50,140 nt of DNA from Deltaproteobacteria bacterium GWC2_65_14. GTDB lineage: Bacteria > Desulfobacterota > Deferrimicrobia > Deferrimicrobiales > Deferrimicrobiaceae. Below are positions 1 through 50,140 of this stretch, piece after piece (within the stretch, counting starts at the first letter, position 1; each line of letters starts with the position of its first letter). A model generated the notes under the pieces. It did no database searches. It was not told where the DNA came from and saw nothing but the letters and a program-made list of their open reading frames with translations. Both the position numbers and the translations under genes were made by a program. The stretch is taken from positions 9,897-60,036 of the forward strand of contig MGPV01000049.1 of the NCBI GenBank assembly GCA_001797615.1, given 5' to 3'.

Positions 1-39
1 CCCGGTGTCGGTCCCGGTGATGAGGATCGCCCGGCCCAC
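1..39 (-). CDS. bioD: Dethiobiotin synthetase, N-terminal fragment (cut by window edge)
   Basis: Reading leftward from a GTG codon at 39-37, the frame encodes VGRAILITGTDTG and runs off the window. This matches the start of the P-loop (GTDTGVGKT) that opens BioD, the ATP-dependent enzyme that closes the ureido ring of dethiobiotin. It begins 5 bases after the bioA stop codon, in the position expected for the last gene of a bioB-F-A-D operon. Only 13 codons are visible, so the assignment rests on the P-loop start and the context. The exact start codon is uncertain. Confidence 0.75.
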   Translation of the reverse strand, partial: MGRAILITGTDTG

Positions 40-1365
40 CGGCGCTACCCCGGAACGACTTCCCGGATTGCCCCGTCCACCGCGCGGACCAGCCGCTCGA
101 TCTCCGCTTCCGTGGAGGAGAGGGGGGGCATCAGCACGACGACGTCGCCCAGGGGGCGCAGGAGGATCCCCTGCTCGCGGACCTTCCGGACGATCCTCTG
201 GCCGACCTTTTCCGCCGGGGAAAAGGATTCGCGGGTCTTCCTGTCCTTCACGATCTCGATCCCCGCCATCAGCCCTTTCCTGCGGATTTCCCCGACGTGC
301 GGCCGCCCTTCCAGGAGGCCCAGCTCGGCCGACAGGACGGCGGAGAGCCGCCGGACCCGTCCGAGGACATCCTCCCGCTCGAAGATGGACAGGGTCGCCA
401 GCGCGGCGGCGCACCCGAGCGGGTTCGCGGTGTAGGAGTGCCCGTGGAAGAAGGTCCGGAACTCCTCGAACCGCCCGAGGAACGCGCCATAGATCTCCTC
501 GGTGGCCAGCGTCGCGGCCAGCGGCAGGTACCCCCCGGTCAGCCCCTTGGCCGCCGCCAGGATGTCCGGGGAGACACCCTCCTGCTCGCAGGCGAACATC
601 GTCCCGGTGCGCCCGAAGCCGGTCGCCACCTCGTCGCAGACCAGGAGGACGCCGCACTCCCGGGTCGCCGCCCGCAGCCTCCCGAGGTACCCTTCCGGCA
701 TCAGGATCATCCCCGCCGCCCCCTGGACGAGCGGCTCGACGACCACCGCGGCCAGCGAACCGGCCCGCTCCCGCACCTCCTCTTCCATCCGCTCCGCGCA
801 GTGGAGCCCGCAGGAAGGGCGGGCGAGTCCGTACGGGCACCGGTAGCAGTGGGGCATCGGCAGGCGGCGCACCGGGAAGAGGAGCGGGCGGAAGATGCCG
901 TGGAAGAGATCGATCCCCCCCGCGGAGACCGAGCCGATCGTGTCCCCGTGGTATCCCCCGGAGAGCGCGAGGAACTCCTCCCGTTTCCCGCCCCCCTTTT
1001 TCTGCCTCCAGTACTGGAAGGCCATCTTGATGGCGATCTCCATCGCCGTCGATCCGTTGTCCGAGTAGAAGACGCGGGAGAGCCCCGGGGGACCGACCGC
1101 CAGCAGCTTCCCCGCCAGCTCGATCGCCGGCTCGTGGGTCAGCCCCAGGAAGGTGGAGTGGGCGAGCCGGGAGAGCTGCTCCCGGACCGCCTCGTCGATC
1201 TCCCGCCGCCGGTGGCCGAACAGGTTGACCCAGAGTGAGGATACCCCGTCGAAGTAGCGGTTCCCGTCGGTGTCGAAGAGGTAGTTCCCCTCCCCCCGCT
1301 CGATCACCAGGGGGGCCTCCTTCTCCCAGTCCGCCATCTGGGTGAACGGGTGCCAGATCGCCTGT

Positions 1366-2558
<1,193 letters not shown>

Positions 2559-2562
<4 letters not shown>

Positions 2563-3542
2563 GCCGGCCGCAGGGAGAGCCCGAGGTCGCGGATCATCTG
2601 CAGGTCCTCCTCCGCCGGGCGACCCCGGGTGGTCAGGTAGTTCCCCGCCATCGTGCCGGTGGCCCCCGCTGCGAAGATCAGCCCCTGCAGGTCGCGCAGG
2701 TTCACCTCCCGCCCCCCGCAGACGATGATCTCCCGCCCGGGATGGCAGAGCCGCATCATGGCGATGATCTTCAGGCAGCAGAAGGGGGTGAGCTCCCGCT
2801 TCCCCTCCACGGGCGTTCCTGGCACGGGGTTCAGGAAGTTCACCGGGATCGAGTCGACCGCAAGCTCCCGCAGCGTCATCGCCAGCTCGACCCGGTCCTC
2901 CTCCGACTCCCCGATCCCGAAGATCCCCCCGCAGCAGACCCAGGCCCCGGCGGCCTTGGCCTCCCGGACCGCCCGCAGGTCCTCCTCGTAGTCGTGCGTC
3001 GAGCAGACGGAGGGGAAGAAGCTGCGCGAGGTCTCCAGGTTGTGGTGGACGGACCGCAGCCCCCGGGAGAGCAGGTAGGAGACCTGTTCCCCGGACAGGG
3101 TCCCCAGCGACACGCAGGTCTCCAGCCCGACCTCGTCCCGGATCCGCTCGACGGCGTCCCCCACCCGCGTGAGCTCCGCCCGGCTGCGCATCGCAAGCCC
3201 CGAAACGACGATGGAAAATTCCCTCGCCCCCCTCTCCTTGGCCTCGCGGGCGGCCCGCACCATCTCCTCCTCGGGGAGCAGCGGATACTTCGGGATCGAC
3301 GCCTTCGATCGGATCGACTGGGAGCAGAAGGAGCAGTCTTCGGAGCAGAGCCCGGACTTGGCGTTCACGATCGAGCAGAGCCGGATCCCCTCCCCCTTGA
3401 ACCGGCGGCGCACCTCCTCCGTGACGTCCAGGAGCCGCCAGAGGTCGGCCTGCGGGAGGCGCAGCACCGAAAGGGCGTCCGCCGCGGAGATCCCCGCGCC
3501 GGACATCGCCTCCTCCCGAATCCTTTTCCAGAATGGTTCCAT
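2559..3542 (-). CDS. bioB: Biotin synthase (radical SAM)
   Basis: A 327-residue radical-SAM enzyme that inserts sulfur into dethiobiotin. The SAM-cluster cysteines are C66, C70 and C73 in CSEDCSFC, followed by the conserved QS. Further hallmarks are the YNHNLETS-like segment (here VHHNLETS) and the GGIFGIGES stretch in the middle of the barrel. Length is normal for the family. The ATG at 3542 is preceded by a purine-rich GGGAGGGCG ribosome-binding site. It is the first gene of bioB-F-A-D and is divergent from the HAD phosphatase. A BirA-type operator sits just upstream at 3593-3626. Confidence 0.96.
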
Positions 3543-3570
3543 CGCCCTCCCCCGTCCTCACGGTGCCCCC

Positions 3571-3599
3571 ATTCTTCCTCACCCTTCCGGGGCTGTCAA
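3571..3599 (-). promoter_or_regulatory. Candidate promoter of the biotin operon
   Basis: On the minus strand, TTGACA (3599-3594) is followed after 17 bases by AAGAAT (3576-3571, four of six matches to TATAAT). This leaves a leader of about 25 bases before the bioB ATG. The -35 hexamer lies inside the left half of the BirA-type operator, which is how BirA represses by occlusion. Confidence 0.6.
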
Positions 3600-3626
3600 C
3601 CGCAAGGTTTGCCGGAGGGTTTACAG
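3593..3626. promoter_or_regulatory. BirA-type operator
   Basis: The sequence reads CTGTCAACC-N16-GGTTTACAG. The halves are inverted repeats matching at eight of nine positions. They agree with the established BirA operator (TTGTAAACC, spacer of about 15, GGTTTACAA). It overlaps the -35 box of the bioB promoter. The expected regulator is the bifunctional biotin-protein ligase/repressor BirA, which is not encoded in this window. Confidence 0.8.
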
Positions 3627-3688
3627 CCTGCGGACCTTGCGGGGCGCGCCTTCGCCGCCCCGACACGGTTTTCCGGTACAATGGGAAG

Positions 3689-4381
3689 ATGCCGAAACGA
3701 CCTCCCAGGAAAGGGGACCTGCCGAAAGACGGCGTGCGGCGGCTCCTGGTGTTCGACCTGGACGGGACCCTCATCGACTCCAAGACCGACATGGCGAACT
3801 CGGTCAACCACACGCTTACGACCTTCGGGCTCAAGCCCCTTCCGCATCCGACGATCTTCCGGTACGTCGGAAACGGGGCGGCGATGCTGATCCGGCGGTC
3901 GCTCGGAGCGGAGCGGGAGGCGGTTCTCCGGGAGGCGCTTCACCTCTTTCTCGATCACTACGGCAGACACCTGCTGGCGACGACCCTCCCCTACCCGGGA
4001 GTGGAGGAGTGCCTGCGGGAGCACATGGACGCCTACGAGATGGCGCTGTTGACGAACAAGCCGATCGGGATGACCCGGGCGATCCTGGACGGCCTGTCGC
4101 TGTCGGAATACTTCGTGGAGGTTTACGGCGGCGACAGCTTCGGGACGAAAAAGCCGGACCCGGAAGGGCTGCGCGCGATCCTCTCCGGCCAGGGGGTGGA
4201 CCCCGCGGAAGCGCTCATGGTCGGGGACTCCGTGAACGACGTGCTGGCCGGCAGGAGGGCGGGGGTCGCGACCTGCGGGGTGACCTACGGGCTGGGCGCG
4301 GAGGGGTTCGCCCTGCACCCGCCCGACTTCACGATCGACCGCTTCCCCGAGCTGTTCGACCGGATCCGGCCCGGCCGCTGA
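3689..4381 (+). CDS. HAD-family phosphatase, phosphoglycolate phosphatase-like
   Basis: A 230-residue HAD hydrolase of the Gph/PGP type, likely acting on phosphoglycolate or a similar small phosphate ester. HAD motif I is FDLDGTLIDS (the Asp nucleophile and the general acid/base Asp). Motif II is LLTNKP, the motif III lysine is in TKKPDPEGL, and motif IV is VGDSVNDV. A helical cap lies between motifs I and II. The ATG at 3689 follows a weak GGGAAG and a TACAAT (3677-3682) that may be a -10 element. Its TGA stop shares one base with the ATG of the next gene, so the two are probably cotranscribed. Substrate cannot be fixed from sequence. Confidence 0.85.
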   Translation: MPKRPPRKGDLPKDGVRRLLVFDLDGTLIDSKTDMANSVNHTLTTFGLKPLPHPTIFRYVGNGAAMLIRRSLGAEREAVLREALHLFLDHYGRHLLATTLPYPGVEECLREHMDAYEMALLTNKPIGMTRAILDGLSLSEYFVEVYGGDSFGTKKPDPEGLRAILSGQGVDPAEALMVGDSVNDVLAGRRAGVATCGVTYGLGAEGFALHPPDFTIDRFPELFDRIRPGR

Positions 4382-5004
4382 TGGAACGCGGCTCCGGGCG
4401 GCGGCCCGGCCCCCTCCCCCTCCGGGCGATCCTCCTGTTCCTGGCGGTGGTGATCGTGCTGCGCGTGGCCTCGGCGTGGCCGGCGGTGACGGTCTGGCTC
4501 CATCCGGAGATCCTCGGCGCCGCCCTGTTCCTGTACACCCCCTTCCTGCACTACCGGCGCGGCCGCCCGCCCGCCTGGACGGCGCCCGGGGACCGGGGGA
4601 CCGGCTTCCGGATCCTGGCCGGGACGGCGGCGGCGGGAGCGGCCGTCTACCTCGCGGCCTCCCGCCTCCCCGGGGTCCTTCCCCCCCCCCTTCCGCCGGA
4701 GGCGCTTCCTCCCCTGTGGGAATTTCTGGTTCGCCAGGCCCTCTTCGTCGCGCTCCCCGAGGAAGTCTTTTTCCGGGGATATCTCTACGACGCGTTCGAG
4801 GAGAGGGGATGGGAGCCGGTCCTTTCCTCCTCCCTCCTCTTTTCCGCGGGGCACCTCGTGATCCATGCCTCCCCCTACCGGGCGCTCACCTTCTTCCCCG
4901 CGCTCCTGTTCGGGTGGGCGAGGAAGCGGACCGGGGGCATCTACGTTCCCATCCTGCTCCACTTCCTCTTCAACCTCTTCCCCTACCTGCGGGCGGCCCT
5001 GTGA
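4381..5004 (+). CDS. CPBP-family (CAAX protease/bacteriocin-processing type) intramembrane metalloprotease
   Basis: A 207-residue membrane protein with several hydrophobic segments and the three CPBP motifs. These are EEVFFRG (EExxxR, after residue 130), FSAGH with its metal-binding His, and the C-terminal HFLFN with a second His. The family includes Rce1-like proteases and proteins of unknown substrate, so its target here is unknown. Its start codon overlaps the HAD gene stop (TGATG). The region between residues 60 and 115 is proline- and alanine-rich. The first hydrophobic helix begins around residue 15 and may serve as a signal anchor. Confidence 0.85.
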   Translation: MERGSGRRPGPLPLRAILLFLAVVIVLRVASAWPAVTVWLHPEILGAALFLYTPFLHYRRGRPPAWTAPGDRGTGFRILAGTAAAGAAVYLAASRLPGVLPPPLPPEALPPLWEFLVRQALFVALPEEVFFRGYLYDAFEERGWEPVLSSSLLFSAGHLVIHASPYRALTFFPALLFGWARKRTGGIYVPILLHFLFNLFPYLRAAL

Positions 5005-5013
5005 AGCTTCCCC

Positions 5014-5043
5014 TTCAACCGCATTCCCGGATTCTGGTACCAT
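5014..5043 (+). promoter_or_regulatory. Candidate pgk promoter
   Basis: A TTCAAC hexamer (5014-5019) and TACCAT (5038-5043), separated by 18 bases, precede pgk. The -10 is preceded by TGG, giving an extended -10. The -35 match is weak. It lies in the 70-base gap between the CPBP gene and pgk. Confidence 0.4.
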
Positions 5044-6177
5044 CACACGCAGACCGGAGAGGAGGAGGCGCGGAATGAAGATCCGCACGATCGACCAGAT
5101 GGATCTTACGGGCAAGCGGACGCTGATCCGCGTCGACTTCAACGTCCCGCTGGACAAGGCGGGCGCCGTCACCGACGACACCCGGATCCAGGCGGTCCTG
5201 CCCACCCTCCGGACCGCGGCGGAGAAGGGGGCGGTCATCCTGCTGCTCTCCCATCTCGGGCGGCCGAAGGGGAAGACGGTCCCGGAAATGAGCCTCGCCC
5301 CCGTGGCGCCCCGCCTCGCGTCGCTGCTGGGGAAGGGGGTCCGCTTCGTCCCCGATTGCGTGGGGGAGGCTGTGGAGAAGGCGGCCGCCTCCGCGCGCCC
5401 CGGGGAGATCCTCCTCCTGGAGAATGTCCGGTTCCATCCCGGGGAGGAGAAGAACGACGAGGCGTTCGGGAGGCAGCTGGCCGCCCTCTGCGACGTCTAC
5501 GTGAACGACGCCTTCGCCACCGCCCACCGGGGGCATGCCTCGAACGTCGCGGTGACCCGCTTCGTGAGGGAGAAGGCGGCCGGGCTGCTCCTGAAGAACG
5601 AGATCGCCTTCTTCGAGAAGGCGCTCGTCTCCCCCGCGCGCCCGCTCGCGGCGGTCTTCGGAGGGGCCAAGATCTCCGGGAAGATCCAGGCGATCCACAA
5701 CGTCCTGGGGAAGGTGGACAAGATCCTGATCGGGGGAGCGATGGCGAACACCTTCATCGCCGCGCAGGGATTCCCGGTCGGGAAATCGCTCTACGAGGCG
5801 GAGATGACGGCGACGGCGAAGCAGGTGCTCGCCGAGGCCGAGGGGAGAAAGGTGCGCCTCTATCTCCCGGTGGACGTCGTCGTGGCCGACCGGCTCGACG
5901 CCTCGGCCGCGACGAAGGCGGTTCCCGTCCAGGAGATCCCGGACGGATGGCTGGCCGCCGACGTGGGGCCGGCCACATCCATCCTCTTCCGGGAGGCGCT
6001 CCAGGACGCGAAGACGATCGTGTGGAACGGACCGATGGGGGCCTTCGAGCTCGCCCCGTTCGCGGCGGGGACCTTCGCCCTCATGCGGGCGCTGGCGGAA
6101 AGCGACGCCACGACGATCGTGGGGGGAGGGGACACCGACACCGCGCTGCACAAGGCCGGTCTATTCTCCAGGATGTC

Positions 6178-8839
<2,662 letters not shown>

Positions 8840-8853
<14 letters not shown>

Positions 8854-9835
8854 GCAGAGAACGGCCTCCTGGTGGGCCCCGGAGGGGGATGCGGTGCGCT
8901 GCGGGCTCTGCCCGCACCGGTGCCTCATCGGGGAGGGAACACGGGGGATCTGCCGGGTGCGGGAGAACCGCAACGGCACCCTGCTCGCGCTGACCTACGG
9001 AAAGGTGGCGGCGGTCCAGGTCGACCCGATCGAGAAGAAGCCGCTCTACCACTTCCGCCCCGGAACCCACATCCTGTCGATCGGATCGATCGGCTGCAAC
9101 TTCCACTGCGGATTCTGCCAGAACCACCTCCTGGTGGAGGGGGGCGCCCCGCTCGTTCCGGTACCCATTCCGCAGCTCGTCCGGGCCGCGCGGGAGGGGG
9201 GGTCGGTCGGGGTCGCCTACACCTACAACGAGCCGCTCATCTGGTTCGAGTTCGTCCTGGACTGCGCGCGGGAATTCCGGAAGGCGGGGATGGTCAACGT
9301 CCTCGTCACGAACGGGTTCATCTCCCCGGAGCCGCTCCGGGAGCTGCTCCCGGTGATCGACGCGATGAACATCGACCTGAAGTCGATGAGCCCGGAGTTC
9401 TACCGGAAGAACTGCGGCGGGATGCTCCCGCCGGTGCTCGAGACGATCCGCGAGAGCGCCGCCGCCACCCACGTGGAGGTCACCAGCCTGCTGGTCACCG
9501 GGGAGAACGACTCGGACGAGGCGGTCCGCGCGGTGGTCGACTTCGTGGCCGGGATCGACCCGGAGATCCCGCTCCACCTCTCCCGGTATTTCCCGCAGCA
9601 CCGCTACTCCGCCCCCCCCACTTCGCCGGAGCGGCTCGCGGCGGCCTGGCGTATCGCACGGAAGAAGCTCCCCTACGTGTACGTGGGGAATTTCTCCCTC
9701 GAGGGGGCCGAGGACACCCGTTGCCCCCGCTGCGGAGGGGTGGCGGTACGGCGGCGCGGAACCCGGACGAACCTGTCCGGGTTGTCGGGGGACCGCTGCG
9801 CATCCTGCGGCCGGACGCTCCGTTTCGTGGTATAA
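8840..9835 (+). CDS. amrS: AmmeMemoRadiSam-system radical SAM enzyme (AmrS-like)
   Basis: A 331-residue radical-SAM protein of the pyruvate-formate-lyase-activase-like AmrS family. An N-terminal cysteine cluster (C21, C24, C28, C38) precedes the SAM-cluster motif C86-x3-C90-x2-C93 in CNFHCGFCQN. A C-terminal zinc-ribbon-like CPRCGG/CASCGR pair follows. AmrS proteins usually occur with MEMO1 and AMMECR1 partners and their product is not firmly known. Neither partner is in this window. It overlaps acyP, so the two genes are cotranscribed with ligA. Confidence 0.85.
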
Positions 9836-9843
9836 GGAGGACG

Positions 9844-10143
9844 ATGACCGGACCGGCTTCGGCCATACGGCGCACATTCCCAGGGGACGGGAAGCGTGGA
9901 GGTCGTCGGGGGCGGTTCCTGCGGGCAACGGCTTTCGCGCTCCTCCTCCTCTTCGCTCCCCTCCTCCCGGCCGCGGTGACCGGGAACGCCGACAACAGCG
10001 CCTCCAGCGGAGTGTCCTACGAGAAGCGGGCCGCCGCGGAGAAGAGCGCGCGCTCCCGGTTCCGGCGACTCGAGGTGGCGTCGTTTCTGCTCATTCTCGC
10101 CTGCGGCGGCGCGGCCATCCTGTGGGCCATCCGGAGGAAATAG
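9844..10143 (+). CDS. Small membrane protein of unknown function
   Basis: A 99-residue protein with two hydrophobic segments. One is ATAFALLLLFAPLLPAAV after a basic N-terminus (residues 28-45), looking like a signal peptide or first helix. The other is VASFLLILACGGAAILWAI near the C-terminus, ending in the positively charged RRK. The charged stretch between them (YEKRAAAEKSARSRFRRLE) may form a helix. A strong TAAGGAGG ribosome-binding site sits just before ATG 9844. It ends one base before the response-regulator gene, suggesting the two proteins act together. No family recognised. Confidence 0.7.
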   Translation: MTGPASAIRRTFPGDGKRGGRRGRFLRATAFALLLLFAPLLPAAVTGNADNSASSGVSYEKRAAAEKSARSRFRRLEVASFLLILACGGAAILWAIRRK

Positions 10144-10144
10144 G

Positions 10145-11536
10145 ATGAAGATCGCGTCCCGCAAGCGGATTCTGGTGGTCGACGACGAGCCCCAGGTCCT
10201 CGGATTTCTCGGCGATCTCCTCGGCATGGACGGCTGGGAGGTCCAGACGGCCGAATCCGGGAACGAGGGGGTCGAGAGGCTCGAACGGGACCGGTTCGAC
10301 GTCGTCCTCACCGACCTGAAGCTGCCCGGGACCGACGGGATCGAATTGCTCCGGACCTCGAAGAAGATCCAGCCCGAGGCCGAGGTCGTCCTGATGACCG
10401 GCTACGCGACGGTGGACACCGCCATCGAAGCGATGCGCGCGGGCGCCTTCCACTACCTGACGAAACCGTTCCAGGGAGCGGAGGTCCTGAACCTCGTCGG
10501 AAAGGCCTACGACCGGAAGCTGCTCCGGCAGGAGAATCTCTTCCTGAAGGCGGAATCGCGCGGCGGGCACCTGCTGGGAGCGGTCGTGGGAACCAGCCCG
10601 AGGATCCAGGAGGTCCTCTCCGCGGTGCACCGGCTCGCAGACGCGGACACCCCGGTCCTGTTCGTCGGCGGGCGCGGCACGGGGCGGGCGTTCTTCGCCC
10701 GGATCCTCCACTTTCACAGTTCCCGATCGCAGCGCCTTTTCGTCCCCGTCCACTGCGCGGGGGTCGGAGAGGAGGCTCTCCTGAGCGATCTCTTCGGGCA
10801 TGCCGCCGGCGCCTTCGGGAAGGCGGTCCTGCCGCACCCGGGGAAGATCCCGATGGCCGGCCACGGGACCCTCTTTCTTTCCGGGATCGACGCGGCGGGG
10901 CCGATGGCGCAGGAGCGGATCCTCGACCTGGTCCGGACCCGGACCTTCACTCCCGTCGGCGGCAGCGGGAAGCTGGAAGCGGACGTGCGCCTGCTGGCCT
11001 CCACCTCGGAGGACCTCGGCGAGCTCGTGGCGAAGGGAACCTTTTCCACCGGATTGCGGGAGGCGCTGGTTCCCGGCACGATCGTCCTGCCGCCGCTCCG
11101 GGACCGGACGGAGGATATCCCTCTGTTGCTCCACCACTTTCTCTTCGAAGGGAACCAGGCGCGGAAGAAGCCGCTGCGGGGGTTCAGCCAGACGGCCCTG
11201 GACGCGCTCAGCGCCTACCCGTGGGCGGGAAACGTGCAGGAGCTGCAGGAGTTCGTCACGGCGATCTCCTCGCGGAAGAAGCAGGGCACCGTGGTCGACG
11301 CGGCGGACCTTCCCCCGGAGATCCTCTACGGACGGAAATCGCGAAGGGGAAAGGCCCGGGAGAAAGCGCCCGCGGTCTCCGCCGACATCCGCCTGTCGAT
11401 CGAGGAGCTCGAGAGGCCGATGGTCCTCCAGGCCCTCGCCCTTGCGGAAGGGAACCGGGAGAAGGCGGCCGCGCTTCTCCACATCGACCTGCCGGCCTTC
11501 GAAGAGCTGCTTCGCCGCGCGCAGATCACCGAATGA
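10145..11536 (+). CDS. NtrC-type response regulator with degenerate AAA+ domain
   Basis: A 463-residue protein with the NtrC layout: receiver domain (residues 8-120), sigma-54-interaction AAA+ domain (about 145-395) and a Fis-like C-terminal helix-turn-helix (about 418-460). The receiver looks active, with acidic D13/D14, phospho-acceptor D57 in LTDLKLPG and K107. The AAA+ domain is not intact. Walker A reads GGRGTGRA (residues 175-182) with Arg in place of the catalytic Lys. The GAFTGA loop reads GAFGKA (222-227). Walker B reads LFLSGID with Ser-Gly in place of Asp-Glu. The usual WPGNVREL is WAGNVQEL. It therefore probably cannot hydrolyse ATP or open sigma-54 promoters. Confidence 0.85.
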   Translation: MKIASRKRILVVDDEPQVLGFLGDLLGMDGWEVQTAESGNEGVERLERDRFDVVLTDLKLPGTDGIELLRTSKKIQPEAEVVLMTGYATVDTAIEAMRAGAFHYLTKPFQGAEVLNLVGKAYDRKLLRQENLFLKAESRGGHLLGAVVGTSPRIQEVLSAVHRLADADTPVLFVGGRGTGRAFFARILHFHSSRSQRLFVPVHCAGVGEEALLSDLFGHAAGAFGKAVLPHPGKIPMAGHGTLFLSGIDAAGPMAQERILDLVRTRTFTPVGGSGKLEADVRLLASTSEDLGELVAKGTFSTGLREALVPGTIVLPPLRDRTEDIPLLLHHFLFEGNQARKKPLRGFSQTALDALSAYPWAGNVQELQEFVTAISSRKKQGTVVDAADLPPEILYGRKSRRGKAREKAPAVSADIRLSIEELERPMVLQALALAEGNREKAAALLHIDLPAFEELLRRAQITE

Positions 11537-11555
11537 GGCCGGAGGAACCCGATCG

Positions 11556-12587
11556 ATGAAGGCCGCCTATCTCCGGAAGCATGGACCGCTCGACGTCATC
11601 GAATTCGGGGAGCTTCCGGCCCCGGTCCCGGGGCCGGGGCAGGTGCGGGTCCGGGTCCGCGCCGGCGCCCTGAACCACCTCGACATCTTCGTCCGCAACG
11701 GTATTCCCGGGATCCCGGTCCCCTTCCCGCACGTGATGGGGGCCGACGGGGCGGGGGTGGTCGAGTCGGCCGGCCCCGGCGTCACGGGGGTGAAGGAGGG
11801 GGACGAGGTGGTCCTCAACCCGGGGATCCACTGCGGCACCTGCGAGTTCTGCCTCAAGGGGGAGCACTCCCTCTGCGTCACCTTCCACCTCCTGGGGGAG
11901 CATATCGCGGGAACCTTCGCCGAATACGTGGTGGCGCCCGGGATCAACGCCTACCCGAAGCCGAAGGGGCTCTCCTTCGAGGAGGCGGCCGCCTTCCCCC
12001 TGACCTTCCTGACCGCCTGGCGGATGCTCGTCACGAAGGCGAGGGCCAGGCCGGGGGAATCGCTGCTCGTCCTCGGGATCGGAGGGGGGGTTTCGCTCGC
12101 GGCCCTCTCGATCGGGAAGATGCTCGGCCTCTCCGTCGGGGTGACGTCGGGAAGCCCGGAAAAGCTCGCCCGCGCGAAGGAGCTCGGGGCCGATTTCGCC
12201 ATCGACCATTCCGCTACGGACTTCGCCCGGGAGGCCCGCAGGATCACGGGGAAGCGGGGGGTCGACATCGTCCTGGACTCCGTGGGGAAGGCCACCTGGA
12301 AGCAGTCGATCGCGTCGCTGGCCCGCGGCGGGCGGCTCCTCACCTGCGGCGCCACGACCGGCCCGAACCCGGAGACCGACATCGCGAGGATCTTCTGGAA
12401 CCAGCTCACCGTTCTCGGCTCCACCATGGGCACCCACGGGGAGTTCGCCGAGATGCTCCGGATGTTCCACGACGGGCGGCTCCGCCCGGTCGTCGACTCG
12501 GTGTTTCCCCTGGGGCAGATCAAGGAGGCGGTGCGGCGCCTCGAGGAAAAGAGGCAGTTCGGGAAGATCGTGCTGCGCGTCGATTGA
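11556..12587 (+). CDS. Zinc-binding medium-chain alcohol dehydrogenase/quinone reductase-type oxidoreductase
   Basis: A 343-residue MDR-family protein. The structural zinc cysteines C93, C96, C99 and C107 are present in CGTCEFCLKGEHSLC. A nucleotide-binding segment (LVLGIGGGVSLAAL) lies near residue 170. At the catalytic zinc site, the usual Cys is Asp (NHLDIF) and the GHE motif is GAD, a variation seen in the NHLD subfamily of MDR proteins. Substrate is unknown. The start ATG 11556 follows GGAGGAA and lies 19 bases after the regulator gene. It does not look like the benzoyl-CoA pathway dehydrogenase Had. Confidence 0.85.
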   Translation: MKAAYLRKHGPLDVIEFGELPAPVPGPGQVRVRVRAGALNHLDIFVRNGIPGIPVPFPHVMGADGAGVVESAGPGVTGVKEGDEVVLNPGIHCGTCEFCLKGEHSLCVTFHLLGEHIAGTFAEYVVAPGINAYPKPKGLSFEEAAAFPLTFLTAWRMLVTKARARPGESLLVLGIGGGVSLAALSIGKMLGLSVGVTSGSPEKLARAKELGADFAIDHSATDFAREARRITGKRGVDIVLDSVGKATWKQSIASLARGGRLLTCGATTGPNPETDIARIFWNQLTVLGSTMGTHGEFAEMLRMFHDGRLRPVVDSVFPLGQIKEAVRRLEEKRQFGKIVLRVD

Positions 12588-12598
12588 CCCGAAGATTG

Positions 12599-12647
12599 GG
12601 GGGGACACTCCTGGTTTTCTCGGCGATAATACAAGGAGTGTCCCCCC
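12599..12647 (+). repeat. Perfect 14-bp inverted repeat containing a Shine-Dalgarno
   Basis: The left arm GGGGGGACACTCCT (12599-12612) and right arm AGGAGTGTCCCCCC (12634-12647) are perfect inverted repeats around a 21-base A/T-rich loop. The loop contains a GATAAT. The right arm carries AGGAG, which is spaced 11 bases from the TTG start of the next gene. Folding of the RNA would therefore bury that ribosome-binding site. No U-tract follows, so it is not an ordinary terminator. No second copy was seen in the window. It could alternatively be a dispersed palindromic (REP-like) element. Confidence 0.75.
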
Positions 12648-12649
12648 GT

Positions 12650-12946
12650 TTGCAGTACCGGTTCGACATTCTCCCCGGGAAGCAGAAGGAATACGAAAGA
12701 TACCGGAGCCGGGCGGGGAAGAATCTCTGGCTCAAGTTTTCCGGCGTCCGGGCGGTGCGGACCTACAGGAGCCTGCTCGGAGGCGCCTCGCCCCAGAGGG
12801 TCGTCCAGGTGGACATGGACAACCTGGCGGCCCTGGAGAGCATCCTGGCCAACCCGGCCTTCGCGAAGGCCAAGGCGGCCTTCCACGGGCTGGTGACCAA
12901 CGTGACCGATTCCCTGCTCGCACCGGAGAGCGCAAACAAGAAATAG
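12650..12946 (+). CDS. Hypothetical protein, possible dimeric alpha/beta-barrel fold
   Basis: A 98-residue protein starting at TTG 12650 (LQYRFDILPGKQKEYERYR). The frame is open further upstream, to ATG 12584 or GTG 12638. Those starts would translate the inverted repeat and give a non-protein-like N-terminus, so TTG with AGGAG 11 bases upstream is preferred. The pattern of a beta strand (YRFDILPG), a long helix, a second strand (VRTYRSLLG), another strand (RVVQVDMDNL) and a helix resembles dimeric ferredoxin-like barrels. This is a structural guess only. It follows the MDR gene and is convergent with rsmI. Confidence 0.6.
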   Translation: MQYRFDILPGKQKEYERYRSRAGKNLWLKFSGVRAVRTYRSLLGGASPQRVVQVDMDNLAALESILANPAFAKAKAAFHGLVTNVTDSLLAPESANKK

Positions 12947-12969
12947 TCCGGGGAGCGATGCGGTCCCGC

Positions 12970-13010
12970 GGGGCGGGCGCCCGAAGGGGCCGCCCGCCCC
13001 GGTTTCATTT
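12970..13010. terminator. Terminator-like hairpin between convergent genes
   Basis: GGGGCGGGCG (12970-12979) pairs with CGCCCGCCCC (12991-13000), giving a 10-bp GC stem with an 11-base loop. On the plus strand a short GGTTTCATTT follows. It lies between the ends of the hypothetical gene and rsmI. The T-run is weak, so it may act with Rho or as an RNA-end stabiliser. Confidence 0.55.
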
Positions 13011-13835
13011 CCCCCGATGCCGAAGGATCTCCGCGTAGATTTCCTTGCGGGAAAGTCCGGTCCGCTCCGCGATCTCCCGGGTGAGGTCCCGCGACGAACC
13101 GGAGGCGTCCTCGAGGGCCGCCCGCACGATCTCCTCGACGGAGAGTTCGACCGTCTTCTGCGCCCCTCCCACCACCACCGTGACCTCCCCCAGGACGGAG
13201 TCCCGGCCGCCGATCTCCCCGGCCAGCTCCGGGAGGGTCCCGCGGAGGATCTCCTCGTGGATCTTCGTGAGCTCCCGCACGACGCAGCCCCGCCGCTCCC
13301 CGAAGATCTCCGCAGCATCCTGGAGGAATCCGGCGATCCGCTGGGGGGACTCGTAGAAGATCATCGTCCTCGTCTCCCCGGCCAGCGCCTTCATCGCCTT
13401 CCGCCGCTTCTCCTTCCGGGCCGGCAGGAACCCCTCGAAGGCGAAGTGGTCGGTGGGGAGACCGGAGACCACCAGGGCCGCGACGAGCGCCGAGGGCCCC
13501 GGGACCACCTCCAGGGGAACCCCGGCGGCGATCGCCTCCCGGACCAGCTCGTACCCCGGATCCGAGATGGCGGGGGTTCCGGCGTCCGACACGAGGGCCA
13601 CGCTCTCCCCGTCCCGCAGCCGCCGGAGGATGTTCTTCCCCGCCCGCATCTTGTTGTACTCGTGGAAGATGAACAGGGGAGTCCGGATCTCGTAGCGGTT
13701 CAGCAGCTTCACGGTGCGCCGGGTGTCCTCGCAGGCGACGACCGAGACCTCCCGGAGGACCCGGATCGCCCGCAGGGTGATGTCCTCGAGGTTCCCCAGC
13801 GGCGTCGCGACGATGTACAGGGTTCCCGTGCTCAC
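13005..13835 (-). CDS. rsmI: 16S rRNA (cytidine-1402 2'-O)-methyltransferase
   Basis: A 276-residue tetrapyrrole-methylase-fold enzyme that 2'-O-methylates C1402 of 16S rRNA using SAM. Family motifs are ATPLGNLEDITLRAI at the N-terminus, ACEDTRRT, SDAGTPAISDPGYELV and VPGPSALVAALVVSGLPTD. The C-terminal helical domain (residues 235-276) is present. It starts 10 bases after the paaK stop on the same strand, so it is probably transcribed with the upstream transporter/CoA-ligase operon. That is an unusual place for this housekeeping gene. Confidence 0.95.
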   Translation of the reverse strand: MSTGTLYIVATPLGNLEDITLRAIRVLREVSVVACEDTRRTVKLLNRYEIRTPLFIFHEYNKMRAGKNILRRLRDGESVALVSDAGTPAISDPGYELVREAIAAGVPLEVVPGPSALVAALVVSGLPTDHFAFEGFLPARKEKRRKAMKALAGETRTMIFYESPQRIAGFLQDAAEIFGERRGCVVRELTKIHEEILRGTLPELAGEIGGRDSVLGEVTVVVGGAQKTVELSVEEIVRAALEDASGSSRDLTREIAERTGLSRKEIYAEILRHRGK

Positions 13836-13845
13836 CTTCGGTCCC

Positions 13846-15144
13846 TCACAGCATCCGCCGGTCGACGACCCGCCGGACCTTTCCCTCGACCCGCTCGAGG
13901 GTGCCCTCCCCCGCGAGCTTCACCTCCAGGGCGATCCCCAGGTCGTGCGCCAGCCGCTTCCGGATCGCCTCCGCCAGCACGCCGGTCTGCCGGCGTTCCC
14001 ACTCGAAGGAGGGATCCGCGCCGGCCTCGACGAGGAGCGTCGCCTCGTCCATCGGACCTTTCCGGTCGACCACGAGCTGGAAGGCGGATTCGCCCCCCGC
14101 GACCTCGTGGAGCAGCGACTCGACCTGGGAGGGGAAGACGTTCACCCCCCGGATGATCAGCATGTCGTCGGTCCGCCCCGTCACCCGGCTCATCCGCCGG
14201 CCCGTCCGCCCGCACCGGCAATTCTCCGGGAGGAGCCGGGTCAGGTCCCGGGTCCGGTACCGGATCATCGGGAAGGCCTCCTTCGTCAGGGTGGTGAGCA
14301 CGAGCTCCCCCTGCTCCCCCGCGGGGAGCGGCTTCAGCGTCTCCGGGTCGATCACTTCCGCGAGGAAGTGGTCCTCGTGGAGATGCAGCCCCTTGCGCTC
14401 CATGCACTCCCCCGCGATCCCCGGGCCCAGGACGGCCGAAATCCCGTAGTTGTCGGTCGCGATGATCCCCAGCGCCTCCTGGATCCGCTGCCGCATCCTC
14501 TCGGACCAGGGCTCCGCCCCGAAGAGGCCGTACCTGAGCGACAGGGCCGAGACGGGGATCCCCATCTCCCGGATCGTGTCGGCGATCAGCATGGCGTAGG
14601 ACGGGGTCGACACCAGCGCCGTCGTCTTGAAGTCCCTCATGATCTGGATCTGGCGGGCGGTGTTCCCGCTGGAGGCCGGGATCACGGAGGCGCCGACACG
14701 CTCCGCCCCGTAGTGCAGGCCGAACCCCCCGGTGAACAGCCCGTACCCCAGCGACACCTGCACGACGTCGTCCTTGGTCACCCCGCCCGCCGTGAGGACC
14801 CGGGCCACCAGGCTGCTCCAGGTCTTGAGGTCGTTGCGGGTGTACCCTACCACCGAGGTCCCCGTCGTGCTCGAAGAGGAGTGGATCCGGACGATCTCCC
14901 GGAGCGGGACCGCGAAGAGCCCGTACGGATAGTTCGCGAGCACGTCCTCCTTCGTCGTGAACGGCAGACGGACGATGTCGGAGAGCGACTCCACGCTCTC
15001 CGGGGTGATCCCCTCCCGGTCGAACTTCTTCCGGTAGAAGGGAACGTGGGCGTACACGCGGTTCAGGGTCGACTGCAGCCGCTCGAACTGGGTCTGCTCG
15101 AGCTCCTCCCGGTCCATGCACTCCTTGTCGCGATCCCAGTACAT
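13846..15144 (-). CDS. paaK: Phenylacetate-CoA ligase family protein
   Basis: A 432-residue AMP-forming ligase of the PaaK family, which activates phenylacetate or related aryl acids to CoA thioesters. The ATP-binding loop SSSTTGTS is near residue 90. Other features are YGISAVLGPG, YRTRDLTRL and the hinge/C-terminal GRTDDMLIIRGVNVFPSQVE typical of PaaK. Length is exactly typical. It begins 26 bases after livF on the same strand, so the transporter and the ligase form one uptake-and-activation unit. The true substrate could also be an indole- or benzoate-type acid, since the family is broad. Confidence 0.92.
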   Translation of the reverse strand: MYWDRDKECMDREELEQTQFERLQSTLNRVYAHVPFYRKKFDREGITPESVESLSDIVRLPFTTKEDVLANYPYGLFAVPLREIVRIHSSSSTTGTSVVGYTRNDLKTWSSLVARVLTAGGVTKDDVVQVSLGYGLFTGGFGLHYGAERVGASVIPASSGNTARQIQIMRDFKTTALVSTPSYAMLIADTIREMGIPVSALSLRYGLFGAEPWSERMRQRIQEALGIIATDNYGISAVLGPGIAGECMERKGLHLHEDHFLAEVIDPETLKPLPAGEQGELVLTTLTKEAFPMIRYRTRDLTRLLPENCRCGRTGRRMSRVTGRTDDMLIIRGVNVFPSQVESLLHEVAGGESAFQLVVDRKGPMDEATLLVEAGADPSFEWERRQTGVLAEAIRKRLAHDLGIALEVKLAGEGTLERVEGKVRRVVDRRML

Positions 15145-15170
15145 CGTCGGCCCTCCCGCTCCCGGATAGT

Positions 15171-15905
15171 TTACCGGTTCCCGTTCAAATCCACACCCAG
15201 GTAGGCCCGCTGCACGTCCCGGTTCGCAAGAAGCTCCTCCGACGGCCCCTGGAGCACCACCCGTCCCGTCTCCAGGACATACCCCCGTTCCGCGATCCCC
15301 AGGGCCGCCCGCGCGTTCTGCTCCACGAGAAGGATCGTCAGTCCGAGGTCCTTCCGGAGGCTCGAGATGTGGCGGAAGATCTCCTTGGCCACCAGGGGAG
15401 CGAGCCCCATGGAAGGCTCGTCGAGCAGGAGGAGGCGGGGCCGGGAAAGCAGCGAACGGCCGATCGCGAGCATCTGCTGCTCGCCGCCGGAGAGGGTCCC
15501 CGCAAGCTGCCGTTCCCGCTCCTTCAGCCTGGGGAAGAGGCCGAAGATCCGCTCGAGGTCCTCCTCCGCCTCCGCTTTCCGCTTCCTCCGGTACTGGACG
15601 TAGGATCCCAGCACCAGGTTCTCCCGGACGGTCATCGGGGCGAAGACCTGCCTTCCCTCGGGCACCAGCGAGCAGCCGAGGAACACGATCCTCTCGGGAG
15701 GCTCGTTCCGGAGGTCCCGCTTCTCGAAGAGGATCTCCCCCCCCTTGCCGTTCAGAAGACCGGAAACCGTCCGAAGGAGGGTGGTCTTCCCCGCGCCGTT
15801 CGCGCCGATGACGGTGACGATCTCCCCGGGGTTGATGTGCATCGACACCTTCCGGAGCACCTTCAGCCGGCCGTATCCCGCCTCGAGATTCCGGATCCTA
15901 AGCAT
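15171..15905 (-). CDS. livF: Branched-chain amino acid-type ABC transporter, ATPase LivF (system 1)
   Basis: A 244-residue ABC ATPase. Walker A is GANGAGKTT, the signature is LSGGEQQM, Walker B is LLLLDEPSMGL, and the switch His region is VEQNA, the usual LivF form. It powers a HAAT-family importer together with LivG and the two permeases. It overlaps the livG 3' end by 8 bases. Such transporters import branched-chain amino acids but are also documented for aromatic acids. The adjacent paaK supports an aromatic substrate here. Confidence 0.93.
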   Translation of the reverse strand: MLRIRNLEAGYGRLKVLRKVSMHINPGEIVTVIGANGAGKTTLLRTVSGLLNGKGGEILFEKRDLRNEPPERIVFLGCSLVPEGRQVFAPMTVRENLVLGSYVQYRRKRKAEAEEDLERIFGLFPRLKERERQLAGTLSGGEQQMLAIGRSLLSRPRLLLLDEPSMGLAPLVAKEIFRHISSLRKDLGLTILLVEQNARAALGIAERGYVLETGRVVLQGPSEELLANRDVQRAYLGVDLNGNR

Positions 15906-16662
15906 CGTTCTCCCCGAGGTAGACCCGGATCACTTCCCGGTTCCTCTGGATCGCCTTCGGCACGTCCTCGGCGATCTTCTTTCCGTAGGAGAGCACGACG
16001 ATCTCGTCGGAGATGTCCATGACCAGCGCCATGTCGTGCTCCACGAGGAGGACGGTGATCCCCATTTCCCCCCGGATCCGCGCGATCCGTTTTCCCATCT
16101 CGGTGGTCTCCGAGATGTTCAATCCCGCCGCCGGCTCGTCCAGCAGCAGGATGCGCGGCTTGCAGGCGAGCGCCCTCCCCAGCTCGACGACCCGCTGCAG
16201 CCCGTAGGGGAGGCTGGTCGCCTCGTCGTCGGCCACCTTGTCGATCCCGAGCAGCCCGAGGATCTCCCGGCACTCCTCCCTTACCCTGCGCTCCTCCTTC
16301 CGGGTGAACGGAAGGTGGAGCATGCCGGCGAGGAACTCCCCCCGGCTGTGGACGTGGGCGCCGACCATTACCGTCTCCAGGACGCTCATCTTCGGGAAGA
16401 GCCGGATCTGCTGGAAGGTCCGGGTCATCCCCCGGGCGGCGATCCGGTGGGGCGGAAGCCCGCGCATCTCCTCGCCGTCGAAGACGATCGACCCCTGCTG
16501 CGGGGGAAGGAACCCGGAGACCAGGTTGAAGAGGGTCGTCTTCCCCGCCCCGTTCGGGCCGATGAGCGCCTTGATCGCCCCGCCGGGGACGTCGAAGGAG
16601 ACGTCGTCGACCGCCTGGACTCCCCCGAAGTTCTTGCTCACTCCCCGGACCGACAGCAGCAT
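15898..16662 (-). CDS. livG: Branched-chain amino acid-type ABC transporter, ATPase LivG (system 1)
   Basis: A 254-residue ABC ATPase with Walker A GPNGAGKTT, the LivG-type RTFQQIRLF after the Q-loop and Walker B LLLDEPAAGLN. The ABC signature is altered to LPYGLQRVVELGRAL, as usual for LivG proteins, and VEHDM forms the switch. The start ATG 16662 shares one base with the livM stop. The frame remains open upstream through livM, but LivG homology begins here. It is the partner of LivF in the heterodimeric ATPase. Confidence 0.93.
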   Translation of the reverse strand: MLLSVRGVSKNFGGVQAVDDVSFDVPGGAIKALIGPNGAGKTTLFNLVSGFLPPQQGSIVFDGEEMRGLPPHRIAARGMTRTFQQIRLFPKMSVLETVMVGAHVHSRGEFLAGMLHLPFTRKEERRVREECREILGLLGIDKVADDEATSLPYGLQRVVELGRALACKPRILLLDEPAAGLNISETTEMGKRIARIRGEMGITVLLVEHDMALVMDISDEIVVLSYGKKIAEDVPKAIQRNREVIRVYLGENDA

Positions 16663-17735
16663 CAGGAGGCGCCCTCCCCGGTACCGGCTCGCTGGAAGAG
16701 CCCCCGGAGGTCGTCGACCATCCCCCTCCGGAGGAGCCCGTCCGGCGCGAAGAGCATGATCAGGATCAGAATGACTCCGAAGACGGCGTCGTCGTACGTC
16801 CCGAAATAGCCCCGGAGGGAGAGGTAGTTCAGCACCAGGCTCATGGAGAGCGCCCCCCAGAGGTTCGCCATCCCCCCGATGGCGACGATCGCCAGGTAGC
16901 GCACCGACTTCATGACCGAGGATTCCGAGGGGCCGATCCCGCCGTTGTAGTGGGTCAGGAGAACCCCCGCCACCGCCGCGAAGGCGGCGCTGACCACGAA
17001 GATCTTCAGCTTGTACCGCGCCGTGGGAATCCCCATCGCCTCGGCGGCATCCTCCGCGCCGTGGATCGAGGCGAGCGCCCTTCCCACGCGGGAGCGGACG
17101 AGGTTCAGCAGGAAGACCATCCCCAGGATCACGAATCCCCAGGCGACATAATAATTCATCACCCGGAGGGAGGATTTCCCGGACACCGAGATCCCCGGAA
17201 GCAGGGGAAAGGCCGGGACGTCGTAGATCCCGTCCGCCGAGCCGACCAGCTCGGTCCCGAGAACGATCCGGTAGACGATGATGCCGAACCCCAGCGTGGC
17301 CATTGCGAGGTAGTGCCCCTTCAGCTTGAGGACCGGCCCCCCGATGGCATAGGCGACGGCGATGGCGCTGAGCACCGCGAAAATGCACGCGGGCCAGGGA
17401 TGGACCGTGAGCAGCTCCCCCCCGTAGAGGTCGGGGCGGCGCGTGAGAATCCCCAATGCGGCCAGCCCCGAGACGACGGGTCCCTTGTAGGCCGAAAGGT
17501 TGTGGGTGGTCAGCAGCGCGGAGAGATACCCCCCGATCGCGAAGAAGCCGGCGTGCCCGATCGAGATCTGCCCGGCATACCCGGTGACGATGCAGAGACC
17601 GAGCACGACCAGCGTGTAGTAGGCGGACATCGTCAACTGGGTCAGGTGGTACACGTTCCCGGTCAGGGAGGCCGCCAGCTGGATCGCTCCGACCACCGCG
17701 GCGCACCCCGCGATCTGGAGCCCCTGTTTCCTCAT
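16662..17735 (-). CDS. livM: Branched-chain amino acid-type ABC transporter, permease LivM (system 1)
   Basis: A 357-residue membrane protein with about ten hydrophobic helices and the LivM signature region GYAGQISIGHAGFFAIGGYLSALL near residue 55. The cytoplasmic coupling loop SIHGAEDAAEAMGIPTARYKLKIF contacts the ATPases. Start and stop each overlap a neighbouring gene by one base. It forms the channel with LivH in the inner membrane. There is a slightly hydrophilic C-terminal tail (RRGMVDDLRGLFQRAGTGEGAS). Confidence 0.92.
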   Translation of the reverse strand: MRKQGLQIAGCAAVVGAIQLAASLTGNVYHLTQLTMSAYYTLVVLGLCIVTGYAGQISIGHAGFFAIGGYLSALLTTHNLSAYKGPVVSGLAALGILTRRPDLYGGELLTVHPWPACIFAVLSAIAVAYAIGGPVLKLKGHYLAMATLGFGIIVYRIVLGTELVGSADGIYDVPAFPLLPGISVSGKSSLRVMNYYVAWGFVILGMVFLLNLVRSRVGRALASIHGAEDAAEAMGIPTARYKLKIFVVSAAFAAVAGVLLTHYNGGIGPSESSVMKSVRYLAIVAIGGMANLWGALSMSLVLNYLSLRGYFGTYDDAVFGVILILIMLFAPDGLLRRGMVDDLRGLFQRAGTGEGAS

Positions 17736-18625
17736 CAGAACTCCTTCAGGCGGGCCACTTCGGTGCTCCCGAACAGTCCGCTGGGCCGGACGAACAGGAT
17801 GACGAGCAGGATGGCGACCGAGATCACGTCCTTGTAGGCCGCCGGGAGCACCGAGATGCTGAAGGACTCGAGAATCCCGAGCAGCATCCCCGCGCCGGCG
17901 GAGGCCAGGCTGTTTCCCAGCCCCCCGAGGATCGCGACCGTGAACCCCTTGATCGCCAGCGGCACCCCGCTGTCATACGACACGTAGGTGATCGGGGAGA
18001 CGATGCACCCTCCGAGCGCCCCGATCGCGGCGCTGAGCATGAACGAGAAGGTCACCATGTTCTTCGCGCTGATGCCGCACAGCCGCGCGGCGTCCCGGTT
18101 CGCGGCGCAGGCCCGCATCTGCATCCCCAGCAGGGTGTACCGGAAGAAGCCTCCCAGGATCGCCACCACGACCGCGCCGATGCCGACCACCCAGAGCACC
18201 TGCGGAGAGATGTACACCCCGCCCAGCCGGATCGAGGTCACCGACGTCCCGGTGAAGTAGGGAAGGGCCCGAACGCTCTCCCCCCAGATGTGAAGCGCCG
18301 CTTCCCGGATCAGGATCGAAAGCCCGATCGTGATGACGATCATCCGCAGCACCGAGGGACGGTGGAGCCAGCGGATGAACAGGATCTCGATGAGGGCGCC
18401 GACCGCCGTGGTGACGAGCACGGCCCCCAGGATCGCCGCGGGGAGCGGGAGCACCCGGGAGAGGGTCACGGCGGTCATCCCGCCGAGCATGACGAACTCC
18501 CCCTGGGCGAAGTTGATGATCCCCGTCGTGTTGTAGATGATGTTGAACCCGATGGCGACGATCCCGTAGATCGTTCCGTAGGTGACTCCGGCGACCACGT
18601 ATTGCAGGAACAGCTCGAGGTTCAT
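17735..18625 (-). CDS. livH: Branched-chain amino acid-type ABC transporter, permease LivH (system 1)
   Basis: A 296-residue integral membrane protein with the LivH family opening GVTYGTIYGIVAIGFNIIY, then INFAQGEFVMLGGM. The EAA-like coupling segment is RACAANRDAARLCGI. It is separated from the binding-protein gene by 80 bases that contain a strong hairpin with a T-tract (18637-18676). This arrangement usually makes the binding protein more abundant than the permeases. Confidence 0.92.
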   Translation of the reverse strand: MNLELFLQYVVAGVTYGTIYGIVAIGFNIIYNTTGIINFAQGEFVMLGGMTAVTLSRVLPLPAAILGAVLVTTAVGALIEILFIRWLHRPSVLRMIVITIGLSILIREAALHIWGESVRALPYFTGTSVTSIRLGGVYISPQVLWVVGIGAVVVAILGGFFRYTLLGMQMRACAANRDAARLCGISAKNMVTFSFMLSAAIGALGGCIVSPITYVSYDSGVPLAIKGFTVAILGGLGNSLASAGAGMLLGILESFSISVLPAAYKDVISVAILLVILFVRPSGLFGSTEVARLKEF

Positions 18626-18636
18626 CGCGCCCCGTC

Positions 18637-18676
18637 AACAAAACGGGAGTATCCGCGGCGTGCGCGGATACTCCCG
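18637..18676 (-). terminator. Attenuator-like hairpin between livJ and livH (system 1)
   Basis: CGGGAGTATCCGCG (18644-18657) and CGCGGATACTCCCG (18663-18676) form a perfect 14-bp stem with a 5-base loop. Read on the minus strand, the stem is followed by TTTTGTT (18643-18637). This is an intrinsic-terminator layout placed inside the operon. It probably allows partial read-through into livHMGF, or protects the 3' end of the livJ message. Confidence 0.75.
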
Positions 18677-18705
18677 CGGTAAAGTTTCCTGCCGATCCGC
18701 CCTTC

Positions 18706-19854
18706 CTACTTCCCGTACAGTGCGAACTTCCCGTCCTTCACGGTGAGCAGTTCGAACGCGTCGATCCCGAGGCCGTTGTGGTCCTGCGCCGAGAAGTTGA
18801 AGACGCCGCCGGTGCCGATGAACCCCCGCATCGTCTCGATCGCGTCGCGCACCTTCTCCTTGTCGGTGCTGCCCGCCTTCTCGATCGCCTTCGCGAGGAT
18901 CATGAAGGCGTCATAGCCATGCCCTCCGAAGGTGCTGGCATCCTCCTTGTACTTCTTCTCGTAGTCGTTCTTGTACTTCATGAGGACCGCTTTCTGTGGA
19001 TTGGAATCCGGAAGGACCTCCGCGACGAGCAGCCGGCCGGCGGGGAAGATGACCCCCTCCGCGGCCGCCCCGGCGGCCGCCACATACTTGATGTTCCCGA
19101 ATCCGTGGCTCTGGAAGATGGGCCCCGCGAATCCGATCTGGCGGGCGTTCTTGATCACGATCGACTGGGCCGGAACGATTGACCAGTTCACGATCGCCTC
19201 GACGTTGGCCGCCTTGAGCTTGGTCACCTCGGCCGTCAGGTCGGTGGAGGCCTTGTCGTAGACCTCGTTGGCCACGATCGTGATGCCGTTCTCCGGAGCC
19301 AGCTTTTCGATCTGCCCCTTCCCTGCGCTGCCGAAGCCGTCGTTGCCCGACAGGACGCCGATCTTGGAGATCTTCATCCTCTTCATCTGGTTGAAGATCG
19401 CCTGGATGGCATCGCTGTCCTTCTGCGGGGTCTTGAAGACCCACTTCGCCACCGGGTTCACGATCACCTCGGCCGCCGCGCAGGAGAGGAGGATCGTCTT
19501 CCCCCCCTCGGCGATCCCCTTGATCTGCATCGTCTCCCCGCTCGTGGAGGGTCCCAGGATCGCCAGCACCTTCTTCTCCTCGATCAGCTGCTTGGCGAAG
19601 GAGACCGCCTTCTCGGGACTCGCCCCCGAATCCATGATGAACAGCTCGACCTTGTGCCCGTTGATCCCTCCCTTGGCGTTGACCTCCTCGGCGAGCATTT
19701 CGAGAGTCCTCGCCTCGGGCCCTCCGAGAAACGAGGCCGGTCCGGTCACCGCGAGGATCGCCCCCACGCGGATCGGCTCCGCCGCCTGGACCACGGTTCC
19801 GGCCAGCAGGAGCGCCATCAGGATCCCCAACACCATCCGTTTCTTTCCCTTCAT
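18706..19854 (-). CDS. Periplasmic substrate-binding protein of liv-type ABC system 1
   Basis: A 382-residue type I periplasmic binding protein (Peripla_BP_6/LivJ family). A signal peptide (MKGKKRMVLGILMALLLAGTV then VQAAEP) is followed by the typical IRVGAILAVTGPASFLGGP and GHKVELFIMDSGASPEKAV. The start chosen is ATG 19854, with AAGGAGGAGGAG just upstream. The open frame extends 13 codons further but those are not signal-like. It determines the substrate of the transporter. The paaK neighbour hints at an aromatic acid, but a branched-chain amino acid cannot be excluded. Confidence 0.92.
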   Translation of the reverse strand: MKGKKRMVLGILMALLLAGTVVQAAEPIRVGAILAVTGPASFLGGPEARTLEMLAEEVNAKGGINGHKVELFIMDSGASPEKAVSFAKQLIEEKKVLAILGPSTSGETMQIKGIAEGGKTILLSCAAAEVIVNPVAKWVFKTPQKDSDAIQAIFNQMKRMKISKIGVLSGNDGFGSAGKGQIEKLAPENGITIVANEVYDKASTDLTAEVTKLKAANVEAIVNWSIVPAQSIVIKNARQIGFAGPIFQSHGFGNIKYVAAAGAAAEGVIFPAGRLLVAEVLPDSNPQKAVLMKYKNDYEKKYKEDASTFGGHGYDAFMILAKAIEKAGSTDKEKVRDAIETMRGFIGTGGVFNFSAQDHNGLGIDAFELLTVKDGKFALYGK

Positions 19855-19953
19855 CTCCTCCTCCTTCCGATGTTCGGAATTGGACGACGGCAACGGTGCG
19901 AAGCCGCCGTTTCCCGTCGACTCCTTGAAAATCCTTCAATTACAAAAGGCTAA

Positions 19954-19979
19954 GCTGTTTCCCCCCGTGAGAAAACAGC
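19954..19979 (-). promoter_or_regulatory. Leader hairpin upstream of liv system 1
   Basis: GCTGTTT (19954-19960) pairs with AAACAGC (19973-19979) in the presumed 5' leader of the transporter mRNA. On the minus strand it is followed by TTAGCCTTTTG. It could be a weak attenuator. The stem is only 7 bp, so this is tentative. Confidence 0.3.
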
Positions 19980-20019
19980 CGGAGCCCCACCCCCCAACCG
20001 GCCCCGGATATTTCGCAAA

Positions 20020-20048
20020 AAAGTACCACAATGCCATTTGTCTGTCAA
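20020..20048 (-). promoter_or_regulatory. Promoter of liv system 1 with embedded motif
   Basis: On the minus strand TTGACA (20048-20043) is followed by a 17-base spacer and TACTTT (20025-20020). This is a strong sigma-70-type promoter about 165 bases from the binding-protein start codon. The motif GGCATTGTGGTACT (20035-20022) covers the spacer end and the start of the -10. It shares AAATGGYATTGTGGTAC with the oah promoter at 24031. Confidence 0.7.
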
Positions 20049-20236
20049 CGCAATGTGATACGCCGTTTTACGAAAAAATATTCACGGAGGGAGCACTGCC
20101 CGATAACGATCACCAGGGACCGTCGACCCGCCCCCCCCGGTTCGACCCATGCGTATACTAATACAGGAATCCGGTCGGAGTCCATAGCGGATATCGCCCG
20201 CACGATGGGAGCGGAATCTCTCCGGCCGGAAATCGC

Positions 20237-20270
20237 TTGCTAATTTTCCTAATTGTGGTATTAAGGTACC
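20237..20270 (+). promoter_or_regulatory. Promoter of the GNAT-Rrf2 operon with embedded motif
   Basis: TTGCTA (20237-20242), a 16-base spacer and TATTAA (20259-20264) form a promoter ahead of the GNAT gene. The 14-base inverted repeat GGTATTAAGGTACC (20257-20270; GGTA-N6-TACC) covers the -10. The near-identical GGTATTGTGGTACC covers the oah promoter. This suggests autoregulation by the Rrf2-family protein encoded in the operon. Confidence 0.6.
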
Positions 20271-20308
20271 AAATTGATCAACACCGGTCACCTACGGCAA
20301 GGGGTGAA

Positions 20309-20755
20309 ATGAACGAGCAGATCCTCATACGAAACGCCGTCTCATCCGACCTCGAGGCCATCATCGCGCTGGACGAGGTGGGGTCCGAGGAGGAGAAACC
20401 GGCCTATTGGCGAGGGATTTTCGACCACTACGTGGCCGTCGGGAGAAAGGACCGGGTGTTCCTGGTCGCGGAAACCGGCGACAGGGTCGTCGGGTTCATC
20501 ACCGGCGAAGTCCGCGCATGGGAGTTCGGGTCGCCCCCATGTGGATGGGTGTTCGCGCTGGGCGTGTCCCCGAAGATGCGCGGGAGGGGGATCGCCCGGG
20601 GGATGTTCGAGGAAATCTGCAGGCGGCTCCGGCAGGCCGACGTCACCACGGTCCGGACGATGGTGGACCGGAACAACAAGGAAATGCTCTCCTTCTTCCG
20701 GAGCCAGGATCTGCGCACCGGCCGGTATGTCGAGCTCGAGAAGGAGATCGATTGA
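20309..20755 (+). CDS. GNAT-family N-acetyltransferase
   Basis: A 148-residue Gcn5-related acetyltransferase. It has the N-terminal IRNAVSSDLEAIIALD, the central VFLVAETGDRVVGFITGEV and the acetyl-CoA-binding loop LGVSPKMRGRGIARGMFEEI (Q/RxxGxG/A form). The conserved DRNNKEMLSFFRSQDL follows near the end. ATG 20309 is preceded by AAGGGG. The substrate is unknown. Linkage to a regulator and to CoA-ligase genes makes protein-lysine acetylation of a ligase a reasonable idea, but this is inference. The next gene starts 19 bases downstream. Confidence 0.85.
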   Translation: MNEQILIRNAVSSDLEAIIALDEVGSEEEKPAYWRGIFDHYVAVGRKDRVFLVAETGDRVVGFITGEVRAWEFGSPPCGWVFALGVSPKMRGRGIARGMFEEICRRLRQADVTTVRTMVDRNNKEMLSFFRSQDLRTGRYVELEKEID

Positions 20756-20774
20756 CCTGCAGCGGGGGTTTCCG

Positions 20775-21218
20775 GTGAGGCTGAAAAAGAGCAGCCTGTT
20801 CGCCCTCTTCGCCGTGCTCGAACTGGCCGGCGATTCCCGACGGCAGCTCTCGACCACCGACATCGCCGACAAGTACGGCATCTCCTCGCACCACCTCGCG
20901 AAGGTGATGGGGACCCTGGCGCACGCGGGGCTGGTCCAGGCGGTGCGGGGGGTCGGCGGCGGGTACCGGTTTTCCGGGAATGTCAGCCGGACGACGCTGC
21001 TGGACGTCATCCAGCTGTTCGAAACGCTCGAATCGGATCTCGACCTGCCCAACCACTGGAGCCCGACGGACAATCCGATCGTGGCGGAACTGCAGCGCAT
21101 CACCCTCGAGATCGACGAGCTGACCAAGGCGGTCCTGGGCACCATCACCCTGCGGACGGCGCTGAACAGCACCCGCCAGCGAACGGAAGCGGCCGCCGGG
21201 GGCAAACCCGGGCGCTGA
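20775..21218 (+). CDS. Rrf2-family transcriptional regulator without cysteines
   Basis: A 147-residue regulator with an N-terminal winged helix-turn-helix of the Rrf2 family. It shows STTDIADKYGISSHHLAKVMGTLAHAGLV followed by the diagnostic wing RGVGGGYRF, then the dimerisation helix. The start is GTG 20775. Unlike IscR, NsrR or RsrR, the protein has no cysteine at all, so it cannot use the usual three-cysteine iron-sulfur site and probably senses a metabolite or a partner. It is cotranscribed with the GNAT gene. It is the best local candidate to bind the motif shared by the liv-1, GNAT and oah promoters. Confidence 0.88.
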   Translation: MRLKKSSLFALFAVLELAGDSRRQLSTTDIADKYGISSHHLAKVMGTLAHAGLVQAVRGVGGGYRFSGNVSRTTLLDVIQLFETLESDLDLPNHWSPTDNPIVAELQRITLEIDELTKAVLGTITLRTALNSTRQRTEAAAGGKPGR

Positions 21219-21243
21219 ACCGTCCCGGAGCCCATGACCGCCG

Positions 21244-22107
21244 CTACAAACGCAGGAGCCGGGCCGCGTTCCCGCCGAGAATCCTGTCGACCCCCTCCGC
21301 CGGCAGCGGCAGCTTTCCGACCGCCTCCATGTTCCGCCGGATCCAGGGGATCCCCGGCCAGTCGCTGCCGAAGATCACCTTGTCGGTGATCCGGGGTAGC
21401 TCCGGGAAGTAGGTCATCAGCCGGGCCGGCGGAAGGCCGGAAATCTCCAGGTAGACGTTGGCGTGGTGTTTCGAGAGGAACTGCGCCCGGTCGTACCAGA
21501 ACCCTCTGCCGCCGTGGCCGATCACCAGGTTCAGCCGGGGGAAATCGACGGCCAGGTCGTCCAGGTAGAGCGGGTCTCCGTACTTCATCCGGGAGCCCCG
21601 AAACACCGACGAGCCGGTGTGGAACAGGACCGGGATCCCGAGCTCCTGGGCCGCCTGGTACAGCGGATAGATCCTCGGGTCGTTGGGATAGTAGTGCTGG
21701 TAGGTGGGGTAGAGCTTCGCCCCCCGGAACCCCTCCCCCTCGACCTTCCGGCGCAGCTCCTCCCCCAGGTCGGTGTGCAGGTGGGGATTGATGTCGCAGA
21801 AGGGGATCAGCCGCGTCCTCCCCCTGCAGAAATCGCGCACCTGCTCGTTCGTGCAGATTCCCGTGGTGACGGGGGAGAGCTCCGCCAGCACGCAGGCATG
21901 GTCGACCCCTTCGGCCGACAGCAGTTCCTCGAAGGCGCCCGGGTCGGCATGGCGGGCGATATAGTCCTCGTACCCCGCGGGGTGCGACCGCTTCATCCAC
22001 TCGGTCACCCACTCGCGGTGGTGCGTGTAGACCGACAGGTGCACGTGGAAATCGATCCGCGGCGCGGGGGAGTCCCTTTCCGCCGGTGGGGGCGTCATCC
22101 GCGGCAC
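21244..22107 (-). CDS. Amidohydrolase-family metal-dependent hydrolase or decarboxylase (ACMSD-like)
   Basis: A 287-residue TIM-barrel protein of the Amidohydrolase_2 type. Metal-binding motif IDFHVH is near residue 20. A His lies in PVLFHTGSS, another in VIGHGGRGFWYDRA, and the final metal Asp is in VIFGSDWPGIPW. The C-terminal ILGGNAARLLRL is typical of the family, which includes ACMSD, resorcylate decarboxylases and 2-pyrone-dicarboxylate lactonase. Start could be residue 1 or the Met at residue 5. It lies 28 bases downstream of the short-chain dehydrogenase and is probably cotranscribed. The substrate is not known. Confidence 0.82.
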   Translation of the reverse strand: MPRMTPPPAERDSPAPRIDFHVHLSVYTHHREWVTEWMKRSHPAGYEDYIARHADPGAFEELLSAEGVDHACVLAELSPVTTGICTNEQVRDFCRGRTRLIPFCDINPHLHTDLGEELRRKVEGEGFRGAKLYPTYQHYYPNDPRIYPLYQAAQELGIPVLFHTGSSVFRGSRMKYGDPLYLDDLAVDFPRLNLVIGHGGRGFWYDRAQFLSKHHANVYLEISGLPPARLMTYFPELPRITDKVIFGSDWPGIPWIRRNMEAVGKLPLPAEGVDRILGGNAARLLRL

Positions 22108-22135
22108 CCCGAGCCGTGCAGGCCGCCGGCCACGT

Positions 22136-22855
22136 TCAGATATACTGCCCGGCGTCGACCCGGATCACCTCGCCGGTGATCATGCGGGCCGCGTCGGAGA
22201 GCAGGAAGAGCACGGCGTTGGCGACATCCTCGGGCCGGGTCAGCTCCGGCAGCACGCTCTCGTCCCGGGCCTTCGCGATCACCTCCCCGGCGAGCGCCTG
22301 CGTCATCTCGGTCATGACCATCCCCGGCGCGACGGCGTTCACCGTGACCCCCCTGGGTCCCAGCTCCCGCGCCAGCGTCTTGGTCAGGCCGATCAGCCCC
22401 GCCTTGGAGGCGCAATAGTTCGCCTGGCCGAACTTGCCGCGGATCCCGTTGATGGAGGTGATGTTCACGATCCGCCCGTACCCGGCCTTCCGCATCGAGG
22501 GTGCCAGGGCGCGCGCCATGTGGAAGGCGCCGGTCAGGTTCACCGCGATCACAGACTGCCACTCCTCGTCGGTCATGTTCGCCGCGCTGCGGTCCCGGGT
22601 GATGCCGGCGTTGTTGACCAGCAGAGACACCTCCGGAGGCAGCGTCGCGACCGCGGCGGCCACGGCGGCCGAATCGGCGATATCCACCTTGTGGAACCGG
22701 AAGGAGGGATCCTCCCCCCCCTCGCCCGGGGCCACGTCGAAGACGTGCACGACGACGCCCTGAGCGGTCAGGGCGCGGGTGATCGCCAGCCCGATCCCCC
22801 GGGCGCCGCCGGTCACCACCGCGACGCGGCCTTTCAGATTCAGGAATCCGCTCAT
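22136..22855 (-). CDS. Short-chain dehydrogenase, 3-oxoacyl-ACP/acetoacetyl-CoA reductase type
   Basis: A 239-residue SDR with the cofactor motif TGGARGIG near residue 15, NNAG, the catalytic Ser in NITSINGIRG, and the YCASK active site. These resemble FabG and PhaB. The chosen ATG 22855 has a strong GGAGGAGGA ribosome-binding site. The protein lacks signs of an anaerobic-specific role. It could reduce 3-oxoacyl-ACP, acetoacetyl-CoA, or oxidise 3-hydroxyacyl-CoA intermediates such as 3-hydroxypimelyl-CoA. Divergent from the double-GNAT gene. Confidence 0.85.
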   Translation of the reverse strand: MSGFLNLKGRVAVVTGGARGIGLAITRALTAQGVVVHVFDVAPGEGGEDPSFRFHKVDIADSAAVAAAVATLPPEVSLLVNNAGITRDRSAANMTDEEWQSVIAVNLTGAFHMARALAPSMRKAGYGRIVNITSINGIRGKFGQANYCASKAGLIGLTKTLARELGPRGVTVNAVAPGMVMTEMTQALAGEVIAKARDESVLPELTRPEDVANAVLFLLSDAARMITGEVIRVDAGQYI

Positions 22856-22987
22856 TCCTCCTCCTTCGGGCGAACGGGATCGGCCCCCCGCGCGGGGCGC
22901 GCTCGGCATACAGTACCATAACGGCCGTCCGGCCCGCCGCATCGAAATCCGGGTACAATGGGGATACGCAGGAAGGGAGGTGAGCGG

Positions 22988-23971
22988 ATGTCCGCCCTTG
23001 TGCTTCGCCCGCTGCGGCGGGAGGATTCGGACCGGGTCGCAGCGCTGGAAAGCGGGATCGCCGGCCGTTCGCGGAGGGGATTCCTGGAGAGACGGTTCGC
23101 CGTCGCGGAGGCGATGCCGGACGCCTTCGTCACCTGTGCGGCGGTGGACGGGAAAACGCTGGCGGGGTACGGCTTCGCCCGTGTGCAGGAGGGGGAGTTC
23201 GGAATCCGGGGCACGGCGGCCGTTCTCGACGTCCTCGGCGTCGACCCGGATTTCCGGGGACAGGGGATCGGGAAGGCGGTGATCGCCGACATCGAACGGC
23301 AGCTGGGCGCGAAGCGGATCGGCACCCTGAGAACGCAGGTCGCCTGGGCGAACCAGGGGATGGTCCGGTTCTTCGCCTCCACGGGGTTTTTGCTGGCCCC
23401 CTTCCAGATCATCGAACGGGGCACCACCCCTCTCGAGGAGGAGGTCGCCGAGGTGAAGCCGCTGAAGCCTGAAGGAAGGGAACGGGGCCGCGGCCGGGGC
23501 GAGGAGATCGGGTTCGGGACGCTGGCCCGGGACCGGCTCCCGGTCCGCTCCCTCCGGGAGGAGGATCTGGCGGCCGTCGTCCGGATCGACCGGAAGCTCA
23601 CAGGATTCGACCGCTCCGCCTACTACGCGGCGAAGTTCCGGGAGGTGCTGGTCGAGTCCGGAATCCGGGTCTCCCTGGTGGCCGAGGAGGACGGGATCGT
23701 CAACGGGTTCATCATGGCGCGGGTCGACTTCGGGGAATTCGGTCAGGTCGAGACCTCTGCGGTGATCGACACGATCGGCGTCCACCCCGCCTTCGGGGGC
23801 TCCGGGATCGGGCATGCCCTGCTCTCCCAGCTGCTGCTGAACCTGTCCACCCTCCAGGTCGAAACGGTGCTGGTCCAGCTGTCGCAGGAGAACTTCACCC
23901 TGCAGAGATTCCTCCATGCGCGCGGGTTCGTGCAGTCCCAGCGGCTGGTTCTCGCCCGGGAGATCCGGTAG
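22988..23971 (+). CDS. Protein with two tandem GNAT acetyltransferase domains
   Basis: A 327-residue protein made of two GNAT modules. The first is residues 1-150, with VLGVDPDFRGQGIGKAVIADIE and WANQGMVRFFASTGF. The second is residues 180-327, with IGVHPAFGGSGIGHALLSQLL and LSQENFTLQRFLHARGF. A polar linker joins them (EGRERGRGRGEE). The second acetyl-CoA loop is GGSGIG rather than RGQGIG, so the two sites may differ in activity. ATG 22988 follows GGGAGGTGAG, an excellent ribosome-binding site. It stands alone between fabG-like and oah. Confidence 0.85.
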   Translation: MSALVLRPLRREDSDRVAALESGIAGRSRRGFLERRFAVAEAMPDAFVTCAAVDGKTLAGYGFARVQEGEFGIRGTAAVLDVLGVDPDFRGQGIGKAVIADIERQLGAKRIGTLRTQVAWANQGMVRFFASTGFLLAPFQIIERGTTPLEEEVAEVKPLKPEGRERGRGRGEEIGFGTLARDRLPVRSLREEDLAAVVRIDRKLTGFDRSAYYAAKFREVLVESGIRVSLVAEEDGIVNGFIMARVDFGEFGQVETSAVIDTIGVHPAFGGSGIGHALLSQLLLNLSTLQVETVLVQLSQENFTLQRFLHARGFVQSQRLVLAREIR

Positions 23972-24000
23972 CCCGGCCCGGGTCCTTCCGGCCGGCTACC
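23967..24000 (+). terminator. Terminator-like hairpin after the double-GNAT gene
   Basis: GGTAGCCCGGCC (23967-23978) pairs with GGCCGGCTACC (23990-24000), with one bulged C and an 11-base loop. It overlaps the stop codon. Only AAAATTGTTCCTT follows, so the T-run is poor. It probably separates this gene from the oah promoter. Confidence 0.45.
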
Positions 24001-24019
24001 GCCGGGGGAAAATTGTTCC

Positions 24020-24049
24020 TTGACACCTTAAATGGTATTGTGGTACCTG
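24020..24049 (+). promoter_or_regulatory. Promoter of the oah-bcr-gcdH operon with embedded inverted repeat
   Basis: TTGACA (24020-24025), an 18-base spacer and an extended -10 TGGTACCTG (24041-24049) lie about 100 bases before oah. The inverted repeat GGTATTGTGGTACC (24034-24047) covers the spacer end and the -10. The same motif class is found at the liv-1 and GNAT-Rrf2 promoters, placed identically relative to the -10. This suggests repression by occlusion. Confidence 0.65.
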
Positions 24050-24148
24050 ATTGCATGTATAGCCCTCGCAGGTTCCTGCCGCATGCCGTTCGGCGCCGCG
24101 GGGCCGCGCACACCGACAGGTGAACCTTCCGGGAGGAGAGGAGGAGCC

Positions 24149-25294
24149 ATGGCCACCACAGACGAGATCATCGCCAGGACCGCGCCGTCCAAACTGGTCG
24201 ACCACAACCTGATCGACAGGGAGGTGGAAAGTCTCTGCGACGGCATGGTCCGCTACGAGAAGCGGCCGGCCAGACGCCGCGACGGCTCGGCGGCGGAGGG
24301 GCTCGTAAACGCCTGGATCGTCCTGAACAACCCGAAGCAATACAACTCCTACACCACGGACATGGTCAAGGCGCTGATCCTGGCCTTCCGGCGCGCCTCG
24401 GTCGACCGCGAGGTGAACGCCGTGGTCTTCACCGGAACCGGCGACAGGGCCTTCTGCACCGGCGGCAACACCAAGGAGTACGCCGAGTACTACGCCGGCA
24501 ACCCGCAGGAGTACCGCCAGTACATGCGGTTGTTCAACGACATGGTTTCGGCGATCCTCGCCTGCGACAAACCGGTGATCTGCCGGGTCAACGGGATGCG
24601 GATCGGCGGCGGGCAGGAGATCGGCATGGCCTGCGACTTCACCGTCGCACAGGACCTGGCCAATTTCGGCCAGGCCGGCCCGAAGCACGGCTCTGCGGCG
24701 ATCGGCGGCGCCACCGACTTTCTCCCGGTCATGATCGGCTGCGAGCAGGCGATGGTCTCCGGGACCCTGTGCGAGCCGTTTTCGGCGCACAAGGCGGCCC
24801 GCCTCGGCATCGTCACCGACCTGGTCCCCGCCCTGAAGGTGGACGGCCGGTTCGTCCCGAACCCGACCGTGATCACCGACCGGATGCTCGACGAGTACGG
24901 CCGGATCGTGCACGGGGAGTTCCGGAGCGGCGCGGACTACAAGGAAGGGCTTGCCCGGATCAAGGCGGGCGAGACCGACCTCTCGCTGCTCGACCAGAAG
25001 GTCGAGGAGCTGTGCGCGAAACTGATCGAGACCTTCCCCGAGTGCCTGACCAAGAGCCTGGAGGAGCTGCGCAAGCCGAAGCTTGACGCCTGGAACGCCA
25101 ACAAGGAGAACTCCCGCGCCTGGCTGGCGCTGAACATGATGAACGAGGCCCGCGCGGGTTTTCGCGCCTTCAACGAGGGGACCCGGGAGACGGGGCGCGA
25201 GATCGACTTCGTCAAACTGCGCCAGGGGCTGGCCAGGGGGATCCCCTGGACCGAGGAGCTGGTGGAGAGCCTGATGCCGGGAGCGAAGCGGTAA
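24149..25294 (+). CDS. oah: 6-oxocyclohex-1-ene-1-carbonyl-CoA hydrolase
   Basis: A 381-residue crotonase-superfamily enzyme (also called BamA). It adds water and hydrolytically opens the ring of 6-oxocyclohex-1-ene-1-carbonyl-CoA to give 3-hydroxypimelyl-CoA, a signature step of anaerobic benzoyl-CoA degradation. Highly conserved stretches are present: the VDHNLIDREVESLCDGMVRY start, NNPKQYNSYTTDMVKALIL, FCTGGNTKEYAEYYAGNP, NGMRIGGGQEIGMACDF and the C-terminal RKPKLDAWNANKENSRAWL. Length is typical. It is first in the operon, one base before bcrC. The gene is a widely used marker for anaerobic aromatic degradation. Confidence 0.96.
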   Translation: MATTDEIIARTAPSKLVDHNLIDREVESLCDGMVRYEKRPARRRDGSAAEGLVNAWIVLNNPKQYNSYTTDMVKALILAFRRASVDREVNAVVFTGTGDRAFCTGGNTKEYAEYYAGNPQEYRQYMRLFNDMVSAILACDKPVICRVNGMRIGGGQEIGMACDFTVAQDLANFGQAGPKHGSAAIGGATDFLPVMIGCEQAMVSGTLCEPFSAHKAARLGIVTDLVPALKVDGRFVPNPTVITDRMLDEYGRIVHGEFRSGADYKEGLARIKAGETDLSLLDQKVEELCAKLIETFPECLTKSLEELRKPKLDAWNANKENSRAWLALNMMNEARAGFRAFNEGTRETGREIDFVKLRQGLARGIPWTEELVESLMPGAKR

Positions 25295-25295
25295 G

Positions 25296-26483
25296 ATGAA
25301 CCCTCCCTCGACCCCCAGGACGGTCCAGGAAATCGTGTCGTTCTGCCAGGAGCTCTTCGACGACCTGAGCTTCGCCCGGGCGCGCGAATGGAAGGAGGCC
25401 CGCCCCGGCCGCAAGGTGATCGGGTACATGCCGGTCTACGTCCCGCGCGAGATCGTCCACGCCGCCGGCATGCTGCCGCTGGGAATCCTCGGGGGGGGCG
25501 CCGACATGGAGGTGATCCACGGCGACGCCTACTACCAGAGCTACATCTGCCGGATCCCCCGCTCGACCGTCGAGCTGGCGGTCACCGGAAGGCTGGACTT
25601 CGTCGACGGCATGCTCTTCCCCTCCATCTGCGACGTCATCCGGAACCTGAGCGGCATCTGGCAGCTCCTCTTCCAGGACAAGGTTGTCCGCTACTTCGAC
25701 GCCCCGCAGAATTTCCGGGACGAGGTCGGCGGACGCTTCTACGCCAACGAGCTGCGGGAGATGCGGGACGGGCTCGCGAAGCTCGCCGGCCGGGAGATCG
25801 CGGACGAGGAGATCCGCCGCTCGATCGCGGTCTACAACGAGAACCGCCTCTGGGTGAACCGGGTCTACGCGTTCCGGGCCGCCTGCCCCTGGAAGGCCCC
25901 TTCCGCCGAGGTCTACCTGCTGATGCGGGCGGGGATGGTGCTTCCCCCGGAGGAGCATACCCTCCTGATGCGGGACTACCTGGCCGCCGCGGAGGCGGAG
26001 GACCGGCCGATGCGCGACAACTGCCGGGTGATCCTGGTCGGCACCTTCTGCGAGCAACCGCCGCTCAACCTGATCAAGTCGCTGGAGATGGCCGGCTGCT
26101 ACATCGTGGACGACGATCTCCTCCTGGTCCACCGGTGGCTCCTGGGGGAGGTCCCCGCGGCGGGGGACCCCGTCGAGAACCTGGCCCGCGCCTTCCTGCA
26201 CCAGTCCGCCCAGACGGCGGCGAAGTACGAGGTCGAGAGGACGGAGAAGGGACGGTCGCTGCTCGAGTCGATCCGCACCCTGCAGGCCGACGGCGTGATC
26301 TTCGCGGCGCCCAGCTTCTGCGACCCGGCGCTGCTCGACCAGCCGATGCTGGTCAGCCGCCTCGAAGCCCGGAAGATCCCCTACATCACGATGCAGTACG
26401 CCGAGAACTCGGGCCAGATGCAGCCGATCCGGGAGCAGGCCGGGACCTTCGCCGATTCCATCAAGCTGTGGAGCGCGTCATGA
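25296..26483 (+). CDS. bcrC: Benzoyl-CoA reductase subunit C (class I, ATP-dependent)
   Basis: A 395-residue member of the HgdB/BcrBC family, one of the two subunits that bind benzoyl-CoA and the catalytic iron-sulfur cluster. Recognisable parts are GYMPVYVPREIVHAAGMLPLG at residue 43, the Cys in SYICRIPRSTVEL, SICDVIRNLSG, and VGTFCEQPPLNLIKSLE. The conserved cysteines likely ligate the cluster. Length and gene order (C-B-A-D) match the bcr operon of Thauera. The stop overlaps the bcrB start as ATGA. Confidence 0.9.
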   Translation: MNPPSTPRTVQEIVSFCQELFDDLSFARAREWKEARPGRKVIGYMPVYVPREIVHAAGMLPLGILGGGADMEVIHGDAYYQSYICRIPRSTVELAVTGRLDFVDGMLFPSICDVIRNLSGIWQLLFQDKVVRYFDAPQNFRDEVGGRFYANELREMRDGLAKLAGREIADEEIRRSIAVYNENRLWVNRVYAFRAACPWKAPSAEVYLLMRAGMVLPPEEHTLLMRDYLAAAEAEDRPMRDNCRVILVGTFCEQPPLNLIKSLEMAGCYIVDDDLLLVHRWLLGEVPAAGDPVENLARAFLHQSAQTAAKYEVERTEKGRSLLESIRTLQADGVIFAAPSFCDPALLDQPMLVSRLEARKIPYITMQYAENSGQMQPIREQAGTFADSIKLWSAS

Positions 26484-27769
26484 GCCAAAAGAAAGTCGTC
26501 AAGTCCTCGTCGCAGAGGATCCAGAAGGAGATGATCAGCCGCAACTACGACAAGATCACCTCCGGGGAGCACAAGGTCTGCTCGACCTTCGTCCCGGGCA
26601 ACCTGAACGAGCTGCTCCTGTGCTTCGACATCGTGAACAACCTTCCGGAGATCAACGCCATCCAGAACGCCATGCGGAAGAAGTCGGGCGACATGATCCT
26701 GGAGGCGGAGCGGGCCGGGCACTCCGAGGACGTCTGCACCTACGTGAAGGCGGACATCGGCATGATGGCCAAGGGGAACATCGCCCCCAACGGGAAGCCG
26801 TTTCCCGACCCGGACCTGCTGCTCCTCTCCTACACCGGCTGCTTCACCTTCATGAAGTGGTTCGAGCTGCTCCGCGAGCAGTACCAATGTCCCACGGTGA
26901 TGCTCCATGTCCCCTACGCCGCCGACGGGAAGCCGACGAAGAACATGCGGGACTACATCGTCTCGCAACTCCGGCAGGAGGTGATCCCGCTGCTGGAGCG
27001 GGTGTCGGGGATCCGCTTCGACATCGACCGGCTGCGCGGGTACCTGCGCAAGTCGGCCGCGGCCGAGGACGACCTGGTCTGGATGCTGGAGCAGGCCAAG
27101 CGGAAGCCCTCCCCCATCGACTGCTACTTCGGCGGCGTCTACTACATGGGGCCGATCTTCACCGCCTTCCGGGGCACCGACGAGGCGATCGAATACTACC
27201 GGATGCTCCGGGAGGAGATCGGGGAGCGGATCGCGCTGGGGCTGTGCGCCCAGACCCCCGAGGGGGACATGCCGGAGGAGAACTACCGGCTGGTGGTCGA
27301 GGGGCCGCCGAACTGGACCTCCTTCCGCGACTTCTGGAAGATGTTTTACGAGGCGGGGGCCGTGGTCGTCGCCAGCTCCTACACGAAGGTCGGCGGCGTC
27401 TACGACTACGACGGGTTCCGGCACGACCCGGACCATCCGCTGGAGAGCCTTGCCGACTACTGCCTCGGGGTCTACACGAACCGCAACCTCCCGGTCCGGG
27501 TCGACATGCTCTCGCGGAACGTCCTGGAGTACGACGCCGACGGCCTGCTGATCAACTCGATCAAGAGCTGCAACAGCTTCTCCGCAGGGCAGCTGGTCAT
27601 GATGCGCGAGATCGAGAGGCGGACCGGAAAACCGGCGGCCTTCATCGAGACCGACCTGGTGGACCCGCGCTACTTCTCGGCGGCCAACGTGAAGAACCGG
27701 CTGGAGAGCTACTTCCAGATGATCGACCAGAAGCGGCGGGCCGGCGGCTCCGCGAAAGCCGGGGCGTAG
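26480..27769 (+). CDS. bcrB: Benzoyl-CoA reductase subunit B (class I, ATP-dependent)
   Basis: A 429-residue partner of BcrC that together forms the aromatic-ring-reducing module. Hallmarks are [23 protein letters not shown] near residue 38, the cysteine in [30 protein letters not shown], and the C-terminal [23 protein letters not shown] 26480 overlaps the bcrC stop (ATGA). The frame stays open back through bcrC, but homology starts here. It receives electrons from the BcrAD activator for the two-electron reduction of benzoyl-CoA to the cyclic dienoyl-CoA. Confidence 0.9.
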
Positions 27770-27779
27770 GGGCACCGCC

Positions 27780-29105
27780 ATGCGCACCTTCATCGGAATC
27801 GACCTGGGATCGACCACCACCAAGGCGTTGCTCATGGACGAGAACCAGTTGGTTCTGGGCCGCGGGATCACGAACTCCCGCTCCAACTACGACGTCGCCG
27901 CCACGGTCTCCAAGCAGGAGGCCAAGATCGGCGCCCGGTTCACCCTGTTCCGCCAGGCCGTGGGCAACGGCCGGGGGGGCGAGCGGCTGCTGGAGGTCCT
28001 GGAGCGCAGCTTCCGGCTGGAGCAGTTCCTCTCCGGGCTGCGGCAGCTGGAGGAGAGCTGCGAGCTCCATCTCGGGGACCCCCGCTTCCGGGACCGGAAG
28101 GGGGCGCTCCGGGATGCGCTGGCCTCGGTGTTCCGGCGGCTCCTGGAGGAGGCGCCGGCGATCTACGCGCCGGGGGCCGCCCGGAAATCCGACTTCTTCC
28201 GCGACATCGCCGGGTCCCGCTTCATGAGCCTCGCCGAGCCGGTGGGCCGGGATTCTGGAGTCGGCTTCGAGACCCTGCTGAACATCTACGACAAGTCGAT
28301 CCTCGACGTGGAGAGGACCATCCCGTCGGACGACACCATCGCCGGACAGATGGCGCAGGCCCTCGCGCGCACCTTCCAGGAACCGGACCGAGCGGGGGTC
28401 CGCCATGAGGAGGCCCGCACCGCCCTCGAGCAGTCGCTTTCCGTCGGCCTCGAGGAGACCTTCGTGGTCGGCACCGGCTACGGCCGGGTCCGGCTCCCCT
28501 TTCCCAAGGAGCATATCCGCTCGGAGATCCTCTGCCACGGCCTCGGGGCGCACATGATGTTCCCCGGGACCCGCACGGTGCTCGACATCGGCGGGCAGGA
28601 CACCAAGGGGATCCAGGTGGACGGGAACGGCATCGTCACCAGCTTTCAGATGAACGACCGCTGCGCCGCCGGCTGCGGGCGCTACCTGGGCTACATCGCC
28701 GACGAGATGAAGATCGGGCTCCACGAGCTGGGTCCCATCGCCATGGAGGCGACCCGGTCGATCCGGATCAACTCCACCTGCACCGTGTTCGCCGGCGCCG
28801 AACTGCGCGACCGGCTCGCCCTGGGGGAGGCCCGCGCCGACATCCTGGCCGGGCTGCACCGGGCGATCATCCTGCGGGCCATGTCGATCCTCTCCCGCTC
28901 CGGCGGGGTGACGAACGAGTTCACCTTCACCGGCGGCGTCGCCAAGAACGAGGCGGCGGTCAAGGAGCTGCGGCAGCTGGTCCGGGAGAACTACGGGGAG
29001 ATCACGATCAACATCAGCCCCGATTCGATCTACACCGGCGCCCTCGGCGGGGCGGCCTTCGCCCGCCGCGCGGTCCCCGGGGGCACACGGGGAGCACGCG
29101 CATGA
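27780..29105 (+). CDS. bcrA: Benzoyl-CoA reductase subunit A (ATPase/electron activator)
   Basis: A 441-residue BadF/BcrA/HgdC-family ASKHA ATPase. The phosphate-1 loop is [13 protein letters not shown] at residue 6, and [18 protein letters not shown] follows near residue 267. Likely [4Fe-4S] ligands bridging to subunit D lie at C295 and C299 (DRCAAGCGR) and C334 (STCTVFAG). It couples hydrolysis of ATP to delivery of low-potential electrons from ferredoxin to BcrBC. Compared with BcrD it has an extra insertion of about 150 residues after the first strand pair, as is normal for BcrA. Lies 10 bases after bcrB. Confidence 0.92.
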
Positions 29106-29950
29106 GCCTGACCATCGGCGTCGACGTCGGTTCGGGAGTCATCAAGACCGCGCTGTTCCGCGTGAACGGCGAACAGAGCGAGTGGCTCGCCCGCTGGGAC
29201 GCGAGGATACGGCAGCGCGAGGCCTTCCAGCTCGTCGGGGAGTCGCTGCAGTCGGTGCTTGCGGAGGCCGGCCTCTCCCGGGACGGGATCGACTACATCG
29301 CCACCACCGGCGAGGGGGAGAGCTACCGGGGGGCCACCGGGCACTTCTACTCCATGACCACCCATGCCCGCGGCGCCCTCTACCTGAACCCCGACGCCCG
29401 CGCGGTGCTCGACATCGGGGCCCTGAACGGACGCGCCATCCGGATCGACGGCCGGGGGAAGGTGCTGAACTACCGGATGACCAGCCAGTGCGCCTCCGGC
29501 TCCGGCCAGTTCCTGGAGAACATCTCCCGCTATCTCGGGATCGCCCAGGACGAGATCGGCCCCCTCTCCCGGAAATCCACGAAGCCGGAGCCGGTCAGCA
29601 GCATCTGCGCGGTGCTGGCCGAAACCGACGTCATCAACATGGTGTCCCGCTCGATCGCCCCGAGCGACATCCTCCGCGGCATCCACGAGTCGATGGCCGA
29701 GCGGCTGACCAAGCTGCTCAAGTCGATCGACGTCCGGGACGGGGTCGTGATGATGACCGGGGGGCTGGCGCTCGACACCGGCCTCTTTCAGGCGCTGCAG
29801 GACGGGATGGAGCGGCAGGGGATGAGCACCCGGGCGGCGACCCATCCCGACTCCCTGTATGCCGGCGCCATCGGCGCCGCCTTGTGGGGGGCGTTCCGCC
29901 ACCGGAAACTGCAGGAGCAGGGCCGCCTGGCGAAGGCGTTGCACGGATGA
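29102..29950 (+). CDS. bcrD: Benzoyl-CoA reductase subunit D (ATPase/electron activator)
   Basis: A 282-residue BadF/BcrD-type ATPase, the short partner of BcrA. It shows the phosphate loop [33 protein letters not shown], and cluster cysteines C130 ([12 protein letters not shown]) and C169 ([14 protein letters not shown]). [16 protein letters not shown] near the C-terminus is the adenosine motif. The start overlaps the bcrA stop as ATGA. BcrA and BcrD form the ATP-driven activator with a shared [4Fe-4S] cluster. No ferredoxin gene follows, unlike in Thauera. Confidence 0.92.
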
Positions 29951-29958
29951 GGATCCCG

Positions 29959-29975
29959 GGCACCGGCGCGGTGCC
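29959..29975 (+). other. Small intercistronic hairpin between bcrD and gcdH
   Basis: GGCACCG-GCG-CGGTGCC forms a perfect 7-bp stem with a 3-base loop in the 59-base gap. No T-tract follows. It may act in mRNA processing or decay and set the ratio of reductase to glutaryl-CoA dehydrogenase. Confidence 0.4.
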
Positions 29976-30009
29976 GATTCCCGCAGTGTAGAGCCGAAAG
30001 GAGACCGGC

Positions 30010-31188
30010 ATGGCCGCGACCACCGAGCTGACCGACTACATGGGCTTCCAGGAGCTGCTGACCCCGGAGGAGAAGCTGGTGCGGGAGACCGCCCGGCACT
30101 TCGTGAACGAGGAAGTGCTGCCGATCATCGACCGTCACGCCCAGGAGGAGACCTTCCCCGGGCACCTGATCCGGCCGATGGGGGAGCTGGGGTTCTTCGG
30201 CCCCACCCTTCCCGAGAAGTACGGCTGCTCCGAAATCTCCAACGTGGGCTACGGATTGCTGATGTACGAGCTCGAGCGCGGCGACTCCGGCCTGCGCAGC
30301 TTCGCCTCCGTCCAGGGGTCGCTGGTCATGTATCCGATCCACGCCTACGGAAGCGAGGCGCAGAAGGACTTCTGGCTCCCGAAAATGGCGACCGGCGAGG
30401 CGATCGGCTGCTTCGGGCTTACCGAGCCCGATTTCGGCTCCAACCCCGGCGGGATGCGAACCCACGCAGTGCGGGAGAAGGACGGCCGGTGGCGGATCAA
30501 CGGCTCGAAGATGTGGATCACGAACGGGAGCATCGCCGACGTGGCCGTGGTCTGGGCGAAGACCGGCGACGGGATCCGAGGCTTCCTGGTGGAGAAAGGC
30601 ACTCCCGGCTTCACCGCCCCGCAGATGAAGGGGAAGTGGAGCCTGCGCGCCTCGGTGACCTCGGAACTGATCCTCGAGGACGTCCTCGTCGACGAGGAGA
30701 GGAGCCTGCTGCCGAAGGCGAAGGGGCTGAAAGGCCCCTTGAGCTGCCTGACCCAGGCGCGCTACGGGATCGCCTGGGGGGCGCTGGGGGCCGCCGACGC
30801 CTGCTACCAGACCGCCCTCGAGTACGCCAAGGACCGGATCCAGTTCGACAAGCCGATCGCCTCCTTCCAGCTGCAACAGCGCAAACTCGCGGAGATGGTC
30901 ACAGAGATCACCAAGGGGCAGCTGCTCGCGTTGTACCTGGGACGGCGCAAGGACCAGGGAACCTGCACCTTCGCCCAGGTCTCCATGGCGAAGATGAACA
31001 ACGTCCGGATCGCGCTCGAGGCGGCCCGCACCGCGCGCACCATCCTCGGGGCGAACGGCATCATGGGCGAGTACCCGATCATGCGGCACGCGAACAACCT
31101 GGAATCGGTCTCCACCTACGAGGGGACCGACGACATGCACACCCTGATCATCGGGGAGCAGATCACCGGGATCTCCGCCTTCCGGTAA
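30010..31188 (+). CDS. gcdH: Glutaryl-CoA dehydrogenase
   Basis: A 392-residue acyl-CoA dehydrogenase of the glutaryl-CoA type. GCDH-specific features are GLRSFASVQGSLVMYPIHAYG near residue 95, TEPDFGSNPGGM for substrate and FAD, and the catalytic Glu in STYEGTDDMHTLIIGEQITG. It oxidises glutaryl-CoA and normally decarboxylates it to crotonyl-CoA. Non-decarboxylating forms exist in anaerobes and cannot be excluded. AAAGGAG precedes the ATG. It follows the bcr genes and completes the lower benzoyl-CoA branch. It is convergent with the thiolase, with only 34 bases between the two stop codons. Confidence 0.92.
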   Translation: MAATTELTDYMGFQELLTPEEKLVRETARHFVNEEVLPIIDRHAQEETFPGHLIRPMGELGFFGPTLPEKYGCSEISNVGYGLLMYELERGDSGLRSFASVQGSLVMYPIHAYGSEAQKDFWLPKMATGEAIGCFGLTEPDFGSNPGGMRTHAVREKDGRWRINGSKMWITNGSIADVAVVWAKTGDGIRGFLVEKGTPGFTAPQMKGKWSLRASVTSELILEDVLVDEERSLLPKAKGLKGPLSCLTQARYGIAWGALGAADACYQTALEYAKDRIQFDKPIASFQLQQRKLAEMVTEITKGQLLALYLGRRKDQGTCTFAQVSMAKMNNVRIALEAARTARTILGANGIMGEYPIMRHANNLESVSTYEGTDDMHTLIIGEQITGISAFR

Positions 31189-31222
31189 ACCGGCCCGACC
31201 GGTCCTTCCGGAGCGGGGCGGG

Positions 31223-32428
31223 TCAGACCCGCTCCAGGATCATCGCGATCCCCTGCCCCACGCCGATGCACATGGTGCAGAGGGCGTAGCGGCCCCCGGT
31301 CCGCCGCAGTTGGTAGAGGGCGGTGGCGACCAACCGGGCGCCGCTCATTCCCAGCGGGTGCCCCAGGGCGATGGCCCCACCGTTGGGGTTCACGTGGGGC
31401 GCGTCGTCGGGAAGGCCCAGCTCCCGCATCCCGGCGAGCACCTGCGCGGCGAATGCCTCGTTCATCTCGACGACCTCCATCCGCTCCAGCGTGAGGCCGG
31501 CGAGCGCCAATGCCTTCCGGGAGGCCGGTACCGGCCCGATCCCCATGATCCGCGGAGGCACCCCGGCGACCGCCACGGAGACGATCCGGGCCCAGGGCGT
31601 CAGGCCGTGCTCCTTCGCCCCCCTCTCCGAGGCGACCAGCAGGGCGCAGGCCCCGTCGTTCACCCCCGAGGAGGTCCCCGCGGTCACCGTCCCGTTCGCA
31701 CGGAAGGCCGGCTTCAGCCGCGCCAGCGCCTCCAGCGTGGTGTCGGGCCGGGGGTGCTCGTCCCGGTCCACGACCACGGCGTCCCCCTTGCGCTGCGGAA
31801 GGACGACCGGCTCGATCTCCTCCGCGAGCCGTCCCTCCGACATGGCCCTGGCGGCCCGCTGCTGGCTGGAGAAGGCGTAGGCATCCTGGTCCCCGCGCGA
31901 GATCCGGTACTGCCCGGCCACGTTCTCCGCGGTCTCCCCCATCGACTCGATCCCGTACTGGTCTTTCAATATAAGGTTCACGAAGCGCCAGCCGATGGTG
32001 GTGTCGTGCATCTCGACGTTGCGGTCGAAGGGGGCGGCCCCCTTGCTCATCACGAAGGGGGCGCGCGACATGCTCTCCACCCCCCCGGCCACGATCAGGT
32101 CCGCCTCTCCCGTGCGGATCGCCCGGGAGGCGGCTCCCACCGCGTCCATCCCGGAGCCGCAGAGGCGGTTGAAGGTCACCCCCGGCACCTCCACGGGGAG
32201 ACCGGCCAGTAGCCCCGCCATCCGGGCGACGTTGCGGTTGTCCTCCCCGGCCTGGTTGGCGCAGCCGTACATCACGTCGTCCACCCGGCTCCAGTCGACG
32301 GCGGCATTGCGCCGCATCAGCGCCTGGATCGGATGCGCGGCCAAGTCGTCCGTCCGCACTCCGGACAGGCTCCCCCCATACCTGCCGATCGGGGTCCGTA
32401 CGGCATCACAAAGATACGCTTCGCGCAT
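31223..32428 (-). CDS. Acetyl-CoA C-acyltransferase, 3-oxoadipyl-CoA thiolase-like
   Basis: A 401-residue thiolase of the PcaF/PaaJ type. It carries RTPIGRYGGSLSGVRTDDLAA at the start and the nucleophilic Cys in VTFNRLCGSGMDAV near residue 90. Also present are NPNGGAIALGHPLGMSGAR and the second active Cys in YALCTMCIGVGQG. In this setting a likely reaction is cleavage of 3-oxopimelyl-CoA to glutaryl-CoA and acetyl-CoA, feeding gcdH. A 3-oxoadipyl-CoA substrate is also possible. ATG 32428 is chosen as the family start. It lies 58 bases downstream of the CoA ligase, on the same strand. Confidence 0.9.
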   Translation of the reverse strand: MREAYLCDAVRTPIGRYGGSLSGVRTDDLAAHPIQALMRRNAAVDWSRVDDVMYGCANQAGEDNRNVARMAGLLAGLPVEVPGVTFNRLCGSGMDAVGAASRAIRTGEADLIVAGGVESMSRAPFVMSKGAAPFDRNVEMHDTTIGWRFVNLILKDQYGIESMGETAENVAGQYRISRGDQDAYAFSSQQRAARAMSEGRLAEEIEPVVLPQRKGDAVVVDRDEHPRPDTTLEALARLKPAFRANGTVTAGTSSGVNDGACALLVASERGAKEHGLTPWARIVSVAVAGVPPRIMGIGPVPASRKALALAGLTLERMEVVEMNEAFAAQVLAGMRELGLPDDAPHVNPNGGAIALGHPLGMSGARLVATALYQLRRTGGRYALCTMCIGVGQGIAMILERV

Positions 32429-32486
32429 TGCAAGCCTCCAGCAGCTGGAATCTTCCTTTTCCGAAAGGCATGGTGCCGTGCCGCGG

Positions 32487-34139
32487 TCACGGCTGCCGGG
32501 TCTTCCTTCTCTCCTCCTCGCGGATTTCCCTCCGGAGCAGCTTTCCGACCTTCGATTTGGGGAGCATGTCCCGGAATTCGATATAGCTGGGCACCTTGTA
32601 GGAAGCCAGGCTGCGCCGGCACCACCGGATGAGATCGGCGCTTCCGACCCCCTTGGCATCCTGCTTCAACACCACGATGGCCTTGATCCGCTCGCCGCTC
32701 ACATCGTCGGGCACCCCGACGGCGCAGGCTCCGACGACGGTGGGATGGTCCTGGAGCACCGCCTCGATCTCGGAGGCGGAGATCCGGTATCCCTTGTATT
32801 TGATGATATCGGCGGAACGCTCGACGAACTCGATCTCGCCTTCGCCGGTGAACCGCACCAGGTCGCCTGTCCGGTAGAAGGTCTCGCCCCCGATCGTCCT
32901 GTAGGACCGTTCCGTCTCCTCGGGCTTGTTCCAGTAGCGCTTCACGATGTGCTCGGAGGTGACCGCGAGTTCACCCACGTCGCCCTGCGGAAGCGGCTCC
33001 TCCGTTTCGGGGTCGATGACGATGCATTTCCGCGACCGGAGCGGCTTGCCCACCGTTTTGGGAGACGGCCTCCTGTCCAGGGGACTGTACGTCACGTGGC
33101 CCACTTCCGTCGATCCGTAGACCTGATAGATGGGGACGCCGCAGCGCTGCTCCCAGCTGTTCATCACTTCCGCCGGCAGCACGTCGCCGCCACTGAAGCA
33201 GTACCGGAGGGAGTCCAGCGCGTACAGGTCGATCCGGTCGCTCTCCAGCAGGTTCCGGTAGAGGGCCGGCACGCCCAGCATCCAGTCCACCGCGAATCTC
33301 TGAATCGCGTCGAGGATGGCATCAGGCTCGGGGAATGGCATCAGGACGAGCGTGTTCCCCTTGTCGAACGCCGTTGCGATCGCGAACCCCTTCGCCATGA
33401 TGTGGAAGAGGGGGGTCACCATGAGGATCGTGCTCCCCCCCTCCAGCAGGTGGTCATGGAACACGTCGTCCGTCATGTCCCGGATGTAGGAGACCTCTCC
33501 GGCGTGGTTTCCCACGACTCCCTTGGGGAAGCCGGTCGTCCCGCCGGTGTACATGATGTAGGCAAGATCCTCGTCCGGGTCGATCTCGATGAGCGGGGGG
33601 GCCGCCCTCCCCCTCCGGAGGACCTCCCGGAAGGTGAAGATCTCCCTGCTCCGCTGCACCTTCCCGACCGGGATCCTGTCGAACAGGTGCCCGAACGCCC
33701 GCTTCCAGAAGGGAACGAGGTCGACAAGCCCCGTCACGATGACCCGTTTCAGGTCGGTCCTGCCGAGGATCTCCCGGACATACATGTAATTCGTGTCGAG
33801 GCAGATGACCGTCGATACCTCGGCATCCTGTACGATGTACTCCAGCTCGTGGGAGGTGTAGATGGGCGACACCGGAACGACGACGGCGCCGATCTTGTTG
33901 ATCGCGAAATTCGCGATGACCCACTGCGGGCAGTTCCGCACGTAGAGCAGGACCCGTTCTTCCGGTCTCACGCCGATCGCGAGCAGTCCGGAAGCAAACC
34001 GGTCCACCAGCCCGTGGAGCTCCGAATAGCGGAACCGCTCGCCCAGGTAGACGAGCGCCGTATGGTCCGGATACCTCCTGCAGGACTCCTCGAACCCGCC
34101 GAATGTCGTCCCTTGATACCTCTTGTCCATCCGTCTCAC
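32487..34139 (-). CDS. AMP-forming acyl/aryl-CoA ligase (module 2)
   Basis: A 550-residue ANL-superfamily ligase. It has the P-loop YTGGTTGFPKGVV, the A5 motif YQVYGSTEVGHV, the hinge/A8 region FVERSADIIKYKGYRISASEIE and a C-terminal Lys in PKSKVGKLLRRE. It activates a carboxylic acid to its CoA thioester. The substrate may be an aromatic, alicyclic or fatty acid. The start may be GTG 34139 (GTGA overlap with livF) or ATG 34130. It is encoded directly after liv-type transporter 2, which suggests the imported acid is its substrate. Confidence 0.85.
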   Translation of the reverse strand: MRRMDKRYQGTTFGGFEESCRRYPDHTALVYLGERFRYSELHGLVDRFASGLLAIGVRPEERVLLYVRNCPQWVIANFAINKIGAVVVPVSPIYTSHELEYIVQDAEVSTVICLDTNYMYVREILGRTDLKRVIVTGLVDLVPFWKRAFGHLFDRIPVGKVQRSREIFTFREVLRRGRAAPPLIEIDPDEDLAYIMYTGGTTGFPKGVVGNHAGEVSYIRDMTDDVFHDHLLEGGSTILMVTPLFHIMAKGFAIATAFDKGNTLVLMPFPEPDAILDAIQRFAVDWMLGVPALYRNLLESDRIDLYALDSLRYCFSGGDVLPAEVMNSWEQRCGVPIYQVYGSTEVGHVTYSPLDRRPSPKTVGKPLRSRKCIVIDPETEEPLPQGDVGELAVTSEHIVKRYWNKPEETERSYRTIGGETFYRTGDLVRFTGEGEIEFVERSADIIKYKGYRISASEIEAVLQDHPTVVGACAVGVPDDVSGERIKAIVVLKQDAKGVGSADLIRWCRRSLASYKVPSYIEFRDMLPKSKVGKLLRREIREEERRKTRQP

Positions 34140-34882
34140 AACCCGAAATATGCGGACTTCACGTCCGGGTTGTTCATCAGCTCGTCCCTCGTGCCTTCCA
34201 AAATCGCGTTTCCGTTCTCGATGATGTAGCCCCGGTGGATCACCGGGATTACCGGCCTCGCGTATTGTTCCGCGACAACGATGGTGATCCCCCGGTCCGC
34301 CTGGATCTCCTGCAGCGAATCGATCACGATCTTCTGGTAGGCGGGGCTCAGCCCCAGAAGCGGCTCGTCCAGCAGCAGGATCCTCGGCCTTGCCATGAGC
34401 GCCCGTCCGATGGCCAGCATCTGCTGTTCCCCGCCGCTCAGGAAGCCGCCCTGGCGGTGCACATGGTCCTTCAGGTGCGGGAAGATGCTGAAGACGTATT
34501 CGATGTCCTGGTTCCGGTACTTCCGCGGTGCGAGGTAGGAGCCGATCCGCAGGTTCTCGAGGACCGAGCTCTCCGAGAAGATGCGCCTGCGCTCCGGGCA
34601 GAGGATGATCCCCCGGGCCGCCCGCTTGTGCGCCGGGAGGGCGGTGATCTCCTCCCCGTCGAGGGCGATGGACCCGAACAGCGTGATCCGCTCGCCGCCC
34701 CTCATCTGTTCCTTCTTCCGGATGTCCAGGATGATCCCCGAAAGGACGTACAGGAGCGTGCTCTTCCCGGCGCTGTTGGAACCGAAGACCCCGACCACGG
34801 AGCCCTTTTCCGCCGCGAGGCCGACATTGCTCAGCGCCAGCATGTTCTCGTAGTACACCATCAGCCCGGACGCCTCGAGCAT
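34136..34882 (-). CDS. livF: Liv-type ABC transporter ATPase LivF (system 2)
   Basis: A 248-residue ABC ATPase with Walker A GSNSAGKST (Ser in place of the usual Gly of GANGAGKT), signature LSGGEQQM, Walker B ILLLDEPLLGLSP and switch VAEQYA. It differs from system 1 by an insertion after Walker A (LDIRKKEQMRGGERITLF). Its sequence is clearly not a recent copy of the system 1 LivF. It is followed by the CoA ligase with overlapping codons. Confidence 0.9.
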   Translation of the reverse strand: MLEASGLMVYYENMLALSNVGLAAEKGSVVGVFGSNSAGKSTLLYVLSGIILDIRKKEQMRGGERITLFGSIALDGEEITALPAHKRAARGIILCPERRRIFSESSVLENLRIGSYLAPRKYRNQDIEYVFSIFPHLKDHVHRQGGFLSGGEQQMLAIGRALMARPRILLLDEPLLGLSPAYQKIVIDSLQEIQADRGITIVVAEQYARPVIPVIHRGYIIENGNAILEGTRDELMNNPDVKSAYFGL

Positions 34883-34884
34883 GG

Positions 34885-35643
34885 CTACATCTTCTCGCTT
34901 CCCAGGTATGCCTCTTTCACCCGCGGGTCTTCGATGACCTCCCGGAAATGGCCCTCGGCGATCTTCTCGCCGAACTGCAGGGCCATGACCCGGTCCGCCA
35001 CCCGGAACAGCTCGCGCAGCCTGTGCTCGATCATGACCAGGGTGATCCCCTCCATCTTCATCTTCTCGATGAGCGGAATCAAGCTCGCGATCTCGCTCGC
35101 GCTCAGCCCGGAAAAGACCTCGTCGCAGAAGATGATCTCGGGCCGCAGGGCCAGGCAGCGGGCCAGCTCCAGCCTCTTCAGGTAGCCCGTCGGAAGGGTC
35201 GACGCCAGCTTGTAGGGGACCCGGGAATCGCGCTCGAAGCCGATCTCCTCGAGGATGTCGACGGCCACCGTGTCGCGGTCCCCGTGCTTTCCCCCGCCTC
35301 GCCAGCCGCCCTCCTTCCGCGCACGGGGCGACCAGAGCGGGATCACGAGGTTCTTGTAGGCCGGCAGGGAGTAGAAGGGTCGCATGAGCTGGAATGTCCT
35401 TGCGATCCCCACCCTGGCGATCCGGTGCGCGGGCCAGCGGGTGATGTCGCGCCCCCGGAAGAACACCTTCCCCTCGTCGGGCCGGACAAACCCCGTGATG
35501 CAGTTCACCAGGGTCGTCTTCCCTGAACCGTTCGGCCCGATGATCCCGAAGATCTCTCCCTGCCGGACCGAAAAGTCGACGGAGCTCAATGCCCTCAAGC
35601 CGCCGAACGCTTTTCCGAGACCTTCCACAGAGAGGATGCTCAT
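34885..35643 (-). CDS. livG: Liv-type ABC transporter ATPase LivG (system 2)
   Basis: A 252-residue ABC ATPase with Walker A GPNGSGKTT, RTFQLMRPF, an altered signature LPTGYLKRLELARCL, Walker B IIFCDEVFSGLSA and switch IEHRL. Glutamate after the Walker B Asp is present. Walker B carries CDEV instead of the more usual LDEP. ATG 35643 overlaps the livM stop as ATGA. The central segment WRGGGKHGDRDT is a charged insertion. Confidence 0.9.
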   Translation of the reverse strand: MSILSVEGLGKAFGGLRALSSVDFSVRQGEIFGIIGPNGSGKTTLVNCITGFVRPDEGKVFFRGRDITRWPAHRIARVGIARTFQLMRPFYSLPAYKNLVIPLWSPRARKEGGWRGGGKHGDRDTVAVDILEEIGFERDSRVPYKLASTLPTGYLKRLELARCLALRPEIIFCDEVFSGLSASEIASLIPLIEKMKMEGITLVMIEHRLRELFRVADRVMALQFGEKIAEGHFREVIEDPRVKEAYLGSEKM

Positions 35644-36656
35644 ACGGCCTTCCACCGCTCGAACTGCTGATATTTCCGGGTGCAATAGGACATCAGCCCT
35701 TCGCTCTTGAACACGATGAAGCCGGTGAGGACCAGGCAGTACAGGACGATCCGGAAGGTCCCGAACATCCGTAGGAACTCGGAGAGGGGAACCAGGATGA
35801 AGCTTCCCATCACAGCCCCGAAGAGAGATCCGCCGCCGCCGATCGTCACCGCGGCGATCGGGATGATCGAAAAATCGAGCGCGAAGAGCGACACACCCGC
35901 CCACATGTACAGATGCGCGAGGTAGGCGCCGCCGAGACAGCCGATGCCGGAAGCGATGAAGACGGCCAGCGCCTCGATCCGGACCACGTCGATTCCCGCC
36001 GCCCGCACCGACTGGTCGTTGTCCTTCACGGCGTGCAGGACCAGCCCGATGTCCGCATTCTGCAGCCTTCGCAGGGCGAAGAGCACCGCCAGGAGGATCC
36101 CGATGATGCTGTAGTTCTCGAGGTTCTGGCCGGGAAAGCTGTCCAGGCCGGTGATGCCGTTCGAGCCGCCCAGGATGTTGAACGCCTCGATCAACCTCGT
36201 GAAGAGCAGGGGGTACATGAGAGTCACGATGGCGAAGTAGACGCCACGGAGCGAAAGACACGGGAGGATCAAAAGGGTCGACACCACCGCCCCCGCGACC
36301 GTCGCGGCGGGAATCGACAGAACCACGGGCAGGTGCAGGTAGACATTGAACACGGCGGCGAAGTATCCGCCGAGTCCGATGAACATCGCGCCGCCCAGGC
36401 AGACCAGTCCCACGCAGTTGGCCAGGAAGTCGAAGGAGATCGCCAGCAACGCGTAGACGCACAGGATGTTGATCACCCGCTTCCAGTAGGGGGCAAGGCC
36501 GAGAGCCAGCGGCAACAGCAGCAGCCCGGCGATCAGAAGGATCCGCGGGCCCGCGAGATAGAGCATCTCCCGGAGGGAGGACATGGCGTAGATCCCGTCG
36601 CTCCGGACCTTGATGCCTCGGTCGATCCTCTCCTTCCGCTTCTGGCCGTCGCTCAT
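35640..36656 (-). CDS. livM: Liv-type ABC transporter permease LivM (system 2)
   Basis: A 338-residue permease with about nine to ten transmembrane helices. The LivM region is ISFDFLANCVGLVCLGGAMFIGLGGY and the coupling loop is VLHAVKDNDQSVRAAGIDVVRIEALAVF. It has a charged N-terminal extension of about 35 residues (MSDGQKRKERIDRG) before the first helix. The usual GxxGxxSLGHA segment is NCVGLVCLGGA, lacking the Ser and His. Start overlaps the livH stop as ATGA. Confidence 0.9.
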   Translation of the reverse strand: MSDGQKRKERIDRGIKVRSDGIYAMSSLREMLYLAGPRILLIAGLLLLPLALGLAPYWKRVINILCVYALLAISFDFLANCVGLVCLGGAMFIGLGGYFAAVFNVYLHLPVVLSIPAATVAGAVVSTLLILPCLSLRGVYFAIVTLMYPLLFTRLIEAFNILGGSNGITGLDSFPGQNLENYSIIGILLAVLFALRRLQNADIGLVLHAVKDNDQSVRAAGIDVVRIEALAVFIASGIGCLGGAYLAHLYMWAGVSLFALDFSIIPIAAVTIGGGGSLFGAVMGSFILVPLSEFLRMFGTFRIVLYCLVLTGFIVFKSEGLMSYCTRKYQQFERWKAV

Positions 36657-37519
36657 ACCCGGTCGTCCAGCTCCTTCTGTTTCCCGAACATGCCCGAAGG
36701 CTTCAAGAGCAGCGTCACGATGATCGCGAGCAGCGAGATGACCATCTGGAACTGGGTGGACAGGAACACCTCGGTCAGGATCTGTGCGAACCCGATGAGG
36801 AACGACGCGAGGATCGCGCCGGTCCAGCTGCCGAGGCCGCCGATGATGCTGACCGCGATCGAATAGATCAGCACGTTGTAGCCCGTCTCCACGACGATGT
36901 TTCCGAGCGGCAGGATCAGCACCGCCGCGAAGGCGGCCAGCCCCGACCCGAAGGCGAAGGAGAACAGCGCGTTCCTGTCCGAGTCGATCCCCAGCATCAT
37001 CGCCGCCCGCTCGTCCTGCGCGATCGCCTTCAGGGCAAGCCCGGTCTTCGTGAACTTCACGAAGAGGCTCAGCGTCGCGAACACGGCGATTCCGAATCCC
37101 AGGACGAAGAGCCGTTGGTAGTCGACGACGACGCCGCCCAACGTGATGGAGCCGGCAAGGAAGGAGGGGAGCGTGAAGGTCGACCCCCGCAGCCCCCCCC
37201 ACCGCAGCCCCTCGATGATGGCCAGCCCCATGGCGTAGGTGGCGATGATTTCCGAGATCTCCATGCCGCGGATCTTGATGATGATCAGGCGGTACAGAAG
37301 CGCGCCGAGAATGGACGTGCCGGCGATCCCCAGAAGGATGCTCAGAACATAGTGCAGCCCGAGGGGATTGACGCAGAGCCAGACGAGGTAGCCGCTCGTG
37401 ATATAGAGCGCCCCGTGGGCGAAGTTGGGAAGCCTGCTGATGCTGTACACCAGCGTGAAGCCCAGCGCCATCAGCGAGAGCGTCACGCTGTTGATGATGC
37501 CGTAGAGCAGGATCTCCAT
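36653..37519 (-). CDS. livH: Liv-type ABC transporter permease LivH (system 2)
   Basis: A 288-residue permease with the LivH pattern GIINSVTLSLMALGFTLVYSI, LPNFAHGALYITSGY and the coupling loop AIAQDERAAMMLGIDSDRNAL. ATG 37519 is chosen because an upstream extension of 21 codons is not membrane-like. A weak GGTGAC precedes it. It starts 164 bases after the binding-protein gene, in a stretch with no clear hairpin terminator. Confidence 0.9.
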   Translation of the reverse strand: MEILLYGIINSVTLSLMALGFTLVYSISRLPNFAHGALYITSGYLVWLCVNPLGLHYVLSILLGIAGTSILGALLYRLIIIKIRGMEISEIIATYAMGLAIIEGLRWGGLRGSTFTLPSFLAGSITLGGVVVDYQRLFVLGFGIAVFATLSLFVKFTKTGLALKAIAQDERAAMMLGIDSDRNALFSFAFGSGLAAFAAVLILPLGNIVVETGYNVLIYSIAVSIIGGLGSWTGAILASFLIGFAQILTEVFLSTQFQMVISLLAIIVTLLLKPSGMFGKQKELDDRV

Positions 37520-37683
37520 GTCACCATCCGCAAACCCGTGGTGGATGCCGATACGCTGGCACCAGCCATTCGACGGTGCCATGGACCAAGCCGCATGGAA
37601 ACGCCCGGGAACCCCGCAGTGTTACGGTGGAGCCTTCTCCGCAGGGATCAGGTTCACCGGGTGGGTGGACTCCCCGAACCTCG
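37520..37683 (-). other. Gap between livJ and livH (system 2)
   Basis: 164 bases without a gene separate the binding-protein stop and the livH start. A short stretch of inverted complementarity (GGTTC at 37650-37654 and GAACC at 37675-37679) is visible but weak. No promoter or terminator can be supported. Confidence 0.4.
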
Positions 37684-38952
37684 TCACCTCATCCACGGAG
37701 GAAGCAGGATCTTCCCTTCCGCGGTCTTGGGCGGGAACACCTGGACCCTCCTGCCTCCCTGCCACTGGATGATGCTGGTGACGGCCCCCTCGTCCGGATC
37801 GAGGGAGGGAATGACCTGGTGGCTCTTCTTGTCGAATCTGATCCTGCCGTACACGCCCATGAGGTCCAGGTTCTCCAGGGCGGTGATGACCGCGTCGGAA
37901 TCGATGCCGCCGGCCTTTTCGATGGCCTCCTTGAGGGTATACACGGCCATGTAGCTCGAGGAGGTCCCGTACCCTTCCGGCTCCAGTCCCCATCTCTTTT
38001 GATAGGCATCGGCGAATTTCATGGTCCAGGGGGTGATCTTCGCAGGGGCGTTTCCTCCATTCACCAGGTTGACGATCAGGAATTCCCCCCTTCCCTCGGT
38101 CGCCTTCCAGAATCCCGGCTGCTCCGCGGCGTTCACGAATCCCATCGGCAGCGCCTTCACCTTCAACGTGCTCCACTGCTTGAGCAGGATCGAGCTCTCC
38201 GGCATGTCCATCCACAGGAAGAGGATGTCCGCCTTCTGCTTTATGGCCTCATTCAGTCCGACCGAATAGTCGGTGGTCCCGGTGGGATAGATCTTCATCT
38301 CCACCACGTCCCATCCCTTCTCGGTCAGCATTTTTTTCATGAATTCGCCGCCCTTCCGGGCATGCTCTACATCCTGGACCATGATGTAGACCTTGTTGAA
38401 CCCGTGGCCTTTCTGGATGTCGCCGAAGAGCGTCATGAACTCGTTCGCCATCACTCCCACATGGCTGGTGATCCGAAAGCAGTACTTGTACTTGTCGTAA
38501 TTCTCCGCAACCTTCTTGTGATACGCGGGTGTCAGGACGCCGGTGGTCAGGATGCTGACCTTCTTGTACTTGCTCAGCAGGTCCATCGCCGCGAGGGCCG
38601 CCTCGGAACGGACCGGTCCCCCGATGAGGAAGTCCGCGTTCTTTTCGAGAACCAGCTTTTCCACAGCGAGCAGCGCTTCGGTGACGGGCACACCGGCTTC
38701 CAGGTCGCGCGTGTCGATGACCTCGACCGCGAAAGGCCTCTTCTTCCCGCCCACGTTGACTCCGCCCGCGGCGTTGATCTCCTCGACGGCCAGCCTGATG
38801 CCGCGCTCCGCATCCCACCCGTACAGGAACGCCGTGGCAAGAGGTGCGCCGATGACGATCGGCTTCTCGGCCGCCGCCGCGATCCCCGAAAGGCCGCCAA
38901 GACAAAGCACTAGCAATAACGCCATCACAATCCTGAACGATTTCATTCTCAT
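37684..38952 (-). CDS. Periplasmic substrate-binding protein of liv-type ABC system 2
   Basis: A 422-residue type I periplasmic binding protein. A signal peptide (FRIVMALLLVLCLGGLSGIA then AAAEKP) precedes PIVIGAPLATAFLYGWDAERGI, AVEEINAAGGVNVGGKKRPF and DFLIGGPVRSEA. It is larger than system 1's protein and only distantly similar. The start may be ATG 38952 (MRMKSF) or ATG 38946. AAGGGGGGGG lies just upstream and fits the second better. It leads the operon livJHMGF-ligase-thiolase. Confidence 0.9.
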   Translation of the reverse strand: MRMKSFRIVMALLLVLCLGGLSGIAAAAEKPIVIGAPLATAFLYGWDAERGIRLAVEEINAAGGVNVGGKKRPFAVEVIDTRDLEAGVPVTEALLAVEKLVLEKNADFLIGGPVRSEAALAAMDLLSKYKKVSILTTGVLTPAYHKKVAENYDKYKYCFRITSHVGVMANEFMTLFGDIQKGHGFNKVYIMVQDVEHARKGGEFMKKMLTEKGWDVVEMKIYPTGTTDYSVGLNEAIKQKADILFLWMDMPESSILLKQWSTLKVKALPMGFVNAAEQPGFWKATEGRGEFLIVNLVNGGNAPAKITPWTMKFADAYQKRWGLEPEGYGTSSSYMAVYTLKEAIEKAGGIDSDAVITALENLDLMGVYGRIRFDKKSHQVIPSLDPDEGAVTSIIQWQGGRRVQVFPPKTAEGKILLPPWMR

Positions 38953-38982
38953 CGCCCCCCCCTTGATTGGGTATCCCCCTGC

Positions 38983-39023
38983 ATTATAACAAACAAACAG
39001 AATAAAACCGTTTTTGGGAACGG
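38983..39023 (-). promoter_or_regulatory. -10 box for liv system 2 next to a weak terminator hairpin
   Basis: On the minus strand a perfect TATAAT (38988-38983) lies 30 bases before the livJ2 start. The -35 region is poor. Just upstream, CCGTT/AACGG (39023-39019 and 39012-39008) form a 5-bp stem followed by TTTTATT. This could terminate the thioesterase operon arriving from the right. Confidence 0.45.
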
Positions 39024-39091
39024 ACCGGCCGAATCCGACAGACCCCTCCTCCATCTCCTCCGGATCCGAATACGGGAAGCGGGGCGGCCCT

Positions 39092-40027
39092 TTACCCTTC
39101 GTCCCCGCTGGCCGCCCGGTAGGCGCGGATCCGTTCGGCCATCTCCTCCGGAACCGGCATCGGGCGGAACCCGGCCTCCTGGTCGATGAGGCAGGCCGTC
39201 ATCTCCGCCTCGAAGCATGCTTCGCCTCCGCCGGCCTCCCCCGTGACCGAGAAGCCGATGCTCGACCTGCCCAACCGGGTCACCCGGACCGTCACCCGGA
39301 TCTCCTGCCCCGGAACCATGGGGGCCAGGAAAGCGCAGCCGGCCGACACCCACGGGGCCCCCTGCCCGCGGACGGCGATCAGCGTGAGCCACGACACCCC
39401 CGCCACCTCCTCGTACCATTCGCCGACGACCTCGACCGCGTACTCGAAGACCTTCGGCGGATAGATCTTCCCGGAGGGGCCGCACTCGCCGTAGAGCACT
39501 CGCCGCATTCGAGTGAACGGCTTCCCGCCGGCCTTCGGTTTCCGCGGCGGGATCCCCTCCGTTCGCCCTGTCCGGCTCAGGGCGTCTTCGTTTCCGCCGC
39601 ACCGGACCCGGTACTCCTCGATCCGTTCCCGGTGCTTCGCGGGGACCGGGGCCGGGGATCCGGTCCCCCGTTCCAGGAAACGGCCCTCGAGGCGGACACG
39701 GAAGCATCGCTTCCCCGAGTCGTCCTCGCCCGCCGCAAGGAAGGTGAGGGTTTCCCGTCCGTTCCCCACGACCCACACCCGAACCCGAACCACCTGGTCG
39801 GGAAGCAGCGGCCGGAAATATTCGCAGTCGATCCTCGTGAAGTCCGGCTCGAGCCGGTGCCGCTCGATCCACTCCGTCCAGGAGACCCCCAGAACCGACT
39901 CGTGCCAGGCCTCCACCGCCTCCACGGCATAGTCGACCGCCCGCGGGGCATAATAGATCCGCGCCGGATCGCAGTCTCCGAATGCGACGCGGCGGCGATA
40001 GGTAAACGGTTCTGTAGGCAATTTCAT
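39092..40027 (-). CDS. Acyl-CoA thioesterase with two hot-dog domains, second degenerate
   Basis: A 311-residue protein made of two 4-hydroxybenzoyl-CoA-thioesterase-type hot-dog domains. The first has the active-site motif AFGDCDPARIYYAPR (residues 15-29). Its D20 aligns with the catalytic Asp of Pseudomonas 4-hydroxybenzoyl-CoA thioesterase. The second has LYGECGPSGKIYPPK (178-192) with Gly at the catalytic position, so it is probably inactive. A proline/lysine-rich linker (155-170) joins them. It is the last gene of the ACT-panE-aor-fcs-liv3 operon, 41 bases after livF3. A role in releasing CoA from aryl-CoA esters is likely. Confidence 0.85.
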   Translation of the reverse strand: MKLPTEPFTYRRRVAFGDCDPARIYYAPRAVDYAVEAVEAWHESVLGVSWTEWIERHRLEPDFTRIDCEYFRPLLPDQVVRVRVWVVGNGRETLTFLAAGEDDSGKRCFRVRLEGRFLERGTGSPAPVPAKHRERIEEYRVRCGGNEDALSRTGRTEGIPPRKPKAGGKPFTRMRRVLYGECGPSGKIYPPKVFEYAVEVVGEWYEEVAGVSWLTLIAVRGQGAPWVSAGCAFLAPMVPGQEIRVTVRVTRLGRSSIGFSVTGEAGGGEACFEAEMTACLIDQEAGFRPMPVPEEMAERIRAYRAASGDEG

Positions 40028-40068
40028 CCCCTTGTCGGCACCTGAACGCCGGCGGAAGCGCCGGTCTT

Positions 40069-40761
40069 TCAGATCATCAGGTGCATCTTCCGGATCTCCT
40101 CGTTGTCGGTGAGCTCCCTCACCGTCCCATGGTAGCGGATCCGGCCGTTGTCGATGATGTAGGCGCGGTCGATGAGCCGCAGCGACGACTTCAGGTTCTG
40201 TTCCGAGAGCAGGATGCTGATCCCCGCCTCCTTGAGGCGGAGGATCTGCTCCTCGAGCGCCTTCACGATGAGCGGCGCCAGCCCCTCCGTCGGCTCGTCC
40301 AGCAGGAGCAGCCTCGGGTCGCTCATGAGCGCCCTTCCCACGGCGAGCATCGCCCGCTCGCCGCCGCTCAAGAACCCCGCCCTTCGTCCCGCGATCTCCC
40401 GGAGCGGCGGGAACAGATCGTACACCTTTTCCCGGCTCCACTCCCCGGTCCGCCGGTGGACGATCCCGAGGTTGTCCTCGACGGTCAGGTCGGCGAAGAT
40501 CCTCCGGTCGTCGGGAACGTAGCAGATGCCGCGCCGCACGAGCTGGAACGGCTTTTTCCCCGTCACGTCCTCCCCGTCGAAGAAGATGGTCCCCTCCTTC
40601 GGCCGGAGCATCCCGCAGACGCTTTTCATGGTGGTCGTCTTGCCGGCTCCGTTCCTCCCGAGCAGCCCGACGATCTCGCCCCTGCGCAGCGACAGGGAGA
40701 CATCGAAGAGGATGTGGCTCAGCCCGTAGTAGGTGTGGATCCCCCGGACCTCCAGCATCAC
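40069..40761 (-). CDS. livF: Liv-type ABC transporter ATPase LivF (system 3)
   Basis: A 230-residue ABC ATPase with Walker A GRNGAGKTT, signature LSGGERAM, Walker B LLLLDEPTEGLAP and switch SEQNL. The start is GTG 40761 or the next codon, ATG 40758. Both overlap the livG stop. It is followed 41 bases later by the double hot-dog thioesterase. Confidence 0.92.
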   Translation of the reverse strand: MMLEVRGIHTYYGLSHILFDVSLSLRRGEIVGLLGRNGAGKTTTMKSVCGMLRPKEGTIFFDGEDVTGKKPFQLVRRGICYVPDDRRIFADLTVEDNLGIVHRRTGEWSREKVYDLFPPLREIAGRRAGFLSGGERAMLAVGRALMSDPRLLLLDEPTEGLAPLIVKALEEQILRLKEAGISILLSEQNLKSSLRLIDRAYIIDNGRIRYHGTVRELTDNEEIRKMHLMI

Positions 40762-41495
40762 CCGTCCTCCCCGAGGTAGGCGCTCTGGACCTCTCGGTTC
40801 CGCCGCACCTCCTCGCAGCTCCCCTGGATCACGGTCCCCCCCCGCACCATCACCATGATCCGGTTCGCGATCTCGAAGACGACCGCGAGGTCGTGCTCGC
40901 AGAACAGGATCGTCAGGCCGTGCTCCTCGGAAAGCCTCCGGATGAGGTGGATGCAGCGCTTCGTCTCCTCCGGCGCCATCCCGGCGGTGGGCTCGTCGAG
41001 GATCAGCAGCTCCGGCTTTCCGCTCAGCGCGACGGCGATCTCGAGCACCTTCTGATCCCCGTGCGAGAGCAGGTCGCTCTCGACGTCCCGTTTTTCGTAG
41101 AGTCCGACGTTCCGGAGGATCCCGTGCACCTCCTCCGCCGCCATGTCCCGCACCGTGGCGAAGATCCGGAAGGTCTTCCGCTCCCGCGCGAGCACCGCGA
41201 TCTGCACGTTCTCGAAGACCGAGAGGCGCGGGAAGATGTTCACGACCTGGAAGGACCGGGTGATCCCCATCCGGCAGAGGAGATGGGGCGCGACCCCGCC
41301 GATCTCCCGCCCCTGGAACAGGATCCGGCCCGAGTCGGCGGACAGGTGCCCCGTGATGAGGTGGAACAGCGTCGTCTTCCCCGCGCCGTTGGGGCCGATG
41401 ACCGCCACGATCTCCCCGGCCTCCACGTCGAGGTTCGCACCGTTCACGGCCCGGAAGCCGTCGAACGACTTGACGGCCGATTCCACCCTAAGCAT
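40758..41495 (-). CDS. livG: Liv-type ABC transporter ATPase LivG (system 3)
   Basis: A 245-residue ABC ATPase with Walker A GPNGAGKTT, RSFQVVNIF, an altered signature LLSHGDQKVLEIAVAL, Walker B LLILDEPTAGMAP and switch CEHDL. ATG 41495 lies 8 bases inside the livM 3' end. The signature HGDQ form (instead of SGGQ) is common in LivG proteins of aromatic-type transporters. Confidence 0.92.
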   Translation of the reverse strand: MLRVESAVKSFDGFRAVNGANLDVEAGEIVAVIGPNGAGKTTLFHLITGHLSADSGRILFQGREIGGVAPHLLCRMGITRSFQVVNIFPRLSVFENVQIAVLARERKTFRIFATVRDMAAEEVHGILRNVGLYEKRDVESDLLSHGDQKVLEIAVALSGKPELLILDEPTAGMAPEETKRCIHLIRRLSEEHGLTILFCEHDLAVVFEIANRIMVMVRGGTVIQGSCEEVRRNREVQSAYLGEDG

Positions 41496-42417
41496 GACCG
41501 GTCTCCGCCCGCCGGAAGCGCCGGACGACAGCCCCAAGCACTCCCTCCGGCAGGAAGATGATCACCAGCGTGAGGAGGATGCCGAGGAACAGGTGCCAGT
41601 ACTGGAAGTGGATGCTGACGTAGGTCCGCAGGAGCATCAGGATCGAACTCCCCACGAGCGGCCCGAAGAAGGTGTACATCCCCCCGAGCAGGCACATGAT
41701 CAGCACCTCGAGGGAGTAGGTCCAGAACATCATGTCGGGGAAGACCGACGTGTCGACCACGACGAAGAGGGAGCCGGCCACTCCCCCGAAGAACCCGGCG
41801 ATCACGAGGGCCGCGAGCTGGTGCAGCTTCACGTGGATCCCGATGGCCGACGACCGGACCGGGTTGTCCCGGATCCCCTCCAGCGCCTTCCCGAAGGGGG
41901 AGCGGACGATCCGGTACAGCGCGAACAGGCTGGCCGCCGTCACGATCAGGGTGTAATAGTAGGCCCCTGTTGTCGAGGAGAGCAGGTCGGGCAGCGGGAT
42001 GCCGTGGATCCCGTCGTCGCCGCCGGTGAAGGAGTACCACCGGTAGACCGTCGCCCAGACGAGCGATCCCAGGGAGATCTGGAGCATGCCGAAATAGAGC
42101 TTCGAGAGGCGCACGCAGACGATCCCGATCGCCAGGGAGAGCAGCGCCGCCAGCAGCGGCCCCGCGAGGAACCCGAGCGCGGCCGGCATCCCGCTCCGCG
42201 TCAGCATCAGGGCCGTCCCGTAGGCGCCGATCCCGTAGAACACGGCGTGGTGGAACTGGTAGAGGCCGCCGTACCCGATGGCAAGGTTGAGACTGGTCGC
42301 GAGAAGCCCGGTGAGCAGGAGGATCGAGACGATGTAGACGTGGAACCGGGGGGCGAACTGCGGCAGGGCGGCGAGCAGGACCAGCAGGAGGATCGCGGCG
42401 GCATGTTTCCCCTTCAT
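41488..42417 (-). CDS. livM: Liv-type ABC transporter permease LivM (system 3)
   Basis: A 309-residue permease with about nine transmembrane helices. The LivM signature region is TSLNLAIGYGGLYQFHHAVFYGIGAY, and the coupling loop is ALEGIRDNPVRSSAIGIHVKLHQL. The start ATG 42417 is 7 bases after livH. No insertion or truncation is seen. Confidence 0.91.
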   Translation of the reverse strand: MKGKHAAAILLLVLLAALPQFAPRFHVYIVSILLLTGLLATSLNLAIGYGGLYQFHHAVFYGIGAYGTALMLTRSGMPAALGFLAGPLLAALLSLAIGIVCVRLSKLYFGMLQISLGSLVWATVYRWYSFTGGDDGIHGIPLPDLLSSTTGAYYYTLIVTAASLFALYRIVRSPFGKALEGIRDNPVRSSAIGIHVKLHQLAALVIAGFFGGVAGSLFVVVDTSVFPDMMFWTYSLEVLIMCLLGGMYTFFGPLVGSSILMLLRTYVSIHFQYWHLFLGILLTLVIIFLPEGVLGAVVRRFRRAETGHA

Positions 42418-42424
42418 CGCGCCG

Positions 42425-43321
42425 TCACCAGGCCGACCGCAGAAGGCCCTTCGGCCGGAAGACGAGCACGACGACGACCGCGAGGTAGGGGAAGACGATC
42501 CCGAACTGCGGCCAGACCAGGATGCCGAGCGACTGGGTGAGCCCGAAGATCAGCGAGCCCAGCAGGGCCCCCCAGATGTTCCCCAGACCCCCGATGATCA
42601 CGATCAGGAAGGCCTCCATGATGAGCGAATGGTCCATCCCCAGGGAAATGCTGACGATGGGAGCGACGAGCGCCCCCCCCAGCCCCGCCAGAAAGCAGCC
42701 GAGCACGAAGGTGAAGGCGAACACCCAGCCCACGTCGATTCCGACGGCGCTGACCATCTCGCTGTCCACCGCCGCCGCGCGGGCGATCTTCCCGATCCTC
42801 GTCCGGTTGATGACGAGCCAGAGGAAGACCGCGATCACCGGCCCGACCAGGAGGAGGAACAGGTTGTACTGGGGGATCGGCAGGCCGAAGACCTCCGCGG
42901 AGCCCCGGAAGATCGGGGGCGCGGTGATGGAGCGGTACTCCGATCCCCAGAGGATCTTCACCAGGTCGCCGAGGATGAGCGTGAAGGAAAAGGTGAGCAG
43001 CAGGAGCATCAGGTGCTCCCGGTCGTAGAGGTAGGAGAAGAATCCCCGCTCCAGGAGAAACCCCAGGGCCGCCACGACCAGCGGCCCGGCGACCATCGCC
43101 GCCCAGAAGGCGAGCGTGCCGCCCCCCAGGAACTGGATCACCGTGTAGGCGGAGAAGGCGCCGATCATGTAGAGGGAGCCGTGCGCGATGTTCGGGATCC
43201 GGAGCACTCCCAGGATGAGGCTCAAGCCGGACGACACGATGAACAGGATCGTCGTCCGGCTCAAGCCCACCAGGATCTGCGTCAGCGTCCCGGCCGAAAG
43301 AAGGTTCTCCAGCATGTGCAT
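42425..43321 (-). CDS. livH: Liv-type ABC transporter permease LivH (system 3)
   Basis: A 298-residue permease with GLSRTTILFIVSSGLSLILGV, IPNIAHGSLYMIGAF and the coupling loop ARAAAVDSEMVSAVGIDV. It lies 10 bases after the binding-protein gene with no intervening hairpin, in contrast to system 1. Start could be the Met at residue 1 or 3. Confidence 0.91.
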   Translation of the reverse strand: MHMLENLLSAGTLTQILVGLSRTTILFIVSSGLSLILGVLRIPNIAHGSLYMIGAFSAYTVIQFLGGGTLAFWAAMVAGPLVVAALGFLLERGFFSYLYDREHLMLLLLTFSFTLILGDLVKILWGSEYRSITAPPIFRGSAEVFGLPIPQYNLFLLLVGPVIAVFLWLVINRTRIGKIARAAAVDSEMVSAVGIDVGWVFAFTFVLGCFLAGLGGALVAPIVSISLGMDHSLIMEAFLIVIIGGLGNIWGALLGSLIFGLTQSLGILVWPQFGIVFPYLAVVVVLVFRPKGLLRSAW

Positions 43322-43331
43322 CGGGAAGGAA

Positions 43332-44540
43332 CTACTTCGCCCGCTCCTTCATGATCTCCTCGCAGCTGGGCATGTAGTCCTTTCCGGACACCGACAGGAT
43401 GTCGCCCGCGACGAGAAACTCGTATCTCGGCGATTTCCTGGTCACGCCGAAGTACATCGGCAGCACGATCTGGTGGTCGCAGGCCCGCACCTCCAGGGTG
43501 CCGATGGGGCTGTCTGCCGTCATCCCCTCCAGGGCGTCGATGAACTTCTCCTTGTCGATCTTCCCGGCCTTCGCATAGGCCTTCTCGAGGAACTGCGCCG
43601 CCATGTACCCGTAGACGGCCCCGCTCTTGGGATGCCGGTGGAACCGCTTCTGGAACTCCTCCGCGAAGGACTTGTTCTCCTTCGTGTCCGGGTAGTAGAA
43701 GAGGTAGTTCGCGGTTCCGAACACCCCTTCCGGCGCGTTCTGCCCCTGCGGCATCAGGGTGGAGAGCTCGATCCCGGTGTGCTGGTAGAAGGGGACCCGC
43801 TTGTTGAACCCGGTGGACTGCGCCGCCTTCTGGAAGTTCACCATGCTCCCGCCGCCGGTGGCGACGATCACGAAATCCGGCTTCGCCGCGAGGATCTGGG
43901 TGATGTAGGGGGTAAAGTCGCTCTCCCGCATCTTCCACCAGGTTTCTCCCAAAAGCGTAACCTTCGGGTTCAGCTTCTTCAGGTTGCCGAAGATGCTCTC
44001 CGCGATCGCGTGCCCGTACTCGTAGTCGTCCCCGGCGATCCAGTACCTGGCGTACGGCTTCTTCGCGAGCACCGTCGCCGTGGCCCGTCCGATCATGTCC
44101 GTGTTCTCGTTCATGCCGAACACGTAGCGGTGTCCCTTCTCCCCGGTGATCTTCCCGCTCTTGGAGAAGGTCACGAGGAAGGGGACCTTCTCCTTCTTCG
44201 CGAGGTCGGAGATCGCCAGCGCCGTCGCGCTGTTGATCGTGCCCATGAGGATGTCGACGTTCTCCTGGAGGATCAGCTCCTTCGCCAGCGTCAGCCCGAC
44301 GTCCGACTTGAAGGTGTCGTCGCGCAGCAGCACCTCGATCTTCTTCCCGAGCACGCCCCCCTTCGCGTTGATCTTGTCCACCGCCATCTGGAACCCGTCC
44401 CGCACGTCGTTGGTGTAGGTCGTCACCGGCCCGGTGTAGGTGTCCACGATCCCCACCTTGATCGTGTCGCCGGCGAATCCCGTTGCGGCCACCACGCACG
44501 CCAGTACGACTCCCCCCAGGAACAATCCGATCCGCCTCAT
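43332..44540 (-). CDS. Periplasmic substrate-binding protein of liv-type ABC system 3
   Basis: A 402-residue type I periplasmic binding protein. A signal peptide (MRRIGLFLGGVVLACVVAATG then FAGDT) is followed by IKVGIVDTYTGPVTTYTNDVRDGFQMAVDKINAKGG. ATG 44540 overlaps the stop of the feruloyl-CoA-synthase-like gene as ATGA. This tight linkage suggests that the transported compound is the ligase substrate, perhaps a phenylpropenoic acid. Confidence 0.92.
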   Translation of the reverse strand: MRRIGLFLGGVVLACVVAATGFAGDTIKVGIVDTYTGPVTTYTNDVRDGFQMAVDKINAKGGVLGKKIEVLLRDDTFKSDVGLTLAKELILQENVDILMGTINSATALAISDLAKKEKVPFLVTFSKSGKITGEKGHRYVFGMNENTDMIGRATATVLAKKPYARYWIAGDDYEYGHAIAESIFGNLKKLNPKVTLLGETWWKMRESDFTPYITQILAAKPDFVIVATGGGSMVNFQKAAQSTGFNKRVPFYQHTGIELSTLMPQGQNAPEGVFGTANYLFYYPDTKENKSFAEEFQKRFHRHPKSGAVYGYMAAQFLEKAYAKAGKIDKEKFIDALEGMTADSPIGTLEVRACDHQIVLPMYFGVTRKSPRYEFLVAGDILSVSGKDYMPSCEEIMKERAK

Positions 44541-46408
44541 CGCTTCCCCCCATTTGGTATGAAGTAGAGGACAACCACGTCCGGGTCCGGCTTCGCCGCG
44601 TACAACCGCTCCAGGAGCCCTTTCCGCCGTTCCAGGGCCGCCCTCTGGTTGATGTATCCCTTGTCGGTGATCTCGTTCGCGTCGATCGAGGGCGGCTCGG
44701 TCATGAGCAGCAGCCGCCCGACCCTCGCCGCGGAGCCCTCCTGCCGGGCGTTGTGGTCCGCCAGCGCCTTGCGCAGGTGATCGACCACCTCCCGCCTCCG
44801 GACGAGCGCCTCGACCGGCAGCGTCCCGTCGGCGTCCCCGCAGAGCTGCCGGCATCCCTGGAGATTCGGCCAGGCGAGGATCCCGACCTCCGCCCGGTCG
44901 TGGCCGGCCACCAGGGCATCCTGGAGCGCGGGAGCGGCCGCCGCCATGACGGCCAGCCGCAGCGTCCCCGCGTGGACCCAGGTCCCCGTGTCGAGCTTGA
45001 AATCCTCCGCGACCCGCCCGTCGAAGGCGATCCCCTTGGTGGGATCGCCCGGGTCGACGAACCTTCCCGCGTCGCCGATCCGGTAGAACTCCTCGTCGTC
45101 GAACGCCTCCCGGGTCAGGTCCGGACGGTTCAGGTAGCCGGGGGTGACGTTCGGCCCCTTGACCCGCAGCTCCAGCTTCCCTCCTCCGGGCACCATCTTG
45201 AGGATCACCCCCGGGCAGGGAAGCCCGATGACCCCCGCCTGCTCGATGAGAAAGTGGGCGGAGGTGGCCAGCGGAGCGGTTTCCGTCGATCCCCAGGAGG
45301 AGGTCATGGGCACCCGCTTCCCGGTCGCCTGCACGGAGACCGCCTCCAGGCGCCTCCACAGATCCTGGGACAGGGCGGCCCCGGCGTAGAAGATCAGCTG
45401 CAGCCGGCGGAAGAAGCTGCCGCGCAGCGCCTCGTCCCTCTCGAGGAAGGGAAGCAGCATGGAGAAGCCGGCCGGAACGTTGAAGTAGATGGTCGGGGAG
45501 AGCTCGGCCAGGTTCCTCACCGTCTGCTCCACCATGCCGGGGGCCGGCTTTCCGCCGTCGATGTAGAGGGTCCCCCCCCGCTTGAGGACCAGGTTGAAGT
45601 TGTGGTTCCCCCCGAAGGTGTGATTCCAGGGAAGCCAGTCGACCAGGACCGGCGGGGTCTTTTCCGTGAACGGCCACACCTGGGCCAGCATCTGCTGGTT
45701 CGCGCAGAGCATCCCGTGGGTGTTGATCACCCCCTTGGGGAGGCCGGTCGACCCGGAGGTGAAGAGGACCTTGGCGACGGAGTCGGGGCCCACCGCCTGG
45801 AACGCCTTCTCCACCGCATCCGTGGCGGGAGGTTCCAGCAGGACGGAAAAGGGGGTGGCGCGGAGTCCGGCGGCCTCCCCTCCCCGGGTGACCACCTCCA
45901 CCCCGGCAAGGTCCAATGCCCCGAGGGCCCTGGCGAACATCCTGCCCTGCTCGGCGAAGACCAGCCCGGGCCGCACATCCCCGAAGATGGCCCGAAGCTT
46001 TGCAAAGTCCTGGCTCAGCAGCGAATAGGCCACGGAGACCGGCACCACCGGGACCCCCGCAACGAATCCCCCGAGCATGAGCAGCGCATGGTCGATGGAG
46101 TTCCCGGAGAGGATCATCACGGGACGCTCCGGGCCCAGCCCCCGGTCGATCAGCGCCTGGGCGACGGAATCGGCGAGGCGGGCGGCCTCCCGGTAACTCT
46201 GGAGCCGCCACTGCCCCGAGGGCTCCCGCTCCCCGAGAAAGGTCCTCATGGGCGCCTCCGCCGCCCAACGGCGCAGGAGAACCCCCAGGCTTCTATCGCA
46301 GGGTTCCAGGGGGACGGGGGAGCGGAGAAGATAGCCCCCTCCCGGGGTGGTCTCCACATCGACCCTCGCCGGCGCGAAGTCGATCGGCGCGAATCCGGCC
46401 CGGTTCAC
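44537..46408 (-). CDS. fcs: Feruloyl-CoA synthase-like AMP-forming ligase (module 3)
   Basis: A 623-residue ANL-superfamily ligase with features of feruloyl-CoA synthases. The P-loop is FTSGSTGLPKGVINTHGMLCANQ, followed by WLPWNHTFGGNHNFN. The A5 motif is TSSWGSTETAPLA and the C-terminal segment is ANEITDKGYINQRAALERR, with the catalytic Lys before GYIN. Length fits that family (about 620). It would activate ferulate, p-coumarate or a similar acid to its CoA ester in the cytoplasm. It lies 22 bases after the aldehyde oxidoreductase gene and overlaps the binding-protein gene. Confidence 0.87.
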   Translation of the reverse strand: MNRAGFAPIDFAPARVDVETTPGGGYLLRSPVPLEPCDRSLGVLLRRWAAEAPMRTFLGEREPSGQWRLQSYREAARLADSVAQALIDRGLGPERPVMILSGNSIDHALLMLGGFVAGVPVVPVSVAYSLLSQDFAKLRAIFGDVRPGLVFAEQGRMFARALGALDLAGVEVVTRGGEAAGLRATPFSVLLEPPATDAVEKAFQAVGPDSVAKVLFTSGSTGLPKGVINTHGMLCANQQMLAQVWPFTEKTPPVLVDWLPWNHTFGGNHNFNLVLKRGGTLYIDGGKPAPGMVEQTVRNLAELSPTIYFNVPAGFSMLLPFLERDEALRGSFFRRLQLIFYAGAALSQDLWRRLEAVSVQATGKRVPMTSSWGSTETAPLATSAHFLIEQAGVIGLPCPGVILKMVPGGGKLELRVKGPNVTPGYLNRPDLTREAFDDEEFYRIGDAGRFVDPGDPTKGIAFDGRVAEDFKLDTGTWVHAGTLRLAVMAAAAPALQDALVAGHDRAEVGILAWPNLQGCRQLCGDADGTLPVEALVRRREVVDHLRKALADHNARQEGSAARVGRLLLMTEPPSIDANEITDKGYINQRAALERRKGLLERLYAAKPDPDVVVLYFIPNGGKR

Positions 46409-46430
46409 GGCCTTCCCCCCCTCCCCGGTC

Positions 46431-48794
46431 TCATCCTCCCGAAAGGATCCGCATCACGACGACCTGGTCGCCGTTTCGGACGGGAGCGTCCTGCTCGTTC
46501 GAAAGGATCAGTCCGCCGTTCACCGAAACGACCAGGGAACGGTCCTCGAGTTTCTTTGCCGCGTGGGGGAGCCGCCGGTTCAGCGCCTCCCGCAGTTCCG
46601 CGGCGCTCCTCACCGGCTCGTCCACGATGACCGCTCCCTCCGGGGCTCCCGGGATGTCGTCGGGGAGGGCGACTTCGACGGCGAATCCGGTGGTCACCTC
46701 CGCGAGGCGGCGGTGCCACGCAAGCGACGGGACTCCCGCGCCGTTGAGCCCGAGGAGGGCGTAATAGCGGGCCTTGAGCTGCGCGAACCGGGCCCGGTCG
46801 ATCTTCTCCCCGGAGAAGGGCCCTCCCCGGATCTCCTCCTCGAACCAGCGGTCCGGGAGGGTGTCGTCCTTCTCGGTCAGCCCCAGGCGCGCGTTGAGGA
46901 GACGCTCGATCCCGGTGATGTTGCGGCCGATCCCGTCGAGCTGCTCCGGGGTGAACTCCTCCCCGGTCAGCTCCCTGACCTGCAGGGCGAACTCCTCGCA
47001 CCCGGCGGTGGAGGGGGAGTTGAAGAGCTTGGTCGCGAAGCGGCAGACGCCGACGGCGTCCCCCACCGCGAAGGTGTTCTCGCAGGCCCGGACCGCATGC
47101 TCCTTCCCGTCGTAGCGGTTCGGCTCCGGCGACACGGATCCGCCGTAGAGGGCTCTCTTGAACTCCGGGTCGTCGTTGATCCGGGCGTTGATCTCGAGGG
47201 TGGGACGGTTCCGGAGGTGATCCATCCCCCGCGTGGAGACGGCGACGCCGAGGGCGAAGCCCTTGAGGATCCTCGAGTCGTGCGGGTCGGTCTGGAAGAG
47301 CCCCTTGACGGCCATCCGGTAGCGGAGGGCCTCCCGAGGATATCTCCCCCGCTCCACCGCCCGGGAGGAGTCGGCAATGACGTCGCCGAACCCTTCCCGA
47401 CGGGCCGTCAGGAAGAGCAGCTTCTCGATCACCTCGTAGTTGCCCCAGGTCAGCTCGAGCCCCCCGGTGTCCTCCCGGGAGAGGATCCCCCGCTGGTACA
47501 GCTCCATGGCCCAGGCGATGGCGCTTCCGGTGCTGGCCGAGTCGAGCCCCAGGTCGTTCAGGATGTTGTTCAGCCGCAGGACCTGCTCGGGCTCCCGGAG
47601 CCCGACCATCGGGCCCATCTTCCCCAGGGTGACGTAGTCGGGGCCCTCCCCCTTGTCGTGCCGGTCGAAGGAGCCGTCGCCCCGGATCCCCCGGTAGTTC
47701 TTCTCCCGCCGATGCTCCCGGTCCGCCTGGCTCTCGTCATAGGGGGCGTTCCCGGCCACTCCCTTGAGCGCGCTGGCTCCCCACCCCCCTACCCCCTCGG
47801 GGGTCATGTCGTTCAGGGGGCGGCACCGGACGGGACATTTCAGGCAGCTGTCCATGCCGGTGCGGTAGGGGTCGAGATTGCCCGCGTCCAGGGAGTCGTC
47901 CCAGACCGTCTCCTGGTTGTTCCTGACCGCGATGGCCCCCAGGATCCGGCTCGGCTTGTAGAGGAAGGGGGTCCCGACTTTTTTCAGCGCATGCTTGACC
48001 GCGCTGGCCGACAGGACCTTCCGGGCGAACTCCCGGTTGTTCTCCTTGAAGGCCTGCGAGAGGTCGGGATGTGTGCAGCGCCCCCGGATCATGACCGCCT
48101 TGAGCCGGAGGGAGCCCATCTTCGCCCCCGTGCCCCCGCGGGCGTAGATCGCCTTGGGTCCCCCCATGATTCCGGAGCAGAGGACCAGGTTTTCCCCGGC
48201 CCGGGTGATCCTGGCCAACGCCATGTCCTTGCGCTCGGTGCAGGTGAAGTCGCGCTCGACGGCCCGGACGAGGTCGATGTTGTCCATGCCGAGGTAGGAG
48301 GCGGCGTCGTGGAAGCGGACCCGTTCCTCCGAGATCTCGAGGAGGGTCCACCCCGCGGAGCGCCCGTAGAGGACCAGGTGATCGTAACCGTGCAGCTTGA
48401 GGAAGGTGGGAAAGCCATCCCCGCAGTTGCTGTCGAGGAATGCGTCGCTGTCCGGGGCGATGCTGCTGACGTTCCCCCGCGCGGCGGTGGGAACCGTCCC
48501 GGTGAGGACCCCGCTGCCGAAGATCAGGGGAACTCCGGGGTCCAGCGCCTCCCGCCCGTCCGGCAGCAGGTTGTAGAGGAGGAACATGTTCCCGCCGCGG
48601 CCGCCGAGGAAGGTGCGGAAGACCTCCCGGGGGAGGTACCCGGAGCGATGCTCCCGGCGCTCCAGGTCGACGAAGAGCACGGCCCCCTGCGTCGGGTACC
48701 GGGGACGGTCGTGCATCCGGCCCGACAGCCGCTCCACCTTTTCCCGGATGTCCATGACCCCTTCGACGACCTCCCGTTCCGCGAACCGTTCCAT
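46431..48794 (-). CDS. Aldehyde:ferredoxin oxidoreductase fused to a MoaD/ThiS-like domain
   Basis: A 787-residue protein. Residues 35 to about 690 form an AOR-family tungsten/molybdenum bis-pterin enzyme, with FLGGRGGNMFLL, the pterin loop SNCGDGFPTFLKLHGYDHLVLYG and GRGGLG-like ARGGTGAKMGS. The [4Fe-4S] cysteines are in CLKCPVRC (C-x2-C-x3-C) and GVCRF. The last ~66 residues resemble MoaD/ThiS sulfur carriers (LVVSVNGGLIL, RNGDQVVVMRIL) and end in SGG, giving a free C-terminal Gly-Gly. The protein is longer than typical AORs (about 610). ATG 48794 has a weak GGGGG; ATG 48755 is an alternative. Substrate could be an aromatic aldehyde. Confidence 0.87.
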   Translation of the reverse strand: MERFAEREVVEGVMDIREKVERLSGRMHDRPRYPTQGAVLFVDLERREHRSGYLPREVFRTFLGGRGGNMFLLYNLLPDGREALDPGVPLIFGSGVLTGTVPTAARGNVSSIAPDSDAFLDSNCGDGFPTFLKLHGYDHLVLYGRSAGWTLLEISEERVRFHDAASYLGMDNIDLVRAVERDFTCTERKDMALARITRAGENLVLCSGIMGGPKAIYARGGTGAKMGSLRLKAVMIRGRCTHPDLSQAFKENNREFARKVLSASAVKHALKKVGTPFLYKPSRILGAIAVRNNQETVWDDSLDAGNLDPYRTGMDSCLKCPVRCRPLNDMTPEGVGGWGASALKGVAGNAPYDESQADREHRREKNYRGIRGDGSFDRHDKGEGPDYVTLGKMGPMVGLREPEQVLRLNNILNDLGLDSASTGSAIAWAMELYQRGILSREDTGGLELTWGNYEVIEKLLFLTARREGFGDVIADSSRAVERGRYPREALRYRMAVKGLFQTDPHDSRILKGFALGVAVSTRGMDHLRNRPTLEINARINDDPEFKRALYGGSVSPEPNRYDGKEHAVRACENTFAVGDAVGVCRFATKLFNSPSTAGCEEFALQVRELTGEEFTPEQLDGIGRNITGIERLLNARLGLTEKDDTLPDRWFEEEIRGGPFSGEKIDRARFAQLKARYYALLGLNGAGVPSLAWHRRLAEVTTGFAVEVALPDDIPGAPEGAVIVDEPVRSAAELREALNRRLPHAAKKLEDRSLVVSVNGGLILSNEQDAPVRNGDQVVVMRILSGG

Positions 48795-48850
48795 TGTATC
48801 GCCCCCGGCGCGCCGAAAGAAGCGGGGCGTCGTCCGGCGGCGCCGGCGGA

Positions 48851-49792
48851 TCAGCGCGGCTCGAGCGCCTTGACCAGCCCCCGGACCATCGTGTTGAAGG
48901 GGGTGGCGATCCCGGCCTGCGCTCCGTACTCGATGATCTTGCCGTTGATGTAGTCGATCTCGGTCCTCCGTCCCGCCTCGATATCCTGGCGCATGGACGG
49001 CTTGTGGTGCCCCGCGCTCCGGATGTAGCCGACGCAGTAGGGGTAGAAGTCCGGGCCGAGGAAGATCTCGTTCGCCCGGGCCACGGCGATCCCCTCCTTG
49101 ATCAGGGAGTCGACCAGGGTGAAGAGGATCGGGTCGCTGATGACCTCGGCCATCGTCTTGCCGGTGATCGCGCAGATCGGGTTCATGCAGGCGTTCATGA
49201 CCGCCTTCCGCCAGACCATGCTCAGGATCTGCCCGGTGTGGACGGTGTCGAGCCCGCACCGGGTGAGGACCTCGCAGATCGCGACGGCGGCCTTGCGCGC
49301 CCCGGGGTCGAGCTCCTGGAGAACGTGGGGGCGATGGTGGAAGGCGAGCCGGACGTGGCCCGGAGCGATCGGAACGCACCCGAAATTCACGACCGCCCGC
49401 AGGACATGCTCCGGCCCCAGGTGGTGCGCGAGGACCCGTTCGGTGTCGATGCCGTTCTGCCAGCTGATCACGTACCGCCCCTCCCCCGGGTACCCCTCGA
49501 GGGCGGAGGCGATCAGCGGGAGCGCCGTCGCCTTGACGGCGACGAGGATCACGTCGGGAGGATCGTCGAGGATCTCCTCGATCCGGGGGGTCGTCCGGGC
49601 CACCTTCGCCTTCAGGATGTCGGTCCCCTCGATCCGGATCCCGGGATCGCGCGCCGGCGCAAGGAGCGACGGTACGATGTCGCACAGGGTGACCTCGCAC
49701 CCCCCCTTCGAGAGAAACGCGGCGATGACGTTGCCGACCGGCCCGGCTCCGATGACCGCGAACTTCTTCGGCCTGTAGCGTCGTTTTGCCAT
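48851..49792 (-). CDS. Ketopantoate reductase-family protein (PanE/ApbA)
   Basis: A 313-residue NAD(P)-dependent reductase with the N-terminal Rossmann motif VIGAGPVGNVIAAFLSKGG and ILVAVKA followed by SWQNGID. The C-terminal ketopantoate-reductase segment carries the catalytic Lys (MVWRKAVMNACMNPICAITG). The family includes 2-dehydropantoate 2-reductase of CoA synthesis and many relatives of unknown substrate. It lies 56 bases upstream of the aor gene and 3 bases after the ACT protein. A supply role for CoA is conceivable, but a different 2-oxo acid is possible. Confidence 0.85.
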   Translation of the reverse strand: MAKRRYRPKKFAVIGAGPVGNVIAAFLSKGGCEVTLCDIVPSLLAPARDPGIRIEGTDILKAKVARTTPRIEEILDDPPDVILVAVKATALPLIASALEGYPGEGRYVISWQNGIDTERVLAHHLGPEHVLRAVVNFGCVPIAPGHVRLAFHHRPHVLQELDPGARKAAVAICEVLTRCGLDTVHTGQILSMVWRKAVMNACMNPICAITGKTMAEVISDPILFTLVDSLIKEGIAVARANEIFLGPDFYPYCVGYIRSAGHHKPSMRQDIEAGRRTEIDYINGKIIEYGAQAGIATPFNTMVRGLVKALEPR

Positions 49793-49795
49793 CGG

Positions 49796-50140
49796 CTACC
49801 CCGGATTCTCGAGGATCCCGAAGTCGTCGGCGCTGAGCAGCCTGACGTGGTTCCGCTTCAGGATCTCGATCGCGCGGTCGTTGTCGCTGAACCGGAAGAC
49901 CATCACCGCCTTCCCGGAGGTCCCCCCGGCAAGGGCGTACATGTACTCGACGTTCACCCGGCTCTCCTTGAACGGCTTGAGCACCCTGGCCAGGCTGCCG
50001 GGAACGTCGTCGATCTCCGCGGCGACGACGTCGTCGATCCGGGCCGGGAGCTGCTTTTCCATGACCACCCGGCGGGCCCGGGCGACGTCCGACACGAGGA
50101 TGCGAAGGACCCCGAAGTCGGAGGTGTCGCTGATGCAGAG
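49796..50140 (-). CDS. ACT-domain protein, 5' end beyond the window
   Basis: The frame is open to the window edge and encodes LCISDTSDFGVLRILVSDVA followed by a second ACT unit (AEIDDVPGSLARVLKPFKESRVNVEYMYAL). It ends in RLLSADDFGILENPG. The first ACT domain is therefore cut. Proteins of this tandem-ACT type are about 140 residues, and 114 are visible. They bind amino acids or related ligands and are often encoded near PaaK-type ligases and oxidoreductases of aromatic or indole metabolism. A GTG at 50095 could be read as a start but would lose half of the domain. Confidence 0.85.
   Translation of the reverse strand, partial: LCISDTSDFGVLRILVSDVARARRVVMEKQLPARIDDVVAAEIDDVPGSLARVLKPFKESRVNVEYMYALAGGTSGKAVMVFRFSDNDRAIEILKRNHVRLLSADDFGILENPG

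What the first reader, a model, noticed from the sequence alone, without database searches (positions are those of the whole stretch)
46431..48794. Aldehyde:ferredoxin oxidoreductase carrying its own MoaD/ThiS-like tail with terminal Gly-Gly
The AOR-family protein continues into a MoaD/ThiS-like beta-grasp domain that ends exactly in SGG at the stop codon. Free-standing MoaD-like genes are known in some aor operons, and MoaD needs a C-terminal Gly-Gly for thiocarboxylation during molybdopterin dithiolene formation. A covalent fusion to the enzyme that uses the cofactor could deliver sulfur or cofactor in cis, or be cleaved after assembly. I do not know of a described case.
Basis: partly seen in the sequence, partly recalled or inferred. 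Interest (0 to 1): 0.75.

Follow-up and report, generated by a model that had tools for sequence, protein, structure and literature searches.

The report
Tungsten-type oxidoreductase fused to sulfur carrier
A tungsten-type bacterial enzyme carries, welded to its own end, the small sulfur-carrier protein that normally helps build its metal cofactor; the join was briefly noted in one genus in 2006, but here it proves to be an old, widespread and strictly conserved design that could show how a sulfur carrier is matched to one particular enzyme.

Summary
The minus-strand ORF 48794→46431 (787 aa) is an aldehyde:ferredoxin oxidoreductase-family protein (AFOR_N, AFOR_C) running, with no spacer, into a MoaD/ThiS-type beta-grasp domain that ends in Gly-Gly at the stop codon. 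The tail's predicted structure matches E. coli MoaD best. It is not an assembly artefact: 77 of 77 complete homologues (Desulfuromonadales, Rhodocyclales, Gammaproteobacteria) have the same fusion, and all end in GG although the codons vary. The distance from core to C-terminus is nearly constant, there is no conserved internal start, and no free-standing Ubl or E1 gene lies within 8 kb. All sampled fused forms are one clade. In other AOR clades of the phylum the tail's homologue is a separate gene directly downstream, so this is the AOR-linked MoaD (WorX) made covalent. The architecture is not new: Iyer et al. 2006 noted it in Azoarcus. Most likely the tail is thiocarboxylated while attached and supplies sulfur for the pterin dithiolene of this enzyme. 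Whether that happens in cis is untested, and cleavage is neither needed nor supported. Unexpectedly, the host genome and its whole class lack MoaE, so the partner that receives the sulfur is unknown.

The parts
46431..48794 (-). Fused AOR/WOR-family oxidoreductase with C-terminal MoaD/ThiS domain, 787 aa (stop codon at 46431-46433)
48081..48683 (-). AFOR_N domain (residues 38-238), metallopterin-binding
   Evidence: Pfam PF02730 E 1.4e-43
46704..48032 (-). AFOR_C domains 2 and 3 (residues 255-697). Fe-S ligand cysteines C317, C320, C324 and C584 and His526 (PfAOR H448) are invariant in 42 homologues
   Evidence: Pfam PF01314 E 4.3e-87; alignment with 1aor; column counts
46434..46706 (-). MoaD/ThiS-type beta-grasp tail (last 91 residues; first strand begins at about residue 706)
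   Evidence: Pfam ThiS E 8.8e-8 on the tail alone; AlphaFold model pLDDT 85; Foldseek best hits E. coli MoaD 1nvi_D/1fm0_D
46434..46439 (-). Terminal Gly786-Gly787 directly before the stop codon
   Evidence: invariant in 77 of 77 complete homologues with mixed codons
48851..49792 (-). Ketopantoate-reductase-like (ApbA/PanE) gene directly upstream, in the same direction
   Evidence: Pfam ApbA and ApbA_C; ACT-ApbA-AOR order kept in related deltaproteobacterial loci
49796..50095 (-). ACT-domain protein (ACT_8), first gene of the conserved ACT-ApbA-AOR block
   Evidence: Pfam PF19571 E 1.2e-16
44537..46408 (-). AMP-binding acyl-CoA-ligase-like gene 22 bases downstream, in the same direction
   Evidence: Pfam PF00501 E 3.6e-50; relatives near fused AORs in L036 and L182
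40069..44492 (-). Branched-chain-amino-acid-type ABC transporter (binding protein, two permeases, two ATPases) following the ligase
   Evidence: Pfam

Best explanation
The protein is a tungsten-type oxidoreductase (WorL) permanently joined to its own AOR-linked sulfur-carrier Ubl (MoaD/WorX type). Most likely an E1-like enzyme (the single MoeB/ThiF of this genome) adenylates the free C-terminal glycine while the domain is attached, a sulfur donor turns it into a thiocarboxylate, and the sulfur goes into the dithiolene of the pyranopterin that this enzyme binds. The tail thus acts as a built-in, enzyme-specific maturation factor and is kept rather than cut off. Shown here: domain order, fold, invariant C-terminal GG, near-constant spacing, one clade, the split form as an adjacent gene in other AOR clades, absence of a separate Ubl beside fused genes. 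Inferred: adenylation, thiocarboxylation, use for this enzyme's cofactor. Not decided: whether sulfur is handed over in cis on pterin already bound by the same chain, or in trans to a separate molybdopterin synthase; and whether the metal is W or Mo.
For: Fold and family: Pfam ThiS in 58 of 58 tails; NCBIfam moaD and moaD_arch each in 56 of 58, thiS in 28 of 58, with best E 1e-8; Foldseek best hits E. coli MoaD, with the MoeB-MoaD acyl-adenylate complex 1jwb at rank 5. Selection on the functional end: GG at the stop in 77 of 77, varied codons, among only three invariant tail columns. Split counterpart: searching the tail alone in the phylum found separate 92-99 aa GG-ending Ubl genes, directly downstream of AOR genes in L021, L023, L025, L027 and L028. 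No free Ubl or E1 gene within up to 8 kb of fused genes. The activating enzyme exists: one ThiF/MoeB in the genome. Literature: adding aorDE (AorD/E resemble MoaD) raised activity, and with extra tungstate W content, of A. aromaticum AOR (PMC9295118; PMC6365974); T. kodakarensis Ubls serve W-cofactor synthesis, UblB specifically for one W enzyme (PMC11323500).
Against: No direct evidence that the tail is thiocarboxylated or that cofactor formation depends on it. MoaE, the usual acceptor of MoaD sulfur, is not detected in this genome or in any of 26 genomes of its class. Fused AORs are not linked to cofactor-synthesis genes. Some class relatives without the fusion also show no clear MoaD, only ThiS, a TtuB-like Ubl and the RelA TGS, so the tail is not demonstrably the cell's required MoaD. 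The clade lacks the active-site Glu of PfAOR (E313), so its substrate is uncertain.
Confidence: 0.6

Rival explanations
1. General carrier in trans: the AOR-borne tail serves as a MoaD for molybdopterin synthesis in the whole cell, and its attachment to AOR is incidental.
For: In the window's genome the tail is the only MoaD-type Ubl found; the others are ThiS in the thi operon, a TtuB-like Ubl beside a PP-loop ATPase, and the RelA TGS domain. MoaC and up to five PF00384 proteins are present, so pterin cofactor seems to be needed elsewhere. Ubls can be shared between pathways (PMC11323500).
Against: Class relatives without the fusion also lack a clear MoaD. Rhodocyclales and Gammaproteobacteria with the fusion have separate MoaD and MoaE. 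It does not explain why the partner is always this one AOR clade.
Confidence: 0.17
2. Structural or regulatory role: the tail is a fixed subunit-like domain (docking to a ferredoxin or partner, or an autoinhibitory plug), or a SAMP-like modifier, and the GG is used for interaction or conjugation rather than sulfur.
For: Spacing is nearly constant and the junction is predicted to be ordered. Archaeal Ubls both carry sulfur and are conjugated to proteins (PMC11323500).
Against: A purely structural domain would not need both terminal glycines at the exact stop in 77 of 77 while most of the rest varies. An interaction role alone does not explain the MoaD-type assignment or the adjacent-gene Ubl in other AOR clades.
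Confidence: 0.15
3. Processed fusion: the tail is cut off after or before assembly, like MoaX of M. tuberculosis.
For: Precedent of cleavage in a MoaD-MoaE fusion (PMC4326299).
Against: MoaX must be cut because its GG is internal; here the GG is already terminal. There is no variable or disordered linker, spacing is 143-145 residues in 68 of 68, the junction has pLDDT about 94, and only 4 of 77 have any start codon with an upstream Shine-Dalgarno-like motif near the tail.
Confidence: 0.05
4. Assembly or frameshift artefact joining two genes.
For: The window comes from a draft assembly of 67 contigs.
Against: The same single-frame fusion is found in 77 other complete loci, including isolates of Aromatoleum, Motiliproteus, Amphritea, Geothermobacter and Sedimenticola.
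Confidence: 0.005

Closest known systems
AOR-MoaD fusion of Azoarcus (Iyer, Burroughs and Aravind 2006, PMC1779556, Fig. 3 and Table 1)
   Same: Same domain order: MoaD fused carboxyl-terminal to aldehyde ferredoxin oxidoreductase. Aromatoleum/Azoarcus homologues (L038, L040, L043, L046) are about 66% identical over the whole length, and those put in the tree lie in the same 100%-supported clade.
   Different: The 2006 note names one genus and says nothing of extent, conservation of GG, spacing, host cofactor genes or mechanism. That its protein is the direct orthologue is inferred; the record was not read here.
WorX, the free-standing ThiS-like gene beside tungsten oxidoreductases (PMC13328260), and AorD of A. 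aromaticum
   Same: MoaD/ThiS-type Ubl tied to a WOR-family enzyme; predicted cofactor role.
   Different: Separate genes, not part of the enzyme chain. The text of the 2026 classification does not mention a WorL-WorX fusion.
T. kodakarensis UblB/UblC (TK2118, TK1065; PMC11323500)
   Same: Ubls with terminal Gly-Gly needed for W-cofactor; a specific Ubl-enzyme link was inferred.
   Different: Free proteins; the basis of specificity is unknown there, whereas here the link is covalent.
MoaX of M. tuberculosis (MoaD-MoaE fusion; PMC4326299)
   Same: MoaD domain in a fusion with a functionally linked protein.
   Different: Fused to the MPT synthase large subunit with an internal GG, and cut for activity.
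P. furiosus AOR (1aor) and A. aromaticum AOR (8c0z)
   Same: Same fold over the core (Foldseek E 2e-32 and 4e-29); four Fe-S cysteines and the active-site His kept.
   Different: No tail; the clade has about 50 extra residues between the third Fe-S cysteine and the EGPxY motif and lacks PfAOR Glu313.

Membership tests
AOR / tungsten-containing oxidoreductase (WOR) family | AFOR_N plus AFOR_C domains and the AOR fold | tested here: met
   Pfam; Foldseek 1aor TM 0.80 by target length
AOR / tungsten-containing oxidoreductase (WOR) family | Four Cys ligands of the [4Fe-4S] cluster | tested here: met
   C317, C320, C324, C584 invariant in 42 of 42
AOR / tungsten-containing oxidoreductase (WOR) family | Active-site Glu and His (PfAOR E313, H448) | tested here: inconclusive
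   His kept in 42 of 42; Glu position is V, I, T, S or A in all 42. Not known to be required in every WOR clade.
AOR / tungsten-containing oxidoreductase (WOR) family | Binds tungstopterin and oxidises aldehydes | not testable with these tools
   needs protein
MoaD/ThiS sulfur-carrier Ubl family | Beta-grasp fold | tested here: met
MoaD/ThiS sulfur-carrier Ubl family | Gly-Gly at a free C-terminus | tested here: met
   77 of 77
MoaD/ThiS sulfur-carrier Ubl family | Curated family score | tested here: met
   PF02597 above cut-off. The window tail is below the NCBIfam equivalog cut-offs of moaD and thiS, so the exact subfamily is not fixed.
MoaD/ThiS sulfur-carrier Ubl family | C-terminal thiocarboxylation by an E1-like enzyme | not testable with these tools
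   one ThiF/MoeB homologue present in the genome
Described AOR-MoaD fusion (Azoarcus type) | MoaD domain carboxyl-terminal to AOR in one chain | tested here: met
Canonical molybdopterin synthase system (MoaD + MoaE) | MoaE partner in the same genome | tested here: not met
   PF02391 absent in the own genome and in 26 of 26 of the class; the probe rings in 11 of 14 controls
Processed MoaD fusion (MoaX type) | Internal Gly-Gly that must be released by cleavage | tested here: not met
   GG is at the stop codon

The most novel reading that the evidence does not exclude
In MoaE-less bacteria this oxidoreductase acts as its own molybdopterin synthase: the pterin precursor binds the apo-enzyme and the attached, thiocarboxylated tail inserts the dithiolene sulfurs in cis, so cofactor synthesis and insertion happen on one polypeptide ('late' sulfuration on the target enzyme, an idea raised for T. 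kodakarensis in PMC11323500).
Probability: 0.1. Interest if true: 0.88.

Novelty: new member of a known kind. Interest (0 to 1): 0.5.

Why it matters
How a particular sulfur-carrier Ubl is matched to a particular tungsten enzyme is stated to be unknown (PMC11323500), and the function of the AOR-linked Ubl (WorX) is described as unknown (PMC13328260). A natural, single-clade fusion with a free and invariant Gly-Gly turns that into a simple test: mutate the last two codons and measure metal, pterin and activity of one purified protein. The same genomes lack MoaE, a gap already called unexplained for Geobacter metallireducens in 2009 (PMC2700814).

Tried and rejected
1) Frameshift or mis-join: rejected, same single frame in 77 other complete loci. 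2) Tail separately translated from an internal start: rejected, no conserved start or Shine-Dalgarno-like signal. 3) A second free Ubl, or an E1 gene, next to fused AORs: none found (its MoaE profile was partly built from wrong-strand sequence, so the MoaE part of that call is not used). 4) The idea that the AOR tail replaced a lost MoaD/MoaE pair in this lineage: attractive, because the own genome has no other MoaD, but relatives without the fusion also lack MoaE and mostly show no clear MoaD, so the link is not specific. 5) Sequence-only PDB search with the single tail gave only weak hits (SAMP2-like, E 0.19); the alignment profile and the predicted fold settled it. 8) In the five unfused AORs of the phylum nearest in sequence to the fused core, and in the genome's own second AOR, no Ubl was found nearby, so the split arrangement is sporadic.

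Full report
WHAT IS THERE. The ORF lies on the minus strand, ATG at 48794 and stop codon at 46431-46433, 787 residues. Pfam gives AFOR_N (38-238), AFOR_C (255-697) and ThiS (721-787, above the curated cut-off, reaching the last profile position).

THE TAIL IS A MoaD-TYPE BETA-GRASP DOMAIN. All 58 related tails hit Pfam ThiS. NCBIfam moaD and moaD_arch each match 56 of 58 and thiS 28 of 58, so the family as a whole leans to MoaD; the window's own tail alone is below the equivalog cut-offs. A profile of the tails finds E. coli MoaD first among PDB sequences (E 9e-4). The predicted structure (pLDDT 85, strands and helices in beta-grasp order) matches E. coli MoaD in MPT synthase best (1nvi_D E 2.7e-5; 1fm0_D TM 0.78), then CysO, the MoeB-MoaD acyl-adenylate complex and SAMP1.

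IT IS OLD, WIDESPREAD AND UNDER SELECTION. One scan of the species-representative genomes returned 78 loci. In 77 the C-terminus is complete, and all 77 are fused and end in GG at the stop; the other is cut by its contig end. Four further fused genes seen in whole-genome searches (L009, L010, L166, L169) also end in GG. Tails are 35-75% identical to the window's, and only three tail positions are invariant, two of them the terminal glycines. Gly codons are mixed (GGC, GGA, GGG, GGT) and all three stop codons occur, so the constraint is on the protein. In a tree of 42 fused and 10 unfused AOR cores the fused proteins are one side of a single branch (100/100), with Thermodesulfobacteriota and Pseudomonadota mixed, which suggests one origin and later transfer between phyla (the unfused rows have long branches, so only the unity of the fused set is used). 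In the window's own phylum sample it is rare: 3 of 297 genomes.

THE SPLIT FORM EXISTS. Searching with the tail alone in the phylum found free 92-99 aa proteins ending in ILAGG or IIAGG. In L021, L023, L025, L027 and L028 they lie directly downstream of a distant AOR in the same direction (in L025 the gap is 10 bases). This is the AOR-adjacent MoaD of Iyer et al. 2006 and the WorX of Putumbaka et al. 2026. No such gene, and no E1 gene, is found within up to 8 kb of the fused AORs. The fusion therefore joins a gene pair that occurs separately elsewhere.

THE TAIL PROBABLY STAYS ON. The distance from the conserved DTLP motif to the C-terminus is 143-145 residues in all 68 proteins measured, 64 of them exactly 144. 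In the full-length model (pTM 0.87) a helix (691-701) leads into the first strand (706) with mean pLDDT about 94 across the junction. No internal start is conserved. Unlike MoaX, whose MoaD is internal and must be cut, this Gly-Gly is already free.

HOW IT MOST LIKELY WORKS. The genome has one ThiF/MoeB-type E1, as T. kodakarensis does, where a single E1 is presumed to serve several Ubls. The simplest model is adenylation and thiocarboxylation of the attached tail and use of the sulfur for the pyranopterin dithiolene of this enzyme. Indirect support: aorDE, whose products resemble MoaD, improved activity and, with tungstate, W loading of A. aromaticum AOR; and T. kodakarensis Ubls are needed for W-cofactor, one of them specifically for one enzyme. 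None of these steps was tested here.

A COMPLICATION. MoaE (PF02391), the protein that holds the pterin while MoaD gives its sulfur, was not detected in the window's genome, in any of 26 genomes of its class, or in 18 of 40 genomes examined that carry the fusion, all of them deltaproteobacterial. MoaC is present, and so are several PF00384 proteins, some of which may be NuoG-like rather than molybdoenzymes. The missing MoaE of G. metallireducens was already called unexplained in 2009. In this genome the AOR tail is the only MoaD-type Ubl. But class relatives without the fusion also lack MoaE and mostly have no clear MoaD, and Pseudomonadota with the fusion keep MoaE. So the fusion and the missing MoaE cannot be tied together from these data. 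A very divergent MoaE could also escape the profile.

CONTEXT. In the window the order on the minus strand is ACT-domain protein, ApbA/PanE-like reductase, fused AOR, AMP-dependent ligase, branched-chain-type ABC transporter. ACT-ApbA-AOR is conserved in several deltaproteobacterial relatives, often with the ACT-ApbA pair doubled, and a related ligase occurs in L036 and L182. Elsewhere fused AORs sit near 2-oxoacid:ferredoxin oxidoreductase-like genes, PaaK-like ligase, ferredoxin, MarR and TRAP-transporter genes. This points to catabolism of a carboxylic or amino-acid-derived compound, not to cofactor operons. The substrate is open: the Glu near tungsten in PfAOR (E313) is V, I, T, S or A in all 42 aligned members, and the first Asp of one pterin motif (PfAOR D338) is Asn in all (the roles of these PfAOR residues are from general knowledge of that structure).

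NOVELTY. The architecture was published in one line in 2006 for Azoarcus and is not mentioned in the text of the 2026 WOR classification. What is added here is extent, single clade, invariant GG, near-fixed spacing, the split counterpart, and the host's lack of MoaE. I rate it a new member of a known kind, of moderate interest because it makes an open question directly testable.

Noticed in passing
window residue Val388 of the ORF (codon 47631-47633) and homologues: The active-site Glu of P. furiosus AOR (E313) is replaced by V, I, T, S or A in all 42 aligned fused AORs, and Asp338 of a pterin-binding motif is Asn in all; the clade may not be an ordinary aldehyde oxidoreductase.
   Followed up: partly
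own genome G000 and its class (26 genomes): MoaE (PF02391) is undetected in the whole class although MoaC and several PF00384 proteins are present in this genome; an unknown MPT synthase partner may operate.
   Followed up: partly
L006 (G000:C13:9508): 65-aa Ubl ending SVVSGG directly before a PP-loop ATPase, a TtuB/TtuA-like tRNA thiolation pair.
   Followed up: no
window 48851-50095; L031, L034, L036, L075, L181: A conserved pair of an ACT-domain protein and an ApbA/PanE-like reductase, often in two tandem copies, travels with the fused AOR in deltaproteobacteria; function unknown.
   Followed up: partly
L007 (G000:C29), RelA/SpoT-like protein: Weak ThiS-profile hit is the TGS domain of a RelA/SpoT-like protein, a false positive for MoaD counts.
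   Followed up: yes
L009, L010, L100: upstream of fused AOR: A transglutaminase-core protein of about 220 aa lies immediately upstream of the fused AOR in the Geothermobacter-type loci and L100.
   Followed up: no
L179 (G000:C44): The genome's second AOR-family gene lacks a Ubl tail, is only about 27% identical, and has a run of N inside, so its integrity is unclear.
   Followed up: partly
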